Source: Aneurinibacillus soli
GTDB taxonomy: Bacteria > Bacillota > Bacilli > Aneurinibacillales > Aneurinibacillaceae
Assembly: GCF_002355375.1 (NCBI RefSeq)
Contig: NZ_AP017312.1
Location: forward strand, 2,435,001 to 2,499,000
Direction: 5' to 3'
Length of the DNA: 64,000 nucleotides
The position numbers and the translations under genes were made by a program. Under the pieces are notes generated by a model. That model was not told where the DNA came from, made no database searches, and was given only the letters and a program-made list of their open reading frames with translations. Shown one piece after another: positions 1-64,000 of the stretch (its first letter is position 1; each line of letters opens with the position of its first letter).

Positions 1-40
1 TTTGAAGTATAAAAAGTAAGCACGTTTGATTATGACAGGA

Positions 41-88
41 GTGTATGAATCGTCTAACTTACGATTCATACACTCTTCTCTTTTTATT
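41..88 (+). terminator. Rho-independent terminator of an upstream gene
   Basis: A perfect 13-bp inverted repeat (41-53 with 61-73, loop of 7) is followed by a pyrimidine- and T-rich tract. It probably ends a transcript entering from the left of the window. Confidence 0.7.
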
Positions 89-145
89 TTAGGAAACTTC
101 GATGTAGGACGAACGTAAAATTAATAATCCCACCCGAAATGCCTG

Positions 146-154
146 TGGTATAAT
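146..154 (+). promoter_or_regulatory. Extended -10 promoter of the DUF1002 gene
   Basis: TATAAT at 149-154 is preceded by TG at 146-147, the extended -10 arrangement. It lies about 50 nt before the GTG start. No clear -35 box is seen. Confidence 0.45.
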
Positions 155-202
155 CAGGTGGGAAAATCAAAGTATACTTGACATGGGGAGGAGTGGATAG
201 AA

Positions 203-1069
203 GTGCGAAAGTTGGCTTTAACAGTGCTTTTCTTTCTTCTATCAACCGCAACCGCCTTTGCGGATGCCGCACCAGGCGACACGATTGTAACATACGGACA
301 GAACTTGTCGTCCGCGCAAAAACAGCAAATCAAAGGACGCTTTAATCCACCGAAGGAAGCGCAAGAGATTACCGTTACGAATGCTGAGGAGCATAAATAT
401 CTCGATGGACTATTGCCGAAGAATGTAATTGGTACAAGGGCCATTTCGTCTACGATGATTCAATTAGCAGAAGCAGGACAGGGGATTAAAGTCGAGACAA
501 ATAACATTACAGGCATCAGTAAGGCAATGTATGAGAATGCACTGGCAACTGCCGGTGTGAAAGATGCCAATGTAAAAGTTGATGCGCCGTTCCCGGTATC
601 AGGTACAGCAGGCTTAACCGGCGTCATGAAGGCGTATGAGCAGGTAACGGGTAAAAAAATCGATGAGAATCAGAAAAAAGTTGCCAGTGAAGAAATGGTC
701 ACAACATCGAAGATCGCAGAACAAATCGGTGATAAGGAAAAAGCAGCCGAGCTTCTGACGCGCCTGAAAGCAGAAATGGCAAAGCAGACCGGCAAAATGA
801 CCGATGATCAGCTGCGCCAGATGATTAGCAATGTGGCGGCTCAGATGGGTCTCACGCTAAGTGATCAGGAAATTGATTCGCTCGTGAGTATTTTGCGCAA
901 AATCCAGAATTTAAACATCGACTGGAGTAAGACGCTTGACCAGATCTCAAGCTATAAGGGGCAGATGCAGGATTTTCTGAACAGCAATCCGGAAGCGAAG
1001 TCATTTGTCCAGGAGATTTTGCAGTTCCTCAAGCAATTAATCGATAAGATGCTGGGCTGGTTTGCATAA
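203..1069 (+). CDS. Secreted DUF1002 protein
   Basis: A 288-residue protein with an N-terminal signal peptide: basic MRK, a hydrophobic core of about 14 residues, and an AFADA cleavage region. The rest resembles the DUF1002 family found in Bacillus (YpuA-like), whose biochemical role is unknown. The GTG start is supported by GGGGAGGAG a few bases upstream. The mature part is Gln/Lys rich and probably helical, with no membrane segment after the signal. It is predicted to be exported and monocistronic, with a terminator before it and the hom promoter directly after it. Confidence 0.8.
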   Translation: MRKLALTVLFFLLSTATAFADAAPGDTIVTYGQNLSSAQKQQIKGRFNPPKEAQEITVTNAEEHKYLDGLLPKNVIGTRAISSTMIQLAEAGQGIKVETNNITGISKAMYENALATAGVKDANVKVDAPFPVSGTAGLTGVMKAYEQVTGKKIDENQKKVASEEMVTTSKIAEQIGDKEKAAELLTRLKAEMAKQTGKMTDDQLRQMISNVAAQMGLTLSDQEIDSLVSILRKIQNLNIDWSKTLDQISSYKGQMQDFLNSNPEAKSFVQEILQFLKQLIDKMLGWFA

Positions 1070-1076
1070 TCGTGGG

Positions 1077-1105
1077 TTGACAGGGGAGAAATATCCAGGT
1101 ACGAT
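1077..1105 (+). promoter_or_regulatory. SigA-type promoter of the hom transcript
   Basis: TTGACA at 1077-1082 and TACGAT at 1100-1105 are separated by 17 nt. This puts the transcription start near 1112, about 30 nt before the SAM riboswitch aptamer. Confidence 0.6.
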
Positions 1106-1141
1106 ATGTGATAATTAAATTAATAGTACGAAAGAACACAA

Positions 1142-1254
1142 CTCTTATTCAGAGAGACGGAGGGATATGGCCCAATGAAGTCTCAGCAACCACAGGCTTG
1201 CCTGTAAGGTGCTAATTCCATCAAAGCTTTGTACATAAGCTTTGGAAGATGAGA
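1142..1254 (+). promoter_or_regulatory. SAM-I (S-box) riboswitch
   Basis: The segment shows the S-box landmarks in order. P1 is formed by CTCTTATTC near 1142 and GAAGATGAGAG near 1245. The conserved AGAGACGGAGGGA core follows, then GGCCC, the TGAAG and CAGCAACC segments, and AAGGTGCTAATTCC. An intrinsic terminator at 1276-1306 lies before hom, so SAM binding should promote termination. S-box control of homoserine dehydrogenase fits its place upstream of methionine synthesis. Confidence 0.93.
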
Positions 1255-1275
1255 GAAGGACAGCTGGATACCCGG

Positions 1276-1306
1276 CCCTCTTCTCTGGAAGAGGGTCTTT
1301 CTTTTT
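1276..1306 (+). terminator. Riboswitch expression-platform terminator
   Basis: CCCTCTTC (1276-1283) and GAAGAGGG (1288-1295) form an 8-bp stem with a 4-nt loop, followed by a T-rich run to 1306. It sits between the SAM aptamer and the hom start and is the expected SAM-controlled attenuator. Confidence 0.85.
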
Positions 1307-1335
1307 GTACATATATCCAGAGAGGGGAAAAATAG

Positions 1336-2640
1336 ATGAAAAATGTACGCATTGCTTTACTTGGACTTGGAACGGTAGGATCAGGCGTTGTGACTATTTT
1401 GCAAACACACGCGGAACGGCTTCGCAAGCAGACAGGGACAAACTTTGAGATTGCAGGTATTCTGGTGCGTGATACTACGCGTTCGCGCCAGGTTGATGTG
1501 GAACGTAGTCTGCTTACAACTGACATTGCTCGCATCTGGGAGAGTAAGCCAGACGTTGTGGTGGATGCTATGGGCGGTCTTGTGCCGACACTTGGCTACA
1601 TCGAAGAGGCGATTGCGCGTGGCTGTCATGTCGTATCTGCGAATAAAGAGTTGATTGCGGTACACGGGGCACGGCTACATGCGCTGGCTGGGGAACAAGG
1701 CGTGGGCCTGTTGTATGAAGCGAGCGTGGGTGGCGGCATCCCGGTTCTGAATACGTTGGCCCAGCTGTTAAATGTGAATCGGATTACGCGTGTGGCGGGA
1801 ATCCTGAACGGAACGACGAATTACATTTTGACGCGCATGGAAGAAGACGGGCTGCCGTATGAAGCGGTGCTTGCTCAGGCGCAGGAGCTTGGTTTTGCCG
1901 AAGCGGATCCGACCGCAGATGTGGAAGGATATGATGCGTTTCATAAAATCCGGATTGTAGCCCGCCTGTGCTTCGGGGAAGAAGTGGAGGAAGAAGTGGG
2001 TCTGCGGGAAGGTATTACGAGCGTTACAGCGGAAGAGATTGAACTGTACGGTCGCTTAGGCTTGCGGGTGAAGCTTCTGGCGACAGCAGAGCGGACGAAG
2101 GCTGGTTTGCGTGTTCAGGTGGCGCCGACACTTGTGCCGCATTCTCATGCGCTTTCGCACGTGAAAAATGAATACAACGGTGTGTTTGTTACCGGGGATG
2201 TGGTGGGAGATTTGTTCTTTACCGGCAAGGGAGCAGGCATGCTGCCGACCGGAAGTGCGATTGTGGAAGACATTGTACATGCAGTGCGTGGGATCACATT
2301 TACACCCGAGACAGCAGTTGCTACACAAGCTGTAGAGATTAAAGCGGGGGAAGGCGCGGCCGAGGAGACCGGGCTGGAAATTGCCTTTTTCTCATTAAAG
2401 CATAAAGATGAACGAGGCGAATTTAGTTTGCTTTCGTTTCTGTCAGGCGAGGCTGGCGTACTGCATGGGGTAGAAACGGTGAAACGAAACGGGCAGACGC
2501 ATGTTGCGGCGCTTCTCAGTTCCCACGACAGAGCGGTAAGCCGTGCATTCGCTCATCATATTGGTGCAACTGTCCGTTTTCGAGAGTTATTAGCAGAGCC
2601 TGCGCCGGGCATAGCAGCAAGTCCGGTGACAATTGGGTGA
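1336..2640 (+). CDS. hom: Homoserine dehydrogenase
   Basis: A 434-residue NAD(P)-dependent enzyme that reduces aspartate semialdehyde to homoserine, the branch point to methionine and threonine. The N-terminus has a Rossmann motif (GLGTVGSG). The catalytic domain has the family signature around GILNGTTNYIL and the E-A-D-P-x-x-D-V-E-G segment. The last 90 or so residues fit a C-terminal ACT domain, the usual site of threonine feedback. The ATG start follows AGAGGGGA. Upstream is a SAM riboswitch with terminator. thrC and thrB do not follow, so the gene is split from the rest of the threonine pathway. Confidence 0.95.
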   Translation: MKNVRIALLGLGTVGSGVVTILQTHAERLRKQTGTNFEIAGILVRDTTRSRQVDVERSLLTTDIARIWESKPDVVVDAMGGLVPTLGYIEEAIARGCHVVSANKELIAVHGARLHALAGEQGVGLLYEASVGGGIPVLNTLAQLLNVNRITRVAGILNGTTNYILTRMEEDGLPYEAVLAQAQELGFAEADPTADVEGYDAFHKIRIVARLCFGEEVEEEVGLREGITSVTAEEIELYGRLGLRVKLLATAERTKAGLRVQVAPTLVPHSHALSHVKNEYNGVFVTGDVVGDLFFTGKGAGMLPTGSAIVEDIVHAVRGITFTPETAVATQAVEIKAGEGAAEETGLEIAFFSLKHKDERGEFSLLSFLSGEAGVLHGVETVKRNGQTHVAALLSSHDRAVSRAFAHHIGATVRFRELLAEPAPGIAASPVTIG

Positions 2641-2845
2641 CCGAAAATTGAGGTAAGTAGGACAAGAAAATGTAATTTTTCATCATATAATGGATAGATG
2701 TAGGAATCAACCGCGTTTTGACGAGATTAAATAGTATTCTCTCCCAAATCCTTCTCTTTTCTATAGCATAGATGATTGGAGAATGGATCTAACATTTCGT
2801 TATAATAATAAATAAGGCAGGAATAAACGAATGGGAGAGATTTGT

Positions 2846-3436
2846 ATGGCTCAACGTGTAGCCACTGAATACAAGAAGCTTGTTCTCGAACTGAGTACAC
2901 TGCAATTACAATCGTTTGTCGGAATGTTTGATCACGCGGAGTTCAGTACGCAAGTTCGCATCTTCGAGAATGGAGAAACGGAAGTTGTGCTGCTGGATAA
3001 AGGTATGGAGCTTCCGCTGTCGTTTAAGCGGATTGGTCATGATACGTATACATGCGAAGGTCAGTACAAGATTTACGATGCGAAGCTAGCCAACCAGATG
3101 CGGATGGCAGTTCGCAAATTTAAAGGATGCGGGATTGTCCACCGGCTGTATCCGACATATACGATGGTATATGAATATACAGGCGGTCATGTGATGAGAA
3201 TTATGGAACAAAAAGATGGACAGGAAAGGCTGGTTTTTGAATATAAAGATACGCTTGGTGATATGCAGCGTTTATTTGAAGCGTGCGGCGTAGAGGATCG
3301 GATTGATTGGACTAGGTTGCATATTGATCAGTTGTTAGATTTGCGTAATCAGCGCATTACGGATGGACTTTCAACAGAGGATGTTGACCACCAGCTGACA
3401 GAGCTGTCCCAACAGTTATTTATGATGGAAGCATAG
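2846..3436 (+). CDS. Conserved protein of unknown function
   Basis: A 196-residue soluble protein with no signal peptide or membrane segment; I do not recognise its family. The ATG at 2846 is preferred over an in-frame ATG at 2831 because GGGAGAG lies 6 nt before it. The protein has mixed alpha/beta character, and its C-terminal half is acidic and helical. A TATAAT box sits at 2801-2806. It lies between hom and speH but has its own apparent promoter, so no pathway can be inferred from position. Confidence 0.65.
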   Translation: MAQRVATEYKKLVLELSTLQLQSFVGMFDHAEFSTQVRIFENGETEVVLLDKGMELPLSFKRIGHDTYTCEGQYKIYDAKLANQMRMAVRKFKGCGIVHRLYPTYTMVYEYTGGHVMRIMEQKDGQERLVFEYKDTLGDMQRLFEACGVEDRIDWTRLHIDQLLDLRNQRITDGLSTEDVDHQLTELSQQLFMMEA

Positions 3437-3458
3437 ACGGGTTTTGCCGAGAAAATAG

Positions 3459-3487
3459 TTGCAAAATATGTAGAATCATGGTATCTT
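3459..3487 (+). promoter_or_regulatory. Promoter of speH
   Basis: TTGCAA (3459-3464), a 17-nt spacer and TATCTT (3482-3487) form a plausible SigA promoter. The transcript would start near 3494 and carry a leader of about 118 nt containing the structured region at 3504-3606. Confidence 0.5.
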
Positions 3488-3503
3488 CATCATTGTGATT
3501 ACA

Positions 3504-3606
3504 TTAGGAACCAGGATTCACTCAAGGAAGTTTCTCCTCGATATATAGTGAATGACGTAGGTCCTAGCGAGAATGTATACAAATATATTTGCTAGGAGGG
3601 GGGACC
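3504..3606 (+). promoter_or_regulatory. Structured 5' leader with a sequestered ribosome site upstream of speH
   Basis: Two exclusive structures are visible. In one, TAGGAACC (3505-3512) pairs with GGTCCTA (3560-3566), enclosing a perfect 7-bp helix ATTCACT/AGTGAAT (3516-3522 with 3547-3553) and a small AGGA/TCCT hairpin. In the other, CCTAGC (3563-3568) pairs with GCTAGG (3591-3596), which overlaps the ribosome binding site at 3594-3603. The same segment is thus anti-Shine-Dalgarno or part of a 5' helix, as in translational riboswitches. The ligand is unknown; SAM, decarboxylated SAM or a polyamine would suit the gene. Confidence 0.5.
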
Positions 3607-3611
3607 GGAAG

Positions 3612-4013
3612 ATGGAATATTCTACTTTCGGAAGACATGTAGCGATTGATACTTGGGGTGTCGATTTTGAAAAATTAAACAGTGCTGAGTTTCTGCAGCG
3701 CCATATGGTGGAGGCAGCAGAAGCATGTGGTGCAACCGTGCTGTCCGTTCAGGCTCAGCAGTTTGAACCGCAGGGTGCAACGGTTCTGGTTATGTTGTCA
3801 GAGAGCCACATTTCGATCCATACATACCCGGAGAAAGGGTTTGCTGCACTTGACTGCTATACATGTGGCGAGACGGTTGATCCGGAACTTGCGATTGAGT
3901 ATATGGTGAACATTCTCCAGCCGGAGAAGATGTATGCTCGTAAACTTATTCGTGGTATGGGTGAAATGGACGTTGTACAATCTGACGTGATGAAGGTAAA
4001 ACAAAACGCGTAA
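3612..4013 (+). CDS. speH: S-adenosylmethionine decarboxylase proenzyme
   Basis: A 133-residue prokaryotic class 1B AdoMet decarboxylase supplying aminopropyl groups for spermidine. The self-cleavage site is seen as LSESHISIHTYPE; the Ser at about residue 65 would become the pyruvoyl group after cleavage between Glu and Ser. The Cys of the CYTCG motif is the expected proton donor. The ATG at 3612 is chosen because it follows a long purine ribosome site (AGGAGGGGGG) and because family members begin near this point. A perfect hairpin terminator follows at 4037. No spermidine synthase gene is adjacent. Confidence 0.94.
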   Translation: MEYSTFGRHVAIDTWGVDFEKLNSAEFLQRHMVEAAEACGATVLSVQAQQFEPQGATVLVMLSESHISIHTYPEKGFAALDCYTCGETVDPELAIEYMVNILQPEKMYARKLIRGMGEMDVVQSDVMKVKQNA

Positions 4014-4036
4014 TTGCGCATAGAAACGAATGAGTA

Positions 4037-4073
4037 AAATCCACTCTTTTACAAATGAAGAGTGGATTTTTCA
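4037..4073 (+). terminator. Terminator after speH
   Basis: A perfect 12-bp stem (4037-4048 with 4058-4069) with a 9-nt loop is followed by a T run. Confidence 0.85.
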
Positions 4074-4184
4074 TTTATTCTTAACAGAATACCTCTTGCT
4101 CAATGCTCGCCAGGCATATATGATGATATGGAGATATTACATGTATTTCATATAAATGGAAACGTATATGTGTGGAGGGTTGGG

Positions 4185-5471
4185 ATGAGTACTCAGATGG
4201 AAACAAAATGTAAGGTACCGGAAGAAGTGTTGCGCTACATTCAGGATGGGGACGATGTGATTGTGCCGCTTGCCAATGGTGAGCCGGTTGTACTATTAGA
4301 CACGTTGGAGAAACATGCCGAGCGTTTTCAAGATGTTCGTATTCACCAGATGCACGCATTAAAAGAGCGGCCGTACATTTATGGCAAGCATCGCCCGCAT
4401 TTGAGCCATGTCGCGTATTTCCTGAGCGGTGCATCACGCAAGGCCTTTTTAGAGGGTGGATGTGATCTTGTACCGAACCATTTCCACGAAGTGCCGCGCC
4501 TTTTGCGTGAGACAACGAAGACATCAATCGTGCTCGCAGCGGCTGCTCCGATGGATGAACACGGGTATTTTTCACTTGGTACAGGAGCTGATTACGTTGC
4601 TTCTTTCATTGGCCAGGTACCGTTTTTTCTCGAAGTAAACCCGAACATGCCACGTACATTCGGGGAGAATCAGGTACATATTAGTCAAATTCTTGGCTAT
4701 ACAGAGGTAGACTATCCGCTAGCGGAAGCGCGCGAGCCGGAGATCACCGATATCGACCGCAAGATCGCTTCCTATGTCGTAGAACGTATCCAAAATGGTG
4801 CGACGCTACAGGCTGGAATCGGAGCGATGCCGAATGCGATCATCAATTTCCTTGATAACCATAAAGATATAGGCATTCATACAGAGCTTCTAACAGACGG
4901 TGTCGTTGATCTGGTGCATAAGGGTGTTTTGACCGGCACACAGAAAAAAATGCGCCCTGGGAAAATTGTGGGCACATTCGCGCTCGGCTCGAAAAAACTG
5001 TATGAATTTATTCATAATAATACATCGGTTGAGATGTTGCCGGTTGAGTACGTCAACGACCCGCGTATCATCGCCCGTGAAGATAATATGATTTCGATTA
5101 ACGCCACAACAGAAGTAGATTTCCTTGGCCAGTGCGCGTCTGAGACGATTGCCGGACGTTACTATAGTTCGAGCGGCGGCCAGACAGACTTCGCTCGTGG
5201 GGCACGGTTTGCAAAGAATGGAAAAGGATTCATTTGCTTGCATTCGACTACAAAGAACGAAGCGATCTCTCGCATTCGCCCGCAGTTAACCATCGGCTCG
5301 GCTGTTACAACATCGAAAAATGATGTGGATCACATTGTAACAGAGTATGGGGTAGCCAGTTTGCGCGGCAAAAGCATTGCGGAGCGAACGAAAGAACTGC
5401 TGGCGATTTCGCATCCAAAATTCCGTGAACAGTTGGAATTCGAAGCGAAGAAATTTGGCTTGCTTTACTAG
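4185..5471 (+). CDS. Acetyl-CoA hydrolase/transferase family protein (4-hydroxybutyrate CoA-transferase-like)
   Basis: A 428-residue class I CoA-transferase. The two alpha/beta halves are recognisable. The segment around Glu234 (HTELLTDGVVD) corresponds to the loop carrying the catalytic glutamate that forms the glutamyl-CoA thioester. A Gly-rich loop (QAGIGAMPNA) and a C-terminal TEYGVASLRG motif are also family features. The ATG at 4185 has GGAGG 6 nt upstream, so the longer in-frame extension, which overlaps the speH terminator, is rejected. The substrate cannot be fixed from sequence; acetate, propionate, butyrate or 4-hydroxybutyrate are possible. It is flanked by terminators. Confidence 0.85.
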   Translation: MSTQMETKCKVPEEVLRYIQDGDDVIVPLANGEPVVLLDTLEKHAERFQDVRIHQMHALKERPYIYGKHRPHLSHVAYFLSGASRKAFLEGGCDLVPNHFHEVPRLLRETTKTSIVLAAAAPMDEHGYFSLGTGADYVASFIGQVPFFLEVNPNMPRTFGENQVHISQILGYTEVDYPLAEAREPEITDIDRKIASYVVERIQNGATLQAGIGAMPNAIINFLDNHKDIGIHTELLTDGVVDLVHKGVLTGTQKKMRPGKIVGTFALGSKKLYEFIHNNTSVEMLPVEYVNDPRIIAREDNMISINATTEVDFLGQCASETIAGRYYSSSGGQTDFARGARFAKNGKGFICLHSTTKNEAISRIRPQLTIGSAVTTSKNDVDHIVTEYGVASLRGKSIAERTKELLAISHPKFREQLEFEAKKFGLLY

Positions 5472-5478
5472 TGTGTAT

Positions 5479-5518
5479 ACGCAGCTGCTTCGTAGGAAGT
5501 AGCTGTGTTTTTTTGTTT
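5479..5518 (+). terminator. Terminator after the CoA-transferase gene
   Basis: A 13-bp stem with a wobble pair (5479-5491 with 5496-5508) and a 4-nt loop runs into a T-rich tract. Confidence 0.8.
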
Positions 5519-5534
5519 TGTGGATATACTAGAA

Positions 5535-5565
5535 ATGAAAAATCGCCCGGCATAGCGCCGGGCGA
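5535..5565 (-). terminator. Terminator of the 78-residue protein gene
   Basis: CGCCCGGC/GCCGGGCG (5544-5551 with 5557-5564) is a GC-rich 8-bp hairpin. On the minus strand it is followed by ATTTTTCATTT, so it ends the minus-strand transcript. Confidence 0.75.
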
Positions 5566-5586
5566 GAATATGAATTAGACAAGTCG

Positions 5587-5823
5587 CTAGGTAGCGATAT
5601 GAGCTGTGTAGTAGCCATTGTTGAGCGGAGCGATAATAAGGTGAGTCTCATCTGTCGGTAGCATGCGAAGCACGACAGGCAATTCTTCTGCGCCAAGTAC
5701 AACGTCCGTTTTGTCACGAAGGCGGTGTATCAGTTCATCGTAATGCGTTGTTTTATTTTCCGGTACGCATTCGCAGTGATACGTGTACATTCCGCATTTG
5801 CAAAGATAGTTGTTGGCTTCCAT
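5587..5823 (-). CDS. Small conserved protein with paired CxC motifs
   Basis: A 78-residue soluble protein of unknown function. Near the N-terminus it has C-K-C and C-E-C separated by seven residues, a spacing able to bind a metal such as zinc. The remainder is compact alpha/beta without a signal sequence. The ribosome site GGGAAGGGG lies 7 nt before ATG on the minus strand. It has its own terminator and is convergent with the CoA-transferase gene. Confidence 0.65.
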   Translation of the reverse strand: MEANNYLCKCGMYTYHCECVPENKTTHYDELIHRLRDKTDVVLGAEELPVVLRMLPTDETHLIIAPLNNGYYTAHIAT

Positions 5824-5980
5824 GATAGATTGCCCCTTCCCTATGTGTCATAGTGTGTGGCATCTTCTGGTGTTGGTTTAATTATATCATGTCATACGCA
5901 AATATGGTGCAATTCGCATGAAATTTTTGTAATTTAAGTTCTGTATATGTATCATTACACCTATGTGAAAGAAGACTTGT

Positions 5981-6109
5981 ATGAAAAAAGCCTTTTTTCT
6001 AGATCGGGACGGGGTCATTAATGACAATCCGCATCCGGACTACGTGTATTCATCTCTGCATGAAGCGTGTATGTCACTTGTCCGGGATAGTGGCGAACGT
6101 CACTACTAG
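5981..6109 (+). pseudogene. Remnant of a HAD-family phosphatase (GmhB/HisB-like) N-terminus
   Basis: An ATG at 5981 opens a 42-codon frame whose first part, KKAFFLDRDGVIND, is the HAD motif I of D,D-heptose-1,7-bisphosphate or histidinol-phosphate phosphatases (DxDGT/V with Asp8 and Asp10). Those enzymes are about 180 residues long. Here the similarity fades after about 25 codons and the frame stops at 6109. It is read as a truncated relic; expression as a micro-protein is possible but no good ribosome site is seen. Confidence 0.6.
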
Positions 6110-6172
6110 CGTGTGCATATGATAGATAAAGGGAGATAATCGTAACAACGAGGAGAAAGGGAGGAACGAAAC

Positions 6173-6370
6173 GTGAGTGATCTGACTACTTTATACGAAC
6201 GCTATCGCGGGCTGCCGACAAATGAGCTGGAAGATACGTTATACGACATTGAGATGTCGGCTTCATTGACGCTCGGAATGAACACGGCTACCGAGCGTCA
6301 GCATAAGGAAGTACTACGCCGCCTTTTGCGTGAGCGTGGGGTCGATCTAAACAGTTTGTTTGAAAGCTAA
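6173..6370 (+). CDS. Small soluble protein of unknown function
   Basis: A 65-residue, charged, predicted all-helical protein. The GTG start at 6173 is preceded by AAGGGAGG with 8-nt spacing. No signal peptide or cysteine is present. It lies 130 nt upstream of ispG in the same direction and might be co-transcribed, but a weak hairpin (6378-6403) lies between them. The family is not recognised. Confidence 0.6.
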   Translation: MSDLTTLYERYRGLPTNELEDTLYDIEMSASLTLGMNTATERQHKEVLRRLLRERGVDLNSLFES

Positions 6371-6499
6371 GCAGAGCTTGCGCAGGCACTTGATCCTGCG
6401 AAGCTTGTCTGATGCTCATTTCGTTCTCGCTTTTGGAGATTTGTGATAAGATAGGAAGCGAAGATCATAAATCCGTTCGGTAAAGGAGAACGAAAAACG

Positions 6500-7606
6500 A
6501 TGTATCATCGCACACAGACAAGACCGGTACGCGTAGGGAACCTGACGATTGGTGGCAGTGACCAGGTTATCGTACAGAGCATGACAACGACGAAGACGGC
6601 GGATGTCAAAGCGACGGTTGAGCAAATTCATCGTCTTGAAGAGGCGGGCTGCCAGATCGTCCGCGTGACGGTTAACAACATGGAAGCGGCGGAGGCCATT
6701 AAGGAAATCAAGCAGAACATTTCCATTCCGCTCGTATCTGACATTCATTTTGATTACAAGCTGGCACTCAAGGCGATTGAGAACGGCATTGATAAAGTCC
6801 GGATCAATCCGGGCAACATTGGTAAACGGGAAAAAGTTGAGGAAGTCGTCCGCGCCTGCAAAGCAAACGGGGTGCCGATTCGTATCGGTGTAAACGCGGG
6901 CTCACTTGAGAAGCATCTGCTTGATAAATATGGGTACCCAACTGCAGATGCAATGGTGGAGAGTGCCCTGCACCATATTGGCATCTTAGAAGAACTTGAT
7001 TTCCACGACATTATTGTATCGTTGAAAGCATCCAATGTACCGCTGGCCATTGAAGCGTATCAGAAGGCTGCTGCTGCATTCAATTATCCGCTTCACTTAG
7101 GTATCACAGAAGCAGGAACCTTGTTTGCGGGCACGGTGAAAAGTGCGGCTGGACTCGGTACGCTCCTTGCTCAGGGCATCGGCTCCACCATGCGCGTATC
7201 ATTAAGCGCTGATCCGGTCGAGGAAATTAAGGTAGCACGGGAGCTGTTGAAATCATTCGGACTATTGTCCGATGCAGCTACGCTCATCTCCTGCCCGACA
7301 TGTGGACGCATTGAGATTGATCTTTTCTCCATTGCCAATGAGATTGAAGACTATATCGCAAAAGTCAAAGCGCCGATTAAAGTGGCTGTACTGGGCTGCG
7401 CCGTCAATGGACCGGGAGAAGCTCGGGAAGCGGACATTGGCATTGCTGGAGCACGTGGGGAAGGCCTGCTGTTTAAGCATGGCGAGATGGTACGCAAGAT
7501 TCCGGAAGAGAGCATGGTGGAAGAGCTAAAACAAGAAATCGACAAGCTCGCGGATATTTATTATCGCACGGGTGAACTGCCGCGTCCCGGCCATCAGATT
7601 GTGTAG
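6500..7606 (+). CDS. ispG: 4-hydroxy-3-methylbut-2-en-1-yl diphosphate synthase (flavodoxin)
   Basis: A 368-residue [4Fe-4S] enzyme that converts methylerythritol cyclodiphosphate to HMBPP in the MEP isoprenoid pathway. The N-terminal TIM barrel includes [23 protein letters not shown] and VRINPGNIG. The cluster ligands are Cys265 and Cys268 in SCPTCGR and Cys300 in GCAVNGPGE, with Glu307 as the fourth ligand; these match the positions I recall for the Aquifex enzyme. The ATG follows AAAGGAGA. A terminator at 7638 closes the unit. Confidence 0.97.
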
Positions 7607-7637
7607 AAAGAGAGAATTTACGTATAGTATCGAAGCA

Positions 7638-7686
7638 AGAGGCTGTTTCAGAGCTGTCATACGGCGACTGAGACAGCCTCTTTTTA
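7638..7686 (+). terminator. Terminator after ispG, member of a dispersed terminator family
   Basis: A 14-bp stem with one G-T pair (7638-7651 with 7668-7681) is followed by TTTTTA. The reverse complement of its core is recognisably related to the terminator at 35935-35994 and to a half-site at 32398-32420. Confidence 0.85.
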
Positions 7687-7831
7687 TTGTAGTGTATTTT
7701 CCTAACATAGTTTGATAAGCACACCATCAAGCATAATCAAGGGGTACACAGGTAAAAAATAAGAAAGCGATCTTTTACAAAACCAATGACTATCGAGCAA
7801 ATCCATTCTGGCGTCTCAAGTTTTCTGTAAG

Positions 7832-8064
7832 CCGAAACGTTGTGCGGGGAGTGGGAGAAGGGCGGAGCAAGAGAGCGCCTGTACGCGCCTACTCAGCGGA
7901 GGGAGAACGACGAACGGGCCTTTGCCCGCAATTCTTCGGTGAATCAACCTCGCAGGCTTTTCTTTGCGGGCGAGTTCGTCGGGCTCCCGGAGCGGACAGC
8001 AGCTGCTTCCTTGCAAGCGTACCGAAACGAACGGTTCCGCCCTTCTCCCACTCCCTTTCACTAT
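7832..8064 (+). repeat. Structured intergenic repeat, copy A (candidate ncRNA)
   Basis: The core 7847-8055 (209 nt) is closed by a perfect 20-bp stem (7847-7866 with 8036-8055). Inside are a GCGC hairpin with loop CTGTAC, helix GACGAAC/GTTCGTC (7909-7915 with 7974-7980), a stacked helix GCCCGCAA/TTGCGGGC (7924-7931 with 7964-7971), and a 3' ACCG/CGGT hairpin. Two more copies occur at 35326-35558 (minus) and 35684-35913 (plus) with compensatory stem changes. Similarity to copy B extends about 100 nt further 5'. Several frames are open across it because it is GC-rich and almost stop-free, but no ribosome site or protein family supports coding. Confidence 0.8.
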
Positions 8065-8163
8065 GTTCTAGCTCTTGGACAGTCTTTTTTGAATTTTGTT
8101 TTAAGTTTTTATGAAGATTTGTGTAGAATTTTGTCGGATGATTTTACAATAAAAACATCAGAA

Positions 8164-8192
8164 CAACACCTGAGTTTACACACACGGTGTTG
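8164..8192 (+). other. Inverted repeat in the leader of the symporter gene
   Basis: CAACACC (8164-8170) and GGTGTTG (8186-8192) are a perfect 7-bp inverted repeat about 30 nt before the symporter start. It could be an operator or a leader hairpin; no T run follows. Confidence 0.35.
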
Positions 8193-8220
8193 AAAAACTA
8201 CGAATGAAAGCGGTGACAAT

Positions 8221-9495
8221 ATGAAGAGAATGGGGTTAGTCTGGCAAATTCTTATCGGTCTTATCCTTGGTATTGCTGTCGGCGCCATCTTCTATGGCAA
8301 CCCGAAAGTGGCAGCGATTCTGAAGCCAATCGGAGATATCTTTATTCACCTGATTAAAATGATCGTTGTGCCGATCGTGCTCTCGACGCTCATTGTCGGG
8401 GTAGCCGGAGTCGGCGATATGAAAAAGCTCGGAAAACTAGGCGGGAAAACGCTTCTGTATTTTGAGGTTGTTACGACAATTGCGATCATGGTCGGTCTAC
8501 TGGTTGCAAACATTGTGAAGCCGGGTGTCGGTGTCGATATGTCACACCTGTCACAAACCGATATTAGTAAGTACGTAGCGACAACACATGAAACACAATC
8601 ACATAGTTTTGCTGATACACTTGTTAACATCGTTCCGACGAATATCGTGCAATCGATGGAAAAAGGCGACATGCTCGCGATCATTTTCTTCGCGGTTATG
8701 TTTGGTCTCGGTCTGGCGAAACTTGGTGAGCGTGGCAAACCGCTTCTTAATTTCTTTGAACTTGTTGCACAGACGATGTTTAATTTAACAAACTCGATTA
8801 TGCGCTTTGCTCCATTCGGTGTATTTGCACTCATTGGTGTAACGGTTTCGAAGTTTGGGGTAGGCTCGCTTATTCCGCTGGGTAAATTGATGATTACGGT
8901 TTATGGAGCAATGGCTTTCTTCATTATTGTTGTACTCGGTCTGCTGTCCAAATGGGCAGGAGTTAGCATCTTCAAACTGATGGGCGTATTGAAAGAAGAA
9001 CTGTTGCTGGCATACTCGACAGCAAGTAGTGAAACGGTTCTGCCGCGCATCATGGAAAAACTCGAAAAAATGGGCTGCCCGAAATCAATCACATCGTTTG
9101 TTATCCCAACAGGTTACTCATTTAACCTAGACGGAAGTACACTGTACCAGGCACTGGCAGCGATCTTCATTGCGCAAATGTATGGGATTCATCTTTCCAT
9201 TAGTCAGCAGATTACCTTGATGTTCGTGTTGATGCTTACGTCGAAAGGTATCGCCGGCGTACCGGGTGTATCGTTCGTCGTATTGTTAGCGACACTGGGC
9301 TCTGTTGGAATTCCGGTGGAAGGCCTGGCTTTTATCGCCGGTATTGACCGTCTGCTCGACATGGCGCGTACAGTTGTAAACGTAGTGGGTAACAGTGTTG
9401 CTACAATCGTAGTGTCCAAGTGGGAAGGACAGTTTAACAAAGAAGAAGCGGATGATTACATTCGCAACCACAATCTTGACACAGATGCTGTATAA
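8221..9495 (+). CDS. Dicarboxylate/amino acid:cation symporter (GltP/DctA family)
   Basis: A 424-residue secondary transporter of the DAACS family, importing glutamate/aspartate or C4-dicarboxylates with protons or sodium. It has about eight membrane helices. The serine-rich re-entrant loop (STASSETVLP), the helix 7 motif GYSFNLDGSTLYQ, the second hairpin (SKGIAGVPG) and the helix 8 motif DRLLDMARTVVNVVGN are all present. Length is normal for the family. The ribosome site is modest (AAAGCGGTG). A terminator follows. Glutamate versus dicarboxylate specificity cannot be decided by eye. Confidence 0.9.
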   Translation: MKRMGLVWQILIGLILGIAVGAIFYGNPKVAAILKPIGDIFIHLIKMIVVPIVLSTLIVGVAGVGDMKKLGKLGGKTLLYFEVVTTIAIMVGLLVANIVKPGVGVDMSHLSQTDISKYVATTHETQSHSFADTLVNIVPTNIVQSMEKGDMLAIIFFAVMFGLGLAKLGERGKPLLNFFELVAQTMFNLTNSIMRFAPFGVFALIGVTVSKFGVGSLIPLGKLMITVYGAMAFFIIVVLGLLSKWAGVSIFKLMGVLKEELLLAYSTASSETVLPRIMEKLEKMGCPKSITSFVIPTGYSFNLDGSTLYQALAAIFIAQMYGIHLSISQQITLMFVLMLTSKGIAGVPGVSFVVLLATLGSVGIPVEGLAFIAGIDRLLDMARTVVNVVGNSVATIVVSKWEGQFNKEEADDYIRNHNLDTDAV

Positions 9496-9512
9496 CTACA
9501 TCAAAAGACAGG

Positions 9513-9545
9513 AAAGCAGTTGCTCAGATGGGCAGCTGCTTTTTT
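9513..9545 (+). terminator. Terminator after the symporter gene
   Basis: An 11-bp stem with one G-T pair (9513-9523 with 9532-9542) runs directly into a T tract. Confidence 0.85.
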
Positions 9546-9633
9546 ATGTGCTAATTTGGATTTACGCTTGCATGCTTGCCTGTTTCTTCTTTAATATTAG
9601 GGTACACTAGAAAAATCAGTAGGGGGTTCGGGG

Positions 9634-10323
9634 TTGAACGTTGTTTTTTTTACCCTGTATATTATTTTAATCATCCTGATCATCGAAATCTCAACGATGC
9701 TTCTTCAGATGACCGGGCTTAGGCGGGAAGTGGCGCGCTTTCAGGCGATTTCTCTGCTAACGAATACGGGCTACACCACATCGGAGTCCGAGATGATCAT
9801 TGGTCATCCGGTGCGCCGCCGGATTGCCTCATTTTTGATCATATTTGGCACGATTTCATTGACCATTATTGTTTCCTTTATGATCAGCTTCCTGGTGAGC
9901 AGCGCGGTGCATTTAAGCGATCTTGGGATCGGACTCGCTATTTTGGTCGGAGCACTCTTCTTGTTGCGGAGCAATTTTTTCCATAGTCTGCTGCACCGGC
10001 AAGTAGGTGGGAGGTTTGATCGTTACTACGTGCACCATAAGTCAATTGAAGAAGTGTTTCATGTCGATCACGAGTATGTGATGCGTCAGTTTGATATCAC
10101 AGAAGGGCATCATCATATGACCAATGTTCCGCTTAAGGAGTTGAATCTTGCGCATCAGGATGTCAAAATTATGAACATTAGACGGAATCATCATATCATT
10201 AAAAACCCAACAGGTAGCACGATGCTTCTACCGGGGGATAAAGTTCTGGTGTATGGTTCAGCAGATATGATCCGGAAGTTTTTCATACTTAGCTCAGCAC
10301 GATTACCGGAAGACGAACGATGA
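9634..10323 (+). CDS. Membrane protein with C-terminal TrkA-C domain
   Basis: A 229-residue protein with three hydrophobic helices (about 2-28, 66-90 and 95-115), then a cytoplasmic part from about residue 150 resembling TrkA-C/RCK-C domains, which bind small ligands and gate ion transporters (pattern PL-KELNL then GDKVLVYG). TTG at 9634 is taken as start with AGGGGG upstream. It is too short to be a full Trk/Ktr transporter, so it may be a regulator or auxiliary subunit. The pseudokinase gene follows 25 nt downstream, suggesting an operon. Confidence 0.7.
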   Translation: MNVVFFTLYIILIILIIEISTMLLQMTGLRREVARFQAISLLTNTGYTTSESEMIIGHPVRRRIASFLIIFGTISLTIIVSFMISFLVSSAVHLSDLGIGLAILVGALFLLRSNFFHSLLHRQVGGRFDRYYVHHKSIEEVFHVDHEYVMRQFDITEGHHHMTNVPLKELNLAHQDVKIMNIRRNHHIIKNPTGSTMLLPGDKVLVYGSADMIRKFFILSSARLPEDER

Positions 10324-10348
10324 ATGGTACTGGAGGACGAACGGAACG

Positions 10349-11506
10349 ATGAATCACGATTTACATGATCGATATGTGCCGGATACACGATTGTATGAAG
10401 GGGTAGGTGGGCAATTATATCGGGGGCATGACAGTTTGCTGAAGCGGGATGTGCTCATTTATTTGGTGTCAGAAAAAGCAGTACCATCCGAGCGGGTTAT
10501 GCATGGAGAGGCGGCCCTTGAAATTCTTAGTCGTGGCGAAACGACAGACGGGATTTTTTATGTGCTGGAATACATCCCCGGTCTTCTACTTAGCCAGGCA
10601 GGGGTTAAGCTTTCCCTCAAAGAGGCGCTTGGAATGAGTCGGCAATTCGTTAGCATTCTCCTGGAAGCATGTGCGGTTCGCGGTCGTGGCTTGCGACTTA
10701 CCGCCGATAATCTGTGGCTTACGGAAACTGGCGAAGTAAAAGTGATCGACAGCTGGTCAGTAGATGAAGCAGCCATCGGACATGAGATCGAGCAGGTGTT
10801 TCGTCTGATCCATTATATAATGTTTGGCGATGTGAAGCTTGTACTTCCGCCTGCCCAGATCATTGAGGAGCTCGCGCTGTCGTATGCAGGTGATCCGTTC
10901 ATCATCCGCAAGTCGTTACGCGGTATGGCACGACGGGCGGAGAAAAAAGCAGCAGATCGATATGAAGAGATGCTGGCACAAACGTTCGAAGATATAACCG
11001 CGTTGTATCAGTACATTAAAAATACACAGCTTGCGGCGGGTAAAAAAGCAGTGGATATCCCGGTAAAAAAAGAGCGGATCGTCGAATCGGAAGAACCACC
11101 TCAAAGTCGCCTGCGGGATACGCGGCGCGAGCGAGCGGCCATGCGTGGACAGAAAAAGAAAAAGCGTTCGAATTGGACGATGCCGCGCATTCCGGCCCGC
11201 ATAATCACGATGCTTGCGATTGGGCTCGTTTTGTTGATCGGGGGTGTAGCTGCATTTTCCGGAAGCGGTACAGACAGCAAGGCACAGACACCGGCTACGG
11301 ATAAGCCAGTTGCTGGTGTGGAAGTTCCGGATGTAGGCGGCATGACGCTCGCAGAAGCCGGACAGAAGCTCGATGCAGCAGGTATTCGCTATAAATACTA
11401 TCTAGAATCCTCCTTCTCGAAAACAGGGACGGTGTTCAAGCAGAACCCACAGGCAGGCGAGCGCATTAGCAGGGTTGATTCGGTGGAGCTGTGGGTTAGT
11501 CAGTAA
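10349..11506 (+). CDS. PrkC-like PASTA pseudokinase
   Basis: A 385-residue membrane protein. Residues 1-220 align by pattern with Hanks-type kinases, but catalytic residues are missing. The VAIK lysine position reads VLIYLV, the HRDxKPxN loop reads LRLTADNLWL, and DFG reads DSW. A basic Arg/Lys stretch precedes one membrane helix (about 285-305), then a Thr/Pro linker and one PASTA domain (about 322-385: VPDVGGMTLAEAGQKLDAAG). This is the topology of PrkC/Stk1 cell-wall sensors without evident kinase activity. The ATG has GGAGG upstream. A terminator follows at 11529. Confidence 0.8.
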   Translation: MNHDLHDRYVPDTRLYEGVGGQLYRGHDSLLKRDVLIYLVSEKAVPSERVMHGEAALEILSRGETTDGIFYVLEYIPGLLLSQAGVKLSLKEALGMSRQFVSILLEACAVRGRGLRLTADNLWLTETGEVKVIDSWSVDEAAIGHEIEQVFRLIHYIMFGDVKLVLPPAQIIEELALSYAGDPFIIRKSLRGMARRAEKKAADRYEEMLAQTFEDITALYQYIKNTQLAAGKKAVDIPVKKERIVESEEPPQSRLRDTRRERAAMRGQKKKKRSNWTMPRIPARIITMLAIGLVLLIGGVAAFSGSGTDSKAQTPATDKPVAGVEVPDVGGMTLAEAGQKLDAAGIRYKYYLESSFSKTGTVFKQNPQAGERISRVDSVELWVSQ

Positions 11507-11528
11507 AATTTTGATTTATGTATGTTCA

Positions 11529-11557
11529 GGTAGCACAGAAATGTGCTACCTTTTTTT
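11529..11557 (+). terminator. Terminator after the pseudokinase gene
   Basis: GGTAGCACA/TGTGCTACC (11529-11537 with 11542-11550) with a GAAA loop and seven T residues is a textbook intrinsic terminator. Confidence 0.95.
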
Positions 11558-11690
11558 ATTTATGAATTTATGACTAAGTCATACAGTAATATAGGAAGAA
11601 AGAATCTTACGAATGCAGGCTTATCATTATACGATTAACAGGCTATAGTTCATATGAATAAAGTCTCAAATACTTTTTAGTCAGGGGAAG

Positions 11691-13829
11691 ATGAGATTGA
11701 ATAAGAAAAAAATTTCGAAAGTTCTTTCTACTTGTGCGTTACTCAGCTCTTGCGCATTTCCTGTATACGCAACTCCTTCTCTCCAGGATATTGATAATTC
11801 GTATGCAAAGGATGCCATTCAGAAGCTCGTAAGCGAAGGGATTATAAATGGAAACGGCGACGGAAAGTTCGATCCTACCGGGGACATTTCAAGACAAGAT
11901 TTTGCAATTATATTGGCGAAAGCTTTAGCGTTAGATACGTCTAAACCTCCTGCTACATCAACATTTTCAGATGTTCCGGTTGACCATTATTCTTACGCCT
12001 ATATTGAGGCTGCTGTAAAAGCAGGGTTAGTAGCAGGGGTAGGCAATGGGGAATTTGGTAATGGACAGAATTTATCACGACAAGATATGGCAGTTATGTT
12101 TGTGCGGGCTTTAGGAGTAGATTCTAAGGGGAAAGCGGCTGACCTAAAATTTAGTGATGCATCTTCCATTTCAGATTATGCAAAAGATGCCGTTGGCGCG
12201 GCTGTAAAGCTAGGGTTAATCAGTGGAAACACGGATGGCACTTTTAATCCGACAGGGAAGGCTGAAAGGCAGGCAGTGGCCCAGGTAGCAAGTAAGTTCC
12301 TCCAGGTAGCTGAGAAGCCAAAAACTCCAACTCCTACCACCCCAACTCAACCACCCCAACCGAAAACACCAACACCTACGCCCGTTACGAATAGCAATAC
12401 AGGCGGAAGCGGTGGAGGAGGGGGTGGTGGGAGTAGTAGAGATGTGACTGCACCTACCGTTACCCTCGTATCATCTTCCCCAATTGAGATAGGAAATCCA
12501 GTTTTGATTAGAAGTAATGAAGTGGGTACAGTATACCTTGTTCTAGCTTCCGTAAATACAAGGAATAAGGCAGATCTGGAAAGGGAAGTTTCAGAAAATC
12601 GGGCGAAAAAAGCATCTGTCGTAGCTGCAAATGCAGATACAAGTATGAACACGGAGAGACTAGGGGAAGCAGACTACCATATTTATGCGGTAGATAACGA
12701 AGGGAACGTATCGGCTCCGACAGGTGTAGTTAAATTGAAAGCTCCTTTGCCTGGTAATCAGATTCCTGTAGTCACAAGTAAAATCCAGAAACAAGTAGCT
12801 ACTATGGGGGAATCTGGGATACAAATAAATCTAAGGGAACACTTTGCCGATCCGGATGGAGACCCATTGGATTTTACTGCTGTATCGGATAACGCAGGGA
12901 TAGCTTCTGTATATGTGAGTGGTGATACAGTAGTGATCAGTCCAGAGTCGGTTGGAAAAGCAGCGATTACCGGGACAGCGAGTGATAGAAAAGGTGGTAC
13001 GGTAAGCGAAACATTCAATGTAACCGTGAGAGCGCTCAAGATTTTTCCGCAACAAGGTGCTACATTGTATGTTAATTCAGGGAGGAACGACACGAGTGAT
13101 AATATTACGTTAGTGGATGATAGCACCAGTCCTGCAGGTGGATATCAGTACAGTAAGCATAATCTAAAAAATTATGTGCAGGTTGGTCGTGGTCAAGAGA
13201 TTATGTCTCTACAATATAACGCTGATCCTCTTGGATTTAAGGTTATCGACAATTCTAGTCAGCAACATACAGTGACACTTGAGTCGAGTGATCCTTCCTT
13301 ACTCAAGGTTACCCAAGGAATTAATGGTATGCAAGGCGTAATGTTAGAGCCTCAGAATAACTTGTCCGAATCATCTCAAGTTACCCTTACTGCCCATCTT
13401 CTGGATCAAAACGGAGACGAGATCGATGCACATAATATCCCTCTGGTGTTTGACGAGACAGCTCCAACTATTGGGACACCGTCTTATAACAATCAATGCA
13501 TTACGATTCCATTTAGCGAACCGGTAGTGGCTAACAATATCCCGCCGTTTACCCCACCGGTTCCCCCTCTCGTCGAATATTCTTCATCGGGGACATTTAG
13601 TACTACTGATACCGTATCAGTGGTTCTGCCGTTAGATAGCTATAGGTGGTTGGGGAACAGTCTGGAGATCAACATACAGGCCTACATCGACGCGCACCCG
13701 GGCGTAATATCGAGTGGTAGATTCCGCATCACCATCAACGGCATGTCCGATTATGCAAATAATCTACTGAATGGCAATGGCAATGGCAATGGCAATGGCT
13801 CTGTGGAATGTGCGGTCAATGCTCCCTAA
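11691..13829 (+). CDS. SLH-domain surface protein
   Basis: A protein of about 712 residues exported by an N-terminal signal peptide ending near VYATPS. Three S-layer homology domains follow (about 30-190; repeats of F-x-D-x-x...AY..I..AV..GL..G), which anchor proteins to pyruvylated secondary wall polymer. A Thr/Pro-rich linker and a Gly/Ser run (about 240-250) lead to Ig- or cadherin-like beta domains (about 255-700). The C-terminus has an Asn-Gly repeat encoded by a hexanucleotide repeat. ATG at 11691 lies very close to AGGGGA; TTG at 11697 gives better spacing and loses only two residues. The last 11 nt overlap the next gene. Confidence 0.85.
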   Translation: MRLNKKKISKVLSTCALLSSCAFPVYATPSLQDIDNSYAKDAIQKLVSEGIINGNGDGKFDPTGDISRQDFAIILAKALALDTSKPPATSTFSDVPVDHYSYAYIEAAVKAGLVAGVGNGEFGNGQNLSRQDMAVMFVRALGVDSKGKAADLKFSDASSISDYAKDAVGAAVKLGLISGNTDGTFNPTGKAERQAVAQVASKFLQVAEKPKTPTPTTPTQPPQPKTPTPTPVTNSNTGGSGGGGGGGSSRDVTAPTVTLVSSSPIEIGNPVLIRSNEVGTVYLVLASVNTRNKADLEREVSENRAKKASVVAANADTSMNTERLGEADYHIYAVDNEGNVSAPTGVVKLKAPLPGNQIPVVTSKIQKQVATMGESGIQINLREHFADPDGDPLDFTAVSDNAGIASVYVSGDTVVISPESVGKAAITGTASDRKGGTVSETFNVTVRALKIFPQQGATLYVNSGRNDTSDNITLVDDSTSPAGGYQYSKHNLKNYVQVGRGQEIMSLQYNADPLGFKVIDNSSQQHTVTLESSDPSLLKVTQGINGMQGVMLEPQNNLSESSQVTLTAHLLDQNGDEIDAHNIPLVFDETAPTIGTPSYNNQCITIPFSEPVVANNIPPFTPPVPPLVEYSSSGTFSTTDTVSVVLPLDSYRWLGNSLEINIQAYIDAHPGVISSGRFRITINGMSDYANNLLNGNGNGNGNGSVECAVNAP
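13771..13800 (+). repeat. Five-unit ATGGCA hexanucleotide repeat
   Basis: Four ATGGCA units and one ATGGCT lie at the 3' end of the SLH gene. In the SLH frame they encode alternating Asn and Gly. In the frame of the downstream GNAT gene they encode alternating Met and Ala, giving repeated potential start codons. Unit gain or loss would not shift either frame. Confidence 0.85.
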
Positions 13830-14712
13830 TCTGATATTGCTGCATGTTACGCGAGAGAATGCCGCTGCCTTTCTGTCGCTGACACCGCCTGACTTTCAGC
13901 CTCGTCTGCGTCAGGCGTCAGCGGAGCTGATTGCCATCGGAGCTGTACAGAACAATCGTCCGATCGGGGTAGTGATGGCGGAACGAAGGATATCTACACA
14001 GTCGGCTAATCTGCTCTCTATCTTTGTCACTCCTGCATGTCGCCGCGATCATATAGGATCTCACTTGATGAGAGTGTTAGAGGGAGAACTGGTGAAACAT
14101 GGTTGCGGGCGGTTGTACGTCGAATTCATGGCGTCGGCCAAAGAGACATCACCGTTCGAAGTGTTTTTCCAGTCGTGCGGCTATGCTCCGTCACACCCGG
14201 GCATCCATTTATTCCGTGGCACGCCACAACACCTGCTGGAAAGTAGCTGGTACGTACGCTGTCGGCAGCTCCCGCCACGATTTTCTATCGCGACCTGGTC
14301 GTCAACTGACACCGTGGAACGAGCCGCAATCCGCCAGGGGGAAGGCGTCTGGTATCCGCCGTTGCTCTCACCGTTTGTGGAGGAGAATGCCATCGACCCG
14401 GAGCTTTCCCTCGTCTTGCGTGATCAGAACGACCTGGTCGGCTGGCTTATCACAGAGCGGATGGGGGAGAGCGCTCTCTTGTACAAAACAATGTTTGTGA
14501 AAAAGCAGCACCAGCGCATGGGCCGGGGGCTGGCATTGTTCGCTGAGGGAATTCGCCGAATGATGCAGATACCTGACCTGACCGAGGCACTTTGTTTCGT
14601 GGAGGGAACGAATAAACCGATGCTTCAGGCTATGCGTCGTCGCATCATGGGTCCTGATTCGCAAGAACACATCCTGCGTCGAACATACAAGAATATAGAT
14701 TCGAAGAGCTAA
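13819..14712 (+). CDS. Tandem GNAT acetyltransferase
   Basis: About 297 residues with two GNAT-like halves. In the first, the beta4-alpha3 region reads LLSIFVTPACRRDHIGSHLM, with R-x-x-x-I-G resembling the acetyl-CoA pyrophosphate loop. In the second it reads MFVKKQHQRMGRGLALFAEG. The substrate is unknown. The start is uncertain: the frame is open through the upstream repeat (ATGs from 13771), but ATG at 13819 overlaps the SLH stop and suggests translational coupling, though its ribosome site is weak. A terminator overlaps the stop codon. Confidence 0.7.
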   Translation: MLPNLILLHVTRENAAAFLSLTPPDFQPRLRQASAELIAIGAVQNNRPIGVVMAERRISTQSANLLSIFVTPACRRDHIGSHLMRVLEGELVKHGCGRLYVEFMASAKETSPFEVFFQSCGYAPSHPGIHLFRGTPQHLLESSWYVRCRQLPPRFSIATWSSTDTVERAAIRQGEGVWYPPLLSPFVEENAIDPELSLVLRDQNDLVGWLITERMGESALLYKTMFVKKQHQRMGRGLALFAEGIRRMMQIPDLTEALCFVEGTNKPMLQAMRRRIMGPDSQEHILRRTYKNIDSKS

Positions 14713-14743
14713 TCTTATTGTGAGATTGGCTCTCTTTTTGTTT
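14705..14743 (+). terminator. Terminator overlapping the end of the GNAT gene
   Basis: An 11-bp stem with one G-T pair (14705-14715 with 14723-14733) is followed by CTTTTTG. Confidence 0.75.
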
Positions 14744-14849
14744 GTGAACAAAAGGTAGATGATTAGGAAGAAAGGAGAGTGAGACAAGTTGGATAGCAGC
14801 GTGGAATAGGGAAGATAAGCGACACCCGGGAAGAAGACAGATTTTCTTT

Positions 14850-15014
14850 TCAATCTGTTCTCTTTTTATCCTCCTTATCCTTACGAGATTTAAACAGATC
14901 GCATACGTCCCAGAGATTGAAAAAAAATTCTGTGACAGGGTTAAAAATCAGACGGAATAGAACTCGGAAAAACATAACGATCGCATGAAATATAAACTCT
15001 ACTACCTCAATCAT
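14850..15014 (-). CDS. 54-residue membrane-associated protein
   Basis: A minus-strand ATG at 15014 follows AGAGGTG with good spacing and opens a 54-codon frame ending at 14850. The first 25 residues are strongly hydrophobic with aromatic residues (VEFIFHAIVMFFRVLF). The middle is FNPVTEFFFNLWDV, and the last 14 residues are Lys/Asp/Arg rich. This pattern suggests a membrane-anchored or peripheral amphipathic micro-protein. No family is recognised. It stands alone between a GNAT gene and a divergent CoA-transferase gene. Confidence 0.6.
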   Translation of the reverse strand: MIEVVEFIFHAIVMFFRVLFRLIFNPVTEFFFNLWDVCDLFKSRKDKEDKKRTD

Positions 15015-15032
15015 TTTTCACCTCTATACTAC

Positions 15033-15063
15033 ATCCTTCTCTGACCATCAAGCAGAGAAGGAT
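15033..15063. other. Perfect 11-bp hairpin in the leader of the 54-residue protein gene
   Basis: Positions 15033-15043 and 15053-15063 form a perfect 11-bp stem with a 9-nt loop. On the plus strand it is followed by TCTCTATTTTTG, so it could terminate plus-strand read-through. On the minus strand it lies just upstream of the ribosome site of the small protein. Confidence 0.55.
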
Positions 15064-15173
15064 TCTCTATTTTTGTATTTCAGGAATACTTTATCATGAA
15101 AAAAGATTAACAAGAAGACAAAGTTAATATATGATGAAGTTAAAATATACAGAATATTGATTATTATAAAAAT

Positions 15174-15226
15174 AGGAGGTGAGTCTGCTCCGAATGGGGA
15201 TAATCTTTCGGAGTAGGTACAGATGA
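15174..15226 (+). promoter_or_regulatory. Leader mini-ORF and hairpin before the CoA-transferase gene
   Basis: A strong AGGAGGTGA (15174-15182) lies about 40 nt before the CoA-transferase ATG, too far to serve it. It suits an ATG at 15194 that encodes MGIIFRSRYR and stops at 15224-15226, overlapping the downstream ATG (ATGA). CTCCGAA/TTCGGAG (15188-15194 with 15208-15214) pairs over the GGAG that would serve the CoA-transferase. Translation of the mini-ORF would open this hairpin, a translational coupling arrangement. Confidence 0.45.
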
Positions 15227-16392
15227 GAGAAGCGCTCAAAGGAATTCATGTACTTGATTTTACTAGACTTTTACCAGGGCCACTTTGTTCGATGTATCTA
15301 GCGGACTATGGTGCCGATGTTGTGAAGATAGAAGACCCTCAGATGGGAGATTATGCGCGGGATATGGAGCCGATGCTGTCCGGTGTCGGGGCATTATACC
15401 AGCTATTAAACCGGGACAAGCGTAGCATTACGCTGAACCTTGGACATGAAGAAGCACGCGCAGCAGCACGCAAGTTGATCGCAGACGCAGACGTTGTGCT
15501 TGAGAGCTTCCGTCCGGGTGTCATGCGCAAGTTTGGCCTTGATTATGAAACGATGCAGGAATTGAATCCACGTCTAATCTATGTTTCGTTGACTGGTTAC
15601 GGGCAGACGGGACCGTACGCGAAAAAAGCGGGGCATGATTTGAACTTTATCGGATTTACCGGATTGCTGCACGAGACGATTCATGCAAGAGGAAAGGCAC
15701 ATGCAGCGCTTCCAGCTGTACAAATTGCTGATATCGGCGGCGGAGCGTTGCATGCGGTGAACGCGGTGCTGCTTGCACTTGTGAAGCGGGGAGTAAGCGG
15801 CCATGGGGCGTATCTCGATGTGGCGATGACAGACGGTGTACTGCCGTTCATGATTCCGCCGCTTGGCTATCATCTAGCCGGACAGGAAAGTGGCGTTGCG
15901 ACATTCAATCCACTGACTGGCTCCCTTGCTTGCTATGATGTGTATGAGACGAAAGATGGACAGTGGATGGCACTAGGAGCATTGGAGGAGAAGTTTTGGA
16001 AGCGCTTTTGTGAAGTGTCGGGTGTTGCGCCGCATTTGCCTGACCACTGGGCGGAGGACAAGCAGACTGCGATTCGGGAGGACGTCAGTGCGTATTTTCA
16101 GGCACATACACGTGCTGAGCTGGTGGATCGATTTGCGGCAGAAGACGTCTGCCTGACCCCTGTTCTCTCGATAGCGGAAGCAATGGATGACCCTCATATG
16201 ACAGAACGTGCGGCATTCTGGACGCGGCCGGACGCAGATGCTGTGACCGAAATTAAAAATCCGTTGCTTGACCGCGCGTCGGCGGATGCATCATTCCCGC
16301 CTGCGCGTGGCCTGCATACGGATGAAGTACTGCGTGCATACGGCTACGAGGATGACGTGCTACGCGAATTCCGGGAGCGTGGTATCATATAG
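15223..16392 (+). CDS. CaiB/BaiF family (class III) CoA-transferase
   Basis: A 389-residue class III CoA-transferase or racemase. The N-terminus (LKGIHVLDFTRLLPGPLCSMYLADYGADVVKIE) is diagnostic. NRDKRSITLNL, VVLESFRPGVM and YVSLTGYGQTGPYAKKAGHD follow, with Asp139 at the position of the catalytic aspartate. The closest functional subgroup cannot be told by eye; formyl-CoA transferase, carnitine CoA-transferase and alpha-methylacyl-CoA racemase share the fold. GGAG lies 9 nt before the ATG but is within a hairpin. It is convergent with the DUF2935 gene with only 7 nt between stops and no clear terminator. Confidence 0.9.
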   Translation: MREALKGIHVLDFTRLLPGPLCSMYLADYGADVVKIEDPQMGDYARDMEPMLSGVGALYQLLNRDKRSITLNLGHEEARAAARKLIADADVVLESFRPGVMRKFGLDYETMQELNPRLIYVSLTGYGQTGPYAKKAGHDLNFIGFTGLLHETIHARGKAHAALPAVQIADIGGGALHAVNAVLLALVKRGVSGHGAYLDVAMTDGVLPFMIPPLGYHLAGQESGVATFNPLTGSLACYDVYETKDGQWMALGALEEKFWKRFCEVSGVAPHLPDHWAEDKQTAIREDVSAYFQAHTRAELVDRFAAEDVCLTPVLSIAEAMDDPHMTERAAFWTRPDADAVTEIKNPLLDRASADASFPPARGLHTDEVLRAYGYEDDVLREFRERGII

Positions 16393-16399
16393 TAATGTC

Positions 16400-17209
16400 T
16401 CACAAGACTGGGGCACCAGGCTGCATCTCAGCTACATTCTGACTGAATCCATCGAGTAGGTCGCGGAAATATTCCGCTTCCCTAAGCATATGATCGGCCA
16501 GCAGAAGTGGCAGCGCATGGCGCACCTGGCTATCCTCGATCATATTGCACACATTTTGCTTGAATTCACACAATGAAACGATCGGAGCTTGATTGCGGGA
16601 GAGTAATGATTCAAGCATGGCCTTGTTCTGAGAGGCAGGGCGCATCGATTCCATATCGATCGCTTGAAACAGCAGCTGATCGAATTGATAGCTGAAATCC
16701 GCTGTTTCCGCCAGAAGATCACGTTCGCTTGGATCAATCCGTATGCTGAGCAGACGGGTATGATCTCCCATTACGCGAAGATAAAAAATCGTTTCGTTTA
16801 TAATCGCATCGCCAGGTGGCTCCATCGTACCTTTGTTTAAATATTCGAGTCGGCGCATGAAATAGGCCGCTTCCCGAGCGAGATGATCAAAAAACAGCGG
16901 GGGATGGTGGCAAACGACCTGGCCGGTAAGTACATATTCAAGCATACGCCGCTTAAACGTCCACAGGTGTGCAGTCGCATGATATACTTCCATATTAAAC
17001 CGGGCCATTTTCTCAGGCTCGGTTTTTTCATCGAATGCCATACTTTTTTGTTCAATCTCCTCAAACAGTTGGCGAAAGCGGTCAGCTTCCCCGGCGTATT
17101 GCATCTGATCGATCGTAAAGCCGAAGCGTAAAAAAATGGCGTGTTCTTTCATCATCCGGCTCCAGAATCGGATGTCGGCAAGTGAGCGGCTGACAAACAG
17201 ACTGGACAT
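16400..17209 (-). CDS. DUF2935 ferritin-like/four-helix protein
   Basis: A 269-residue protein with two similar all-helical halves. The first begins ADIRFWSRMMKEHAIFLRF, a typical DUF2935 signature. The second half repeats E-x-x-x-H/D spacing (LADHMLREAEYFRDLLDG). DUF2935 proteins of Bacillus form paired four-helix bundles with Glu/His residues that can bind metal, but their role is unknown. No signal peptide is present. It is divergent from the thioredoxin gene and overlaps transcription of the CoA-transferase at its 3' end. Confidence 0.8.
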   Translation of the reverse strand: MSSLFVSRSLADIRFWSRMMKEHAIFLRFGFTIDQMQYAGEADRFRQLFEEIEQKSMAFDEKTEPEKMARFNMEVYHATAHLWTFKRRMLEYVLTGQVVCHHPPLFFDHLAREAAYFMRRLEYLNKGTMEPPGDAIINETIFYLRVMGDHTRLLSIRIDPSERDLLAETADFSYQFDQLLFQAIDMESMRPASQNKAMLESLLSRNQAPIVSLCEFKQNVCNMIEDSQVRHALPLLLADHMLREAEYFRDLLDGFSQNVAEMQPGAPVL

Positions 17210-17372
17210 GTTTTTCCCTCCGTCATCTCATGATGGTATAAGCGTATGACATCGAAGGCAAGAAAAGTCGTCGTAAGCGAACATTTTGTGTGCGGATGCA
17301 CATGTTCTACAATTGTGTTCGGCAGGGGAAAACTTTAGAATAGGAACGTATCCGATCTAAGGAGGGAATAGC

Positions 17373-17717
17373 ATGAAAGAAATTCAGACAGAAGCACAGT
17401 TTAATGAAGAGATTCAGTCCGGTCGCCTTGTGGTAGCGAAGTTCTATACACACTGGTGTCCGGACTGCCACCGGATCGATCCATTCATGCCCGATCTGGA
17501 GACAGCATATGATGAGCGGTTGACGATGATTAGTGTGAACCGGGATCGTCTGCCAGAGCTTTCAGAGCAGTTGAATATTTTTGGTATTCCAAGTTTTGTC
17601 GCGTTTTATAAGGGAGCGGAGCTTGTTCGGTTTGTCAGTCGCGCTGGAAAAACACAGGCAGAGATCGAGAAGTTCCTTGACCGTGCCGTGCAGGTAGCGG
17701 GTGCGCTTGGCCAGTAG
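17373..17717 (+). CDS. Thioredoxin-like protein
   Basis: A 114-residue cytoplasmic protein with the thioredoxin fold. The active site is W-C-P-D-C (about residues 28-32) and the cis-proline is in FGIPSFV. The WCPDC variant and lack of a signal suggest a YtpP-like thiol reductase or bacillithiol-linked thioredoxin rather than TrxA, which has WCGPC. The ATG follows AAGGAGG. It ends 1 nt before the stop of the convergent nuclease gene. Confidence 0.88.
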
Positions 17718-17718
17718 A

Positions 17719-18717
17719 TTACGGACCAAGCGGATAGATGTCCAGTTCTTTCAGCCGATATTCAAGCCAGGACGCGATGATGAGCATTTCGTCCACTTCC
17801 TCGACAGTCGGAGCAGCTAGCGTTCCGACTGTCTGTTTGTACAAATCACGTGCCTCCTCCTGCATTGTGCGGATAACATCGGCTGTTCGATCAAGGGTAT
17901 GCAGGGTACGAAGGAGACGACCGTGGACAATAATAAGTCCTGTACAGCCGACATCAGCATCATAGGAAACAACAAGCGCATGATGGTGAGCCACCGAGCG
18001 CGTAAGTAGACTGTTATAGCCAGCCAGATTGACCAGCGTTTGGATGCGTGCTGCTTCTTCAAAGTGTAGGTCATCTACAGCTTCGTCACGTAGTGTTTCC
18101 AACCTTTGTTTCATTTTGGGATCACCATCAAGAATCGCACGCGCTTTTTTGACCTGTTCATTATATACGTTGTCCTTATCTATCGTGATGCATGGGGCGA
18201 GACACTGACCAAGATCCGCATACAGACAGGATGAGGACGGGAGTGGGCCCAGACAGCGCCTGAGTTTCAGCCAGCTATTTAGCGAATCTACCGCATTGTG
18301 CAGCCAGTTCGTCTTGTGGTATGGTCCAAAATACATAGCGTCTTCATGCACAGTATCACGAGACACTTCTACATACGGAGCGGTAAGATCGGTACGAAGT
18401 ACAAGAAAAGGATACGCCTTGTAATTGCGTAGCGCCCGATTATACAGAGGAAGATGGCGACGGATGAGCCGTGCTTCAAGCAGGAGGGCTTCGAGTTCAG
18501 AGGCAGTATAGCGGACTTCCACCGTGCGTGCTGCATGCACCATCCGCTTCGTTTTGGCTGTGTGCTGTTTGTTTTGATAGAAATAGGTAGAGATACGTTT
18601 TTTTAAATTTTTTGCTTTACCGATATAAATGATGTTTTCATCTTTGTCGCGATAGATGTACACGCCGCATTTTTCGGGCAATGTGAGATGAAAACCGGGG
18701 GTAATGGTATAGAGCAT
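17719..18717 (-). CDS. GIY-YIG nuclease, UvrC N-terminal half-like
   Basis: A 332-residue protein with the UvrC layout but without its C-terminal half. Residues about 14-90 are a GIY-YIG domain (CGVYIY then IIYIGKAKNLKKRISTYF, catalytic Arg and Tyr context kept). A Cys cluster follows (RRCLGPLPSSSCLYADLGQC...APC), matching the UvrC iron-sulfur or Cys region, then a UVR-like helical segment. The RNase H-like and HhH domains that make the 5' incision are absent. This resembles Cho-type single-incision nucleases or UvrC-like accessory proteins. Its role in repair is inferred. Confidence 0.8.
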   Translation of the reverse strand: MLYTITPGFHLTLPEKCGVYIYRDKDENIIYIGKAKNLKKRISTYFYQNKQHTAKTKRMVHAARTVEVRYTASELEALLLEARLIRRHLPLYNRALRNYKAYPFLVLRTDLTAPYVEVSRDTVHEDAMYFGPYHKTNWLHNAVDSLNSWLKLRRCLGPLPSSSCLYADLGQCLAPCITIDKDNVYNEQVKKARAILDGDPKMKQRLETLRDEAVDDLHFEEAARIQTLVNLAGYNSLLTRSVAHHHALVVSYDADVGCTGLIIVHGRLLRTLHTLDRTADVIRTMQEEARDLYKQTVGTLAAPTVEEVDEMLIIASWLEYRLKELDIYPLGP

Positions 18718-18805
18718 ATAGGATTCCTCGTTTTGTAAATGTACACGGATATTTTACCATAGTAGTATTATGTAACGTAGAGATTTTTTATAGGAGGATG
18801 TAGGC

Positions 18806-19315
18806 ATGTCAGTAACCGAGCATAAAAAAGAAGCGCCGAAATCGGTCGGCTGTATGATTATTACCGTAAGCGACACACGGAATAAGGAAACGGATAAAAG
18901 CGGACAACTTATTCGACAGTTCCTTGAAGAAGCAGGGCACACAGTGACCCGCTATGAGATTGTGAAAGATGAGCGTGATATGATTCATGACGCGATAGAA
19001 GCGGGGGCCACAGATGATGCCGTGCAGGCGATTCTCTTACATGGTGGGACAGGCATTGCGAAGCGTGATGTGACGGTAGAAGTAGTCGCTTCGAAGCTGC
19101 ATAAGGAGCTGCCGGGATTTGGGGAGATTTTTCGGATGTTGAGCTATACGGAGGATATCGGGTCAGCGGCGATTCTTAGCCGGGCGATTGCCGGAGTGTA
19201 TGAAGATCGGGCTGTGTTTTCGATGCCGGGGTCATCCGGTGCGGTGCGGCTGGCGATGAGTAAGCTCATCATTCCAGAGCTTGGGCATGTGATGCGAGAG
19301 ATTTACAAGAAGTGA
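18806..19315 (+). CDS. moaB: Molybdopterin adenylyltransferase/cofactor biosynthesis protein B
   Basis: A 169-residue MoaB/Mog family protein that activates molybdopterin with AMP before metal insertion. Motifs seen are SDTRNKETDKSG near the N-terminus, LHGGTGIAKRDVT, and FSMPGSSGAVRLAM. The ATG follows AGGAGG. It is 22 kb away from the mobA-moeA-mobB-moaE-moaD operon in this window and is single. Confidence 0.92.
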   Translation: MSVTEHKKEAPKSVGCMIITVSDTRNKETDKSGQLIRQFLEEAGHTVTRYEIVKDERDMIHDAIEAGATDDAVQAILLHGGTGIAKRDVTVEVVASKLHKELPGFGEIFRMLSYTEDIGSAAILSRAIAGVYEDRAVFSMPGSSGAVRLAMSKLIIPELGHVMREIYKK

Positions 19316-19317
19316 GT

Positions 19318-19356
19318 AGAAGCGGAAACTCCTAGAAGGGGAGGTTCCGCTTCTTA
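19318..19356 (+). terminator. Terminator after moaB
   Basis: A 15-bp stem with one mismatch (19318-19332 with 19340-19354) follows the moaB stop. The T run is short, so efficiency is uncertain. Confidence 0.6.
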
Positions 19357-19954
19357 TGAAGTGTCTGAAATTTTATTTTACTAGATCCGCTTTTTGTGAG
19401 CTTACCCCATCCCATAGAACGATGTCCGCGCCACTGTGGACGGATTCTCCTATTTTCCAATCATGTCCTCTTTCACCTTTAAGCAGGATAAGGGGAGATG
19501 AGATATCTTTGCTTTTTATCCATTTTCCTTTTATCACTTTTCCATCTACTGCGCTGTTCCAAATGTATGTGCCATCGCTTTTAATGGTTACGTTGCCGTT
19601 ACGTGCCCCAGCACTTGTTTTGGTAATGTACGAATCATACGTTTCTAGCGTAGCGGATGAACTCGGTACGAATATTTTGTACGTATGCAGTAAATGGGAC
19701 ACATCATTCGGGTTAATGGTGAATTTTATCGTTCCTGTAGTTTTTGTGCCGGGGATGCTCCACGTGCCGCTCAGGTGATTGCTATCCGTTACTCGTACGG
19801 TAATGATACTTTTTACACGATCAGCGTTTACCTGGCTGAATACTAATGTATCGCCTTTGACCTTGCCTTTAATGGTGTCTACGATTCCGTATTGCTTCCA
19901 ACCAATTGTTCCACTGAATTCACCGGTCTGCTGATCATAGTCTGTAAATGTGAT

Positions 19955-20090
19955 TTGAACACTTCCACCACTTAAAATCTGATGATTTTTGAAGTGGGGG
20001 ATTCCTGACTTGTCTACTCTACTAAGCGGAATTGGTACACAGTACCCCAGGCTACCCCCGTGTGCCCCACGGTTGGTTAGATTATACTTC
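19955..20090 (-). ncRNA. Candidate TnpB guide RNA (omega/reRNA) region, copy 1
   Basis: The element's right end, after the tnpB stop, holds conserved hairpins shared with copy 2. These include a GTAC-type hairpin, a CCGCTT/TAG hairpin, and a terminal imperfect palindrome between CCCCCACTTC and AAGTGGTGG. In characterised TnpB systems the guide RNA derives from this end, with the guide being about 16 nt outside it. Here that guide would begin at 19954 on the minus strand, in the host gene. Confidence 0.45.
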
Positions 20091-21185
20091 TAACAGTCTC
20101 AGTCCTTCTTTCAAAATATTCACCGCCGCATTTACATCCCGGTCATGGTGTGTATGACATTCCGGACAGCCCCATGTACGCAGGTTCAGATTCTTCACAT
20201 CCCGGTTTCGGTATCCACAAGCCGAACACAACTGACTCGATGGGAATGTCTTTGCGACAAAACTCAGCGTACGTCCATACCATTCGACTTTGTATTCCAG
20301 CATCCGGCGAAATTCCGACCAGGATGCATCCGAAATACTCTTCGCCAGCTTGTGATTTTTCTGCATGTTCGATACCTGCAAGTCCTCTACACAGATCGTT
20401 TGGTTTTCACGAATCAGTTTGGTGGACAACTTTTGCAGGAAATCGGTGCGACAGTTGGCGATCTTTTCATGCAGACGAGCGACTTTGATTCTCGCCTTGT
20501 TCCAGTTGGAACCGCCTTTTGTACGTCTGGACATCATGCGCTGTAGATATGCCAGCTTTCCTTCATATTTACGGAGATACTTCGGATTTTCGAATGTTTC
20601 CCCACTGGAGAGAATGGCGAACTGCTTAATGCCCAAGTCTACTCCCACCTGCTGCTCTACGTTCGGTAACGGTTGCATCTCCACCTCACAGAGCACCGAT
20701 ACAAAGTAGTGGCCAGATGGATTCCGGCGAACGGTGGCAGACAGGATACGTCCTTCTACTTCACGACTTTTTGCGAAGCGAACGAGTCCAAGTTTCGGAA
20801 GTCGGATCTGGGTTCCTTCTATGCGAATGGCATCGTTGTTGTTCGTCGTATTGTATGACTGCCTGCGATTCTTCCGGCTTTTGAATTTTGGATATCCTGT
20901 TTTCTCGTTGAAAAACTTTTGGTAGGCCGCATCCAGGTCCTGTAATGCGTTTTGCAAGGCGGTAGAATCGGGCTCTTTTAACCAGGTTACTTCTTTCTTT
21001 AGTTTCGTCAAAAGAGTCGAACACGCCTTGTAATTCAACGTTCTTTGCTCGGTCTCATAGGCTTCTTTTCGTTTCGCCAGAAAGTGATTGAACACATACC
21101 GAACACACCCGATGGACTTGTTGATGAGCGTAGCTTGTTTTTCCGTCGGGTAGATCCGGAACTTGAAGCCTTTGTGCTTTTTCAC
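20082..21185 (-). CDS. tnpB: TnpB RNA-guided endonuclease, intact copy
   Basis: A 367-residue TnpB. The N-terminal helix-turn-helix-like part ([17 protein letters not shown]) is typical. RuvC catalytic residues appear as Asp183 ([10 protein letters not shown]), Glu267 (CVEDLQ) and Asp350 (DRDVNAA). A four-Cys zinc finger (CSACG, then CPEC) lies between the last two. GTG at 21185 is chosen because AGGAGGGGGTG is well placed and copy 2 starts at the equivalent point; an upstream in-frame extension is unlikely. Known TnpB proteins cut DNA next to a target motif like the element's left flank (here TTTAT). Confidence 0.9.
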
Positions 21186-21869
21186 CTGTTTTTCACCCCC
21201 TCCTCTTCTTTCATTGTACCTGATCGCTTGCAGGGAAAACAGTCGGACTTGTGAGAAGGCAACTCGCCTTCCCTCATCCGAAGCCGATTCATCCCTCATT
21301 TTCGCTGTCGCTTAGAAGTGGGAGTCTTCTCAGCTGAAATGATAAAAATAATCACCTAACACTTCTCCTGTTTGGATCGATCTGCCGTAGTTCGTTCCCC
21401 CGGATTCTAAAACCGTCAACACGGTTACTTTCCCTGTAGACGGAGCAGGTTTTTGCGTAGGTTTATCTGGTGTTGTGGGGTTTACCGTTGTCGTAGGAGA
21501 AGGTTGAGGTGCAGGGGGGAACTTGCGGTTGGATTGGATCAGCAAATCGTGGCTCGATACCCGCGTACACGGAGCTGCTCCCACCGACAAGTACACAACT
21601 AAGTAATAAGAAACGATAAGCAGTACGCTTCATTTTATTACTCCTAACAATTATCATTCTCTAAAATGAGTGAGTGGTCAATTTTAGAGAAATATAAAAA
21701 GAGAATACTTTAGGGAATAGAAATCCGGTGTAAAAAGAATAGAATGGGGGATGACAAAATAATTACCTCAAACGACCGTTTTAGGGAGTTTGATGATTAG
21801 AAGTAGAATGGGTATTTTCACTTTCATCTTTAGTTAACATTTGGGAATAATACTTGTGAGGTGTTCCTT

Positions 21870-22331
21870 ATGAGAAAAAGTGTTATTTCCGTTTTTACTG
21901 TTATCCTGATTAACTTTTTTGTATTGTGTGCATTTACTGGATGGATACATGCCGAAAATAAACCTTTCTATGAAACGAGTAAAGGACAGGATTCGATTGA
22001 ATGGGTTTATTTATGGGATGAACCGAGAACGCGCGAGGAAAAATTAGAGCGTATCTTAACATCTGAATTACAAAGAAGGATGTTATTGGCTCTTCAAGAG
22101 AAAAAGTATGTAAAGTCCGGCAAAGAAAACATTTATTATTTTGATCCATTTAAGGTGGTTGATATTCGTAAGGACAAGCACGGTGTTTCTGAAATTGATG
22201 TATTAGCAAGTGTTTACAGAGTTATTAATAATAAAACAGAGAAAAAGGCAGAAAAGTTTCAGATCACATTCCGATATAATTACGATTTTGGATTTATGGT
22301 TATAGAATGTCAAAGGGTAGGATTGAAATGA
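21870..22331 (+). CDS. Secreted protein of unknown function
   Basis: A 153-residue protein with a signal sequence (MRKSVISVFTVILINFFVLCAFTGW...A). The mature part is Lys/Glu rich alpha/beta. ATG at 21870 is preferred over GTG at 21861 because TGAGGTG sits 6 nt before it. The downstream gene overlaps by ATGA, so the two are probably made together. The A/T-rich base use differs from the housekeeping genes to the left, consistent with acquired DNA. Confidence 0.65.
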   Translation: MRKSVISVFTVILINFFVLCAFTGWIHAENKPFYETSKGQDSIEWVYLWDEPRTREEKLERILTSELQRRMLLALQEKKYVKSGKENIYYFDPFKVVDIRKDKHGVSEIDVLASVYRVINNKTEKKAEKFQITFRYNYDFGFMVIECQRVGLK

Positions 22332-22753
22332 ATAAACTACTACTTTTATTTTGTGTGATTTTATCGTTTCCAGGCTATGTAATTGCCTCTTCACCCCCAG
22401 ACACCGAAGCTAAAATTAGCACAGAAGAAGCGAATAAAAACTTAATTGTTTATCTTTTAGCTCCATTTACTACTGAACCAATAAAAAATCATTATAGAGA
22501 GAATTTGCCTTGGCAATTAGAGCAAGGTCAAATTACAAACACAAAAATGATATATACAACAAAAGGTCTAGATTTTATTGTTCAACTTAAAGTTCAACCT
22601 TTTGTGGGAGCCCACGATCCCCTTGGTACTGATTTATTCACTTTTAAAATAAAAGACGGGAAAATAATACTTGAAAAATACGAATATTTAGATAGTTTTC
22701 CTGTACGACTATATTTAAAACAATATTATCCAAATCCAAAACCCTCATATTAA
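22328..22753 (+). CDS. Secreted DUF3888-like protein
   Basis: A 141-residue protein with a signal peptide (MNKLLLLFCVILSFPGYVIAS). The mature part resembles DUF3888 proteins of Bacillus by pattern: a helical start, then a beta segment ending in VQPFVGAHDPLGTDLFTFKI. The function is unknown. ATG at 22328 overlaps the previous stop, and AAGGGTAGG lies upstream. The DUF3888 assignment is from memory and moderate. Confidence 0.6.
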   Translation: MNKLLLLFCVILSFPGYVIASSPPDTEAKISTEEANKNLIVYLLAPFTTEPIKNHYRENLPWQLEQGQITNTKMIYTTKGLDFIVQLKVQPFVGAHDPLGTDLFTFKIKDGKIILEKYEYLDSFPVRLYLKQYYPNPKPSY

Positions 22754-22819
22754 GAAACTTTTGATATGGTTTAATGCTAACGGGGATCGTTAGTGCGATA
22801 AGAAGCTGATATAAAGAGG

Positions 22820-22856
22820 ACCAGAATTCCTTGTATGAACTGGAATCCGGTTTTTT
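22820..22856 (+). terminator. Terminator after the DUF3888-like gene
   Basis: ACC..AATTCC (22820-22830) pairs imperfectly with GGAATCCGGT (22842-22851) and is followed by six T residues. A closely related terminator occurs at 52827-52860. Confidence 0.65.
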
Positions 22857-22876
22857 CATTTCTTGCTTAACGTACG

Positions 22877-22935
22877 ATTTTTTTCGTTTTGGGGTATCGG
22901 AAAATCTTAGGTTGATGGGCATGTGATGCTACCCC
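22877..22935 (-). repeat. Relic repeat encoding an MPIxLRFS start, copy 1
   Basis: On the minus strand an ATG at 22922 begins MPINLRFSDTPKRKKS. The copy at 58178-58236 (plus) encodes MPIKLRFSGIPKMKKT after the same GGGGT...TCACATGCC leader. Ten of 16 residues match and DNA similarity includes the untranslated leader. Both run into a terminator hairpin soon after. They look like ends of a decayed repeat or transposase gene; the parent is not recognised. Confidence 0.4.
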
Positions 22936-23067
22936 ACCATGAGAAAAAATCCAAGTGAAAAATACTATATGCTATGCATTTATATATGGCAAGTGCAATA
23001 ATTTCGCATTGATTCCCTTATAGATTTTTCTCTATTCATGGGATTATCTTGAATTTTTTGTGATTAT

Positions 23068-23110
23068 CCTTTACGCTTATACCTAGATATACAAGGTATA
23101 AGCGTAAAGG
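23068..23110 (+). promoter_or_regulatory. 16-bp perfect inverted repeat over the padR ribosome site
   Basis: Positions 23068-23083 and 23095-23110 are perfect inverted arms around an 11-nt centre. The second arm runs into the AGGAGGAG ribosome site. As DNA it is a likely autoregulatory PadR operator; as RNA it would form a stable hairpin masking the start of the ribosome site. Confidence 0.65.
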
Positions 23111-23119
23111 AGGAGACCG

Positions 23120-23455
23120 ATGATGATCAACAAAGAACTGCTCAAAGGAAGCACACCTTTGCTCATATTGGCGATGCTGGAAAAACGGGATATGTACGGA
23201 TATGAAATGATTACCGAGATCGAGCAGGCATCAGCAGGAATTTTTCAATTCAAGGAAGGGACGTTATATCCGCTCCTGCATGCGCTGGAAGCAGACGGAC
23301 TGATTGTTTCGTACTGGAGTGAAGGAGTTGGTGCCCGCCGCCGCAAATATTATCGCATCACTCCGCGCGGTGGATCGCGTCTGGCAGAACGCAAGGAAGA
23401 ATGGACGACGTATCGAACGGCTGTGGAACGAGTGCTGGGGGAGGGACAGGCATGA
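23120..23455 (+). CDS. PadR family transcriptional regulator
   Basis: A 111-residue winged-helix protein of the short PadR-s2 type. It shows LLKGSTPLLILAMLEKRDMYGYEM and FKEGTLYPLLHALEADGLI, which are the recognition and wing regions, and ends with a short dimerisation helix. The start is preceded by AGGAGG; ATG at 23123 is an equivalent alternative. It overlaps the FtsW-like gene by ATGA, a very common pairing in which PadR represses the permease operon. Confidence 0.9.
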   Translation: MMINKELLKGSTPLLILAMLEKRDMYGYEMITEIEQASAGIFQFKEGTLYPLLHALEADGLIVSYWSEGVGARRRKYYRITPRGGSRLAERKEEWTTYRTAVERVLGEGQA

Positions 23456-24735
23456 GGAAAGAAATTGACATGTATCTGGACCAGGTGTGTGCGTATATTC
23501 GCTGTCGGGATGTGCATACGGGCATTCGTGCGGAGTTGCGGACGCATATGGAGGAACTGACAGATGTGTATGAGGAGAGGGGACTGACCTCGGATGAAGC
23601 GGTGGCACGTGCGATAGCTTCGATGGGAGACCCCGAGGTAATTGGACGCCAGTTCGATCGCGTTCACCGTCCGAAGACAGACTGGATTACCGTTATACTG
23701 GTGGCGTTGTTGATGGGATGTGGACTTGTCACTATGGCATCACTTGATCGGCAGCCGGGGGACTGGCCGTGGAAAACGAACATGCTAGCGGAACGGCTGG
23801 CTAGTGTGGGAATCGGTGTGCTCGTGTGTTGGTTTTGTGCTCGATTGGATTATCGGCGCCTTCGGATGAGTGGAGAGGCGATTTTTCTCACCACGTGGCT
23901 ATTAATTTTACCGATATTCTGGATGGGAGTATATCGTTTCGGTATGCCCATGTACGATCTAGGATTTATAAAGTTTGACATCATTCGGGCCTCACCCTTT
24001 TTGTTTTTGCTGGCAGTGGCTTCCATGCTCACCCGCTGGTCTTGGCAGAAGGATGGCTGGAAAGTCCCACTGTTTATCTGGTATGCCCTCCCTGCTCTTC
24101 TTTATTTGAAAACACCAGGTAAGTCCACCTTTGTGATGTATACAATCGGATTTATAACGCTTGCTCTGTTATCTGGTGCTAATAAGCGCCGGATAGGGGG
24201 ATGGATAGCTGTAGTTGCTGGAATTGTGCTCTGTCGACTTGCCATGTTTCCATATGAGCTGGAAAGGCTACTGGGGTTCTGGAGGCCATTTGCTGATCCG
24301 CTTGGCAGGGGCTATCAAGTTGTACAGTCGATTCAGGCTATTCGTGAAGCGGGCATGAGGGGACACGGATTTGGTGTTTGGTTACGGAATCTTCCAAACA
24401 CACAGGAAGATTTTGTGTTCACATATATTGTGTATGCATTTGGCTGGGGGAGCGGAGTCGGAATGATTGTGCTGGTAGCCGCACTGTTTGTTCGTTTGTA
24501 TCGAATGCTGTTGTTAGTGCGTGAACCGTTTGGCAGAATGCTTGCTGGTACGATCTTTGTGCTGTTTGCGGTTTTATTTAGTTGGAACATCTTGATGACA
24601 ATTGGACTCATGCCCGTTGCAAGCATTCCGCTGCCATTTGTCGCCCATGGCACCACGGCATTTCTTGTCCATCTGGCTGTGCTCGGTTTGCTCATCGGTA
24701 TTCACCGCAGGCGCGATATGATGATAGAACCCTAG
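23452..24735 (+). CDS. FtsW/RodA/SpoVE-like protein with N-terminal permease prefix domain
   Basis: A 427-residue membrane protein. Residues 1-75 form a soluble helical segment like permease prefix domains (RAELRTHMEELTDVYEERGLTSDEAVARAIASMGDP). About ten membrane helices follow. The C-terminal segment GLMPVASIPLPFVAHGTTAFLVHLAVLGLL matches the SEDS family signature (usually GLLPVTGIPLPFVSYGGSS), with Ser-Tyr changed to Ala-His. SEDS proteins polymerise glycan; whether this one does is unknown. ATG at 23452 follows GGGGGAGGG and overlaps padR. Confidence 0.75.
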   Translation: MRKEIDMYLDQVCAYIRCRDVHTGIRAELRTHMEELTDVYEERGLTSDEAVARAIASMGDPEVIGRQFDRVHRPKTDWITVILVALLMGCGLVTMASLDRQPGDWPWKTNMLAERLASVGIGVLVCWFCARLDYRRLRMSGEAIFLTTWLLILPIFWMGVYRFGMPMYDLGFIKFDIIRASPFLFLLAVASMLTRWSWQKDGWKVPLFIWYALPALLYLKTPGKSTFVMYTIGFITLALLSGANKRRIGGWIAVVAGIVLCRLAMFPYELERLLGFWRPFADPLGRGYQVVQSIQAIREAGMRGHGFGVWLRNLPNTQEDFVFTYIVYAFGWGSGVGMIVLVAALFVRLYRMLLLVREPFGRMLAGTIFVLFAVLFSWNILMTIGLMPVASIPLPFVAHGTTAFLVHLAVLGLLIGIHRRRDMMIEP

Positions 24736-24755
24736 ATGTACGCGTTGCATCTAGG
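24731..24755 (+). terminator. Hairpin at the end of the FtsW-like gene
   Basis: CCTAGATG/CATCTAGG (24731-24738 with 24748-24755) is a perfect 8-bp stem overlapping the stop codon. There is no T run, so termination is doubtful. Confidence 0.4.
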
Positions 24756-24812
24756 CATAGAGTCAATTATTTGATGGTCAACCGATCATTCTGATTAAGG
24801 AGGTTAGGAAGT

Positions 24813-25505
24813 ATGAAATCTATACTCATTGTGGATGACGAAGAAAAGATTCGTGAAGTAGTTGTTTCTTATTTAGAAAAAGAAGGGTTCCGAACAGTAG
24901 AAGCTCAAACGGGGCTCAGTGCTTTGCAAGTAGTTAAAGAAGAAGCAGTAGATCTTGTCGTCCTCGATTTGATGTTGCCGGATATTTCTGGCGAGGAAGT
25001 CTGTCAGCAAATCCGGAAAATATCCTCTGTCCCTGTGCTAATGTTAACCGCAAAAGTCGCGGAGGAAGACCGCGTCATCGGACTTACATTAGGTGCTGAT
25101 GATTATGTGATCAAGCCATTTAGTCCGAAGGAACTTGTAGCTCGTGTAAAGGCCATTTTGCGTCGTTCCAGCGAACAGAATTTATTGGCTGATCGAATTT
25201 CATTTTCTAATGGAGAGTTGGTCATTGATACGGCTCAACAAATGATCGTTAAACATGGAGATTCGATTAATTTGACACCGAATGAATATAAACTTCTTGT
25301 GGTCCTAGCTCGCCATCCTCAACGATCTTTTACAAGAGAAGAATTAATTGAAAAAGTTTTTGGCTATAGTTACGAAGGGGATGCGCGAACGATTGACCAA
25401 CACATTAAGAATTTACGCCAAAAAATTGAGCCTGATCCGAAACAACCGAAGTATGTTTGTACGGTGTATGGAACAGGGTATAAATTTGTAGGTGATCACG
25501 GATGA
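24813..25505 (+). CDS. OmpR-family response regulator
   Basis: A 230-residue regulator. The receiver domain has the acidic pair DDEE at 8-11, phosphoacceptor Asp52 in VVLDLMLP, and the KPF loop lysine. A C-terminal winged helix follows (LTPNEYKLLVVLARHPQRSFTREELIEKVFG and TIDQHIKNLRQKIEPDP). The ATG follows AAGGAGG. It overlaps its kinase gene by ATGA and precedes a multicopper oxidase, so copper or oxidative envelope stress is the likely signal. Confidence 0.92.
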   Translation: MKSILIVDDEEKIREVVVSYLEKEGFRTVEAQTGLSALQVVKEEAVDLVVLDLMLPDISGEEVCQQIRKISSVPVLMLTAKVAEEDRVIGLTLGADDYVIKPFSPKELVARVKAILRRSSEQNLLADRISFSNGELVIDTAQQMIVKHGDSINLTPNEYKLLVVLARHPQRSFTREELIEKVFGYSYEGDARTIDQHIKNLRQKIEPDPKQPKYVCTVYGTGYKFVGDHG

Positions 25506-26578
25506 TCCGGGGGTTACGAGCTCGACTCGCTTTTATCTTTATTGGAATGGTAACAGGAATTCTAGTAATTGCTACGGTCATTCTTATTTTTGTCACGCAC
25601 TACCACATTACGATGTTTTTGCAGCAAATACCTGAGGGTGTTCCTTTTCTATCCCACTTGAATATTCATTTTGAACGAGCGATGATCCAATCGATTACCT
25701 TTACAGAAATTGGAGCTATTTTATTAGCCATTTTGGTAAGTCTTTCTGTAACCAAACGCATTATTACTCCTTTAGCAGACATGCGCCAAGCGGCTGAGCA
25801 GATGAGACAAGGAGACCTGACCTCTCGCGTTGTGATTCAAGGTCACGATGAATTGGCTGATCTTGGACAATCTTTAAATCATCTAGCAGAGCAATTACAA
25901 AAGCAAGAAGAATTGCGTAAAACGATGACTGCTGATATCGCTCATGAACTTCGCACTCCGTTAAGCACATTAAAAAGCCATATGGAGGCGTTTGAGGATG
26001 GAATTTGGGAACCTACGCCCGAGCGTATTCACTCTTGTTACGAAGAGATTGAAAGACTCATTCATCTTGTTGGGGATTTAGAGGAACTGACTTATATGGA
26101 ATCATCAGAATTTAGCCTTCATCTTCAGAGAGAGGATGTACGCCAGATTCTTCGTCAAGCCATTTCATCGGTGAAGGCCGCCTATCTCCAGAAAAATGTA
26201 CAATTGAATCTAAGAGATGGAGAGCCCATTTTAGTAGACGTAGATCGACAGCGTATCGGGCAGATTCTCGTTAATTTGTTAACAAATGCGTTAAAGTTCA
26301 CATCTCCTGGCGGGAGTGTTCAAGTCGAAGTATATGAAGAAAAAGAACAGGTGATAATGTCTGTCGTCGATACAGGGATTGGCATTGCAAAGAATGAAAT
26401 TCCTTTTGTGTTCGAAAGATTTTATCGAGTGGATAAATCTCGAAATCGCAAATACGGTGGAGGAGGCATCGGACTAACGATTGTAAAACGGTTAGTAGAA
26501 GCCCATGGTGGACAAGTAGCAATAGGAAGTGAGCAAGGAAAGGGAACTACAGTTTCTATTCTTCTGCCAAAAAACTAG
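25502..26578 (+). CDS. Membrane sensor histidine kinase
   Basis: A 358-residue kinase partner of the preceding regulator. There are two membrane helices (about 9-32 and 60-83) with only a short extracellular loop, then HAMP, then HisKA with His148 in DIAHELRTPLS, then HATPase (NLLTNALKFT, VDTGIGIAKNEIPFVFERFYRVDKSR, GGGIGLTIVKRLVEAHGG). The start overlaps the regulator stop. The short sensing loop suggests an intramembrane or metal-type stimulus rather than a large ligand. Confidence 0.92.
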   Translation: MIRGLRARLAFIFIGMVTGILVIATVILIFVTHYHITMFLQQIPEGVPFLSHLNIHFERAMIQSITFTEIGAILLAILVSLSVTKRIITPLADMRQAAEQMRQGDLTSRVVIQGHDELADLGQSLNHLAEQLQKQEELRKTMTADIAHELRTPLSTLKSHMEAFEDGIWEPTPERIHSCYEEIERLIHLVGDLEELTYMESSEFSLHLQREDVRQILRQAISSVKAAYLQKNVQLNLRDGEPILVDVDRQRIGQILVNLLTNALKFTSPGGSVQVEVYEEKEQVIMSVVDTGIGIAKNEIPFVFERFYRVDKSRNRKYGGGGIGLTIVKRLVEAHGGQVAIGSEQGKGTTVSILLPKN

Positions 26579-26585
26579 TAGGATC

Positions 26586-26617
26586 TTCATAAGATCTACA
26601 TAAGTTCTTGCTATCCT
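26586..26617 (+). promoter_or_regulatory. Direct-repeat operator and -10 box of the multicopper oxidase gene
   Basis: CATAAG occurs at 26588-26593 and again at 26599-26604, an 11-bp period typical of OmpR-family regulator sites, followed by TATCCT at 26612-26617. The site lies between the kinase gene and the oxidase gene, so the two-component system probably activates the oxidase here. Confidence 0.45.
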
Positions 26618-26656
26618 TTACATATGAAATTTTTAAGGGTAGAAAGGACGGTACGA

Positions 26657-28222
26657 ATGAATAAAAAAACGATGACATTCATGGGGATTGTATTATCGAC
26701 CGCGTTATTGAGTGCTTGCTCATCGATGAATGGAATAGATCACTCCAGTATGAGCGGCATGAATCAATCTTCAACCAAGAGTCAGGCCATTCCGGCCGCT
26801 GTTACTCCTGTTGTAAGCAAAGTAGGTAACCAAACGATCAAAGAGTTTTCTTTGGTAGCCAAATCTGCTGAACAAGAAATCAAAAATGGCGTGAAAGTTC
26901 CTGTTTGGACGTACAATGGAACGGTACCGGGTAGCCAGATTCGTGTCACACAAGGAGATCGTGTAAAAGTTCATTTGAAAAATGAATTATCCGTTCCGAT
27001 CACCATTCATTGGCATGGCTATCCTGTCCCAAATAGCATGGACGGGATTCCCGGAATGACACAAGCGTCTATCAAACCAGGTCAATCTTTTACGTATGAT
27101 TTCGTAGCCACAACACCAGGCACTTATTGGTATCACTCTCATTACAATAGTGCAGCACAAGTGGATAAAGGTTTGTATGGCACATTCATTGTTGATCCAA
27201 AAGACGAGACGAACAAGCCGAATCGTGATTATACGCTTGTATTGGATGAATGGATGACTGACTCAAACATGAATAGTCATGATATGTCCAATATGAATGG
27301 TCAAATGAACATGGAGAATCACGACATGTCTACCATGTCCAACATGGATCATGATCAAATGATGAAACAAATGTATAACGTTTATACGGTTAATGGTAAG
27401 GCAGGAAACTTGATTGAACCGTTAACCGTGAAAAAGGGAGAGAAGGTGCGCCTTCGTTTTGTGAACGCAGGATATTTATCTCACACCATTCATCTGCCAA
27501 ATCAACCATTTCAAGTGGTGGCCGTTGACGGTAATCCTCTTGCATCAGCTCCTTTGATTAAAGATCAACTGTTACGTATCGGACCTGGAGAACGATATGA
27601 TGTCGAGTTTACAGCGGATGGTGCTACGAATTGGATCATGGACAGTCATGATGATACACCTTATGCGGCAGATATCCGGATTCCTGTTATGTATGAGGGA
27701 AATAATACGACACCAAAATCAGATTTGGACAAAAATCTTCCGATTGTAGATATTACCAATTATGGCGATGCAGCAAACCAGACATTTAACGAGCAAACGA
27801 AATTTAATAAGAAATATACGCTTCATTTGAACTCGAAAGTAGTGAATGGCAGTCAGGAATATATGATTAATGATAAGATCTATCCAAACACGGACCCGTT
27901 AACGGTATCCAAAGGTGATCAAGTAAAAGTAACGCTCATCAATGATGGGAAGTCCGATCATCCGATGCATTTGCATGGGCACGTTTTTCAAGTCCTGTCC
28001 AAGAACGGAAAGCCTGTGAAGGATCCGGTATGGAAAGATACAATTGTCGTTCGCCCAGGTGAAAGATACGACATTGCTTTTAAAGCAAATAACACAGGGA
28101 ATTGGATGTTCCACTGTCATGATTTGCACCATGCAGCGATGGGGATGATGACGGAGGTCGAATATCAAGGCTATCATTCCTCGATTAAACCAGACCCAGA
28201 AGATATGAAGGCAAGTGAATAG
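26657..28222 (+). CDS. Multicopper oxidase lipoprotein
   Basis: A 521-residue three-cupredoxin-domain oxidase, likely oxidising Cu(I) at the cell surface. The N-terminus is a lipoprotein signal with lipobox LLSAC. The four copper motifs are present: IHWHG, WYHSH, HPMHLHGH and HCHDLHH followed by M for the type 1 site. A Met/His-rich insertion (about residues 205-245, MxxM, HDM repeats) suits copper binding, as in CopA/PcoA and CueO. ATG at 26657 is preferred for its AAAGGACGG site and because it gives a proper lipoprotein start. A terminator follows. Confidence 0.92.
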   Translation: MNKKTMTFMGIVLSTALLSACSSMNGIDHSSMSGMNQSSTKSQAIPAAVTPVVSKVGNQTIKEFSLVAKSAEQEIKNGVKVPVWTYNGTVPGSQIRVTQGDRVKVHLKNELSVPITIHWHGYPVPNSMDGIPGMTQASIKPGQSFTYDFVATTPGTYWYHSHYNSAAQVDKGLYGTFIVDPKDETNKPNRDYTLVLDEWMTDSNMNSHDMSNMNGQMNMENHDMSTMSNMDHDQMMKQMYNVYTVNGKAGNLIEPLTVKKGEKVRLRFVNAGYLSHTIHLPNQPFQVVAVDGNPLASAPLIKDQLLRIGPGERYDVEFTADGATNWIMDSHDDTPYAADIRIPVMYEGNNTTPKSDLDKNLPIVDITNYGDAANQTFNEQTKFNKKYTLHLNSKVVNGSQEYMINDKIYPNTDPLTVSKGDQVKVTLINDGKSDHPMHLHGHVFQVLSKNGKPVKDPVWKDTIVVRPGERYDIAFKANNTGNWMFHCHDLHHAAMGMMTEVEYQGYHSSIKPDPEDMKASE

Positions 28223-28236
28223 GTTGAACGTATGTA

Positions 28237-28275
28237 AGGCTGTCCCAAAAGTAACTTCGGGACAGCCTCTTTTTT
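28237..28275 (+). terminator. Terminator after the multicopper oxidase gene
   Basis: A perfect 10-bp stem (28237-28246 with 28259-28268) is followed by CTTTTTT. The end of hrtA on the other strand lies just beyond it. Confidence 0.88.
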
Positions 28276-28975
28276 ACAAACTCATTGCTACACGCTTTGG
28301 CTGCTCGGAAAGCTTGCCGTCCTCGATATAGACAACGCGGTCACACACATCTAACATTCGCTTATCATGCGTAACCATAATCGCAGCTTTCCCTCGTGCT
28401 TTTACCTCATCCGCTAACATCTGTACGACAGCTCGACCGCGTTCCGAATCAAGACTTGCCGTCGGTTCATCAGCTAGAATCAGTTCTGGATCATTCATCA
28501 AAGCCCGACCGATTGCCACACGTTGACGTTCTCCACCTGATAAACTTTCTGGATAATGATCTCTGCGATGAGCTAATCCAAGGTGTGTCAGGAGATCATT
28601 TGCTCGTTTTTCAGCTTCTTTGATAGGGCTGCCAGCTAATTCAGCGATTAGCAGCAATTGGTCACGGACAGATAAATACGGGATTAGATTGGACGCTTGA
28701 AACACGAACCCGATTTTTTCAAGACGAAGTTGGTTCATTTTCTTTGGCGTCAGTTTGCTCACATCTTGGTCACTCAAAATAATACGACCACTAGAGGGAG
28801 ACAATAATGCCCCGGCAATGGAAAGAAAAGTACTTTTACCAGAGCCGGAAGGGCCGACAACGGCCACAAACTCACCGGCTTTCACTTGCAACGAAACACC
28901 ATCCAGTACTTTTACGGACGTATCTCCATCGCCGAATACTTTGCTAATATTGTCAAGGATAAGTTTGTTGCTCAT
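28274..28975 (-). CDS. hrtA: Haem efflux ABC transporter ATP-binding protein
   Basis: A 233-residue MacB/LolD-type ATPase. Walker A is GPSGSGKST, the signature is LSGGERQRVAIGRAL, and Walker B/D-loop is LILADEPTASLD. It partners the adjacent HrtB-like permease, with start and stop overlapping by one base. With HssRS upstream this is the HrtAB haem-toxicity exporter known from Staphylococcus and Bacillus. Function is inferred from the permease and regulator resemblance. Confidence 0.9.
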   Translation of the reverse strand: MSNKLILDNISKVFGDGDTSVKVLDGVSLQVKAGEFVAVVGPSGSGKSTFLSIAGALLSPSSGRIILSDQDVSKLTPKKMNQLRLEKIGFVFQASNLIPYLSVRDQLLLIAELAGSPIKEAEKRANDLLTHLGLAHRRDHYPESLSGGERQRVAIGRALMNDPELILADEPTASLDSERGRAVVQMLADEVKARGKAAIMVTHDKRMLDVCDRVVYIEDGKLSEQPKRVAMSL

Positions 28976-30072
28976 TACGCAGCCCTCCCAATCGCTTCGA
29001 TCGCATCAATTTTGATCACACGGTACAGTGATACCAACGATCCCAGTACGGCAACCGTTAAAAATAGTACGGAACAGCCTACAACTAATTGTGGACTGAG
29101 CGCAAACGGCATACTGCTCGGCAAAATCAAGGACATCCCATACGTAAGTGCAATACTAATCGCAAGGCTCACAATAGATAGGGTGAGTACTTGAGAAATG
29201 ATGTTGCGGGCCAAATAGCTTGATTTTGCGCCGATTGCTTTTAATACCCCGAACTGATTTATTTTCTGGATCGTGATCACGTAGAAGAAGACAGCCAATA
29301 CAAAAGCAGCAATGACAAACAAAAATACGATCATCATTAGTAAGGAGCCTTGTTCTTCTTTATAACCGGGGATGCCTTGTAAAGCCTGGTCTTTACTGAT
29401 CACTTCAACGCCTGACACTTTGGTAGCAAGCTGCTGAGCGCTGTTTTCATCTACGTGCAAGGCAACTGCATTAAACGCTTGTTTAAATTGTGCATTTGAT
29501 TCATGAATCAAAGCCCATTCCTGCTTATTCATATGGATGACCGGAGTATGACTAAAAGATTGACCTTCTGTAAATCCAACGATGGTAAACACTTTTCCAG
29601 ATAGTTGATCTTTTATGTGATCGCCTAGCGCAAATCCGTCATCTTTTAATGAACGATCCGCTATGACTTCATCCGTTGTAGAATTCGTAATCCGTTTGCC
29701 TTCCACTACAGTAGGGGCTAGCCTATCATTCATATCAATCGCGAAAAAGGTTGCATCTGTTTTCTTCGCGGTCTGATCTGGCGTGATTGTCGTCATCTGA
29801 ACCCCTAGTGGAGTGGCGGCTTGCTTGGCATATTGTTGAATGTCCTTTACTTTTTCGGCGGATAATACAGACCGGTTTAAGCGGTTTTCTGAATCTGTCT
29901 GAAGCACCAGGTAATCCGCCTTCATGTTTTGAATCGAGGATGCATTAGCCGAGGATAATCCGCTGGCTAAACCTGAAACAAACAGAACGAGCCAGGCAAT
30001 CAGCACCATAATGAAACCAATTAATAAGTAACGCATTTTCGCATGCTTGATTTCGCGTAATGCAAGAAACAT
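28975..30072 (-). CDS. hrtB: Haem efflux ABC transporter permease
   Basis: A 365-residue FtsX-like permease. An N-terminal helix (REIKHAKMRYLLIGFIMVLIAWLVLFVSGLASGL) resembles Staphylococcus HrtB. A large extracytoplasmic domain (about 45-235) and three C-terminal helices follow. HrtB extracts haem from the membrane. The ribosome site is GGAGATGAAC. It is translationally coupled to hrtA. Confidence 0.9.
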   Translation of the reverse strand: MFLALREIKHAKMRYLLIGFIMVLIAWLVLFVSGLASGLSSANASSIQNMKADYLVLQTDSENRLNRSVLSAEKVKDIQQYAKQAATPLGVQMTTITPDQTAKKTDATFFAIDMNDRLAPTVVEGKRITNSTTDEVIADRSLKDDGFALGDHIKDQLSGKVFTIVGFTEGQSFSHTPVIHMNKQEWALIHESNAQFKQAFNAVALHVDENSAQQLATKVSGVEVISKDQALQGIPGYKEEQGSLLMMIVFLFVIAAFVLAVFFYVITIQKINQFGVLKAIGAKSSYLARNIISQVLTLSIVSLAISIALTYGMSLILPSSMPFALSPQLVVGCSVLFLTVAVLGSLVSLYRVIKIDAIEAIGRAA

Positions 30073-30108
30073 ATGTTGTTCATCTCCATTCTTGTTCGTC
30101 TTGATGAC

Positions 30109-30141
30109 AGTATAGTGGGGAAATATGAATGGAAGATGAAC
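30109..30141 (-). promoter_or_regulatory. HssR-type direct repeat and promoter of hrtBA
   Basis: On the minus strand GTTCATCTT, two bases, then ATTCATATT (30122-30141) is a tandem direct repeat. It closely fits the HssR site described in Staphylococcus (two GTTCATATT-like units with a 2-bp gap). A TATACT -10 box follows at 30109-30114. The position, just before hrtB, is as expected. Confidence 0.7.
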
Positions 30142-30147
30142 ACGATA

Positions 30148-31530
30148 TTACAAAAGGGGAAGATAGATGTGGAAAGTTGTTCCTTCACCTAACTGGCTTT
30201 CTACATGAATTTTTCCATTATGCAGCTCAATAATTTTTTTCGTAATCGCAAGCCCTAAACCACTGCTGCCTTCTTTGCGGTTCCGCGATTTATCTGCGCG
30301 GTAAAAGCGGTTAAAAATGTAGGGCAGATCCTGTTCGGAAATGCCAATCCCTGTATCTTTGATTTCAATGTGGCATTCTTTATGATCAGTTTGGGTAAGC
30401 AGAAGGGAAATCGATCCGCCATGTGGCGTGAATTTAATGCTGTTGGTGATGAGATTAATCCACACCTGCTGCAGCAATTTTTGGTCTGCATAAATGAAGG
30501 TGGACGGTAGCTTCATATCAATTGCCAGATCTTTTTCTCGCCAGCTCCATTCGGTCATAAACAAGACTTGTTTAAGTTGAGCGGCCACATCAAACGTGCT
30601 TTTTTCGATAATGTCTTCTTCTTTATCGAGTGAAGCAAGCATTAATAACTGCTTGCTTAATAATGACATCCGCCTGCTTTCGTCCTCAATAATCGATAAG
30701 TAATGGCTTCGCTGGCTTGCCGATAACGTGTCGGATTGCAACGTTTGGGCAAATCCCTGGATAGAAGCAAGGGGAGACTGAATTTCATGGGAAACATTCG
30801 AAACAAACTCCTGCCGCATCTCTTCAAGCTGCTCCAAGCTTTTGGCCATTTTGGAGAAGTGATTTGCTAAGTGCCCGATTTCATCCCGCCGATTTACATG
30901 CAATTCAATATTGTACGTTCCTTGTGCCAGTTTTTTAGTCGCTTCTGTCAGTTTGGTAATGGGGTTGACAATATAACGGGTGCTAATGATCACCAAACAA
31001 ATACTTAGTAGTGTAGTGAGCGCCATAAGAAGAGCAAAAAAGACCCGCATTTCTCCAAACTGAAGTTCGATATTGGGGCGGATGAAAAGCGCATGAGGAC
31101 TGCCCGCAATCATAATGGGCACACCAATTGTATTTGAGAGTACGTTATCAAAAAATCCGGTTATGAAGGCTGTCGAAGGAAATTGGGAAATCCCATGATA
31201 AATATGGCCATGTAAAACATTTTGGATTACCGTAGGGTCCAGTTCTTTTTTGCGAAAGGCTCCACCATAAAACGATTGATCGCCTTGTTGATTCACTAAA
31301 AAAATCTGATAGCCTAGATTTCCTGTGTTTTGTAAATAATCATGTAAATTACTACGAGGATTATTTTCATAAAAAGCGACGATATCTTGCGCCATATGCG
31401 TTATTTTTTCATCATTGTACGGTTTTAACTTGTATTGATAGTAAACATTTGTGAAAACAAACCCCAGTAAACTACTGATCAGCATCACGAACAAGGTCGT
31501 AACAACGATTCGTAAATAAAGAGTCTTCAC
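30148..31530 (-). CDS. hssS: Haem-sensing histidine kinase
   Basis: A 460-residue kinase. It has two membrane helices (about 7-29 and 165-187) around an extracellular sensor containing TGFFDNVLSNTIGV and ALFIRPNIELQFGEMR, segments I recognise from Staphylococcus HssS. HAMP, HisKA (VSHEIQSPLASIQG) and HATPase (NLITNSIKFT, DTGIGISEQDLPYIFNRFYR, GLGLAITKKIIELHNG) follow. It overlaps hssR by 4 nt (ATGA). It should sense haem accumulation and phosphorylate HssR. Confidence 0.9.
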   Translation of the reverse strand: MKTLYLRIVVTTLFVMLISSLLGFVFTNVYYQYKLKPYNDEKITHMAQDIVAFYENNPRSNLHDYLQNTGNLGYQIFLVNQQGDQSFYGGAFRKKELDPTVIQNVLHGHIYHGISQFPSTAFITGFFDNVLSNTIGVPIMIAGSPHALFIRPNIELQFGEMRVFFALLMALTTLLSICLVIISTRYIVNPITKLTEATKKLAQGTYNIELHVNRRDEIGHLANHFSKMAKSLEQLEEMRQEFVSNVSHEIQSPLASIQGFAQTLQSDTLSASQRSHYLSIIEDESRRMSLLSKQLLMLASLDKEEDIIEKSTFDVAAQLKQVLFMTEWSWREKDLAIDMKLPSTFIYADQKLLQQVWINLITNSIKFTPHGGSISLLLTQTDHKECHIEIKDTGIGISEQDLPYIFNRFYRADKSRNRKEGSSGLGLAITKKIIELHNGKIHVESQLGEGTTFHIYLPLL

Positions 31531-32204
31531 TTCTTGGCAACCTCCAGTTTATAGCCAACACCGCGCACCGTTTTAATGCTAAAGTCGTTCGTGCGCTCAG
31601 CAAAGCGGTCACGTAATCGCTTAATATGAACATCTACCGTTCGATCATCCCCAGTAAAGTCTGCTCCCCAAATCAATTGAATCAGTTCTTCCCGCGTAAA
31701 TGTCCGGTCGGGATAGCTGGCGAGTTGCGATAACAATTCAAACTCTTTCATGGGCAGCATGAGAAGTTGTCCATTACAATCGACCTCATAACTGCTCCGG
31801 TCAATGATTGTGTCATGCAGTTTAATTTTTTCGGCATTTACCATGTGATAACGTCGAAGCAGTGCTTTCATGCGAAATAATAATTCTTTCGGTTCGAATG
31901 GCTTCGTGACATAATCATCGGTTCCTACTGCGAAGCCTTTTTCTTTATCTACGAGTTGATCTTTCGCGGTTAATAAAATAACGGGAATATCGTAATCGTC
32001 TCGAATTTCTTTACATAGCTGAAATCCATCTTTGTTTGGCATCATCACATCCACAATCGCTAAATGAATGGGGTGTTCCGCAAGCAAGATGGAAGCTTCT
32101 TCTCCATCTGTTGCTTGAAAGATCGTGTAGCCTTCGAACTGAAGGTGATACGTTACTAACTCACGAATATGAGGATCATCATCGGCAATTAAAATATGGA
32201 TCAT
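31527..32204 (-). CDS. hssR: Haem response regulator
   Basis: A 225-residue OmpR-family regulator. The receiver has ADDD near residue 8 and VDVMMP with the phosphoacceptor Asp. The DNA-binding domain shows LPMKEFELLSQLASYPDRTFTREELIQLIWG and RTVDVHIKRLRDRF. Sequence similarity to HssR is good. ATG at 32204 is taken as start because receivers of this family begin just before ILIADDD. The AAGGAG site is about 12 nt away, which is long; a longer in-frame start cannot be excluded. Confidence 0.88.
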   Translation of the reverse strand: MIHILIADDDPHIRELVTYHLQFEGYTIFQATDGEEASILLAEHPIHLAIVDVMMPNKDGFQLCKEIRDDYDIPVILLTAKDQLVDKEKGFAVGTDDYVTKPFEPKELLFRMKALLRRYHMVNAEKIKLHDTIIDRSSYEVDCNGQLLMLPMKEFELLSQLASYPDRTFTREELIQLIWGADFTGDDRTVDVHIKRLRDRFAERTNDFSIKTVRGVGYKLEVAKK

Positions 32205-32636
32205 AAAAAATGACAGCTCCTTGTAACGGAAGAGTAGGTAGAATGGTTCCTTGTTGGAGTATAAACGCAAACACCAAAATATGCACCGTATAAATCGATT
32301 GATGTGGTATATGACACGTACATAGTATGTAGTTCATGTGTGAGTCACATTCTATTCATACTTCTGATGTAGAATAGCAGCTAATTTCTCCCCCAAGAAA
32401 AAAAGCCTGTCTCAGTCGCTGGGGACTGACCCTCGTTTTTATCGTCAGGCCTTGGAAAAACTAGCAAAGGAACAGCGTATTTTATCATTTCAGCCGAGAA
32501 GACTTCCACTTCTAAGCGATAGCGAAAGTGGGGGATGAACCGGTTTCGGACTAGGGAAGGTTGTAGCCTTCTCACAAGTCCGACTGTTTTCTCTTTGAGC
32601 AGTCAGATACAATGAGAAGAAGGAGGTGACACACAA

Positions 32637-33740
32637 ATGATCCAGCACAAAGGCTTCAAATTCCGTATTTACCCGACTGAGAAACAGGCAACATTAATCA
32701 ATAAAACTATCGGGTGTGTTCGGTATGTGTTCAATCACTTTCTGGCAAAAAGGAAGGAGGTCTATGAACAAGAACAAAAGACATTGAACTATACGTCCTG
32801 TTCGGCTCTCTTGACCCCGTTGAAAAAAGAATTCGTTTGGCTAAAAGAGCCAGATTCTACCGCCTTACAAAACGCATTGCAAGACCTGGATGCGGCCTAC
32901 CAAAAGTTTTTCAACGAGAAAAAAGGGTATCCAAAATTCAAAAGCCGGAAGAATCGCAGGCAGTCGTACAACACTACGAACAACAAGGATGCGATTCGGA
33001 TAGAAGGAACCTATATTCAACTTCCAAAACTTGGCTTTGTCCGCTTCGCAAAAAGTCGTGAGGTAGAAGGGCTCATCCTGTCTGCCACCGTTCGCCGAAA
33101 TCCATCGGGCAAATACTTTGTATCGGTACTATGCGAAGTAGAGATGCAACCGTTACCGAAAGTAGAGAATCAGGTAGGAGTAGACGTCGGCGTTAAGCAG
33201 TTTGCCATTCTCTCCAATGGAGCAACGTTTGATAATCCCAAGTATCTTCGCAAGTATGAAGGGAAGTTGGCACGACTGCAACGCATCATGTCGAGGCGTA
33301 CAAAAGGTGGTTCCAACTGGAACAAGGCGAGAATCAAAGTCGCTCGACTGCATGAGAAAATCGCAAACTGTCGCACGGACTTCCTCCAAAAACTGTCTAC
33401 TACGCTGATTCGTGAAAACCAAACAATCTGCGTAGAGGACTTGCAGGTGTCGAATATGCAGAAGAATCACAACCTTGCCAAGAGCATTTCTGATGCCTCA
33501 TGGGCTGAGTTTCGCCGGATGCTGGAATACAAGGCAAAATGGTACGGTCGTACCCTTAGCTTTGTCGGAAAGACCTTTCCATCGAGTTAGCTCTGTTCCT
33601 GTTGCGGATACCGGAATAAAGAGGTAAAAAATTTGAACCTACGTGAATGGGATTGCCCTGAGTGTCAGGCGCACCATGATCGGGATGTCAATGCCGCGAT
33701 AAACATTTTGCAAGAAGGACTCCGACTGTTAGAAACATAA
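32637..33740 (+). pseudogene. tnpB: tnpB copy 2 with internal amber codon
   Basis: The frame is 368 codons long, the same as copy 1, with ATG after GGAGGTGACAC. At 33588-33590 TAG replaces the Gln codon found in copy 1 (CAG to TAG). The predicted product stops after 317 residues, losing the zinc finger (CSCCG, CPEC) and the last RuvC aspartate (DRDVNAA). The sequence after the stop is intact up to TAA at 33738. Unless the amber is suppressed, the nuclease is inactive. Confidence 0.88.
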
Positions 33741-33868
33741 TCTAACCAACCGTGGGAGACACGGAGGTAGCTTGGGCGTACAGTGTACGAATTCTGCTCA
33801 GTAGAGCGGACGAGCCAAGAATCCCCCACTTCAGAAATCGTAAGATTTTAAGTGGTGGGAGTGTTCAA
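33741..33868 (+). ncRNA. Candidate TnpB guide RNA region, copy 2
   Basis: The right-end segment carries the same order of hairpins as copy 1 (CGTAC hairpin at about 33778-33790, CTGCTC/GAGCGG hairpin, terminal CCCCCACTTC/AAGTGGTGGG palindrome). A guide of about 16 nt would begin at 33869. Confidence 0.45.
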
Positions 33869-34039
33869 CTGAAGAAGAAATACAAGATGCGGTTAAATTG
33901 TTAGCAAAAGCATGGTTCTATAAAAAGGATGAGCAGTAAAAAAAGTAAATGAGAAGGTATTTTATAGTAATAAAATACTGCGTATAAAATGATTCACAAA
34001 TAAAAATTTACATGTACAATAAAACAGAAGATATTACAC

Positions 34040-34049
34040 AATATAATAT
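34040..34049 (+). promoter_or_regulatory. -10 region of the carboxypeptidase gene
   Basis: An A/T-rich stretch with TATAAT about 30 nt before the ATG at 34075 is the likely -10. A clear -35 is not seen. Confidence 0.35.
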
Positions 34050-34074
34050 ACACAGCATATAGGGGAATTAACGT

Positions 34075-35244
34075 ATGAAAAAATGGATCTGTTCACTTTT
34101 GATTACATGTTTGTTCGGAACGGGGACAGCTGTTGCTAGTCCCATTGACGTAAAGCCACAAACAACTATGCCTATACTCGAGAGTGAGGCGGCTGTGCTA
34201 CTAGATGCACGGTCGGGAGATGTCTTATATGAGAAGAATGGAGAGAAGTCGATGTTTCCGGCCAGCATTACTAAAATTGTCACAAGTGCGCTGGCGATTG
34301 AACAGGGCAAGTTGTCGGATGTCGTGACCGTATCGAAAAATGCACGCAATATAGGTGGTACACGCGTATACCTAGCAGTTGGTGAACAGAAGCCTCTAGA
34401 AGAGCTCGTGTATGCGGCGATGTTGAATTCCGGGAATGATGCAGCTACGGCTATTGCTGAACATATGGATGGAAGTAGTGGAGCGTTTAGTAAACGCATG
34501 AACGCATTCGCCAAAGCCGCGGGGGCAACACATACGAATTTTGTGAATCCGAGTGGCCTGCCGGACCCGCAGCATGTGACGACAGCGCTTGATATGGCAC
34601 GCATCATGCGTGTGGCGATGCAAAACCCGACGTTTCGTGTTATTGCTTCTACACAAGAACGGAAATGGGATGGAGCAGAGTGGAAATCAAGTCTGATAAA
34701 CCATTCTCGTCCGTTCTTACAAAGCTATCCCGGAGCCATTGGCGCGAAGAACGGATTTACGCAGCAGGCTGGCTTTACGTTTGTAGCGGCAGCCGAGCGG
34801 AATGGACAAGAATTGATTGCCGTCCTTTTGAAAGCGCCCACGCGTAATCAGATTACGAAGGAAGCAGAGCAGCTTCTTACGTATGGCTTTACTAATTTTC
34901 GTACGGTGCAGGTAGCGCGGGCTAGCCAGCGTTTTGTGCATAAAGGGGAGACACTGGTGGCACGCCGAGATGTGTATACATCGATTCCAGCAAAGGATGA
35001 GTATACAGTGGACACAGATGAAGAAAAGCGCCTGCTTGTTCGATCTACATCCGGAACACAGCATCTGTATGCCGATACGCTGGATGCACAATCAGAAAAC
35101 AGCATGGATACTTCGTCGTCACAAAGCCTAATTAATGGGTCTATATCCAGAAAGAGTGCAACCGCGGTGGGAGTGATCTTATTGGCTGTAGCAGGTGGAA
35201 TCATGATCTACCGCCGACGTGTAAATCAGCGTGAAGTTGAGTAA
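34075..35244 (+). CDS. D-alanyl-D-alanine carboxypeptidase family protein with KNG in place of KTG
   Basis: A 389-residue penicillin-binding protein 5-type enzyme. It has a signal peptide, the SxxK motif at Ser64-Lys67 (SITK), SGN at 119-121, and the third motif at 225-227 reading Lys-Asn-Gly where KTG or KSG is usual. A PBP5-like C-terminal beta domain and a C-terminal membrane anchor with Arg-rich tail (about 360-389) follow. It should trim the fifth D-Ala of peptidoglycan stem peptides, but the KNG change may alter activity. The ribosome site is AGGGGAA. Confidence 0.88.
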   Translation: MKKWICSLLITCLFGTGTAVASPIDVKPQTTMPILESEAAVLLDARSGDVLYEKNGEKSMFPASITKIVTSALAIEQGKLSDVVTVSKNARNIGGTRVYLAVGEQKPLEELVYAAMLNSGNDAATAIAEHMDGSSGAFSKRMNAFAKAAGATHTNFVNPSGLPDPQHVTTALDMARIMRVAMQNPTFRVIASTQERKWDGAEWKSSLINHSRPFLQSYPGAIGAKNGFTQQAGFTFVAAAERNGQELIAVLLKAPTRNQITKEAEQLLTYGFTNFRTVQVARASQRFVHKGETLVARRDVYTSIPAKDEYTVDTDEEKRLLVRSTSGTQHLYADTLDAQSENSMDTSSSQSLINGSISRKSATAVGVILLAVAGGIMIYRRRVNQREVE

Positions 35245-35262
35245 GAAAGAATATAAAAAAGC

Positions 35263-35310
35263 AAAAGCTGTTCCGAAAGCCAAAAAATGGCGGATGGGAC
35301 AGCTTTTTTT
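35263..35310. terminator. Terminator after the carboxypeptidase gene, also usable on the minus strand
   Basis: A 12-bp stem with one wobble (35263-35274 with 35296-35307) is followed on plus by eight or more T residues. On minus it is followed by GCTTTTTTAT, so it could also end a transcript of repeat copy B. Confidence 0.8.
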
Positions 35311-35325
35311 TGGTGTCGACAACGC

Positions 35326-35558
35326 GTAGTGGAAGGGAGTGGGAGAAGGAAGGAGCCATTCGCTTCGGTAAGCTTGCAGGGAAGTGGTGGCTGTCCGCTC
35401 CGGGAGCCCAGCAAACGTGCCCGCAAAGAAAAGCCTACGATGTTGATTCGCCGAAGGGTTGCGGACAAAGGCTCGTTTGCCGTTCTCCCTCTGCTGAGTA
35501 GGCACGTACAGGCACTCTCTTGCTCCTTCCTTCTCCCACTCCCCGCACAACGTTTCGG
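35326..35558 (-). repeat. Structured intergenic repeat, copy B (candidate ncRNA)
   Basis: The core 35335-35543 is 209 nt, the same length as copy A, in opposite orientation. The outer 20-bp stem (35335-35354 with 35524-35543) is perfect. Relative to copy A it has paired changes (GGGCGGA/TCCGCCC to GGAAGGA/TCCTTCC). The GACGAAC/GTTCGTC helix becomes GGCAAAC/GTTTGCT, with two compensatory changes and one G-U. The 5' flank out to about 35680 also resembles copy A. A terminator lies 25 nt beyond its 3' end in its own orientation. Confidence 0.8.
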
Positions 35559-35683
35559 TTTATAAAAAAACGCATGCCAGAACAGATTTGCTCGGATCGC
35601 CACTAGCTTTTTGGAAGCCTGCTTCCTTTATTTTTACCTGCATAGCAAAGCTCAACCTCTTGATTATGCTTGATGATTTTTAT

Positions 35684-35913
35684 CCAAACGGTGTCAGGAG
35701 CGGGATCGGGCGGGGGAAAGGAACGCCTGTACGCGACTCCCCAGTGGAAGGGGGCAGACGAACGGGCCTTTGCCCACAATGCTTCGATGTGAATTCATCG
35801 TGGGCTTTCTTTTGTGGGCGAGTTCGTCTGGCACCTAGAGCGGACAGCTCCCACTCCTTAGCGAGCGTACCGAAGTGACGAGGTCCCGCTCGATCCCGCT
35901 CCTCCACCACACG
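35684..35913 (+). repeat. Structured intergenic repeat, copy C (candidate ncRNA)
   Basis: The core 35696-35903 is 208 nt. Its outer stem (35696-35714 with 35885-35903) is 19 bp with one G-U and differs from copies A and B at many positions while staying paired. The inner helix GCCCGCAA/TTGCGGGC of copy A becomes GCCCACAA/TTGTGGGC. The unpaired segments CGCCTGTACGCG, GGGCCTTTGCCC, GAGCGGACAGC and CGTACCGAA are conserved. A bidirectional terminator starts 32 nt after its end. It is divergent from copy B, with 152 nt between the cores. Confidence 0.8.
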
Positions 35914-35934
35914 CTGGAGAAATCCTCCACCAAG

Positions 35935-35994
35935 AAAAAGCAGAGGCCGTCTCATTCGCCGTGTTACAGCTTTGAGGAGCCTCTGCTTTTTTTT
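35935..35994. terminator. Bidirectional terminator between repeat copy C and the guanylate kinase-like gene
   Basis: AAAAAGCAGAGGC (35935-35947) pairs with GCCTCTGCTTTTT (35979-35991), giving T runs on both strands. The core is related to the ispG terminator in reverse complement. Confidence 0.85.
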
Positions 35995-36001
35995 ATCAAG
36001 C

Positions 36002-36592
36002 TTACTGGATATCTGGCACCAGATTGCGGTTTAAATACTGTTCAAGTGTCTCGGCTACGGCAAAAGCAGTATGGGACGGCACGGTATTTGCGAAGGAATG
36101 TTCGCAATTCTCGCGGTATGCCATTGCTTTCGGGTAATCGAGTAGATGGCGGGCGATTACATCTTCCGCATAGCCGCGCTTGCGCTGGCGGGTACGAATG
36201 GTATCTTCATCGGTGTGGATGCAAATACGAATTAAGTTGGAACCGTATACATTTTTTAATAACTCAGCACCTCGGTGGTTTAAAATTAAATAAATTGATC
36301 CATTTTGCTGAAGATACTGCTCAATGTCACGTTCTCGAATTCCGTGTTGAACACCATCAAGATTGAGAGTCTCGATGAATTCATTGTTCTCATGCATGCG
36401 ACAGAACTCACTTTCAGAGATGAAGTGATAATCTTGTCCGTCTACCTCAGCCGAACGACGCGGTCGGGTCGTATATGGAATTACACGCTGCAGCCCAAGT
36501 GTCTCACCTACCATATCAGCAATCGTCTTTCGTCCTGCACCATACGGTCCTGTAAACACAAAAATGCGGTCATAATCTTGTAACTGATACAT
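36002..36592 (-). CDS. Guanylate kinase-like protein
   Basis: A 196-residue P-loop kinase of the Gmk fold. The P-loop reads GPYGAGRKT, with Arg-Lys-Thr where Gmk has GKS/GKG-T. The GMP-binding region YTTRPRRSAEVDGQDYHFIS is well kept, as is the lid (RKRGYAEDVIARHL). It probably phosphorylates a nucleoside monophosphate or is a divergent paralogue, since the main gmk is usually beside remA/rpoZ. The ATG follows AAGGAGGGG. The altered P-loop makes its activity uncertain. Confidence 0.78.
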   Translation of the reverse strand: MYQLQDYDRIFVFTGPYGAGRKTIADMVGETLGLQRVIPYTTRPRRSAEVDGQDYHFISESEFCRMHENNEFIETLNLDGVQHGIRERDIEQYLQQNGSIYLILNHRGAELLKNVYGSNLIRICIHTDEDTIRTRQRKRGYAEDVIARHLLDYPKAMAYRENCEHSFANTVPSHTAFAVAETLEQYLNRNLVPDIQ

Positions 36593-36951
36593 CGTACCCC
36601 TCCTTACGTCGAAATACCTTTTTAAAAGGTGTAATATTTATACTATTAAAAATGTTTTGATCTTGAAATAGGGCAATAGCAACATTTTTAGACAAAAAAA
36701 ATATGCCGGAGAATAATCCGGCACCAAATGAAGTGAATATCCAGTGAATAACCAAGTTGTTGCAGTTGCAAGAATTATTATACGGTTTATCGTTACAAAC
36801 AACATACAAAATTCGACAAAACAGAAGAAGATTCGATAAAACAGAGAATAAACAGATAAGAAAAGAGACGAACAGTTCTATTACAGTTGGGTATTAAAAT
36901 ACTGCGTATTAATATATAATAAAACAAAAACAATCAGGAGGTTCCAAACAT
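36593..36951. other. Gene-free region with a minus-strand hairpin and the recombinase promoter
   Basis: TGCCGGA/TCCGGCA (about 36703-36722) is followed on the minus strand by a run of T, a terminator-like structure with no recognised gene in front of it. Short open frames exist on the minus strand but lack ribosome sites. AATACTGCGTATT at about 36898 and TATAAT at about 36915 precede the recombinase gene. Confidence 0.45.
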
Positions 36952-37818
36952 ATGAAATTCCACTTCAGCTATCACACTGATTATGAAACCTATCTTATGG
37001 AACAAAACCGAGCTGATCTAACGATTGCTTCCTATATGATGGAAATGACAATTTTCTTTGCCTGGCTGGCACGTGTGCATCCTCATCTTGAATTGCACCA
37101 GATCGGTTATAAGATCGTAACTGCGTTTATTGATGAAGAATTACAGGAAGGACGGCAAGTTTCAACGGTTAACAAAAAAATCTCCGCATTGAAATCATAT
37201 TTTCATTTCTTATGGCTAAAAGGCTATATCGGACTCGATCCATGCGCCAAACTAAAACGTAGACCGGATCTAAAAGAAGAGCAGGCCTTTGCCTTTACAG
37301 ATGAAGAAGTAGACGTACTCTTTCAGACAATTGAATACGATGCAGCAGCGAAACATAAAGAAGATGCGTATTTGCGTAACATGGCGCTTGTCACACTATT
37401 CGTCTGGGGAGGGCTTCGCATCCAGGAAGCAGCCAATCTTTTGTGGCGTGAAATCGTATGGGAAGGAGAAAGTGCGATTATTGGGATCTCACTTGGAAAC
37501 ATGCGCCGAATCGCACTAACAGCACAGGAATCCCGATTTTTGCAGCGGTATACCGAGCGTCCGGGCGTACACGATTCTCCGTTCGTTTTCACATCGCGCC
37601 AGGGTGAAAAAATTAGCCCGCGCAGCATTCAGTTCATTTTGAATTCACTCGGCACCAAAGCAGGGCTTCATGTTCATGCCCAGAAACTGCGTAATACGTA
37701 TGTGATCCGCAAGTTGCTTGCCGGATATTCACGGGACGATGTAGCGGATATGCTCGGGATTGAACAGTTGATTCTGCCAGATACAGTATGGGATGAAGTA
37801 CAGGCGATGCGTCGCTGA
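36952..37818 (+). CDS. Tyrosine recombinase-like protein with degenerate active site
   Basis: A 288-residue protein with an N-terminal SAM-like core-binding domain (about 5-95) and a phage-integrase-type domain (about 110-288). The first catalytic Arg is present (GGLRIQEAANL). The HxxR box reads QKLRNT instead of H-x-L-R-H-T. The LGH box reads LGIEQL, and where the nucleophilic Tyr is expected (usually T-x-x-x-Y) the sequence is DTVWDEV. Thus Arg residues remain but His, His/Trp and Tyr appear lost. It may bind DNA without recombining it. The ATG follows AGGAGG. No att sites or phage genes are adjacent. Confidence 0.75.
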   Translation: MKFHFSYHTDYETYLMEQNRADLTIASYMMEMTIFFAWLARVHPHLELHQIGYKIVTAFIDEELQEGRQVSTVNKKISALKSYFHFLWLKGYIGLDPCAKLKRRPDLKEEQAFAFTDEEVDVLFQTIEYDAAAKHKEDAYLRNMALVTLFVWGGLRIQEAANLLWREIVWEGESAIIGISLGNMRRIALTAQESRFLQRYTERPGVHDSPFVFTSRQGEKISPRSIQFILNSLGTKAGLHVHAQKLRNTYVIRKLLAGYSRDDVADMLGIEQLILPDTVWDEVQAMRR

Positions 37819-37881
37819 TGGTTGCAGGCGGGAGAAAATGGGTATAACTAACAGTATATCCACTAAAGGAGAGCGATTCAG

Positions 37882-38946
37882 TTGTCTCATATTACTGCCG
37901 TAGGAACTGCCTTACCCCCATATATACTGCAGCAGAGTGATGTGCGTGATCTTGCACGTCGCCTGTTCGCTGACGCTTTCCGCGATATTGACCGTCTTAT
38001 GCCTGTATTTTCTAATGGGCAGGTGGAAACTCGTCATTTTTGTGTGCCGCTTGACTGGTTTGGGGCAGCGCATACGTTTGCCGAGAAAAATGCGTTATTT
38101 CAAGAATGGGCCGTACGTCTTGGAGCAGAAGCCGCACGAAATTGTCTCACACGCGCAGGTTTAGGACCCACAGATATCGATCATATTTTTTTCGTGTCTA
38201 CTACTGGTATTGCAACACCAAGCATCGATTCACGGATTATAAATGAGCTGGGGATGAACGTACATACGAAGCGGACGCCGATCTTTGGACTTGGTTGTGC
38301 AGGAGGAGCGGTGGGGTTATCGCGTGCTCAGGAATACGTCCGGACATTTCCAACTGAGCGGGTACTGCTTGTGGCTGTAGAATGCTGTGGACTCACATTC
38401 CAGCAGCAGGATCGTTCCAAAAGCAACCTAATCGCTACCTCCTTATTCGCAGACGGAGCAGCGGCTGTGCTCATCGAAGGAGATCACGTCTGTCATTCGA
38501 GGGGACTTGAAGTACTTGCTACGATGAGCACACTCTGGCCGAATACGCAGGATGTGATGGGCTGGGATATAAACGAGCATGGCTTACAAGTCATTTTTTC
38601 CCGTGATATTCCGACACTTGTCCATACGTTAGTACAGCCAAACGTCGATGAGTTCCTCAAAAAACACAGCATGACCTGCTCTGATTTGAAACATTTCATC
38701 GCACATCCAGGCGGAATCAAAGTCATTCAAGCGTATGCAGACATACTCAGGCAGCCGCTTGCAAATTTCAGCCATGCTCTTGACGTACTGCGCTGCTATG
38801 GCAATATGTCGTCCGTAACCGTTCTGTTTGTGTTAGAGAAATTTCTTGCGCAAGGAATTGCACCGGGAGAATACGGACTGATCAGTGCTCTCGGACCTGG
38901 ATTCAGTTCAGAACTATTGCTTGTCAGAGGGATCCAAATACAATGA
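37882..38946 (+). CDS. bpsA: Type III polyketide synthase (BpsA-like)
   Basis: A 354-residue chalcone-synthase-fold enzyme. The catalytic triad is visible as Cys139 (GLGCAGG), His275 (AHPGG) and Asn308 (YGNMSS). TTG at 37882 is the start, with AAAGGAGAG 8 nt upstream. The next gene, an isoprenylcysteine methyltransferase-like protein, overlaps by ATGA, exactly as in the B. subtilis bpsA-bpsB pair that makes alkylpyrones and their methyl ethers in the membrane. The products here are inferred. Confidence 0.92.
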   Translation: MSHITAVGTALPPYILQQSDVRDLARRLFADAFRDIDRLMPVFSNGQVETRHFCVPLDWFGAAHTFAEKNALFQEWAVRLGAEAARNCLTRAGLGPTDIDHIFFVSTTGIATPSIDSRIINELGMNVHTKRTPIFGLGCAGGAVGLSRAQEYVRTFPTERVLLVAVECCGLTFQQQDRSKSNLIATSLFADGAAAVLIEGDHVCHSRGLEVLATMSTLWPNTQDVMGWDINEHGLQVIFSRDIPTLVHTLVQPNVDEFLKKHSMTCSDLKHFIAHPGGIKVIQAYADILRQPLANFSHALDVLRCYGNMSSVTVLFVLEKFLAQGIAPGEYGLISALGPGFSSELLLVRGIQIQ

Positions 38947-39503
38947 TATTTTTCTATGCTGTCTTTACTTTTCTCATTATTCAACGCCTGATAGAACTTT
39001 GGATTGCCCGTCGCAACCAGCAGTGGATGATGGCACATGGTGGCATTGAAATCGGTGCAGAACATTATCCGCTACTAGTTCTGATGCATATCAGTTTTTT
39101 TGCCGGGTTGTGGACCGAAGTCGTGCTACGGGGGTATGCTATATCTTCCGCCTGGCCGATTCTATTGGCTGCTCTTATCATCGTACAGGGAATTCGCTAT
39201 TGGGCGATTACCTCACTTGGACGCTTCTGGAATACACGGATTATCATTATGCCTGGAGCTGATGTAGTACGCAGGGGTCCGTACCGGCTCCTGCGTCATC
39301 CCAATTATGCTGTAGTCATTCTGGAGCTGGCCATTATCCCGCTATTATTTAATGCATACATTACGTTTGTTGCTTTCTCGGTCATAAATGCCCTGATGCT
39401 CTCCTACCGTATTCGCGTGGAAGAAGAAGGCTTATCTTCCTATACCACGTATGCTACGGTTATGCAAAATCGCCTACGCTTCTTGCCAAAAAAGCCAGAG
39501 TGA
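38943..39503 (+). CDS. bpsB: Isoprenylcysteine carboxyl methyltransferase-family protein (BpsB-like)
   Basis: A 186-residue membrane methyltransferase with about four hydrophobic helices. The ICMT signature is seen near the C-terminus (RGPYRLLRHPNYAVVILEL), with the Arg-His-Pro-Asn-Tyr box that binds SAM, then the acidic E-E segment. In the bps pathway it O-methylates alkylpyrones. It is translationally coupled to bpsA. Confidence 0.9.
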   Translation: MIFFYAVFTFLIIQRLIELWIARRNQQWMMAHGGIEIGAEHYPLLVLMHISFFAGLWTEVVLRGYAISSAWPILLAALIIVQGIRYWAITSLGRFWNTRIIIMPGADVVRRGPYRLLRHPNYAVVILELAIIPLLFNAYITFVAFSVINALMLSYRIRVEEEGLSSYTTYATVMQNRLRFLPKKPE

Positions 39504-39591
39504 AAATACGAAAGGTTGTCAGAATTCAAAAAAAGGTTTAATGTAGTAAGTACTATCTTAAAAAGAAAAAAAACAAGGTGGCTAAAGAGAA

Positions 39592-40785
39592 ATGAACTAT
39601 AATTTTGCACAACGATGTGGCAACTTTGAACCTTCTGCTGTACGAGATATCCTTAAAGTCATCAGCCAGGGAAATGTAATCTCATTCGCTGGCGGACTGC
39701 CGGATGATAACCTGTTTCCTCTTGATGCCGTACAAAACGCATATGAACGTGTATTCGCGAGCGGCAAACATACGTTACAGTATGGATTAACACAAGGCTA
39801 CGGCCCACTACGCGAAAAAATTGCGGAACGCATGACTCGCAAAAATGTACATATGAGCGCTGATCAAATTTTGCTGACGACAGGTTCGCAGCAAGCCATT
39901 GATCTTTTTTCTCGGATTATGCTCGATCCAGGCGACACCGTACTCGTTGAAAATCCGACCTACCTGGCGGCCCTTCAAGTCTTCCAATCCTATCAAAGCC
40001 AAGGCATTGGGGTTGATTCTGATGTGGATGGCATGCTCCCTGATGATCTTGAAGAAAAGCTAAAAACATACAAGCCAAAATTCATCTACGTCGTTCCGAC
40101 ATTCTCGAATCCAGCCGGTAAAGTCTGGTCGCTTGAACGCCGTAAAGAAGTACTGCGCCTCGCAAAACAATATAATGTTATCATTTTAGAAGATGATCCA
40201 TATGGCGAAATTCAATTTAACGAGAATGAGACGTATGCTCCGATCGCATCGCTTGATAATGGAGAGACTGTTCTGTATACAAGTACATTCTCTAAAACCG
40301 TTGTCCCAGCGCTCCGCACAGGCTGGGTAATGGGACCAAAAGCGATTATCCAAATGATGAATCAGACCAAGGAAGCTGCCGACCTGCATTCAAGCTCGCT
40401 TGATCAGCAGGCGTTGTATCAGCTCATGACTCACTTCGATCTGGATGCGCACATCGAAAACTTGCGTACGGTATACAAAGAGCGAATGAACGTTATGCTT
40501 GAACTCCTCGAGAAAACAAACCTGCCAGGACTGAAATACGTAGCACCGCGTGGCGGGATGTTCTTCTGGGTAGAGCTGCATGAGCAGATTAATACAACAG
40601 CGCTGTTCAGCAAAGCAGTGGAAAACGGCGTCGCGTACGTACCAGGCGCACCATTCTATGTCGGGGAACCGAAGTATAATGCGTTCCGTCTGAACTATAC
40701 GTATTCCGTGCCAGAGAAAATTAACGAGGGCATGAGTAAGCTCGTACATGTATTAGAAGAAGCGTATAAATCGATTAATCAATAA
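39592..40785 (+). CDS. PLP-dependent aminotransferase (2-aminoadipate transaminase/LysN type)
   Basis: A 397-residue fold-type I aminotransferase. Lys235 in STFSKTVVPALRTGW is the PLP lysine, the phosphate-binding Arg follows in the same motif, and PTFSNPAGKVWS and EDDPYGEI are family segments. It lacks the N-terminal GntR domain of MocR proteins. The substrate is not evident; aromatic or 2-aminoadipate specificity is common in this subgroup. The ribosome site is AAGGTGG. A terminator follows. Confidence 0.9.
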   Translation: MNYNFAQRCGNFEPSAVRDILKVISQGNVISFAGGLPDDNLFPLDAVQNAYERVFASGKHTLQYGLTQGYGPLREKIAERMTRKNVHMSADQILLTTGSQQAIDLFSRIMLDPGDTVLVENPTYLAALQVFQSYQSQGIGVDSDVDGMLPDDLEEKLKTYKPKFIYVVPTFSNPAGKVWSLERRKEVLRLAKQYNVIILEDDPYGEIQFNENETYAPIASLDNGETVLYTSTFSKTVVPALRTGWVMGPKAIIQMMNQTKEAADLHSSSLDQQALYQLMTHFDLDAHIENLRTVYKERMNVMLELLEKTNLPGLKYVAPRGGMFFWVELHEQINTTALFSKAVENGVAYVPGAPFYVGEPKYNAFRLNYTYSVPEKINEGMSKLVHVLEEAYKSINQ

Positions 40786-40794
40786 CGTAAGCAA

Positions 40795-40821
40795 AGAGAG
40801 CCTGCAATGGCTCTCTTTTTG
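40795..40821 (+). terminator. Terminator after the aminotransferase gene
   Basis: AGAGAGCC/GGCTCTCT (40795-40802 with 40809-40816) is followed by a T run. Confidence 0.85.
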
Positions 40822-40866
40822 TTGTACAATATAAAACGAAATTCATACGGAAGAGGAGCGCGGAAA

Positions 40867-41463
40867 ATGATTCAAGGTGTGATTCTCGCCGGAGGAAAAA
40901 GCTCACGCATGGGTGGCCAGCCAAAAGAGCTACTGCCCGTGAAAGGCGAACCGCTGATTGTTCGTACTTGCCGGCTACTCCAACAAACCGTACAATCCTG
41001 TCTCATCATTAGCAATCATGCAGAACGGCTCACTTTGTTGCCTCCCTCTGTTTCCATCTATCCCGATGATATCAAAGAGCAGGGCCCCCTTGGGGGAATT
41101 GCAACTGCAATGCGTGTCAGCTCGCACGATCTTCTCCTTGTGGTCGGTTGTGATATGCCTGAACTCAATGAAGACATTCTCTGTGAGCTAGCGTTGTATG
41201 CTCCCAAACTAAAAAGCGGCCAATTAGATGCAGTTGTACCCAAACAGGCTGACGGACGATTACAGCCACTCTGTGCCTTGTACCATCGACGCATACTTCC
41301 TGTGATTCTTAACCAACTGTCAACAGAAAACAAGCGTATGCGAACGATGCTTGACGCGATCAACGTGGCCGATCTTCCTGTACAGCAAGATTCTACCCAA
41401 GTCTTCTATAATCTTAATACACCAGCTGATTATGAGACATTTAGAAAGGAAGAGATAAGATGA
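40867..41463 (+). CDS. mobA: Molybdenum cofactor guanylyltransferase
   Basis: A 198-residue nucleotidyltransferase that attaches GMP to molybdenum cofactor. The N-terminal signature is VILAGGKSSRMGGQPKELLP. VVGCDMPELN holds the metal-binding Asp, and YNLNTPADY is near the C-terminus. ATG at 40867 follows GAGGAG; the longer in-frame start is within the previous terminator region. First gene of the operon mobA-moeA-mobB-moaE-moaD. Confidence 0.94.
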   Translation: MIQGVILAGGKSSRMGGQPKELLPVKGEPLIVRTCRLLQQTVQSCLIISNHAERLTLLPPSVSIYPDDIKEQGPLGGIATAMRVSSHDLLLVVGCDMPELNEDILCELALYAPKLKSGQLDAVVPKQADGRLQPLCALYHRRILPVILNQLSTENKRMRTMLDAINVADLPVQQDSTQVFYNLNTPADYETFRKEEIR

Positions 41464-42713
41464 GATTTCACCGTGATCCAATCACTGTAGCAGAAGCCCA
41501 GCAGCGCATTCTGGCCCATATAACACAGGGAGACATCGAAAAAATCCCCCTGTTCGAAAGCGAAGGACGCCGTCTGGCAGAAGCGATTATCGCGACCAGC
41601 GATGTGCCGCACTTCAGTAAATCACCATATGACGGATTTGCCGTACGCTCCGCTGACACCACAGGAGCAAGCATACATAACCCAATCGAACTCGAAGTCA
41701 TAGGAGCCATCGCCTGTGGAGATGCCCCAGACTTTTGTGTAGAAGTCGGCCAGGCCGCACGCATTATGACTGGAGCCGCCATTCCTCAAGGGGCAGATTG
41801 TGTCATCATGTTCGAGATGACAAGTGAGAACGAAGCGCGTGTCGATCGAATTGTCGGGATCAAAAAAGAAATGAAGCCAGGCGAAAACATCGTTTTTCAG
41901 GGGGAAGAAACGAAAACAGGCACCCGTTTAATCGAAGTAGGTACACGAATCGGGCCAGGTGAGATGGCGATTCTTGCGACATTCGGCTATGCGCATGTTC
42001 CCGTCTATCGCCTGCCGCGCGTCGGCATTCTTGCTACCGGATCAGAGCTTTTGCGCCCGGAAGATGAACTTACATACGGCAAAATTCGGAACAGTAACAG
42101 CTATATGACCGCAAGCCAGGTTCGTCAGGCAGGAGGGATTCCGATCCTGTATGGCAATCTGGAAGATGATTCTGATCTTGCGGTCGCAAAAGTGCAGCAG
42201 ATTTTATCCGAGACCGACTTCCTTATTACATCCGGTGGCGTGTCCGTTGGGGATTTTGATGTAATGGTCGACGTATTTACCCGACTTGATGCCGATCTAC
42301 TATTCAATAAAATCAAAATGCGTCCAGGCAGTGTCACATCCACTGCTCGGGTTGGACAGCAATTTATTTTCGGTCTGTCTGGCAATCCAGGTGCCTGCTT
42401 CGTCGGATTCGAGCTATTTGTTCGTCCAGCGCTACATGCACTACAAGGTAAATCGCAGACGGCACTACCAGAGATGCAAGCGAAGCTTGGAATCGATATG
42501 AAAAAACCATCACCGTTCACCCGTTATGTGCGCAGCTCCTGGACAATTGAGCAGGGCGAGATAGTCGTGCGTCCGGTCGGTATGGATAAGTCGGGTGTGG
42601 TCACCAACATTACAGATGCGAACTGTCTCATGTGTATTCCAGCAGGTGGAGCGGGGGCAGCAGCAGGTGATCTCGTCACCATTCTGCCTCTTCCGTATCG
42701 TGCTGGAGAATAG
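41460..42713 (+). CDS. moeA: Molybdopterin molybdenumtransferase
   Basis: A 417-residue MoeA that inserts molybdate into adenylylated molybdopterin. Motifs include SPYDGFAVRSADT, GAAIPQGADCVIMFE, TGSELL, SGGVSVGDFDVM and FGLSGNPGACFVGFELFVRP. It starts with ATG overlapping the mobA stop (ATGA) and has AAGGAAGAG upstream. Length is normal. Confidence 0.95.
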   Translation: MRFHRDPITVAEAQQRILAHITQGDIEKIPLFESEGRRLAEAIIATSDVPHFSKSPYDGFAVRSADTTGASIHNPIELEVIGAIACGDAPDFCVEVGQAARIMTGAAIPQGADCVIMFEMTSENEARVDRIVGIKKEMKPGENIVFQGEETKTGTRLIEVGTRIGPGEMAILATFGYAHVPVYRLPRVGILATGSELLRPEDELTYGKIRNSNSYMTASQVRQAGGIPILYGNLEDDSDLAVAKVQQILSETDFLITSGGVSVGDFDVMVDVFTRLDADLLFNKIKMRPGSVTSTARVGQQFIFGLSGNPGACFVGFELFVRPALHALQGKSQTALPEMQAKLGIDMKKPSPFTRYVRSSWTIEQGEIVVRPVGMDKSGVVTNITDANCLMCIPAGGAGAAAGDLVTILPLPYRAGE

Positions 42714-42724
42714 GAGAGATAAAC

Positions 42725-43231
42725 ATGAGAACTCCCCCCATCTTGCAGGTTGTCGGCTACTCAAACAGCGGGAAAACAACCTTGCTATGCAAATTGATTG
42801 CTGACCTATCAAGTCGAGGTATACGCATTGGCACGATCAAGCATGATGCACATACATTCGAAGTGGACAAGCCGGGTAAAGATACGTTCCGACACCGGGA
42901 AGCGGGTGCACATGTTGTCTCGATCACATCCGCTGATAAAACGGCGATCATGATTCAGGAGCATCGCTCAATCGAACAGTTGCTTCCGTATTACAGCGAA
43001 GTCGACCTGGTACTAATTGAAGGATACAAATTTGCCACCTATCCTAAATTTGTCGTACTTCGTGAGTCTTCTCACGCGACGCTGCTGGAAGATGTTACGG
43101 ATATAGAATCTGTGGTGACATGGGATGGCATACTTGTTGAACATCATCCTTGCTACGATATTAACGATGTAGCAGGAATCATCTCACACATTATGACCTG
43201 GCTCAAACAAAAAGAGGAGGAATCCCGTTGA
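42725..43231 (+). CDS. mobB: Molybdopterin-guanine dinucleotide biosynthesis protein B
   Basis: A 168-residue P-loop GTPase accessory to MobA. Walker A is GYSNSGKTTL; IGTIKHDAHTFEVDKPGKDTFRHREAGA and LVLIEGYK are family motifs. The ATG follows AGGAGAG. It overlaps moaE by 4 nt. Confidence 0.94.
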   Translation: MRTPPILQVVGYSNSGKTTLLCKLIADLSSRGIRIGTIKHDAHTFEVDKPGKDTFRHREAGAHVVSITSADKTAIMIQEHRSIEQLLPYYSEVDLVLIEGYKFATYPKFVVLRESSHATLLEDVTDIESVVTWDGILVEHHPCYDINDVAGIISHIMTWLKQKEEESR

Positions 43232-43695
43232 ATTTATTTGAAATTACAGAGACACCGATTGCAGTGGAGTCGGTGATGAATAAAGTCGTACATCCGAACT
43301 GTGGCGCCATTAACCTGTTCGTCGGAACGGTTCGTGAGCTGACAAAAGGCAAAAAAACGCTGTATCTCGAATACGCCGCTTATAAGGAAATGGCTGAGAA
43401 GCAGCTTGCCCGAATCGGGGAGGAGATTACCGAGCGCTGTCCCGAAGCGCTTGTCGCGATCACTCATCGGATCGGACGCCTTGAGATTAGCGACATCGCG
43501 GTTGTGATCGCTGTCGCGACCCCACACCGTGCCGACTCGTATGAATACTCACGGTATGCGATCGAACGCATTAAAGAAATCGTCCCTATCTGGAAGAAAG
43601 AGCACTGGGAAACCGGCGAAGCATGGATTGGAGACCAGAAAGAAATAACCGCCTATCCGACAGGAAAGCCGGAATGTGCGACTGGAGAGGAGTAA
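43228..43695 (+). CDS. moaE: Molybdopterin synthase catalytic subunit
   Basis: A 155-residue MoaE. It converts precursor Z (cPMP) to molybdopterin using sulfur carried by MoaD. GAINLFVGTVRE near the N-terminus, YEYSRYAIERIKEIVPIWKKEHWETGE with its active-site lysines, and WI are typical. TTG is the start codon, overlapping the mobB stop, with a strong AGGAGG. moaD follows after 3 nt. Confidence 0.94.
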   Translation: MNLFEITETPIAVESVMNKVVHPNCGAINLFVGTVRELTKGKKTLYLEYAAYKEMAEKQLARIGEEITERCPEALVAITHRIGRLEISDIAVVIAVATPHRADSYEYSRYAIERIKEIVPIWKKEHWETGEAWIGDQKEITAYPTGKPECATGEE

Positions 43696-43698
43696 CAA

Positions 43699-43941
43699 AT
43701 GATTACCATCAAACTATTCGCTGCGATGGCAGAAGAAGCTGGACTGGAGAATATACAGATTCCTTATCAGAAGGGGCTGACAACAGAAGATGTAAAACAA
43801 TGGCTTATAGACGCTTATCCCATACTTGCTGCCAGGGTTCCGGCTGCGATGGTCGCAGTCAATCAAACGTTTGTCCCGACTGAGCATATACTGATAGACG
43901 AAGATGAAGTTGCTTTCATTCCACCGGTAAGTGGAGGCTGA
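43699..43941 (+). CDS. moaD: Molybdopterin synthase sulfur carrier subunit
   Basis: An 80-residue ubiquitin-fold protein ending in the required Gly-Gly (PPVSGG), which becomes the thiocarboxylate. It directly follows moaE. moaA and moaC are not in the window. Confidence 0.94.
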   Translation: MITIKLFAAMAEEAGLENIQIPYQKGLTTEDVKQWLIDAYPILAARVPAAMVAVNQTFVPTEHILIDEDEVAFIPPVSGG

Positions 43942-43946
43942 TTAAT

Positions 43947-45428
43947 TTGTTACGTGGATTAATCATAAATATTGCTATTTTTACATCCATTCTTTTTGTG
44001 TTTAGTCACTTATTTAAAAATAGCATTCCCTCTTTACGTTCTCCGTTGAACGTAAAGTTACGCGTAGGGATAGGACAGGGACTTTTTGGGACTTCCCTTA
44101 TGTTTTTTACCATCCCTGTTACTTCAACTACTATTGCAGACCTTCGACATCTTTCTATCGTTACAGCTGCCTATTTTGGAGGGCTTCCTGCTGCGTTACT
44201 AACAGGAAGTATAATTAGTATATCTCGCATTTTACTGTTCGGAGGAATTACCAAGGCTTCTATCGTTGGGTGTGCGAATTCCCTTATTATGGGCCTGCTA
44301 TGTGGTATCATAGCTCAAAACGTACAAAACACGAGAAAAAAATGGATGCTCATGAACGTGGTATGTATATTCATTATTTTCGCATCCTTTGCTATTCTCA
44401 TTCCGAATCGGCAACTTTTATATACCATTTTCCTGTATTATGGATTTTCCTCGATACTAGGAGCTCTTTTTGCAGGGTTTTTACTTCAATATCTTCTACG
44501 AACAAACCGCATAGACAAAAAGTTAAAAGAGAGTGAAGAAAGAATCCGTCGTCTCGTAGAATTACTTCCAGATGCCCTTGTTGTTCATACGAATGGAACC
44601 ATTGTATACGCTAATAAAGTAGCGCAACAATTATTAGCAGGTTCAGAGGCGTGTTCAATCATAGAAAAAAAGGTTCTCGACTTTGTTCACCCAGATTCGA
44701 TTGAGACCTTTACGCAACGTATAAAAGGGTTACACACTGCTGAATATGTATCTATGGGTCTACTAGAAGAAAAATTAGTCACACTTGATCAAAGAGTCTT
44801 TCATGCTGAAGTCGCTTCCTCTATTTTCTACCAAGGAAATCCTTCTGTCTTAACGGTATTCCGGGATATATCCGAGCGTAAAATGGCGGAGCAAAAGTTA
44901 AAAGAGGCAAACCATCAGCTAGTACTTCTTTCATCCAGAGATGGTCTTACGGGTATCGCAAATCGACGTATTTTTGATGAGACACTCGAAAGAGAATGGC
45001 GTACATGTCAACGGGAACAAGTTCCTTTATCCCTTATCATGTTTGATATTGATCATTTCAAACTATACAATGACACATACGGGCACGGCGGAGGAGATGA
45101 ATGTTTAAAGAAAGTAGCGGCAGCAGCCGAGAAAATTGTGCAACGTCCCGATGATTTGGTAGCCCGTTATGGAGGAGAAGAATTTACCATTATTTTACCA
45201 AATACTGATGAAACAGGAGCTTTTCTTATAGCAGAACGTGTACGCTCCTGTATTGAATCGCTGCAAATTCCCCATGCGAGTTCCCCGGTAAGCTCAGTCG
45301 TTACTAGTAGTGTAGGAGTAGCAACATGTACGCCTTCAGCTACTGAAAGCGCTGAAGCTTTATTGAAACGGGCCGACCAAGCTCTATACGTAGCTAAAAA
45401 TAATGGACGAAATCGTGTTGTCCAATAA
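43947..45428 (+). CDS. Membrane diguanylate cyclase with 5TM sensor and PAS domain
   Basis: A 493-residue protein. Residues 1-185 have five or six membrane helices resembling 5TMR-LYT sensors, residues about 190-315 a PAS domain, then a GGDEF domain with the active motif GGEEF (ARYGGEEFTII) and FDIDHFKLYNDTYGH. It should make c-di-GMP. TTG at 43947 is the start, with GGAGG 8 nt before it, only 5 nt after moaD. It may be co-transcribed with the cofactor operon, an unusual neighbour. A strong terminator follows. Confidence 0.88.
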   Translation: MLRGLIINIAIFTSILFVFSHLFKNSIPSLRSPLNVKLRVGIGQGLFGTSLMFFTIPVTSTTIADLRHLSIVTAAYFGGLPAALLTGSIISISRILLFGGITKASIVGCANSLIMGLLCGIIAQNVQNTRKKWMLMNVVCIFIIFASFAILIPNRQLLYTIFLYYGFSSILGALFAGFLLQYLLRTNRIDKKLKESEERIRRLVELLPDALVVHTNGTIVYANKVAQQLLAGSEACSIIEKKVLDFVHPDSIETFTQRIKGLHTAEYVSMGLLEEKLVTLDQRVFHAEVASSIFYQGNPSVLTVFRDISERKMAEQKLKEANHQLVLLSSRDGLTGIANRRIFDETLEREWRTCQREQVPLSLIMFDIDHFKLYNDTYGHGGGDECLKKVAAAAEKIVQRPDDLVARYGGEEFTIILPNTDETGAFLIAERVRSCIESLQIPHASSPVSSVVTSSVGVATCTPSATESAEALLKRADQALYVAKNNGRNRVVQ

Positions 45429-45447
45429 TGGTCCATTTATTTTACGC

Positions 45448-45495
45448 AACCAGGCCCAATTCCTTTACTCCAAGGAATTGGGCCTGGTTCTTTTT
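45448..45495 (+). terminator. Terminator after the diguanylate cyclase gene
   Basis: An 18-bp perfect stem (45448-45465 with 45472-45489) with a 6-nt loop and CTTTTT. Confidence 0.93.
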
Positions 45496-45531
45496 CTACG
45501 TGCAAAATGCTACTGCTTAATCGAATCCTCA

Positions 45532-45540
45532 TGGTATAAT
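45532..45540 (+). promoter_or_regulatory. Extended -10 promoter of the ABC exporter operon
   Basis: TGG precedes TATAAT at 45535-45540, about 30 nt before the first start codon of the operon. No good -35 is seen, as allowed for extended -10 promoters. Confidence 0.5.
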
Positions 45541-45571
45541 TACCCTATACCGTTAGGGGGGAATCTTGTAC

Positions 45572-46096
45572 ATGGACTATTATTTTCAAATATGTGCGAC
45601 CGAGCGCTATCAGGAGAAGTACATTACCTTCTTACTCCAACATCATAAGGAATTAAATCTTCCCTATCCATTTCCGGTTTTGCTCAGTTTTATGGCAAGT
45701 CCCGTTCTGATGCAGGGGGAAGCGGTGCTTTGCTTTAATCCTGACTATGAGGTAATCGGAGCACTTAGCTATATATATGGAACCGGCGATCACAATTATC
45801 AAGATACTCATATCGTACAAATCCAAGCGGTATTTCTCGTAGATGAACGTCGCAAAACTCGCCTGTTTCTTGAAGGCTTACAATTTCTTACGCAATACAT
45901 CGCCCAACTGGATCGGAAAGTAACAGAATTTCGCTTCTGGACGCCCGCCAAAAGAGATCTTCGGAGACTGTTTGCCAAGCTCGCGGAGCGAACAGCTACG
46001 AGGGAAACTGATTTGGGTCTGATTGATGAATATCGTGCGCCGTTTTCACAGTGGCATACGTATGGCATGCGCTTTCGTCATGAATCGTATTTTTGA
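45572..46096 (+). CDS. Unknown protein, paralogue of the gene at 48293 (possibly GNAT-like)
   Basis: A 174-residue soluble protein. The segment VQIQAVFLVDERRKTRLFLEGLQFL followed by EFRFWTPAKRDLRRLFAKLAERT is patterned like the second half of GNAT acyltransferases. It matches the protein at 48293 in the same places (RLFVKGFHYL, RTFQFYALADN). The family is not recognised with confidence. ATG at 45572 follows GGGGGG. It is the first gene of a three-gene operon with an ABC exporter. Confidence 0.6.
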   Translation: MDYYFQICATERYQEKYITFLLQHHKELNLPYPFPVLLSFMASPVLMQGEAVLCFNPDYEVIGALSYIYGTGDHNYQDTHIVQIQAVFLVDERRKTRLFLEGLQFLTQYIAQLDRKVTEFRFWTPAKRDLRRLFAKLAERTATRETDLGLIDEYRAPFSQWHTYGMRFRHESYF

Positions 46097-46116
46097 TCCT
46101 GGAGAGGGAGCCCGAC

Positions 46117-48276
46117 ATGTTGAGTGTGATTAAAAATCTATTTAGCTATATGCGTCCGTATAAGTGGCTGACGTTTCTCTTTTTCTTTAGCCTGTTTCTC
46201 GATCTCGCCTTCGTTTCTTTAGCTCCTTTAAGCCTTAAATTTATGGTGGACAATGCGATTGTGCCAAAGGATATCGATCGCTTCTATTTAATTCTCACGG
46301 TGCTTTGTGTTGCAGGCTTTATTGGCTGTAGCGCCGGTATTGCAAGTGACTATGCGTTAGCCAAACTGAGTGCACGCGTACAGAAGGACTTACGAACCCG
46401 CTTATTTACCCATCTCCAGCATGTAAACATTCGTTTCTTCCAGAAAAGCCACTCCGCTGATCTCGTTTCCTATTTTTCTGTCGACTTGCCGGCCATTGAT
46501 AGAGCGATGCATGTCATTCTTACAATTGGAATCCAGTCATTGTCCGTCGTTATTATCACAATCGCCGTGTTGTTTTATTTACAATGGAGTATGGCCGTAT
46601 GCATTCTGATAGGCGCGGTTGTGATTTTTATCGGACCTTATGTACTCGGTGGGCGAGCGCAAGCGATCAATGCTGATTATAAAGAACAGTTTTCCTTAAT
46701 GACTGGCGCTGTGCAGGAAAATAGTAAAGCGCAAAAGGTCATCAAAGGTTTCAATTTACAGCAGGCAATGATCGACAAGTTTACTGTAAGACTGCAATCC
46801 TTATTTGTAATCCAGTACAAGCAAAATGTGATTAGTGCGAAACTGGAGCGTATCCCGATGATTAGTATGCTTCTGATCAACTTTACTATCATTGGGCTTG
46901 GCTCCTATTTGGCGCTTTACGGTCATATTACCGTGGGGGCACTCGTTGCCTTTTTTACGATGTATACATCAATGGGGAATTCGGTGTTCAACTTGACGTT
47001 CACCATCCCAACGTTTGCAGATGCTTCAGTCAGTATGAAACGCATTCAACAGTTGCTAGACGAGCAACTAGAAGCGAATGGTAGCGTGCCACTTCGAGTA
47101 CTGGAAAATCAGCAGCCCGATATTCACTTCGATCACGTTACGTTCGGCTATAACGAGGAGCAAACAGTGTTAAAGCAAATCGATCTGCATATTCCAAAAG
47201 GATCAACAGCAGCTTTCGTTGGCTCTAGCGGTTCTGGCAAAAGCACGATGGTCCAGCTCATTCTCGGTTTCTATGAGCCGAACGAGGGGCAGATTCGAAT
47301 CAACGGTAGTAGCCTGCAAGATATGGACCGTCGTTCTGTACGAGAGCAAATCGGCATCGTGTTTCAAGACAACTTCCTATTTCGGGGAACGATTCTAGAC
47401 AACATTCGCATTAGTAAACCAGAAGCCAGATTGGATGAAGTGATCGAAGCAGCCAAACGGGCAGAAATTGATGAATTTATCCAAAGCTTACCGAATGGAT
47501 ATCAAACCGAGGTTCTGGATGACGGGAGCAACTTTTCTGGCGGTCAACGACAACGGATAGCCATCGCTCGTGCCATACTGCGGAATCCTCCGATTTTGTT
47601 GCTAGACGAAGCAACCTCTGCGCTAGACCCGATCTCGGAAGCTTCGATTAATCAGACATTTGCTGAATTATCGCGTAATCGGACGGTGATTACCGTCACG
47701 CACCGCCTGTCTTCCATAACCGACGTGGACCAAATCTTCGTGTTCGATCAGGGAAGAGTAGTGGACAGCGGCAGCCATCAACAAATGCTACTGAACGGAG
47801 GATTCTATAAAGAACTCTGGGAGAAGCAGAGCGGACTATCCATATCGCAGAGCGGGCAAGAAGCAAGTATTGATGCGGAACGGTTGGCGAAGCTTCCTTT
47901 CTTCCGTGATATGGATGGAGAAGTACTGAAGGAAATCAAGGATTTGTTCAATACAGAAACGTTCGTCGCCGGACAATCGATCATTCATGAAGGGGACATA
48001 GGGGAAAAGTTTTATTTGATTGCTCGCGGAAGAGTGGAGGTTACCAAACGATCTCCCGATACGGAAGGGGGGCAAGTTCGGCTGGCTGTTCTGGAAGACG
48101 GCGATCATTTCGGGGAAATCGCACTGCTGGAGAATGTTCCGCGAACCGCGAATGTAACAGCCTTGACGCCTTGCATTCTTCTAACTCTGCAACGCAAAGT
48201 ACTCTATTATGTCCTGTCTCAATATCCTGAGATTAATTTCCGCATAAGGCAGAAAATAAAGGAACGAAAACAGTAG
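46117..48276 (+). CDS. ABC exporter with C-terminal cyclic-nucleotide-binding domain
   Basis: A 719-residue half-transporter fusion. Residues about 10-310 are a six-helix ABC membrane domain. The nucleotide-binding domain shows Walker A GSSGSGKST, signature FSGGQRQRIAIARAIL and Walker B ILLLDEATSALD. From about 590 a cNMP-binding domain has the phosphate-binding cassette FGEIALLENVPRTANV, with the Glu and Arg that contact the cyclic phosphate. There is no C39 peptidase domain. ATG at 46117 follows GGAGAGGGAG. It is sandwiched between two paralogous unknown genes and precedes a small peptide gene, so the cargo may be a peptide or acylated product. Confidence 0.85.
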   Translation: MLSVIKNLFSYMRPYKWLTFLFFFSLFLDLAFVSLAPLSLKFMVDNAIVPKDIDRFYLILTVLCVAGFIGCSAGIASDYALAKLSARVQKDLRTRLFTHLQHVNIRFFQKSHSADLVSYFSVDLPAIDRAMHVILTIGIQSLSVVIITIAVLFYLQWSMAVCILIGAVVIFIGPYVLGGRAQAINADYKEQFSLMTGAVQENSKAQKVIKGFNLQQAMIDKFTVRLQSLFVIQYKQNVISAKLERIPMISMLLINFTIIGLGSYLALYGHITVGALVAFFTMYTSMGNSVFNLTFTIPTFADASVSMKRIQQLLDEQLEANGSVPLRVLENQQPDIHFDHVTFGYNEEQTVLKQIDLHIPKGSTAAFVGSSGSGKSTMVQLILGFYEPNEGQIRINGSSLQDMDRRSVREQIGIVFQDNFLFRGTILDNIRISKPEARLDEVIEAAKRAEIDEFIQSLPNGYQTEVLDDGSNFSGGQRQRIAIARAILRNPPILLLDEATSALDPISEASINQTFAELSRNRTVITVTHRLSSITDVDQIFVFDQGRVVDSGSHQQMLLNGGFYKELWEKQSGLSISQSGQEASIDAERLAKLPFFRDMDGEVLKEIKDLFNTETFVAGQSIIHEGDIGEKFYLIARGRVEVTKRSPDTEGGQVRLAVLEDGDHFGEIALLENVPRTANVTALTPCILLTLQRKVLYYVLSQYPEINFRIRQKIKERKQ

Positions 48277-48292
48277 GGGAGTGTTGAAACCG

Positions 48293-48808
48293 ATGGCAGT
48301 CCATTACCGAGTCTGTAAAAATGATGAAGACTTTGCTGCGTATACTCTTTTTTTCATTCGTCACCGAAAAAATTTCAGCCGCTCATTTTCTCTATCTGAC
48401 GCATTGATGCATACACTAGAAACGATAGGCGCCTCTCACATCATCCTTGTACTCGATCAGATGGATAACACGATTGCCTGGATGAACTACGGCTATGTCA
48501 CAAAAGACTATGAACCGCACCCAGACGGTGAGATCGCCTTCGTTGATTCCGTGATTATGACAGAGACTCATCGCGGTAGCCGTCTGTTTGTCAAAGGCTT
48601 CCATTACCTGGTGAATCATATAAATGAAGAAAATCGTCACGTACGCACATTCCAATTTTATGCCCTTGCCGACAATACCTATTTGACCAAACTCTATTCC
48701 AAATTCGCCGATATCATAGGGCAGCGAGATGGGTATCATGGGAGAGAGAACATTTTCTCCGCCGACTTCCCCCGGCTGCTGCGGTATTTAAATCGGGCAC
48801 AAAAGTAG
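48293..48808 (+). CDS. Unknown protein, paralogue of the gene at 45572 (possibly GNAT-like)
   Basis: A 171-residue soluble protein sharing order and motifs with the protein at 45572 (FVDSVIMTETHRGSRLFVKGFHYLV then FQFYALADNTYLTKLYSKFADI). ATG at 48293 is taken with AGGGGAG upstream; GTG 48281 and TTG 48284 are too near that site. It follows the exporter by 16 nt. Two diverged copies around one transporter suggest a shared modifying or recruiting role for the exported substrate; this is inference. Confidence 0.6.
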   Translation: MAVHYRVCKNDEDFAAYTLFFIRHRKNFSRSFSLSDALMHTLETIGASHIILVLDQMDNTIAWMNYGYVTKDYEPHPDGEIAFVDSVIMTETHRGSRLFVKGFHYLVNHINEENRHVRTFQFYALADNTYLTKLYSKFADIIGQRDGYHGRENIFSADFPRLLRYLNRAQK

Positions 48809-48810
48809 GC

Positions 48811-48839
48811 TTGACGCATTATTTTCCAATTGATATTCT
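48811..48839 (+). promoter_or_regulatory. Promoter of the 45-residue peptide gene
   Basis: TTGACG (48811-48816), 17 nt, TATTCT (48834-48839). It lies just after the stop of the paralogue gene and gives the peptide its own transcript. Confidence 0.5.
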
Positions 48840-48883
48840 GGAAATGTAGTAATAAATTATCTATTTAGAAAGGAGGAATTGAA

Positions 48884-49021
48884 ATGTTTCCAACAAGATC
48901 ACCCTTTAATGGAAAAGGCGGAGGTGGAAGAGGACCTCTCTCCATCAAAAAAACCCCTTCGCACACATTCGTACAATTACTCAAGAGTAATGAGCAATTG
49001 AGAGTTTCCACCGTGAAGTAA
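48884..49021 (+). CDS. 45-residue Gly-rich peptide, candidate exported peptide
   Basis: ATG at 48884 follows AAAGGAGG with good spacing. The product has an N-terminal half rich in Gly, Pro and Lys (SPFNGKGGGGRGPL) and a C-terminal half HTFVQLLKSNEQLRVSTVK that may be helical. It has no Cys, no Sec signal and no double-Gly leader in the classic position. It has its own promoter and a very strong terminator, and lies directly downstream of an ABC exporter operon. It could be a precursor peptide or small signal; no family is recognised. Confidence 0.6.
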   Translation: MFPTRSPFNGKGGGGRGPLSIKKTPSHTFVQLLKSNEQLRVSTVK

Positions 49022-49027
49022 ACCATT

Positions 49028-49090
49028 TCCCGTACAACAAAAAGACCTGCCTCCCATGGTCACTGAGGCAGGTCTTTTTATTGTACGGGA
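49028..49090 (+). terminator. Long hairpin terminator after the peptide gene
   Basis: AGACCTGCCTC/GAGGCAGGTCT (49043-49053 with 49065-49075) is followed by TTTTTA. The stem continues outward with TCCCGTACAA/TTGTACGGGA (49028-49037 with 49081-49090), making an unusually long nested inverted repeat that could act on both strands. Confidence 0.88.
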
Positions 49091-49147
49091 ACAAGACAAA
49101 CGAGCTATTGACCCGTCAAGCCTGTTTTATATTTTTTTCGTAATAGT

Positions 49148-49174
49148 AGTCACACATTTGGCGTGTGATTTGTC
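49148..49174 (+). promoter_or_regulatory. Putative ECF41-type promoter of the epimerase gene
   Basis: AGTCACA (49148-49154), 16 nt, TGTC (49171-49174). This is close to the ECF41 promoter form I recall (TGTCACA and CGTC with about 16 nt between). It is located before the epimerase gene that is followed by an ECF41-like sigma gene. Confidence 0.5.
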
Positions 49175-49217
49175 TTTACTTATGATGAACGAAAAAAGTG
49201 TCTGGGAGGTATGGATT

Positions 49218-50069
49218 ATGAAAATTTTTGTTGCTGGTGCAACGGGTGTGATTGGGCGTTCCTTGATTCCTTTATTGGTTCAAGCTGGCCATGAAGTCAC
49301 CGGAATGACGCATCATACATCACACACAAACATGATTGAAGAAATGGGAGCAAAACCACGGGTAGCAGATGCTTTCGATCGGGATGCCATTTTTACTGCA
49401 CTGCATGAGACTCGTCCTGATGTAGTTATCCATCAACTCACATCGTTACATGCGCAGAGTTCGGCGGATAATGCCAAAATTAGAATCGAGGGAACGCGAA
49501 ATCTTGTCGATGCTTCACACTCGGTAGGAGTAAGGCGGATGATTGCCCAAAGCATCTCTTGGGCGTATGAACCAGGCGTAGCCCCTGCTACAGAAGAGGT
49601 TCCATTGGATTTGGACGCACCTATGCCTCGGCAAACGACCATCGCCGGAATTGTGGCCTTAGAGAAAGCGGTCGCAGAAATTCCTGAATCAGTCATCCTT
49701 CGATATGGTACGCTTTACGGACCTGGTACGTGGTATGATGTACATGGAATGATTGCCGAGCAGGTACACAGAAAAGAAATGACAGCGACCGAGGGAGTAA
49801 GCTCTTTCCTTCATGTTGAGGATGCTGCAAGAACGGCCTTCCTCGCGCTAGATTGGCCATCTGGTCCAGTGAACATAGTGGATGACGAGCCAGCTTCAGG
49901 ATCTTTATGGTTACCTGCTTATGCCTCCGCGATCGGCGCACCCGAACCGGCTATCCAAGCCGGGAGCAATCGCGGTGAACGAGGTGCTTCAAACGCTAAG
50001 GCACGTACTCATTATGGCTGGACACCGCTTCATCCTACTTGGCGTGAGGGTTTCAAATGTGTACCCTAG
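49218..50069 (+). CDS. NAD(P)-dependent epimerase/dehydratase
   Basis: A 283-residue extended short-chain dehydrogenase. The Rossmann motif is VAGATGVIGRSLIPLLVQAGHEV at the N-terminus. A Y-x-x-x-K catalytic pair is not obvious, which is common in atypical SDRs. ATG at 49218 follows GGGAGG 8 nt away. Epimerases are one of the three typical partner types of ECF41 sigma genes, and the sigma gene follows after 44 nt. Confidence 0.82.
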   Translation: MKIFVAGATGVIGRSLIPLLVQAGHEVTGMTHHTSHTNMIEEMGAKPRVADAFDRDAIFTALHETRPDVVIHQLTSLHAQSSADNAKIRIEGTRNLVDASHSVGVRRMIAQSISWAYEPGVAPATEEVPLDLDAPMPRQTTIAGIVALEKAVAEIPESVILRYGTLYGPGTWYDVHGMIAEQVHRKEMTATEGVSSFLHVEDAARTAFLALDWPSGPVNIVDDEPASGSLWLPAYASAIGAPEPAIQAGSNRGERGASNAKARTHYGWTPLHPTWREGFKCVP

Positions 50070-50113
50070 ATATAAACGTATCTAGGGTATTTTTCAGCTT
50101 AGGAGGAATTCGA

Positions 50114-50986
50114 GTGGAGGAATTGTATTTATCTTTTAAGCCCTATCTAATTTCTATTGCGTACCGGATGCTTGGCTCTTTAACTGATGCTGAAGACATC
50201 GTTCACGATACCTTCATTAAATTACAAGGAAGTGACACCCCTCATATTAACAATGTGAAATCCTATTTAAGTAAAATGGTGACAAATCGCTGCATAAATG
50301 AGATCAAATCGGTTAGAAAAAAAAGAGAATCATACCTAGGTACTTGGTTACCGGAACCCATTGTGCAGGGACCCTTAGTGGACCCTTCAGAAAAAGTCAT
50401 CCAGGATGATTCACTCAGTTATGCACTTATTATTTTAATGGAAGAATTGTCTGCAATGGAGCGAGCGGTCTATGTTTTGAAAGAAGCATTCCAATTAGAA
50501 CATCCAGAAACCGCTAGCATGCTGAATATTACGGAAGTGAATTGCCGTAAAATATTCAGCAGAGCAAAGAAAAAAATAAAAGACCTTTCTGGAGAAAATA
50601 TGACATCGTATCAGATTCAGGAAGAACATACAGCTAGATTTATCTCTGCCTTATCAAATGGGAGCATTCAAGAAATTACGGATATCTTAGCTGATGACGT
50701 AACCTTCGTGGCAGATGGGGGAGGCAAAGTTGTTACCGCCATTAATGAAATCGTGAGCAAGGAACGTGTCTTAGCCTTACTGCATGCGATTGCCACCAAG
50801 TTTTTCGCTGGAAAAACAGCACACGTAGTGAGTGTAAACAACCAAAAGGGAATACTCATCGTAAAGGATGGAAAGCCTATAGGGGTATTTAGTTTTGTCT
50901 GGAATCCAAATACCCATAAAATCCATCAGTTATTTTATGTTGTAAATCCTGATAAACTCCGACAAATCAATATTTTTCCGTTCTAA
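50114..50986 (+). CDS. ECF41-type sigma factor with SnoaL-like C-terminal domain
   Basis: A 290-residue sigma-70 family protein. Region 2 (LISIAYRMLGSLTDAEDIVHDTFIKL) and region 4 (AMERAVYVLKEAF...) are followed by a SnoaL-like domain from about 165. Three ECF41 hallmarks are visible: WLPEP in the linker, DGGGK, and NPDKL near the C-terminus. In this group the extension acts as a built-in regulator instead of an anti-sigma factor. GTG at 50114 has AGGAGG 7 nt upstream. It probably activates the epimerase promoter. Confidence 0.88.
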   Translation: MEELYLSFKPYLISIAYRMLGSLTDAEDIVHDTFIKLQGSDTPHINNVKSYLSKMVTNRCINEIKSVRKKRESYLGTWLPEPIVQGPLVDPSEKVIQDDSLSYALIILMEELSAMERAVYVLKEAFQLEHPETASMLNITEVNCRKIFSRAKKKIKDLSGENMTSYQIQEEHTARFISALSNGSIQEITDILADDVTFVADGGGKVVTAINEIVSKERVLALLHAIATKFFAGKTAHVVSVNNQKGILIVKDGKPIGVFSFVWNPNTHKIHQLFYVVNPDKLRQINIFPF

Positions 50987-51013
50987 TAAAGAAGGATATT
51001 TCATCTACAGATC

Positions 51014-51060
51014 AAAAAAAGCCGATTTTCCTTAGTGTTGAACAGGAACTCGGCTTTTTT
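51014..51060. terminator. Bidirectional terminator between the sigma gene and the DUF3817 gene
   Basis: AAAAAAGCCGA/TCGGCTTTTTT (51015-51025 with 51050-51060) gives T runs on both strands. Confidence 0.85.
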
Positions 51061-51106
51061 CATAGGAAAAGTTTTTACACGTATCTCGACTGAACTCCTA
51101 TAGCGT

Positions 51107-51388
51107 TTACAGCAGGCGCTTGTTCAACACTATCGGTCCAAACGGCAATATCCCGGCGATAATCGCGCCAAGTGCGCGACCTATTGACCAATTTTGTGAT
51201 GCTTTTACACTAAGCACAGCGAGAATGTAGAGCATAAACAATACGCCGTGAATCATCCCGATTACGGCCACACCCTGTGAAATATTCATCACGTATTTCA
51301 GCGGCATGGCTACGAAAAGTAAAAGCAAGAACGAAATCCCTTCTATAAGCCCAATCATGCGTAAACGGGCAATGGGATCATTCATCAC
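51107..51388 (-). CDS. DUF3817 small membrane protein
   Basis: A 93-residue protein with three hydrophobic helices (about 12-30, 38-62 and 72-88). Motifs RMIGLIEGISFLLLLF, MPLKY and GMIHGVLFMLYI are typical of DUF3817 (YdzA-like). The function is unknown. The start is GTG 51388 (AGGAG 10 nt upstream) or ATG 51385. Confidence 0.82.
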   Translation of the reverse strand: MMNDPIARLRMIGLIEGISFLLLLFVAMPLKYVMNISQGVAVIGMIHGVLFMLYILAVLSVKASQNWSIGRALGAIIAGILPFGPIVLNKRLL

Positions 51389-51476
51389 GATAAATCAGCT
51401 CCTTTTGGTTATACACTATGTTTCTTTTTCGATTATAAACTGAACTGAGCATAAATAACATGAAAACATGTGCTGT

Positions 51477-51632
51477 TCATAATACTGACACTTTATGATT
51501 TTCTCTTTGGTTTGAATTACGCTGCAGCCATTCATAAATAACAGGAATGACAAGGAAGCTATTGCATGAGTACACCGATTAAGGCCGCCAGGTATTAAAT
51601 TGGCCATTGGTGAATCCTCGCCAGTAAAAGTT
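51477..51632 (-). pseudogene. Relic of an RND efflux permease gene
   Basis: Read on minus, 51477-51563 encodes NSFLVIPVIYEWLQRNS and a stop, matching the C-terminus of the intact RND protein at 53255 (LNSFMVIPIIYEWLQSKS). 51564-51591 encodes LAALIGVLM in another frame, matching NLAALVGVLM about 100 residues earlier in that protein. The region between is deleted and small indels disrupt the frame. It is a decayed second RND gene. Confidence 0.7.
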
Positions 51633-51774
51633 AGGTGCTCCTTAACAAATTCAATCCGTATAGTTCATTATGACAAGCAGAGGGGGATTGACATTTCAAG
51701 CAGTTTTCTTAATTCTCAAGAATGCTTGCCGACCATGAATTTGTGAATAACGAAGGGAGCAAAAATATATTTTA

Positions 51775-51819
51775 AATATTCCTTTACAGGAATATTCCTG
51801 ATGATGTATATTTAAGGCA
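51775..51819 (+). promoter_or_regulatory. Operator-promoter of the ArsR gene, probable leaderless start
   Basis: AATATTCC (51775-51782) and GGAATATT (51789-51796) flank TTTACA, which serves as the -35 (51783-51788). After 18 nt comes TATATT (51807-51812). The expected transcription start coincides with the ATG at 51819, and no ribosome site is present. The operator thus encloses the -35 element. Confidence 0.6.
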
Positions 51820-52154
51820 TGAATTCGACATGGAGTGCTCTGGCTGAGCCAAATCGGCTGCGTATTGTTGAACTGCTACGTCAAGGCCCCCTTTCCGTAG
51901 GGGAAGTAGCCGATCGTCTTGGCTTCAATCAGCCGCAGGCATCGAAGCATCTTCGCGTGTTATGCGATGCTGGGCTTGTTGAAGTGCAAGCGGTCGCCAA
52001 TCGTCGAATCTATAAGCTCCGACCCCAGCCGTTCATGGAGATTGATAACTGGTTAGAGTCCTATCGCCATCTCTGGGAGGAGAGATTCGACCGATTAGAT
52101 GCTTATCTGCAGGACTTGCAAAGAAAGGGAGTGAACGATGATCAGAAGCAGTAA
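51819..52154 (+). CDS. ArsR/SmtB-family regulator
   Basis: A 111-residue winged-helix protein: TWSALAEPNRLRIVELLRQGPLSVGEVADRLGFNQPQASKHLRVLCDAGLVEV. It lacks Cys metal-site residues in the recognition helix, and belongs with the autorepressors commonly paired with AHSA1/SRPBCC genes, one of which follows. The start is fixed by family length; no Shine-Dalgarno is seen, fitting a leaderless transcript. Confidence 0.88.
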   Translation: MNSTWSALAEPNRLRIVELLRQGPLSVGEVADRLGFNQPQASKHLRVLCDAGLVEVQAVANRRIYKLRPQPFMEIDNWLESYRHLWEERFDRLDAYLQDLQRKGVNDDQKQ

Positions 52155-52207
52155 TCCTGCTAGGAGTGTTTAGTCACAAATAATAAAAATGAGGAAAGGT
52201 CAATATC

Positions 52208-52249
52208 ATGGCAAATTTCACATTGCCCGGCAATACGGATGTCATTTAA
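52208..52249 (+). pseudogene. Remnant of an AHSA1/SRPBCC gene start
   Basis: A good ribosome site (GAGGAAAGG) precedes ATG at 52208, but the frame stops after MANFTLPGNTDVI. AHSA1-like proteins often begin with T-L-P-S-D-T-E-I, so this looks like the first residues of a lost paralogue of the next gene. Confidence 0.45.
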
Positions 52250-52279
52250 ATACCAATGAATATTCCAGGAGGAATGAAC

Positions 52280-52777
52280 ATGTCCAAAACCATCGAATTA
52301 GTGATTACACATACTTTTAATGCACCGAGAGAGCTTGTATTCCAAGCGTTTACACAAGCGGAGCACCTTAAACATTGGTGGGGCCCGAAGGACTGGACGC
52401 TGAATGTTTCCAAGCTGGATGTCCGTCCGGGCGGTATTTTTCATTACAGCCAACAATCTGCTGACGGGCACGTCATGTGGGGCAAGTTCGTTTACCGCGA
52501 AATTTCTGCGCCTGAGAAAATGGTATATACCAATTCTTTTTCCGACGAAGAAGGCAATACGATCCGGGCGCCGTTCAGTCAGACATGGCCACTGGAAATT
52601 TTGAACACCCTGACTTTCACAGAGCAGGACGGCAAGACGACGCTCACCATGCACGGGATGCCTCTTTCTGCGACAGATGAGGAGCTACAAACGTTCGAGT
52701 CTATGCATGATAACATGCAAAAAGGCTTCGCCGGAACCTTCGACCAATTGGCAGAATACCTAGCATCGAAGGTGTAA
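52280..52777 (+). CDS. AHSA1/SRPBCC-domain protein
   Basis: A 165-residue START-like fold protein. RVF-type start (HTFNAPRELVFQAFTQAEHLKHWWGPKDW), DVRPGGIFHY and FDQLAEYLAS are characteristic. These proteins bind hydrophobic ligands; their role is often unknown. ATG at 52280 follows CAGGAGGAA. It is paired with the ArsR-type gene, a recurring arrangement. Confidence 0.88.
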   Translation: MSKTIELVITHTFNAPRELVFQAFTQAEHLKHWWGPKDWTLNVSKLDVRPGGIFHYSQQSADGHVMWGKFVYREISAPEKMVYTNSFSDEEGNTIRAPFSQTWPLEILNTLTFTEQDGKTTLTMHGMPLSATDEELQTFESMHDNMQKGFAGTFDQLAEYLASKV

Positions 52778-53254
52778 ATCCGATATTCGGCGGAATGGCC
52801 GCCAGTGTTTGAACATAGCTATTACGAAAACCGGATTCCCTTATAGGAGTCCGGTTTTTTCATGCAACGCATTGCAATTACGGGATGAAAACAGAAGATT
52901 TGATTAAAAAGCTAAGAAGTTTGGTAAAAGACAATAAAATTTATTTATGGTGGGATTAAGGAGTGATAATCCTAAAAAAGAAAAAGACACCCATAAAGGA
53001 TGCCAGTGGAAAGTGGTGGTGATAACACATGGCTACATTATAATACGGTAAGTAGAATAGATAAATGACTTGACCGGATTCTTCATGTAAACGATACGAT
53101 TACTATATAAAATTAACATTTAGGTGGTGCAGCATAACGTTGTGCTCTCATGCAAGCGAATTTCAGAGAAGTAAGGGTACATATTGGGGTTGCCTATAAT
53201 GAGATGGTAGAGTAGGAAGGAGTTAGTTACTCCTTCCTACTCACCATTCAATTT
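52778..53254. other. Gene-free region
   Basis: It contains the terminator at 52827-52860, a 24-codon open frame at 52885-52959 without a clear ribosome site, and A/T-rich DNA up to the end of the RND gene. Nothing else is supported. Confidence 0.5.
52827..52860 (+). terminator. Terminator after the AHSA1 gene
   Basis: A 13-bp stem with one wobble (52827-52839 with 52846-52858) runs into six T residues. It is related to the terminator at 22820. Confidence 0.85.
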
Positions 53255-56200
53255 TTAGCATGTTTTGTTATCGGTTACCTTTATAAATGACCTTTCTTTT
53301 CTTTTTATTGACTTACTTTGCAACCATTCATAAATAATTGGAATCACCATAAAACTGTTAAGCGTTGATGTAATCATTCCCCCAATCACTACAATTCCAA
53401 GTGTCTGAGAAATAACGGTATCTGTGCTGTGTGTGAATGCTAATGGCAAAAGAGCTAAAATAGTTGTTCCAGCCGTCATGAAAATCGGGCGCACCCGGGA
53501 CAAGCTACCTTGAATAATGGCGCTCCTCATTTCCATGCCTTCCAGTCGATTTCGCTCAATCTTATCGATCATAACGATACCATTAGTAACTACAATTCCA
53601 ATAAGCATAAGTACACCGACTAAGGCAGCTAAGTTCCATTCTCCACCAAAAAGAATCAGACTTAGTACAACCCCACTTACTGCCATTGGAATGCTTAACA
53701 AGACCGCCAATGGTGCTTTCCAGCCTTTAAAGACAGCACTTGTAATGAGCAGGACCAACAGTACGGAGAAGGCTAATGCAATCGACATATCGATCACCAT
53801 TTGTTTCACCTGCTCGGAGATTCCACCTAACGAAAACGACACACCTTTTGGTAAGGACGTATGATCAAGCGTCTGCTGTACTTTACTTGATACACCGCTC
53901 ATATCGTTAGATGTAATTTGCGCGGTCACAGCCGCATATGGTTGTCCGTCGCGTTCCTGAATAGAAGAAGGCGTATGATCCTCTGAAATAACTGCCAGCT
54001 GATCCAGGCGAATTTTTTGTCCATTTTTTGCAGTAAAGGTCTCGGCAGCTAGTAAAGACATAAGTTTTGCTGGATCATTTTGCTTTGCAGTTACTTCGCT
54101 ACCTTTTTCCTGCAGCTGTTCAAGATACATATCACCAGGAATGGAGTAAGAGCTGGTCGTAATCGAAAAATCTTTTGGCTGCGTGAAATAACCAGATAGT
54201 ACACGTGTAATATCATCCAGTTTTACTCCAGCCTGCTTAATTTTGTTTTGGTTTAGTATCACCGTATATTGCGGCGTTCCATTTGTGAGGTCTACTTTCC
54301 CGTCTACGCTTAGCCCTGAAATGTCAGCTAATGCAGTTCGAACTTTTTGGGCTGCATCATCCACAGATTTTTGATTCGGGCCTGTAAGCATCACTTTTAA
54401 TTGTGAATCATCCCCGGAAATGTTTTGGTTCGTAACGGTATATACCGCTTTATTTGAGAGTGACGAAAGGGACGTTTGTAGGCTTGGGATAAAAGAATTC
54501 AGCTGATTTTTATCCTTCAGCGCTACAGATAGATTCGCAACATTTGGCTGCTGAATAAATCCGCCGCCCTCATCGAACACATCGTCACTTTGCGGTGCAA
54601 AGCTTGAGCCAAAGGCAGCCGAAAAGGCAGCCACATTTGGATTTGCTCGCAGAATACTCTCAACCTTTTTAACTTCCGTATCGACTTGAGACAGTGAACT
54701 TCCTTTCGGCAATTCAACTTTAACCGCCACCTGACCTGATTTTGCGCTTGGCAAGAAGTTGACAGGCAAGAAAGCAGAATAAATGCCAGCACCGACAAAG
54801 AGTACGATAGAAGTAAGAATAACCCACCGCTTGTTCGTAAAGGCGAACTGCAGAACAGGCTTCATTTTTGATTCAACTGTTACGGATTCGGCGTGTAGTC
54901 CTTTCCATCCCATAAAGAAAAAGGATGGGATCACCAGCATCGCGACAAAGAAAGAAACGACTAATGCTGTTACAACAGACCAGGCAAAGCCGGAAAACGA
55001 AGCGCTGACAATGCCGCCTACCATTGCGATTGGGACATACACGGCAATCGTGGTAGCTGTGGAAGCAAAAATAGCAGGCAGCATCTCAGACACAGCGGAA
55101 GCCGTAGTATGAAGCAAAGAGGCTCCCTTTGATTCCTGTATTCTTCGGTAAATGTTATCTAAAATGACAATCGAATCGTCCACAATGCGACCCATGGCAA
55201 CAATCAAACCGGACACGGTTAAGATGTTAAGAGTAATGCCCAGCCACTTAAGAACCGCTGTTGTTGCTAGCAGAGAAATCGGCAGAGACACTGCAATCAA
55301 CAGAGTAGAGCGTACGTTTCGGAAAAAGAAGAAAACACATAGCATGGAAAATAGACATCCAAGCAAGCCCTCACGCACAAGTCCCTTTAATGAAGCATTT
55401 AATTCATGTGCCCGATCCAGCATAAGCGTAAGGGATACGTCACCTTTTTGAATAGCGGGGATTTGGGCGATTCGTTGTTGCACACGCTCTGAAACATCTG
55501 TAATGTTTGCAGAAGGTGTTTTCAGCACATTAAGCAACACACTCGGTTTTCCATTCGTTCTGGAAATGGTTTTTACATCAGTCAGGGAATGAGACACATC
55601 TGCAACGGCAGATAAAGGTACACTTTTTCCCTGTTTATTTTTAAGCGAGATGTCTTTAATTTGCTGGTCGCTCCAGTTTAACCCCTCAATCCGAATGGGG
55701 ATGGACACTTTCCCGTTCGGAATCTTACCAGATGACCAGGATGGCATAGCAGATGTGAGGGATTTGTTTACATCATCCACAGTCAGTCCATTTTTCTGTA
55801 AATCCTTCATACGAACTGTGATGACATAGCCATCATTCGCTGCTCCTACAGCTTGTACGTCCGCAACACCGGGAACAGATTTTAACTGTTTTGTGATACT
55901 GGCCTGAACAGTGGAGCGCAGTGCGTTTCCATCCATATGGTCGCTAGATAGACTATAACTTAAAATGGGAAATGAGTTCGTCGTAACCCGTGTAACTGTA
56001 GGTGTTTGTTTAACATCGCTTGGTAAATCGACATTCGCCAACGACTGTTTAACCTCATTTTCCGCAAGCTTCATATCAAAATCCATTGGGAAATACAGGC
56101 TCATCAGCAAACCACCATCGTACGAAGTGGTTTCGATATGTGTAAGTCCATCTGCTGTACGAACAGCATCTGTTACCTTGTCGGTAACGGTTTGTTTGAT

Positions 56201-56377
56201 TTGATCAGTCTGATAAGATGGCACGCGTAGAGAAACGAGCAACGTTGTATTATTGATGCTTGGCAGATAGTCACGCTGCATTTGGAATGCTGAAATCCCG
56301 CCCCATGCGACAATGAGCACAATGCAAACTAAGAGAAGCACGGCTCTTTGCATGGAGGCTTCAATTATTTTCTTCAT
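53255..56377 (-). CDS. RND-family efflux permease (SwrC/AcrB type)
   Basis: A 1040-residue inner-membrane exporter with 12 helices and two large extracytoplasmic loops (about 35-330 and 545-850). In TM4 the proton-relay segment reads GRIVDDSIVILDNIYRR, with both Asp residues kept. The C-terminal GTTILALLPLAF is also typical. In Gram-positives such proteins export lipopeptides, fatty acids or antibiotics. ATG at 56377 follows GGGAGG; longer in-frame starts are rejected. No membrane fusion partner gene is adjacent. It is divergent from a secreted coiled-coil protein. Confidence 0.92.
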   Translation of the reverse strand: MKKIIEASMQRAVLLLVCIVLIVAWGGISAFQMQRDYLPSINNTTLLVSLRVPSYQTDQIKQTVTDKVTDAVRTADGLTHIETTSYDGGLLMSLYFPMDFDMKLAENEVKQSLANVDLPSDVKQTPTVTRVTTNSFPILSYSLSSDHMDGNALRSTVQASITKQLKSVPGVADVQAVGAANDGYVITVRMKDLQKNGLTVDDVNKSLTSAMPSWSSGKIPNGKVSIPIRIEGLNWSDQQIKDISLKNKQGKSVPLSAVADVSHSLTDVKTISRTNGKPSVLLNVLKTPSANITDVSERVQQRIAQIPAIQKGDVSLTLMLDRAHELNASLKGLVREGLLGCLFSMLCVFFFFRNVRSTLLIAVSLPISLLATTAVLKWLGITLNILTVSGLIVAMGRIVDDSIVILDNIYRRIQESKGASLLHTTASAVSEMLPAIFASTATTIAVYVPIAMVGGIVSASFSGFAWSVVTALVVSFFVAMLVIPSFFFMGWKGLHAESVTVESKMKPVLQFAFTNKRWVILTSIVLFVGAGIYSAFLPVNFLPSAKSGQVAVKVELPKGSSLSQVDTEVKKVESILRANPNVAAFSAAFGSSFAPQSDDVFDEGGGFIQQPNVANLSVALKDKNQLNSFIPSLQTSLSSLSNKAVYTVTNQNISGDDSQLKVMLTGPNQKSVDDAAQKVRTALADISGLSVDGKVDLTNGTPQYTVILNQNKIKQAGVKLDDITRVLSGYFTQPKDFSITTSSYSIPGDMYLEQLQEKGSEVTAKQNDPAKLMSLLAAETFTAKNGQKIRLDQLAVISEDHTPSSIQERDGQPYAAVTAQITSNDMSGVSSKVQQTLDHTSLPKGVSFSLGGISEQVKQMVIDMSIALAFSVLLVLLITSAVFKGWKAPLAVLLSIPMAVSGVVLSLILFGGEWNLAALVGVLMLIGIVVTNGIVMIDKIERNRLEGMEMRSAIIQGSLSRVRPIFMTAGTTILALLPLAFTHSTDTVISQTLGIVVIGGMITSTLNSFMVIPIIYEWLQSKSIKRKERSFIKVTDNKTC

Positions 56378-56584
56378 GTTTTTCCTCCCCATTCTTGGTT
56401 TAACCATAATGAAAAGACTAAGACGTTGGCTAAAAAGTTCAGGAGGATTAAAAAATTTCCGGATTGCAGACTTAGAAGATCACGAAGTAAATTTATTTTT
56501 TAAATGTAATTCAAGTCACAGATACTAACCTTTCCTAAGAATATAATCAAATATATCTTAATGGCTGATGAAAGGTAGGAATGA

Positions 56585-57064
56585 ATGATTATGAAAAAGA
56601 AGCTTATTGGTGGAATGATGGCAGTGGCTATGGTGTTTTCTGGGGCAGGAGCGGTATCTGCTGCTGGTGTCAATAATATGAATAGTATTGATTTAAATAG
56701 CATAGATTTGGAGACAGCTTTAATGCAGGTGCAATCGCAACGAGCGCAATTATTAGACACTCAACTCAAAAACAAACTTGAAGAAGTTCAGAAAAGAAAT
56801 GCGCAGATCACTCAGTTAAATGAGCAACTAAAAGAGCTAAGAAATAATTTATCTAGCACAACAGATGAAAAGCAAAGAGAAGAATTGCAGAAACAAATTG
56901 AAAAAGTGAAAAGTCAAATTGACTCTCTAAGCAGTACGCAACAAATGGATATGCTACGTCTCCAAAGTATGTCAAACAAGCGAAATGAAGCATTTGACGT
57001 GATGACGAATTTCATCAAAAAGATGCAGGATAGTAGAAGTTCAATCATTGGTAATATGCGATAA
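56585..57064 (+). CDS. Secreted coiled-coil protein
   Basis: A protein of about 159 residues with a signal peptide (KKKLIGGMMAVAMVFSGAGAVSA) and a long heptad-rich coiled coil (about 45-135), rich in Gln, Lys and Glu. It has no known domain. Start 56585 or 56591 (MKKK) both follow AGGTAGGA. It is divergent from the RND exporter and could be a periplasm-like or wall-associated partner; that is inference. Confidence 0.65.
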   Translation: MIMKKKLIGGMMAVAMVFSGAGAVSAAGVNNMNSIDLNSIDLETALMQVQSQRAQLLDTQLKNKLEEVQKRNAQITQLNEQLKELRNNLSSTTDEKQREELQKQIEKVKSQIDSLSSTQQMDMLRLQSMSNKRNEAFDVMTNFIKKMQDSRSSIIGNMR

Positions 57065-57068
57065 GAAA

Positions 57069-57114
57069 AAGAGAGTAGGGGTAGTCAGCAATGGCTACCC
57101 CTACTCTCTTATAC
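57069..57114 (+). terminator. Terminator after the coiled-coil protein gene
   Basis: A 16-bp perfect stem (57069-57084 with 57095-57110). The T run is short. Confidence 0.75.
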
Positions 57115-57223
57115 ACTAATCTTTAAATTACAAATAAAGGAGTGTATTGTAAGATGTAGTAATGGAAAGAACGAGAATGAAATGGAACAATTATATACGA
57201 TTTATATCGATGGAGGTTCTCTA

Positions 57224-57466
57224 ATGCTTATTAAGAAAATACCAAAAGAACTTAAAGAGGGCATTATCAGTAACATTCAGCAGTATTTTAGTGAAGAAAG
57301 AGACGAGCCTATAGGTAACTTGGCAGCTGAACAATTACTTGATTTTATAATGAATCAAACAGCGCCCATTATTTATAACCAGGCATTAAACGATGCCCGA
57401 ACTGTCATTCAACAACAATTCACTTCTCTAGAGGAAGAAATATACGCTTTGCATGCGAAAATGTAA
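57224..57466 (+). CDS. DUF2164 protein
   Basis: An 80-residue protein. KKIPKELKEGIISNIQQYFSEERDEPIGNLAAEQLLDFI and PIIYNQALNDA closely fit the DUF2164 family, which is small, cytoplasmic and of unknown function. ATG at 57224 follows GGAGG 7 nt away. A 14-bp perfect terminator overlaps its stop codon. Confidence 0.85.
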   Translation: MLIKKIPKELKEGIISNIQQYFSEERDEPIGNLAAEQLLDFIMNQTAPIIYNQALNDARTVIQQQFTSLEEEIYALHAKM

Positions 57467-57506
57467 ATCAAAAAGACGTACTCACTCAGAGGCGTCTTTT
57501 TGATTT
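57465..57506 (+). terminator. Terminator overlapping the DUF2164 stop codon
   Basis: A 14-bp perfect stem (57465-57478 with 57493-57506) carries the T run inside the descending arm. Confidence 0.75.
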
Positions 57507-57572
57507 ACGATAACCTGGTCTATTTCGTTATTTCTTTATTCCTAGCTTGATAAGGAAAAAAGAATACATTTG

Positions 57573-57631
57573 TTGACTTTTGGAGAAAACAAGTTATAAT
57601 CAAGGTTGTAACATATATAAAATGATTATAA
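57573..57631 (+). promoter_or_regulatory. dps promoter with PerR-like box
   Basis: TTGACT (57573-57578), 16 nt, TATAAT (57595-57600). Downstream at 57617-57631 the 15-mer ATAAAATGATTATAA matches the PerR box TTATAATnATTATAA at 12 of 14 defined positions. Peroxide-responsive repression of dps would be expected. Confidence 0.6.
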
Positions 57632-57668
57632 ATAAGTATTCATTATATTTTATGGAGGCGAATTAGTA

Positions 57669-58103
57669 ATGAAAACAATGGAAAACGTATTAAATCAACA
57701 AATTGCAAATTGGACTGTACTTTATGTAAAGCTGCACAACTATCATTGGTACGTAAAAGGAAATCAGTTTTTCACACTGCATGCAAAATTTGAAGAGTTT
57801 TATAATGAAGCCTCCCTGCATATTGACGAGCTGGCTGAGCGTTTACTTGCATTAAAGGGACAGCCAGTAGCAACGATGAAAGCATGTCTGGCGCTCGCCT
57901 CTATCCAAGAAGCGACAAATGAAGAAAATGCACAGCAAATGGTACAAATTCTTATCGATGATTTTGAACAAATGAACAAAGAATTGAAAGAAGGTATGGA
58001 GCTAGCGGATGAGAAAAATGATGAAGTGACAGGGGATATGTTACTTGCGATTCATTCTTCCCTAGAAAAGCACATCTGGATGTTGACTTCTTTCCTTGGA
58101 TAA
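57669..58103 (+). CDS. dps: Dps-family ferroxidase/DNA-protection protein
   Basis: A 144-residue ferritin-like protein that forms dodecamers and oxidises iron with peroxide. The inter-subunit ferroxidase ligands are visible: His in [10 protein letters not shown] and [27 protein letters not shown], with the Asp/Glu pair. It lacks a DNA-binding Lys-rich N-terminal tail, so it is MrgA/Dps-like. The ATG follows GGAGGCG. PerR-type control is suggested upstream. Confidence 0.93.
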
Positions 58104-58110
58104 GTAAGTG

Positions 58111-58142
58111 AAGCGAGAGGTTTAGTACCCTCGCTTTTTTTC
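58111..58142 (+). terminator. Terminator after dps
   Basis: AGCGAG/CTCGCT stem with seven T residues. Confidence 0.85.
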
Positions 58143-58177
58143 ATTTAATGAATAATATGGAAGTGAATTTACCTATA

Positions 58178-58236
58178 AGGGGTCTCGTCACATGCCTATC
58201 AAGCTAAGATTTTCCGGTATCCCTAAAATGAAAAAA
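58178..58236 (+). repeat. Relic repeat encoding an MPIxLRFS start, copy 2
   Basis: ATG at 58192 begins MPIKLRFSGIPKMKKTLFFL and stops at 58254. It pairs with the similar minus-strand sequence at 22877-22935, including the GGGGT...TCACATGCC leader. A hairpin terminator (58231-58280) overlaps its end. Not recognised; likely a decayed repeat or transposase terminus. Confidence 0.4.
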
Positions 58237-58280
58237 ACACTATTCTTTCTCTAACAACGAAATAAAGGATAGTGTTTTTA
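58231..58280. terminator. Terminator for the 66-residue membrane protein gene
   Basis: AAAAAACACTAT (58232-58243) pairs with ATAGTGTTTTT (58269-58279); both strands have T runs. It lies downstream of the minus-strand gene at 58345. Confidence 0.65.
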
Positions 58281-58344
58281 TATTGGCTTCTGCCCAAAAG
58301 TAAAAGGGACATCACCGGCTTTTTAATCAAATGTATGGGCTTCT

Positions 58345-58545
58345 TCATTTCGACTCTTTTCGTTTCGATACCCATGTAGTTACATAAATCATTAGCAGTG
58401 TAGGTACGATTGTCCATATACTAACAAAAATAAAAAGCCATAGGCTGTTTTGATGTTTTCCATAAAATTTGCTCCCTGGCAAAAAAACGAGCAGAAACAA
58501 TGTCCATATAACGGATGCGATGTTCAAGTACATGAATGGTTTCAT
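58345..58545 (-). CDS. 66-residue membrane protein
   Basis: Two hydrophobic helices (about 7-25 and 36-58) joined by a short loop with PGSKFYGKHQN, and a basic C-terminal tail. The function is unknown. ATG at 58545 is chosen because AGGTGA lies 5 nt before it; in-frame starts at 58551 and 58554 lie within that site. It is divergent from the germination operon. Confidence 0.65.
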   Translation of the reverse strand: MKPFMYLNIASVIWTLFLLVFLPGSKFYGKHQNSLWLFIFVSIWTIVPTLLMIYVTTWVSKRKESK

Positions 58546-58654
58546 TTTCATCACCTGAATAGTAACTATTCTCCAAAAAACTGATTCTTATTCGGTTGTC
58601 AGATATGTTTTAAAAAAACACTCTAGGAAAAAATGAAAACAGTAATTCCTTACC

Positions 58655-58682
58655 AGGGGCGGTGAACATGAACGCAAGATGA
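58655..58682 (+). promoter_or_regulatory. Four-codon mini-ORF coupled to gerA
   Basis: AGGGGCGGTGA (58655-58665) precedes ATG at 58668, which encodes M-N-A-R and stops at TGA 58680-58682, overlapping the gerA ATG at 58679. The gerA ATG itself has no good ribosome site, so re-initiation is likely. Confidence 0.45.
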
Positions 58683-60112
58683 ACAATGTTAACAGAACAA
58701 TCATCCAAACCGACATGCAAGCAAGCATTGATGCGATCAAGGCGAATTTATGCGACACGGAAGATTTGATTATAAAAAAAATCCAGATTGAGAACAACGA
58801 GGGTATCGGAATCTTGTATCTGGGAAGTATTGCCGATCCGACCGACTTGTTAACGAAGCTGGTAGCGCTTCCTGAAGTAAAGAAGCAGCTTGAAATACGA
58901 GCAAAAAACAGAGTGGGTTCCATCGAAGAAGCGGTTGAAGAATTGATCACGGGGTGTACGATTTTTCTTTTGGAAAATGCAACTGAGGCGCTGTCTGTGG
59001 ATACGGTTTCGGTCAACACGAGATCTGTTACAGAACCGGATAGCGAAGTAACAATAAAAGGACCGCATGACGGTTTTAACGAGTCGCTAGGTAACAACAT
59101 CGCTTTGATTCGCTTTCACTGTCCTTCTTCAAGACTCAAGGTGGAATTTAAGAAGCTTGGCAGCTATACGAAGAATACGATTGCTATTTTATCCATTCAA
59201 GGCATTGTCAACGATAAAATCTTGCAGGAAGTGCATAACCGTATTTCTACTGTCCCTTTTGAAGAAATATTGGATGTCAATTATTTGGAGGAATGGTTAA
59301 CGGACAACAAGTTTACCATATTTCCTTTGATGGAAACTTCGGAGCGGCCGGATCGAGTGACGGGAGCGCTTTTGGAAGGAAGAGTCGTTATCATGCTGAA
59401 TGCGGTGCCAGGGGCATTGATCGTCCCCTTCGTATTTTTTCAATCGCTTCAGGTGAGTGAAGATTATTACTGGCCCTATTACATCTCTTCCATTCTAAGG
59501 CTGATCCGATTATTTTGCGTCTTTGTCACCCTGTTCTTACCCGCTTTCTATATCGCGACGGTAACCTACCACCATGAATTTTTGCCGACCTCATTCTTAA
59601 TGAGTATGGTCCAAGGAAGGGAACCCGTCCCCTATCCAACGATCATCGAAGTCTTAATGATGGAAGGGATATTCGAGATTTTACGGGAGGCGGGGATTCG
59701 TTTGCCGAGACAAGTCGGTTCTGCCGTCAGTATCGTGGGAGGCCTTGTTCTGGGACAAGCAGCGGTACAGGCGGGCATTGTCTCTCCAGCGACGGTGATT
59801 CTTGTTGCCTTTACAGGTATTTGCTCTTTTACGCTGCCTGCCACCAGCACCGCTTATGCCATTCGTTTTTTACGATTCCTTGTAATCTTGTTGGCTGGAG
59901 CTTTAGGATATGTCGGCTTGATGGCCGGTACCATTTTTCTGTTCACACACTTGACTTCGTTGCGTTCCTTCGGGGTACCTTATCTTTCGCCTCTGGCCCC
60001 CTTCAATCTGTTCGACAGCACGGATACGTTTATTCGTCGCCCGCTGCCGCTCAACAAAAAACGCCCGTCACTTTTTCGAACGAAAGACTTGATTCGTTTT
60101 CGCAAAAAGTAG
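58679..60112 (+). CDS. Spore germination protein, GerA family (A subunit)
   Basis: A 477-residue GerA-type receptor subunit. A large N-terminal hydrophilic domain (about 1-240; NEGIGILYLGSIADPTDLL) precedes five or six membrane helices (about 245-450), with conserved RPDRVTGALLEGRVVIMLNAVPGALIVP, GREPVPYPTIIEVLMMEGIFEILREAGIRLPRQVGSAVSIVGGLVLGQAAVQAGI. It sits in the spore inner membrane with GerB and GerC and responds to germinants. It is first in an A-B-C operon. Confidence 0.95.
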   Translation: MNNVNRTIIQTDMQASIDAIKANLCDTEDLIIKKIQIENNEGIGILYLGSIADPTDLLTKLVALPEVKKQLEIRAKNRVGSIEEAVEELITGCTIFLLENATEALSVDTVSVNTRSVTEPDSEVTIKGPHDGFNESLGNNIALIRFHCPSSRLKVEFKKLGSYTKNTIAILSIQGIVNDKILQEVHNRISTVPFEEILDVNYLEEWLTDNKFTIFPLMETSERPDRVTGALLEGRVVIMLNAVPGALIVPFVFFQSLQVSEDYYWPYYISSILRLIRLFCVFVTLFLPAFYIATVTYHHEFLPTSFLMSMVQGREPVPYPTIIEVLMMEGIFEILREAGIRLPRQVGSAVSIVGGLVLGQAAVQAGIVSPATVILVAFTGICSFTLPATSTAYAIRFLRFLVILLAGALGYVGLMAGTIFLFTHLTSLRSFGVPYLSPLAPFNLFDSTDTFIRRPLPLNKKRPSLFRTKDLIRFRKK

Positions 60113-60141
60113 TACCGAAACTGTGCAGAAGGTGGTTAGGC

Positions 60142-61236
60142 ATGCAAAAAGAGATCATTTCCAATCGTCAGTTCATGGCGCTATTCGCCGTTGTATCCTT
60201 TGCCACGACTATTCTGTATGTTCCACAGGTAGTTACGAGTATGGTCGACAGAGATGGCTGGTTTCTTATATTGATTTCCGGTATTTTCGGGACGATAAAC
60301 ATGATGCTGTTTGTTATTTTGGAAAAACTTTATCCCGGGAAAAATTTACTTCAAGTTAATCGCCTTGTACTTGGGCGTTTTGTTGGAGGAATTGTAAACT
60401 TTGCTTTTATTTTTTATTTTATTGATTTATGTACATGGACGATGCGCGAGTTTGCTGATTTTTTTCTTATTACAATAGAACCGACAACCCCCATTTCTGT
60501 ATATTTGATTGTTGCCATTGTTTTGTCGGCACATATCGTTTTCCATGGAGTGGAAGTACTTGCACGGGTAAACGAAGTTGCTTTTTTCCTCATTTTTTTT
60601 GCGTATTTGCTGCTTTGCCTGCTTCTAGTGAATCAATACCATCTTGAATATTTACGGCCCGTTTTGGAGAATGGGGTTTGGAAGCCGTTTACATATTGGG
60701 AAATGCCGACGTCTTTTTTTGGAGACGCTTTTGTTGTCTGCATGTTTTTCAACTACGTCCGGAAAACAAAACATACGCCTATGTACGTGCTTGCGGGAAT
60801 GCTTTTATCTACGATTCTTTTATGCACAGTCGTATTCGTTTCGATTATGACGTTGGGAGCCAAAACATCCAGTATGTTTACGTATCCAACCTTAACGTTG
60901 ATTCGAAATATCAATATTGCCAAGCTGTTGGATCGGATCGATATTTTTGTCGTCACGATTTGGATGCTTGGAGCTTTTATCAAGTTCTCCAGCTATTTCA
61001 TGGCTAGCGTATATGGTCTTTCAGAGGTGCTCCGCATTAAAAAACGCGGTTGGATCATTCTGCCGGTCGCTCTCTGTATGCTGGTTCATGCGAAATTCAA
61101 AGTATCTAGCTTGGTACAGCTAGTGAACGTCTACAATGATGCTCCGTGGTATTTTCAAACGTTTCAATTGTACCTTCCTTCCGCAGTACTCGTTGTTGCC
61201 ATACTTGTCCGTAAGCTCGGGGGCAAACCATTGTGA
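60142..61236 (+). CDS. Spore germination protein, GerB family (B subunit)
   Basis: A 364-residue, ten-helix protein of the amino acid-polyamine-organocation superfamily, the germinant-binding subunit. ISNRQFMALFAVVSFATTILYVPQ at the N-terminus is typical. ATG at 60142 follows AAGGTGG and lies 29 nt after the gerA stop; longer in-frame starts inside gerA are rejected. Confidence 0.93.
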   Translation: MQKEIISNRQFMALFAVVSFATTILYVPQVVTSMVDRDGWFLILISGIFGTINMMLFVILEKLYPGKNLLQVNRLVLGRFVGGIVNFAFIFYFIDLCTWTMREFADFFLITIEPTTPISVYLIVAIVLSAHIVFHGVEVLARVNEVAFFLIFFAYLLLCLLLVNQYHLEYLRPVLENGVWKPFTYWEMPTSFFGDAFVVCMFFNYVRKTKHTPMYVLAGMLLSTILLCTVVFVSIMTLGAKTSSMFTYPTLTLIRNINIAKLLDRIDIFVVTIWMLGAFIKFSSYFMASVYGLSEVLRIKKRGWIILPVALCMLVHAKFKVSSLVQLVNVYNDAPWYFQTFQLYLPSAVLVVAILVRKLGGKPL

Positions 61237-61251
61237 AGCGAGGAGAGAATC

Positions 61252-62373
61252 ATGTATAAGCAGATCGTTTTATTGATTTGTTTCGTACCGATGCTAACCG
61301 GTTGTTGGGGCAGGGAGGAGTTGAATGAAGTAGCCGTCATTCAAACTGTAGCGATTGATAAAGAAGGTAAGGACAACATCCGTATCACGATTGAAATATC
61401 TGGCGTGGCTTCAAAGGGTCAGACACCCACCGGACTTAGCGCAAAGCCTATTTATCTGACGGAAACCGGGAAAAGTATTTTTGAAGTTGCCAGGAAGATG
61501 AGTAATAAAACGACGAGAACACTGTTTTGGGGGCACGTTAGCAGTATTGTGTTCAGCAAGGAAATGGCAAAGAGCGGATTAAAGAAACATTTTGATATCC
61601 TCACACGTTTACGTCAATTCCGAAACTTGACCAATATATTTATTATGGATGGCAACGCAAGTGACATATTTAAAGTCACCTTTCCGCAAGAATCTCTAAC
61701 CTCTTCCGGGCTTAATGGCCTGCTGAAGGCTCAAAATAGTGAGGCAAGTACGAAAAAAGTCACTTTGATGCAGGTATTTCAGACGCTGACCAATGATTAC
61801 AATGATTTGGCCATACCTTCGCTGCATGTGTACAAGAATCCTCAAACACAAAAATTAAACCTGCGCGTGGGGGGCATGTATGTCTTTGCTAAAGACAAAC
61901 AGATTGCTTACATGGATGCAGAAAAAACCAAGTCGTATCTTCGAGCGATCAATGAAGGGAAAGAGACAGTAGAAATTCTTCCTCTAGGGAAAAAATCCAG
62001 GTATGTATCTTTTGAAAACGTGCGTAATTCTGCGAACGTTATGACGCTACTGCAAAATGGCATGCCGTCAGTCACGATCGAACTGAACGCCAAGTTTGAC
62101 GTGACGGAAGTACAAAAAGAGATGCAGATCAGCCCCGAACAAATTGAAAAATGGGAGAATCAGTTAAACGCATTGTTAAGCAAGCAGATGGAAGCGTTTA
62201 TTTCTTATACGAAAAAAAATAAGGTTGATCTAATCGGAATTAAGGAAATGGTTCATCGAAAGTATCCCAAGCAGTGGAAAGAACTCAAAAAGGATTGGTA
62301 CAAAATTTATCCTGACATCCCATTTCAAATTGTGGTTAAAAGCAAAATTGAACATAATTTCTTACATTTGTAG
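61252..62373 (+). CDS. Spore germination lipoprotein, GerC family (C subunit)
   Basis: A 373-residue Ger(x)C lipoprotein. The lipobox is LTGC (Cys18), followed by WGREELNEVAVIQTVAIDKEG, a family signature. The three-domain mature part has no other membrane segment. It follows gerB by 15 nt with GAGGAGAG. It completes the receptor. Confidence 0.95.
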   Translation: MYKQIVLLICFVPMLTGCWGREELNEVAVIQTVAIDKEGKDNIRITIEISGVASKGQTPTGLSAKPIYLTETGKSIFEVARKMSNKTTRTLFWGHVSSIVFSKEMAKSGLKKHFDILTRLRQFRNLTNIFIMDGNASDIFKVTFPQESLTSSGLNGLLKAQNSEASTKKVTLMQVFQTLTNDYNDLAIPSLHVYKNPQTQKLNLRVGGMYVFAKDKQIAYMDAEKTKSYLRAINEGKETVEILPLGKKSRYVSFENVRNSANVMTLLQNGMPSVTIELNAKFDVTEVQKEMQISPEQIEKWENQLNALLSKQMEAFISYTKKNKVDLIGIKEMVHRKYPKQWKELKKDWYKIYPDIPFQIVVKSKIEHNFLHL

Positions 62374-62410
62374 CTTGAAGACTCTCGAACCGTAAAAGAT
62401 GTGCAAATTA

Positions 62411-62453
62411 ATCAAGTCTGTACGGTCTTGTCATGAGACTGTACAGACTTGAT
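62411..62453. terminator. Long hairpin between gerC and the MBL-fold gene
   Basis: 18-bp stem with one G-T pair (62411-62428 with 62436-62453). It has no T run; it may stabilise or separate the convergent transcripts. Confidence 0.45.
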
Positions 62454-62493
62454 CAGGAGAGGGAATTCCCTTTTTTAGTTAAGTGAGACGATC

Positions 62494-63462
62494 TTAGGTT
62501 CTCCAATCTTTCGGCTTTATATTTTTATTCATCCATTCCTTTGGTGGTACTTGGTATGGGGTGGTTGCGATTAAATGATTATCGTGCCATCTTGCTGCTC
62601 TGGAACGAACCATTTCATCGAGTAGGATATGAACAAATTCTTCCGGCTGAAGCTGGAAAGAGTAGCGGGCAAAATCTTGGAACCAACCACACTTTAATAA
62701 GTAGTTATTGATTTCTTCTTTTGCCAAACCGTTTTTAATGATTAATGCGTATGCAAAAATCCTTTTACAGGCATGCCATGAAATTTTTTCTGGTGTTCTA
62801 AGCCACTTTTCAAACCGTTCCCTTGCTGCATCAATCGCAGCCAGAGGATTCGCCATTTGAGGACCATGTCCTGCGTAAGCCTGTTTAATCGGGAGCGCTG
62901 ATAGCCGATCTAAACTTTCTATCGATCGTTGAAGGGATGCAACGCCCTCCCGAAAGATATTGATCCATCCGATATCATTTTTGTAAAAGAGATCTCCGCA
63001 AATTAATATCTCCTCATCAGGTTCATATAAAGATATATGGCCTAACGTATGTCCCGGTGTGTGCAAGACCTTTAAGGTTCGGCTTCCTGTAATTATCTCA
63101 TCGTTATCTGAGAGACTCATATCGACTCGGTAAGGTTCTACAGGCTGATCTAACCACTCTGCACTACAAGCTTCGGGGTCACAAGCATTAATTAAATCGG
63201 CTTCCCATTTATGAGCAGCAATCATAACACCATAATTTTTTTGAAGATGAAAATTGCCTCCTACATGGTCACTATGATAATGCGTGTTCACAATAAGGTG
63301 TAATTCCTCTGGTGAAGTGCCTACTTCTTTAATTAATTGCTCTGTATCTTTCGCATCACTCCCAAAACCGGTATCAATCAGGATCGGGAGCTGATCCTGA
63401 ATAAGAATCATGTTTGCACTTGGAAATTTTCTCTCAAAGAAAATGATACGGGATTTTTGCAT
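62494..63462 (-). CDS. MBL-fold metallo-hydrolase
   Basis: A 322-residue enzyme. Metal ligands are seen as HYHSDH (about residues 61-66), the His of HTPGHTLGH, and GDLFY. The N-terminal strand ILIDTGFG is typical. A helical C-terminal domain of about 90 residues follows, as in MBL proteins of acyl or lactone type (SdsA/YtnP-like range). The substrate is unknown. The ATG follows AAGGAGG. A TetR-type palindrome lies in its promoter and a GntR gene is divergent. Confidence 0.88.
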   Translation of the reverse strand: MQKSRIIFFERKFPSANMILIQDQLPILIDTGFGSDAKDTEQLIKEVGTSPEELHLIVNTHYHSDHVGGNFHLQKNYGVMIAAHKWEADLINACDPEACSAEWLDQPVEPYRVDMSLSDNDEIITGSRTLKVLHTPGHTLGHISLYEPDEEILICGDLFYKNDIGWINIFREGVASLQRSIESLDRLSALPIKQAYAGHGPQMANPLAAIDAARERFEKWLRTPEKISWHACKRIFAYALIIKNGLAKEEINNYLLKCGWFQDFARYSFQLQPEEFVHILLDEMVRSRAARWHDNHLIATTPYQVPPKEWMNKNIKPKDWRT

Positions 63463-63496
63463 AAATACCTCCTTAAAATCAATAAATAAACAATTA

Positions 63497-63514
63497 TGAG
63501 TGAACGGTCAGTCA
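63497..63514. promoter_or_regulatory. TetR/FadR-like palindrome before the MBL-fold gene
   Basis: An 18-bp imperfect palindrome with half-sites TGAGTGAAC and GGTCAGTCA matches at 7 of 9 positions. It resembles TetR-family fatty-acid regulators (TGAATGA...TCATTCA). It lies just after a TATAAT-like box for the minus-strand gene. Confidence 0.4.
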
Positions 63515-63594
63515 ACTATATTATAAACAATTAACAGAATAGTGTAAATAAATCAGCTTTTTTGTAAAAAGTGTTAGTACGCTACCCGGTGCAG

Positions 63595-63630
63595 TTGAGT
63601 ATAAAACCAAAATGCGATATATTGGTTTTA
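63595..63630 (+). promoter_or_regulatory. Promoter and operator of the GntR gene, probable leaderless start
   Basis: TTGAGT (63595-63600), 17 nt, TATATT (63618-63623), and ATG 7 nt later. AAAACCAA (63603-63610) and TTGGTTTT (63622-63629) form a perfect inverted repeat between the -35 and the start codon. No ribosome site exists. Confidence 0.55.
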
Positions 63631-64000
63631 TGAAAAATAACATAATAAAACCAATTAAACGATTATCCTTTCGAGATGAGGTATACCAAAACTTAAAACA
63701 AGCTATTATTACCTTACAATTACAGCCAGAACAACGTTTACATGACAAGGAGTTAGCTGAACAATTCGGCATTAGTCGTACTCCTGTTAGAGAAGCTCTG
63801 AAGCGATTAGAAGATGAAGGGCTTGTCGAATCCATTCCAGGATCAGCGACTCGGGTAGCGCCATTAAAATTAGAGGAGGCGAGACATGCCGTTACCGTTG
63901 TAGCCGTTCTGCACGCGCTAGCTACCCGCTTAGCCGTTCCGTTACTCGAGCATTCTGATATGGAAGAGTTGGAGTTTAGTACGAAAACGTTACAGCTTTC
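63630..64000 (+). CDS. GntR/FadR-type regulator (3'-partial)
   Basis: The first 123 codons are in the window and the gene runs off its end. The winged helix is clear: SFRDEVYQNLKQAIITLQLQPEQRLHDKELAEQFGISRTPVREALKRLEDEGLVESIPG. The ligand-binding domain (FCD or similar) begins near residue 80. It is divergent from the MBL-fold gene, which it may control. No Shine-Dalgarno is present before the ATG. Confidence 0.85.
   Translation, partial: MKNNIIKPIKRLSFRDEVYQNLKQAIITLQLQPEQRLHDKELAEQFGISRTPVREALKRLEDEGLVESIPGSATRVAPLKLEEARHAVTVVAVLHALATRLAVPLLEHSDMEELEFSTKTLQL

Follow-up and report, generated by a model that had tools for sequence, protein, structure and literature searches.

In translational riboswitches such as SAM-II, SAM-III/SMK, SAM-V and preQ1, the Shine-Dalgarno (SD) sequence is sequestered by pairing within a helix or pseudoknot that can switch. 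With respect to polyamine genes, the only validated spermidine riboswitch found in the literature is a variant of the four-stem SAM-I junction, a transcription-terminating OFF switch (Salvail et al. 2023, PMC10853860, according to its available text). The odc1 motif, named for the ornithine decarboxylase gene, is presented in the accessible portion of PMC8632094 as a proposed pseudoknot, described with an upstream ORF. For speD itself, the available part of PMC3574147 lists a 79-nt RNA between gapB and speD of B. subtilis, an Hfq-enriched peak labeled "unknown or speD leader region," and a table of PMC4448311, available in part, has an E. coli speD region entry. No bacterial speD leader switch besides the SAM-I variants was found in the open literature, including the main texts of PMC11109978, PMC8632094, PMC6429828, and PMC2864571; supplements lay outside this scope, and an unnoticed listing is possible.

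The current study concerns the speD leader in a 64,000-nucleotide stretch of the 4.1-Mb genome of Aneurinibacillus soli, here called the window. As in the spermidine SAM-I variants, a leader RNA sits on polyamine genes including speD and a pathway compound is a plausible ligand, but by comparison with the available description (PMC10853860) the present leader is a linear P1-P2-P3 arrangement without a terminator and without a SAM-I match. Its SD lies in a switchable helix, as in SAM-II, SAM-III/SMK, SAM-V, and preQ1, from which it is set apart, through Rfam models only, by the lack of a match. Like the odc1 motif it precedes a polyamine biosynthesis gene, yet the downstream gene is speD in 208/208 loci and not ornithine decarboxylase (PMC8632094, in the portion available). 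This leader may be represented in B. subtilis by the RNA between gapB and speD (PMC3574147, as far as its available text allows), and an Anoxybacillus copy likewise adjoins a glyceraldehyde-3-phosphate dehydrogenase gene and speD.

At the gathering score, the window leader matched none of the 4227 families of Rfam 15, in line with the sequence-only reading, an earlier interpretation of this DNA, which knew of no named riboswitch with such a layout for Firmicute speD/speH genes. A relaxed search (E up to 5) gave a single, chance-level match of the window leader to mt-tmRNA (E 1.4), and the leaders of 27 further loci (18 + 9) had no Rfam match inside the leader at E up to 1. The SAM-I model RF00162 did not match the leader, whereas the same scan detected a canonical SAM-I riboswitch at 1142-1255 of the window (90.7 bits). 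This element is followed by a terminator-like hairpin (1274-1297) and a homoserine dehydrogenase gene (1336-2640), and the organism thus already has a SAM-I aptamer. Judged from sequence comparison, we regard the speD leader as a probable cis-acting translational control RNA that most likely belongs to a so far undescribed class of metabolite riboswitches, with a probability of about 0.6.

Anatomy of the leader and its conservation in the genus

The downstream gene encodes a Bacillus-type S-adenosylmethionine decarboxylase, as had been proposed (141.9 bits against TIGR03330, E 9.3e-42, cut-off 75.65), and the terminator-like hairpin behind it suggests that it is transcribed alone. A 201-aa reading frame upstream of speD (2831-3436) has no NCBIfam match at E 0.001. 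Inspection of the window leader recovered every element named in the sequence-only reading (Table 1), including the helix ATTCACT/AGTGAAT and the small hairpin inside the first of two competing folds. The candidate promoter is weak by consensus (8/12 positions by our own count) and absent from the output of the promoter scan, the threshold of which was 9/12, but the remaining leaders of the same paralogue set (a-type, genus) have a similar block. Two elements had been overlooked, namely a second anti-SD tract in the P3 region and a hairpin around the start codon (P5).

Table 1. Elements of the speD leader and gene (window coordinates, all on the + strand)
Element	Position	Strand	Basis
Candidate promoter TTGCAA-17-TATCTT	3459..3487	+	Sequence; like block in other a-type leaders of the genus
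P1 5' strand TAGGAACC / UAGGAACC, SD-like, anti-anti-SD	3505..3512	+	Sequence; alignment of 93 rows
J1/2 5' side AGG, opposite GACGUA	3513..3515	+	Invariant in 14/14 genus leaders
P2 5' strand AUUCACU (DNA ATTCACT)	3516..3522	+	Covariation
P3 region: small hairpin and CUCCUC tract (second anti-SD)	3523..3546	+	Relatives' leaders
Small hairpin AGGA/UCCU (DNA AGGA/TCCT) in P3 region	3525-3528/3535-3538	+	Sequence
P2 3' strand AGUGAAU (DNA AGTGAAT)	3547..3553	+	Covariation
J1/2 3' side GACGUA	3554..3559	+	Invariant in 14/14 genus leaders
GGTCCTAGC / GGUCCUAGC: P1 3' strand or, alternatively, P4 5' strand (anti-SD)	3560..3568	+	Sequence; alignment of 93 rows; P4 arm test; forced folds
GCUAGGA, P4 3' strand overlapping the SD (GCTAGG 3591-3596)	3591..3597	+	P4 arm-swap energies
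SD AGGAGGGGGG	3594..3603	+	GGGG <=40 nt before speD in 170/171 loci
P5 hairpin CCGGAAG (3605-3611) / CUUUCGG (3625-3631) around the start codon	3605..3631	+	Arm-shuffle energies
speD, S-adenosylmethionine decarboxylase proenzyme, 133 aa, start ATG 3612	3612..4013	+	TIGR03330
Terminator-like hairpin 3' of speD	4036..4070	+	Pattern scan

Folded as a single sequence, the window leader gains no stability over shuffles (z -0.79), so the case for a leader RNA rests on comparison. Two speD genes were found by protein search in each of the 7 genomes of the genus, and the leader precedes all 14. P1 and the J1/2 loop are constant in these 14 leaders amid variable surrounding DNA, and so is P2 except for its innermost pair (U-A or U-G). 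The motifs AUUAGGAACCAGGAUUCACU (AAUAGG in one leader) and GUGAAUGACGUAGGUCCUAG are likewise present in 14/14, whereas P3 differs between the paralogue sets, with AAGGAAGUUUCUCCUCGA in one and AAAGGGUGGG...UCACUCGCCCCCGU in the other.

Covariation and variants of the P1-P2-P3 domain

P1 pairs UAGGAACC with GGUCCUA, and the form UAGGAUCC/GAUCCUA occurs in other families. In more distant genomes, the P2 helix AUUCACU/AGUGAAU becomes AUCUACU/GGUAGAU, AUCCACU/GGUGGAU, or GACUACU/GGUAGUC, among others. The sequence-only reading had called for an alignment of relatives' leaders, and such comparison revealed compensating changes in P2 and, as described below, in P4. One alignment comprised 93 rows (87 distinct), which were drawn from 171 loci after removal of near-duplicates; 93.7% of its P1 cells are paired, 3/7 P1 pairs show double changes, and in total double changes affect 8/14 pairs compared with 2.4 in shuffles (reached in 0/500), a comparison biased in favor of the model because the rows had been fitted to its structure. 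A second set was formed by 67 unique cores of 56-58 bases that fit one pattern (from 201 loci), exclusive of the window's own copy, other P3 forms, and two copies with an insertion. Here, double changes were present in 4/7 P2 pairs, and the whole structure contained 84 double-change cells versus 24.9 in shuffles, a value reached by none of the 500. The covariation score was 0.260 as against 0.153 in shuffles (0/500) and 0.025-0.083 for slid structures; weaker measures were occasionally reached by shuffles, i.e., the number of pairs with a double change in 19/500 and the number of pair types in 4/500.

The P3 of the window is a reduced form of a larger P3 that many relatives have, UUAAAGGGUURGGACCUC-NNN-GGACUAACYUUCCCCCGU, which is nearly invariant in the 67 cores, including its unpaired loop bases. 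It can pair in two registers, one of which frees the CCCCC run while the other uses it, and is possibly itself a switch. Conservation of J1/2 does not extend to many Bacillaceae leaders; given this variability and the reduced P3 of the window, no single loop is universal. Two loci (L162, at 2501-2624, and L163) carry about 50 nt of extra GC-rich sequence in the apical loop of P3 with the rest of the core intact, and this loop therefore tolerates insertions. In the group with divergent SpeD proteins (43 leaders), a P1-like pairing was considered as well, and the energies of own and swapped partners were not separated (-14.75 versus -13.67, standard deviation 5.69). Many Bacillaceae loci (L182-L201) share the sequence TATACT...TCGTGAACTTCTT just after a -10-like box, upstream of the core; this sequence may serve as an operator, or else as the 5' partner of UUCAUG between the core and the SD.

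Distribution and association with speD

A covariance model built from the genus leaders only matched 11/11 genomes of the family, 15/15 of the order, and 137/398 of the class Bacilli; the pairings, the lack of which in close relatives would have spoken against the sequence-only reading, are thus retained there. A broadened model matched 263/398 Bacilli genomes in 109/145 genera, with its source loci, taken from the same class sample, matching by construction. TIGR03330 had matches in 292 of the 398 genomes, in 275 of them above the cut-off. The RNA is present in 262/275 genomes with a bona fide speD compared with 1/123 others (17 of which have SpeD matches below the cut-off), as counted from the match lists by eye and in agreement with the total (262 + 1 = 263). 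The single exception is genome G261, which has the RNA without a speD match. Conversely, 13 speD-positive genomes are devoid of the RNA. The nine top-scoring TIGR03330 matches listed all belong to such genomes (G028, G316, G090, G289, G307, G167, G132, G253, and G370), a pattern suggestive of a distinct SpeD lineage that is controlled differently; the further genomes without the RNA are G038, G070, G334, and G379.

The association holds equally at the level of the locus. A speD homologue lies downstream in 193/193 loci retrieved by the RNA model or by pattern (L015-L207; together with L208 these are 181 distinct places), and the leader landmark is located 77-165 bases upstream of the SpeD start in 208/208 loci examined. 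In 49/208 loci, SpeD is only 38.5-44.4% identical to that of the window, while identity in the other group ranges from 57.6 to 100%. Among named genomes, the exact-core pattern occurs on 22 contigs (12 Cohnella, 6 Aneurinibacillus, 2 Paenibacillus, 1 Longirhabdus, and 1 Paenibacillaceae MAG). A phylum-wide search with a model of the b-type core matched 6/329 genomes, all of them Bacilli, with the non-Bacilli share of the 329 not specified and with reduced copies missed by this model (genome G040 matches the broadened model and not this one). Absence outside the Bacilli is therefore only indicated.

Viral contigs gave 0 matches to one b-type core pattern, and phage records none to one Bacillaceae leader used as the query. 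The same query had five matches in plasmid records, of which four had E values of 4e-3 to 0.6 and one was strong (Anoxybacillus, E 2e-33, before speD). The latter is located on a record of Anoxybacillus amylolyticus (NZ_CP015439.1 58709-64836), where the RNA lies between the glyceraldehyde-3-phosphate dehydrogenase gene and speD in the gene order polA, mutM, coaE, gap, speD, a cytosolic protein gene, nrdR, a replication gene, and dnaI. This "plasmid" of 258 kb, which carries polA, mutM, coaE, gap, speD, nrdR, and dnaI together, could represent a chromid or could have arisen by misassembly.

Predicted competition for the ribosome site

Downstream of the core, UCCUAGC after P1 pairs with GCUAGGA of the SD region to form P4. 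GGUCCUA is common to P1 and P4, and the two helices are therefore mutually exclusive. The pairings by which anti-anti-SD and SD would compete for one strand, as claimed in the sequence-only reading, are present in the window and strongly conserved. The P4 layout fits 151/201 loci, and across 83 usable unique segments pairing is stronger between an arm and its own partner than after swapping (-12.23 versus -9.89 kcal/mol). Among the replaced arms are GGAUGAAAU/AUUUUAUUC, GAACAAU/AUUGUUUG, and GAAAAAU/AUUUUUCG. In the inspected leaders of the group with SpeD identity below 50%, P4 is not evident. The isolated P1-P2-P3 segment folds into the form proposed earlier in 14/14 genus leaders, whereas with the SD included the lowest-energy fold has P4 in 12/14 and P1 in only 2/14. 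For the window copy, predicted energies of the SD-free and SD-hidden states are -34.8 and -35.5 kcal/mol, a difference of 0.7. Forcing P1 or P4 in the 121 of 201 loci that fit the layout favored P4, and hence the hidden SD, by a mean of 2.8 kcal/mol (standard deviation 2.4, range -3.5 to 10.2); in 4/121 leaders, a forced fold fell below the unforced minimum, probably because T letters in the unforced calculation cost it loop bonuses, and the forced values are unaffected.

An SD-complementary pyrimidine tract, the second anti-SD, was found in 200/201 leaders (CCCC-type in 139/200, CUCCUC in the window), a count that lends support and not proof, because the search picks the most C-rich run and finds some run in many leaders. 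Tract and SD hardly vary, so there is little covariation in their pairing: in a test of co-change, CUCC-type tracts paired slightly better with their own SD (-9.61 versus -8.34), while CCCC-type tracts showed no gain (-11.5 versus -11.7). The predicted probability of tract:SD pairing varies with the stretch chosen for folding and rises or falls considerably with longer stretches, in a calculation restricted to nested folds, to which pseudoknots are invisible. It is 0.94-1.0 in L130 and L134, 0.26 in the window copy, and near 0 in L154; in L042 it is 0.59-0.75 without the P1 strand and about 0.04 with it, and in L184 and L188 it increases from 0.01-0.06 in a short stretch to 0.82-0.89 in a longer one. 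For L130 and L134, the predicted fold combines CCCCC:GGGGG, P4, and P5 in one closed ribosome site. P5 (CCGAAAG/CUUUCGG around the start codon) forms where SpeD identity is at least 55% (-11.62 versus -6.95 kcal/mol with a shuffled upstream arm, n=105 unique), swapped coding arms being uninformative (-11.62 versus -11.38), and is weak in the group below 50% (-7.08 versus -5.98 shuffled and -5.96 swapped). The leader of L122 (G103:C1:3437526-3440684, from about 601) retains P1 and P2, but its downstream part now reads AUUCUCUUU...AAGAGAGGAGAAU. There, a new sequence appears to pair with a new SD, which looks like a reconstruction of the SD-hiding helix.

As had been noted from the sequence, no T run follows the P4 hairpin of the window, and a pattern scan found no terminator between 3459 and 3612. 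This lack and the competition of P1 with P4 support control at the level of translation. Two features expected of a translational riboswitch are seen, namely a conserved structured leader before a metabolic gene and two exclusive folds, one of which is predicted to hide the SD; the proposed order of anti-anti-SD, anti-SD, and SD as a translational switch is thus supported on comparative grounds. Once RNA polymerase has left the promoter, the first part to fold would be the P1-P2-P3 domain, and the emerging SD would either stay free or capture anti-SD strands, i.e., UCCUA from P1 and the tract from J2/3. The position of the second anti-SD is between P2 and P3, with the start codon inside P5. 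In the SD-free state, P1 would be formed and P4 absent; in the SD-hidden state, P4, the tract:SD pairing, and P5 would together close the ribosome site. The most economical answer to what sets the balance would be a pathway metabolite.

Possible signals and rival explanations

Sequence comparison indicates that the control RNA before speD is real, widespread, and apparently undescribed, and that it is riboswitch-like in those features that sequences can test. The helices, the strand shared by P1 and P4, and the exclusive association with speD are established by this comparison, while a small molecule that shifts the balance of the folds is what we infer from them. Our tentative first choice of ligand is a pathway product, spermidine or another polyamine, which would close the switch via the tract:SD contact; this fits end-product control and the validated precedent (PMC10853860, as far as its available text goes). 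SAM, dcSAM, or MTA would be a distinctly less probable signal, and some other compound is a little more doubtful still. With respect to the sign of the response, we lean slightly toward an OFF switch. An ON switch that responds to a substrate (SAM, putrescine) follows closely in likelihood, because the SD is freed by P1, the very helix that closes the domain.

Two helices that compete for one strand are typical of riboswitches, and this competition argues against the unlikely alternative that a protein, SpeD or another RNA-binding regulator, binds the leader and represses or activates translation, with no small molecule in direct contact with the RNA. The tie of the RNA to one gene would be expected of autogenous control, a conserved hairpin with a nearly invariant loop would also suit a protein, and Hfq enrichment was listed for the B. 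subtilis "unknown or speD leader region" (available part of PMC3574147). Binding by SpeD itself is less likely, since the core is nearly the same before both SpeD groups, a poor fit with simple self-binding. Less probable again is a structured RNA that lacks a specific pocket and reacts to its general surroundings, such as temperature or the effect of polyamine or Mg2+ levels on the stability of helices. Such a response could draw on the near-equal energy of the two states, the GC-rich tract:SD contact, the hiding of the SD by several helices, and the general binding of polyamines to RNA (PMC10853860, in its available portion), but the nearly invariant unpaired bases of the P3 core and the occurrence in 109/145 genera exceed the needs of a melting switch.

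We give very little credence to the view that promoter, spacer, and ribosome-site functions alone account for the conservation of the leader and that its pairings lack a regulatory role. The unexceptional folding energy of the single sequence would agree with it, while the compensating changes in P2 and P4 and the retention of P1 and P2 by same-genome paralogues despite their differing P3 regions speak against it. The gene speF is under polyamine control via a leader-peptide or upstream-ORF mechanism. For a comparable mechanism here, as in speF or odc1, the window copy offers a mini-ORF, AUG-ACG-UAG, across P2 and J1/2 (3552-3560); in other lineages it is absent or has lost its stop (GACGCAG, GAACAAGCAG), and this explanation is equally hard to credit. 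No conserved upstream ORF was noticed in the leaders inspected by eye.

A metabolite riboswitch is thus the preferred reading, and we would give an even chance to its fuller form: a riboswitch class across most spermidine-making Bacilli that senses a polyamine, decarboxylated SAM, or another compound of the pathway, with a fold unlike SAM-I and with SD-like aptamer strands (UAGGA, AAAGGG) that compete with the SD for two anti-SD tracts. Through SpeD, SAM becomes committed to the synthesis of spermidine, and no explanation was found in the literature for how Bacillus-like bacteria set the level of this enzyme. If the proposal is true, the leader RNA would be the standard control of SpeD in these bacteria. 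The presence of the RNA in so many of the sampled Bacilli genera and its tie to a single gene make the question directly testable, and it could be a sensor of polyamines or dcSAM with a far broader distribution than that of the rare SAM-I variants.
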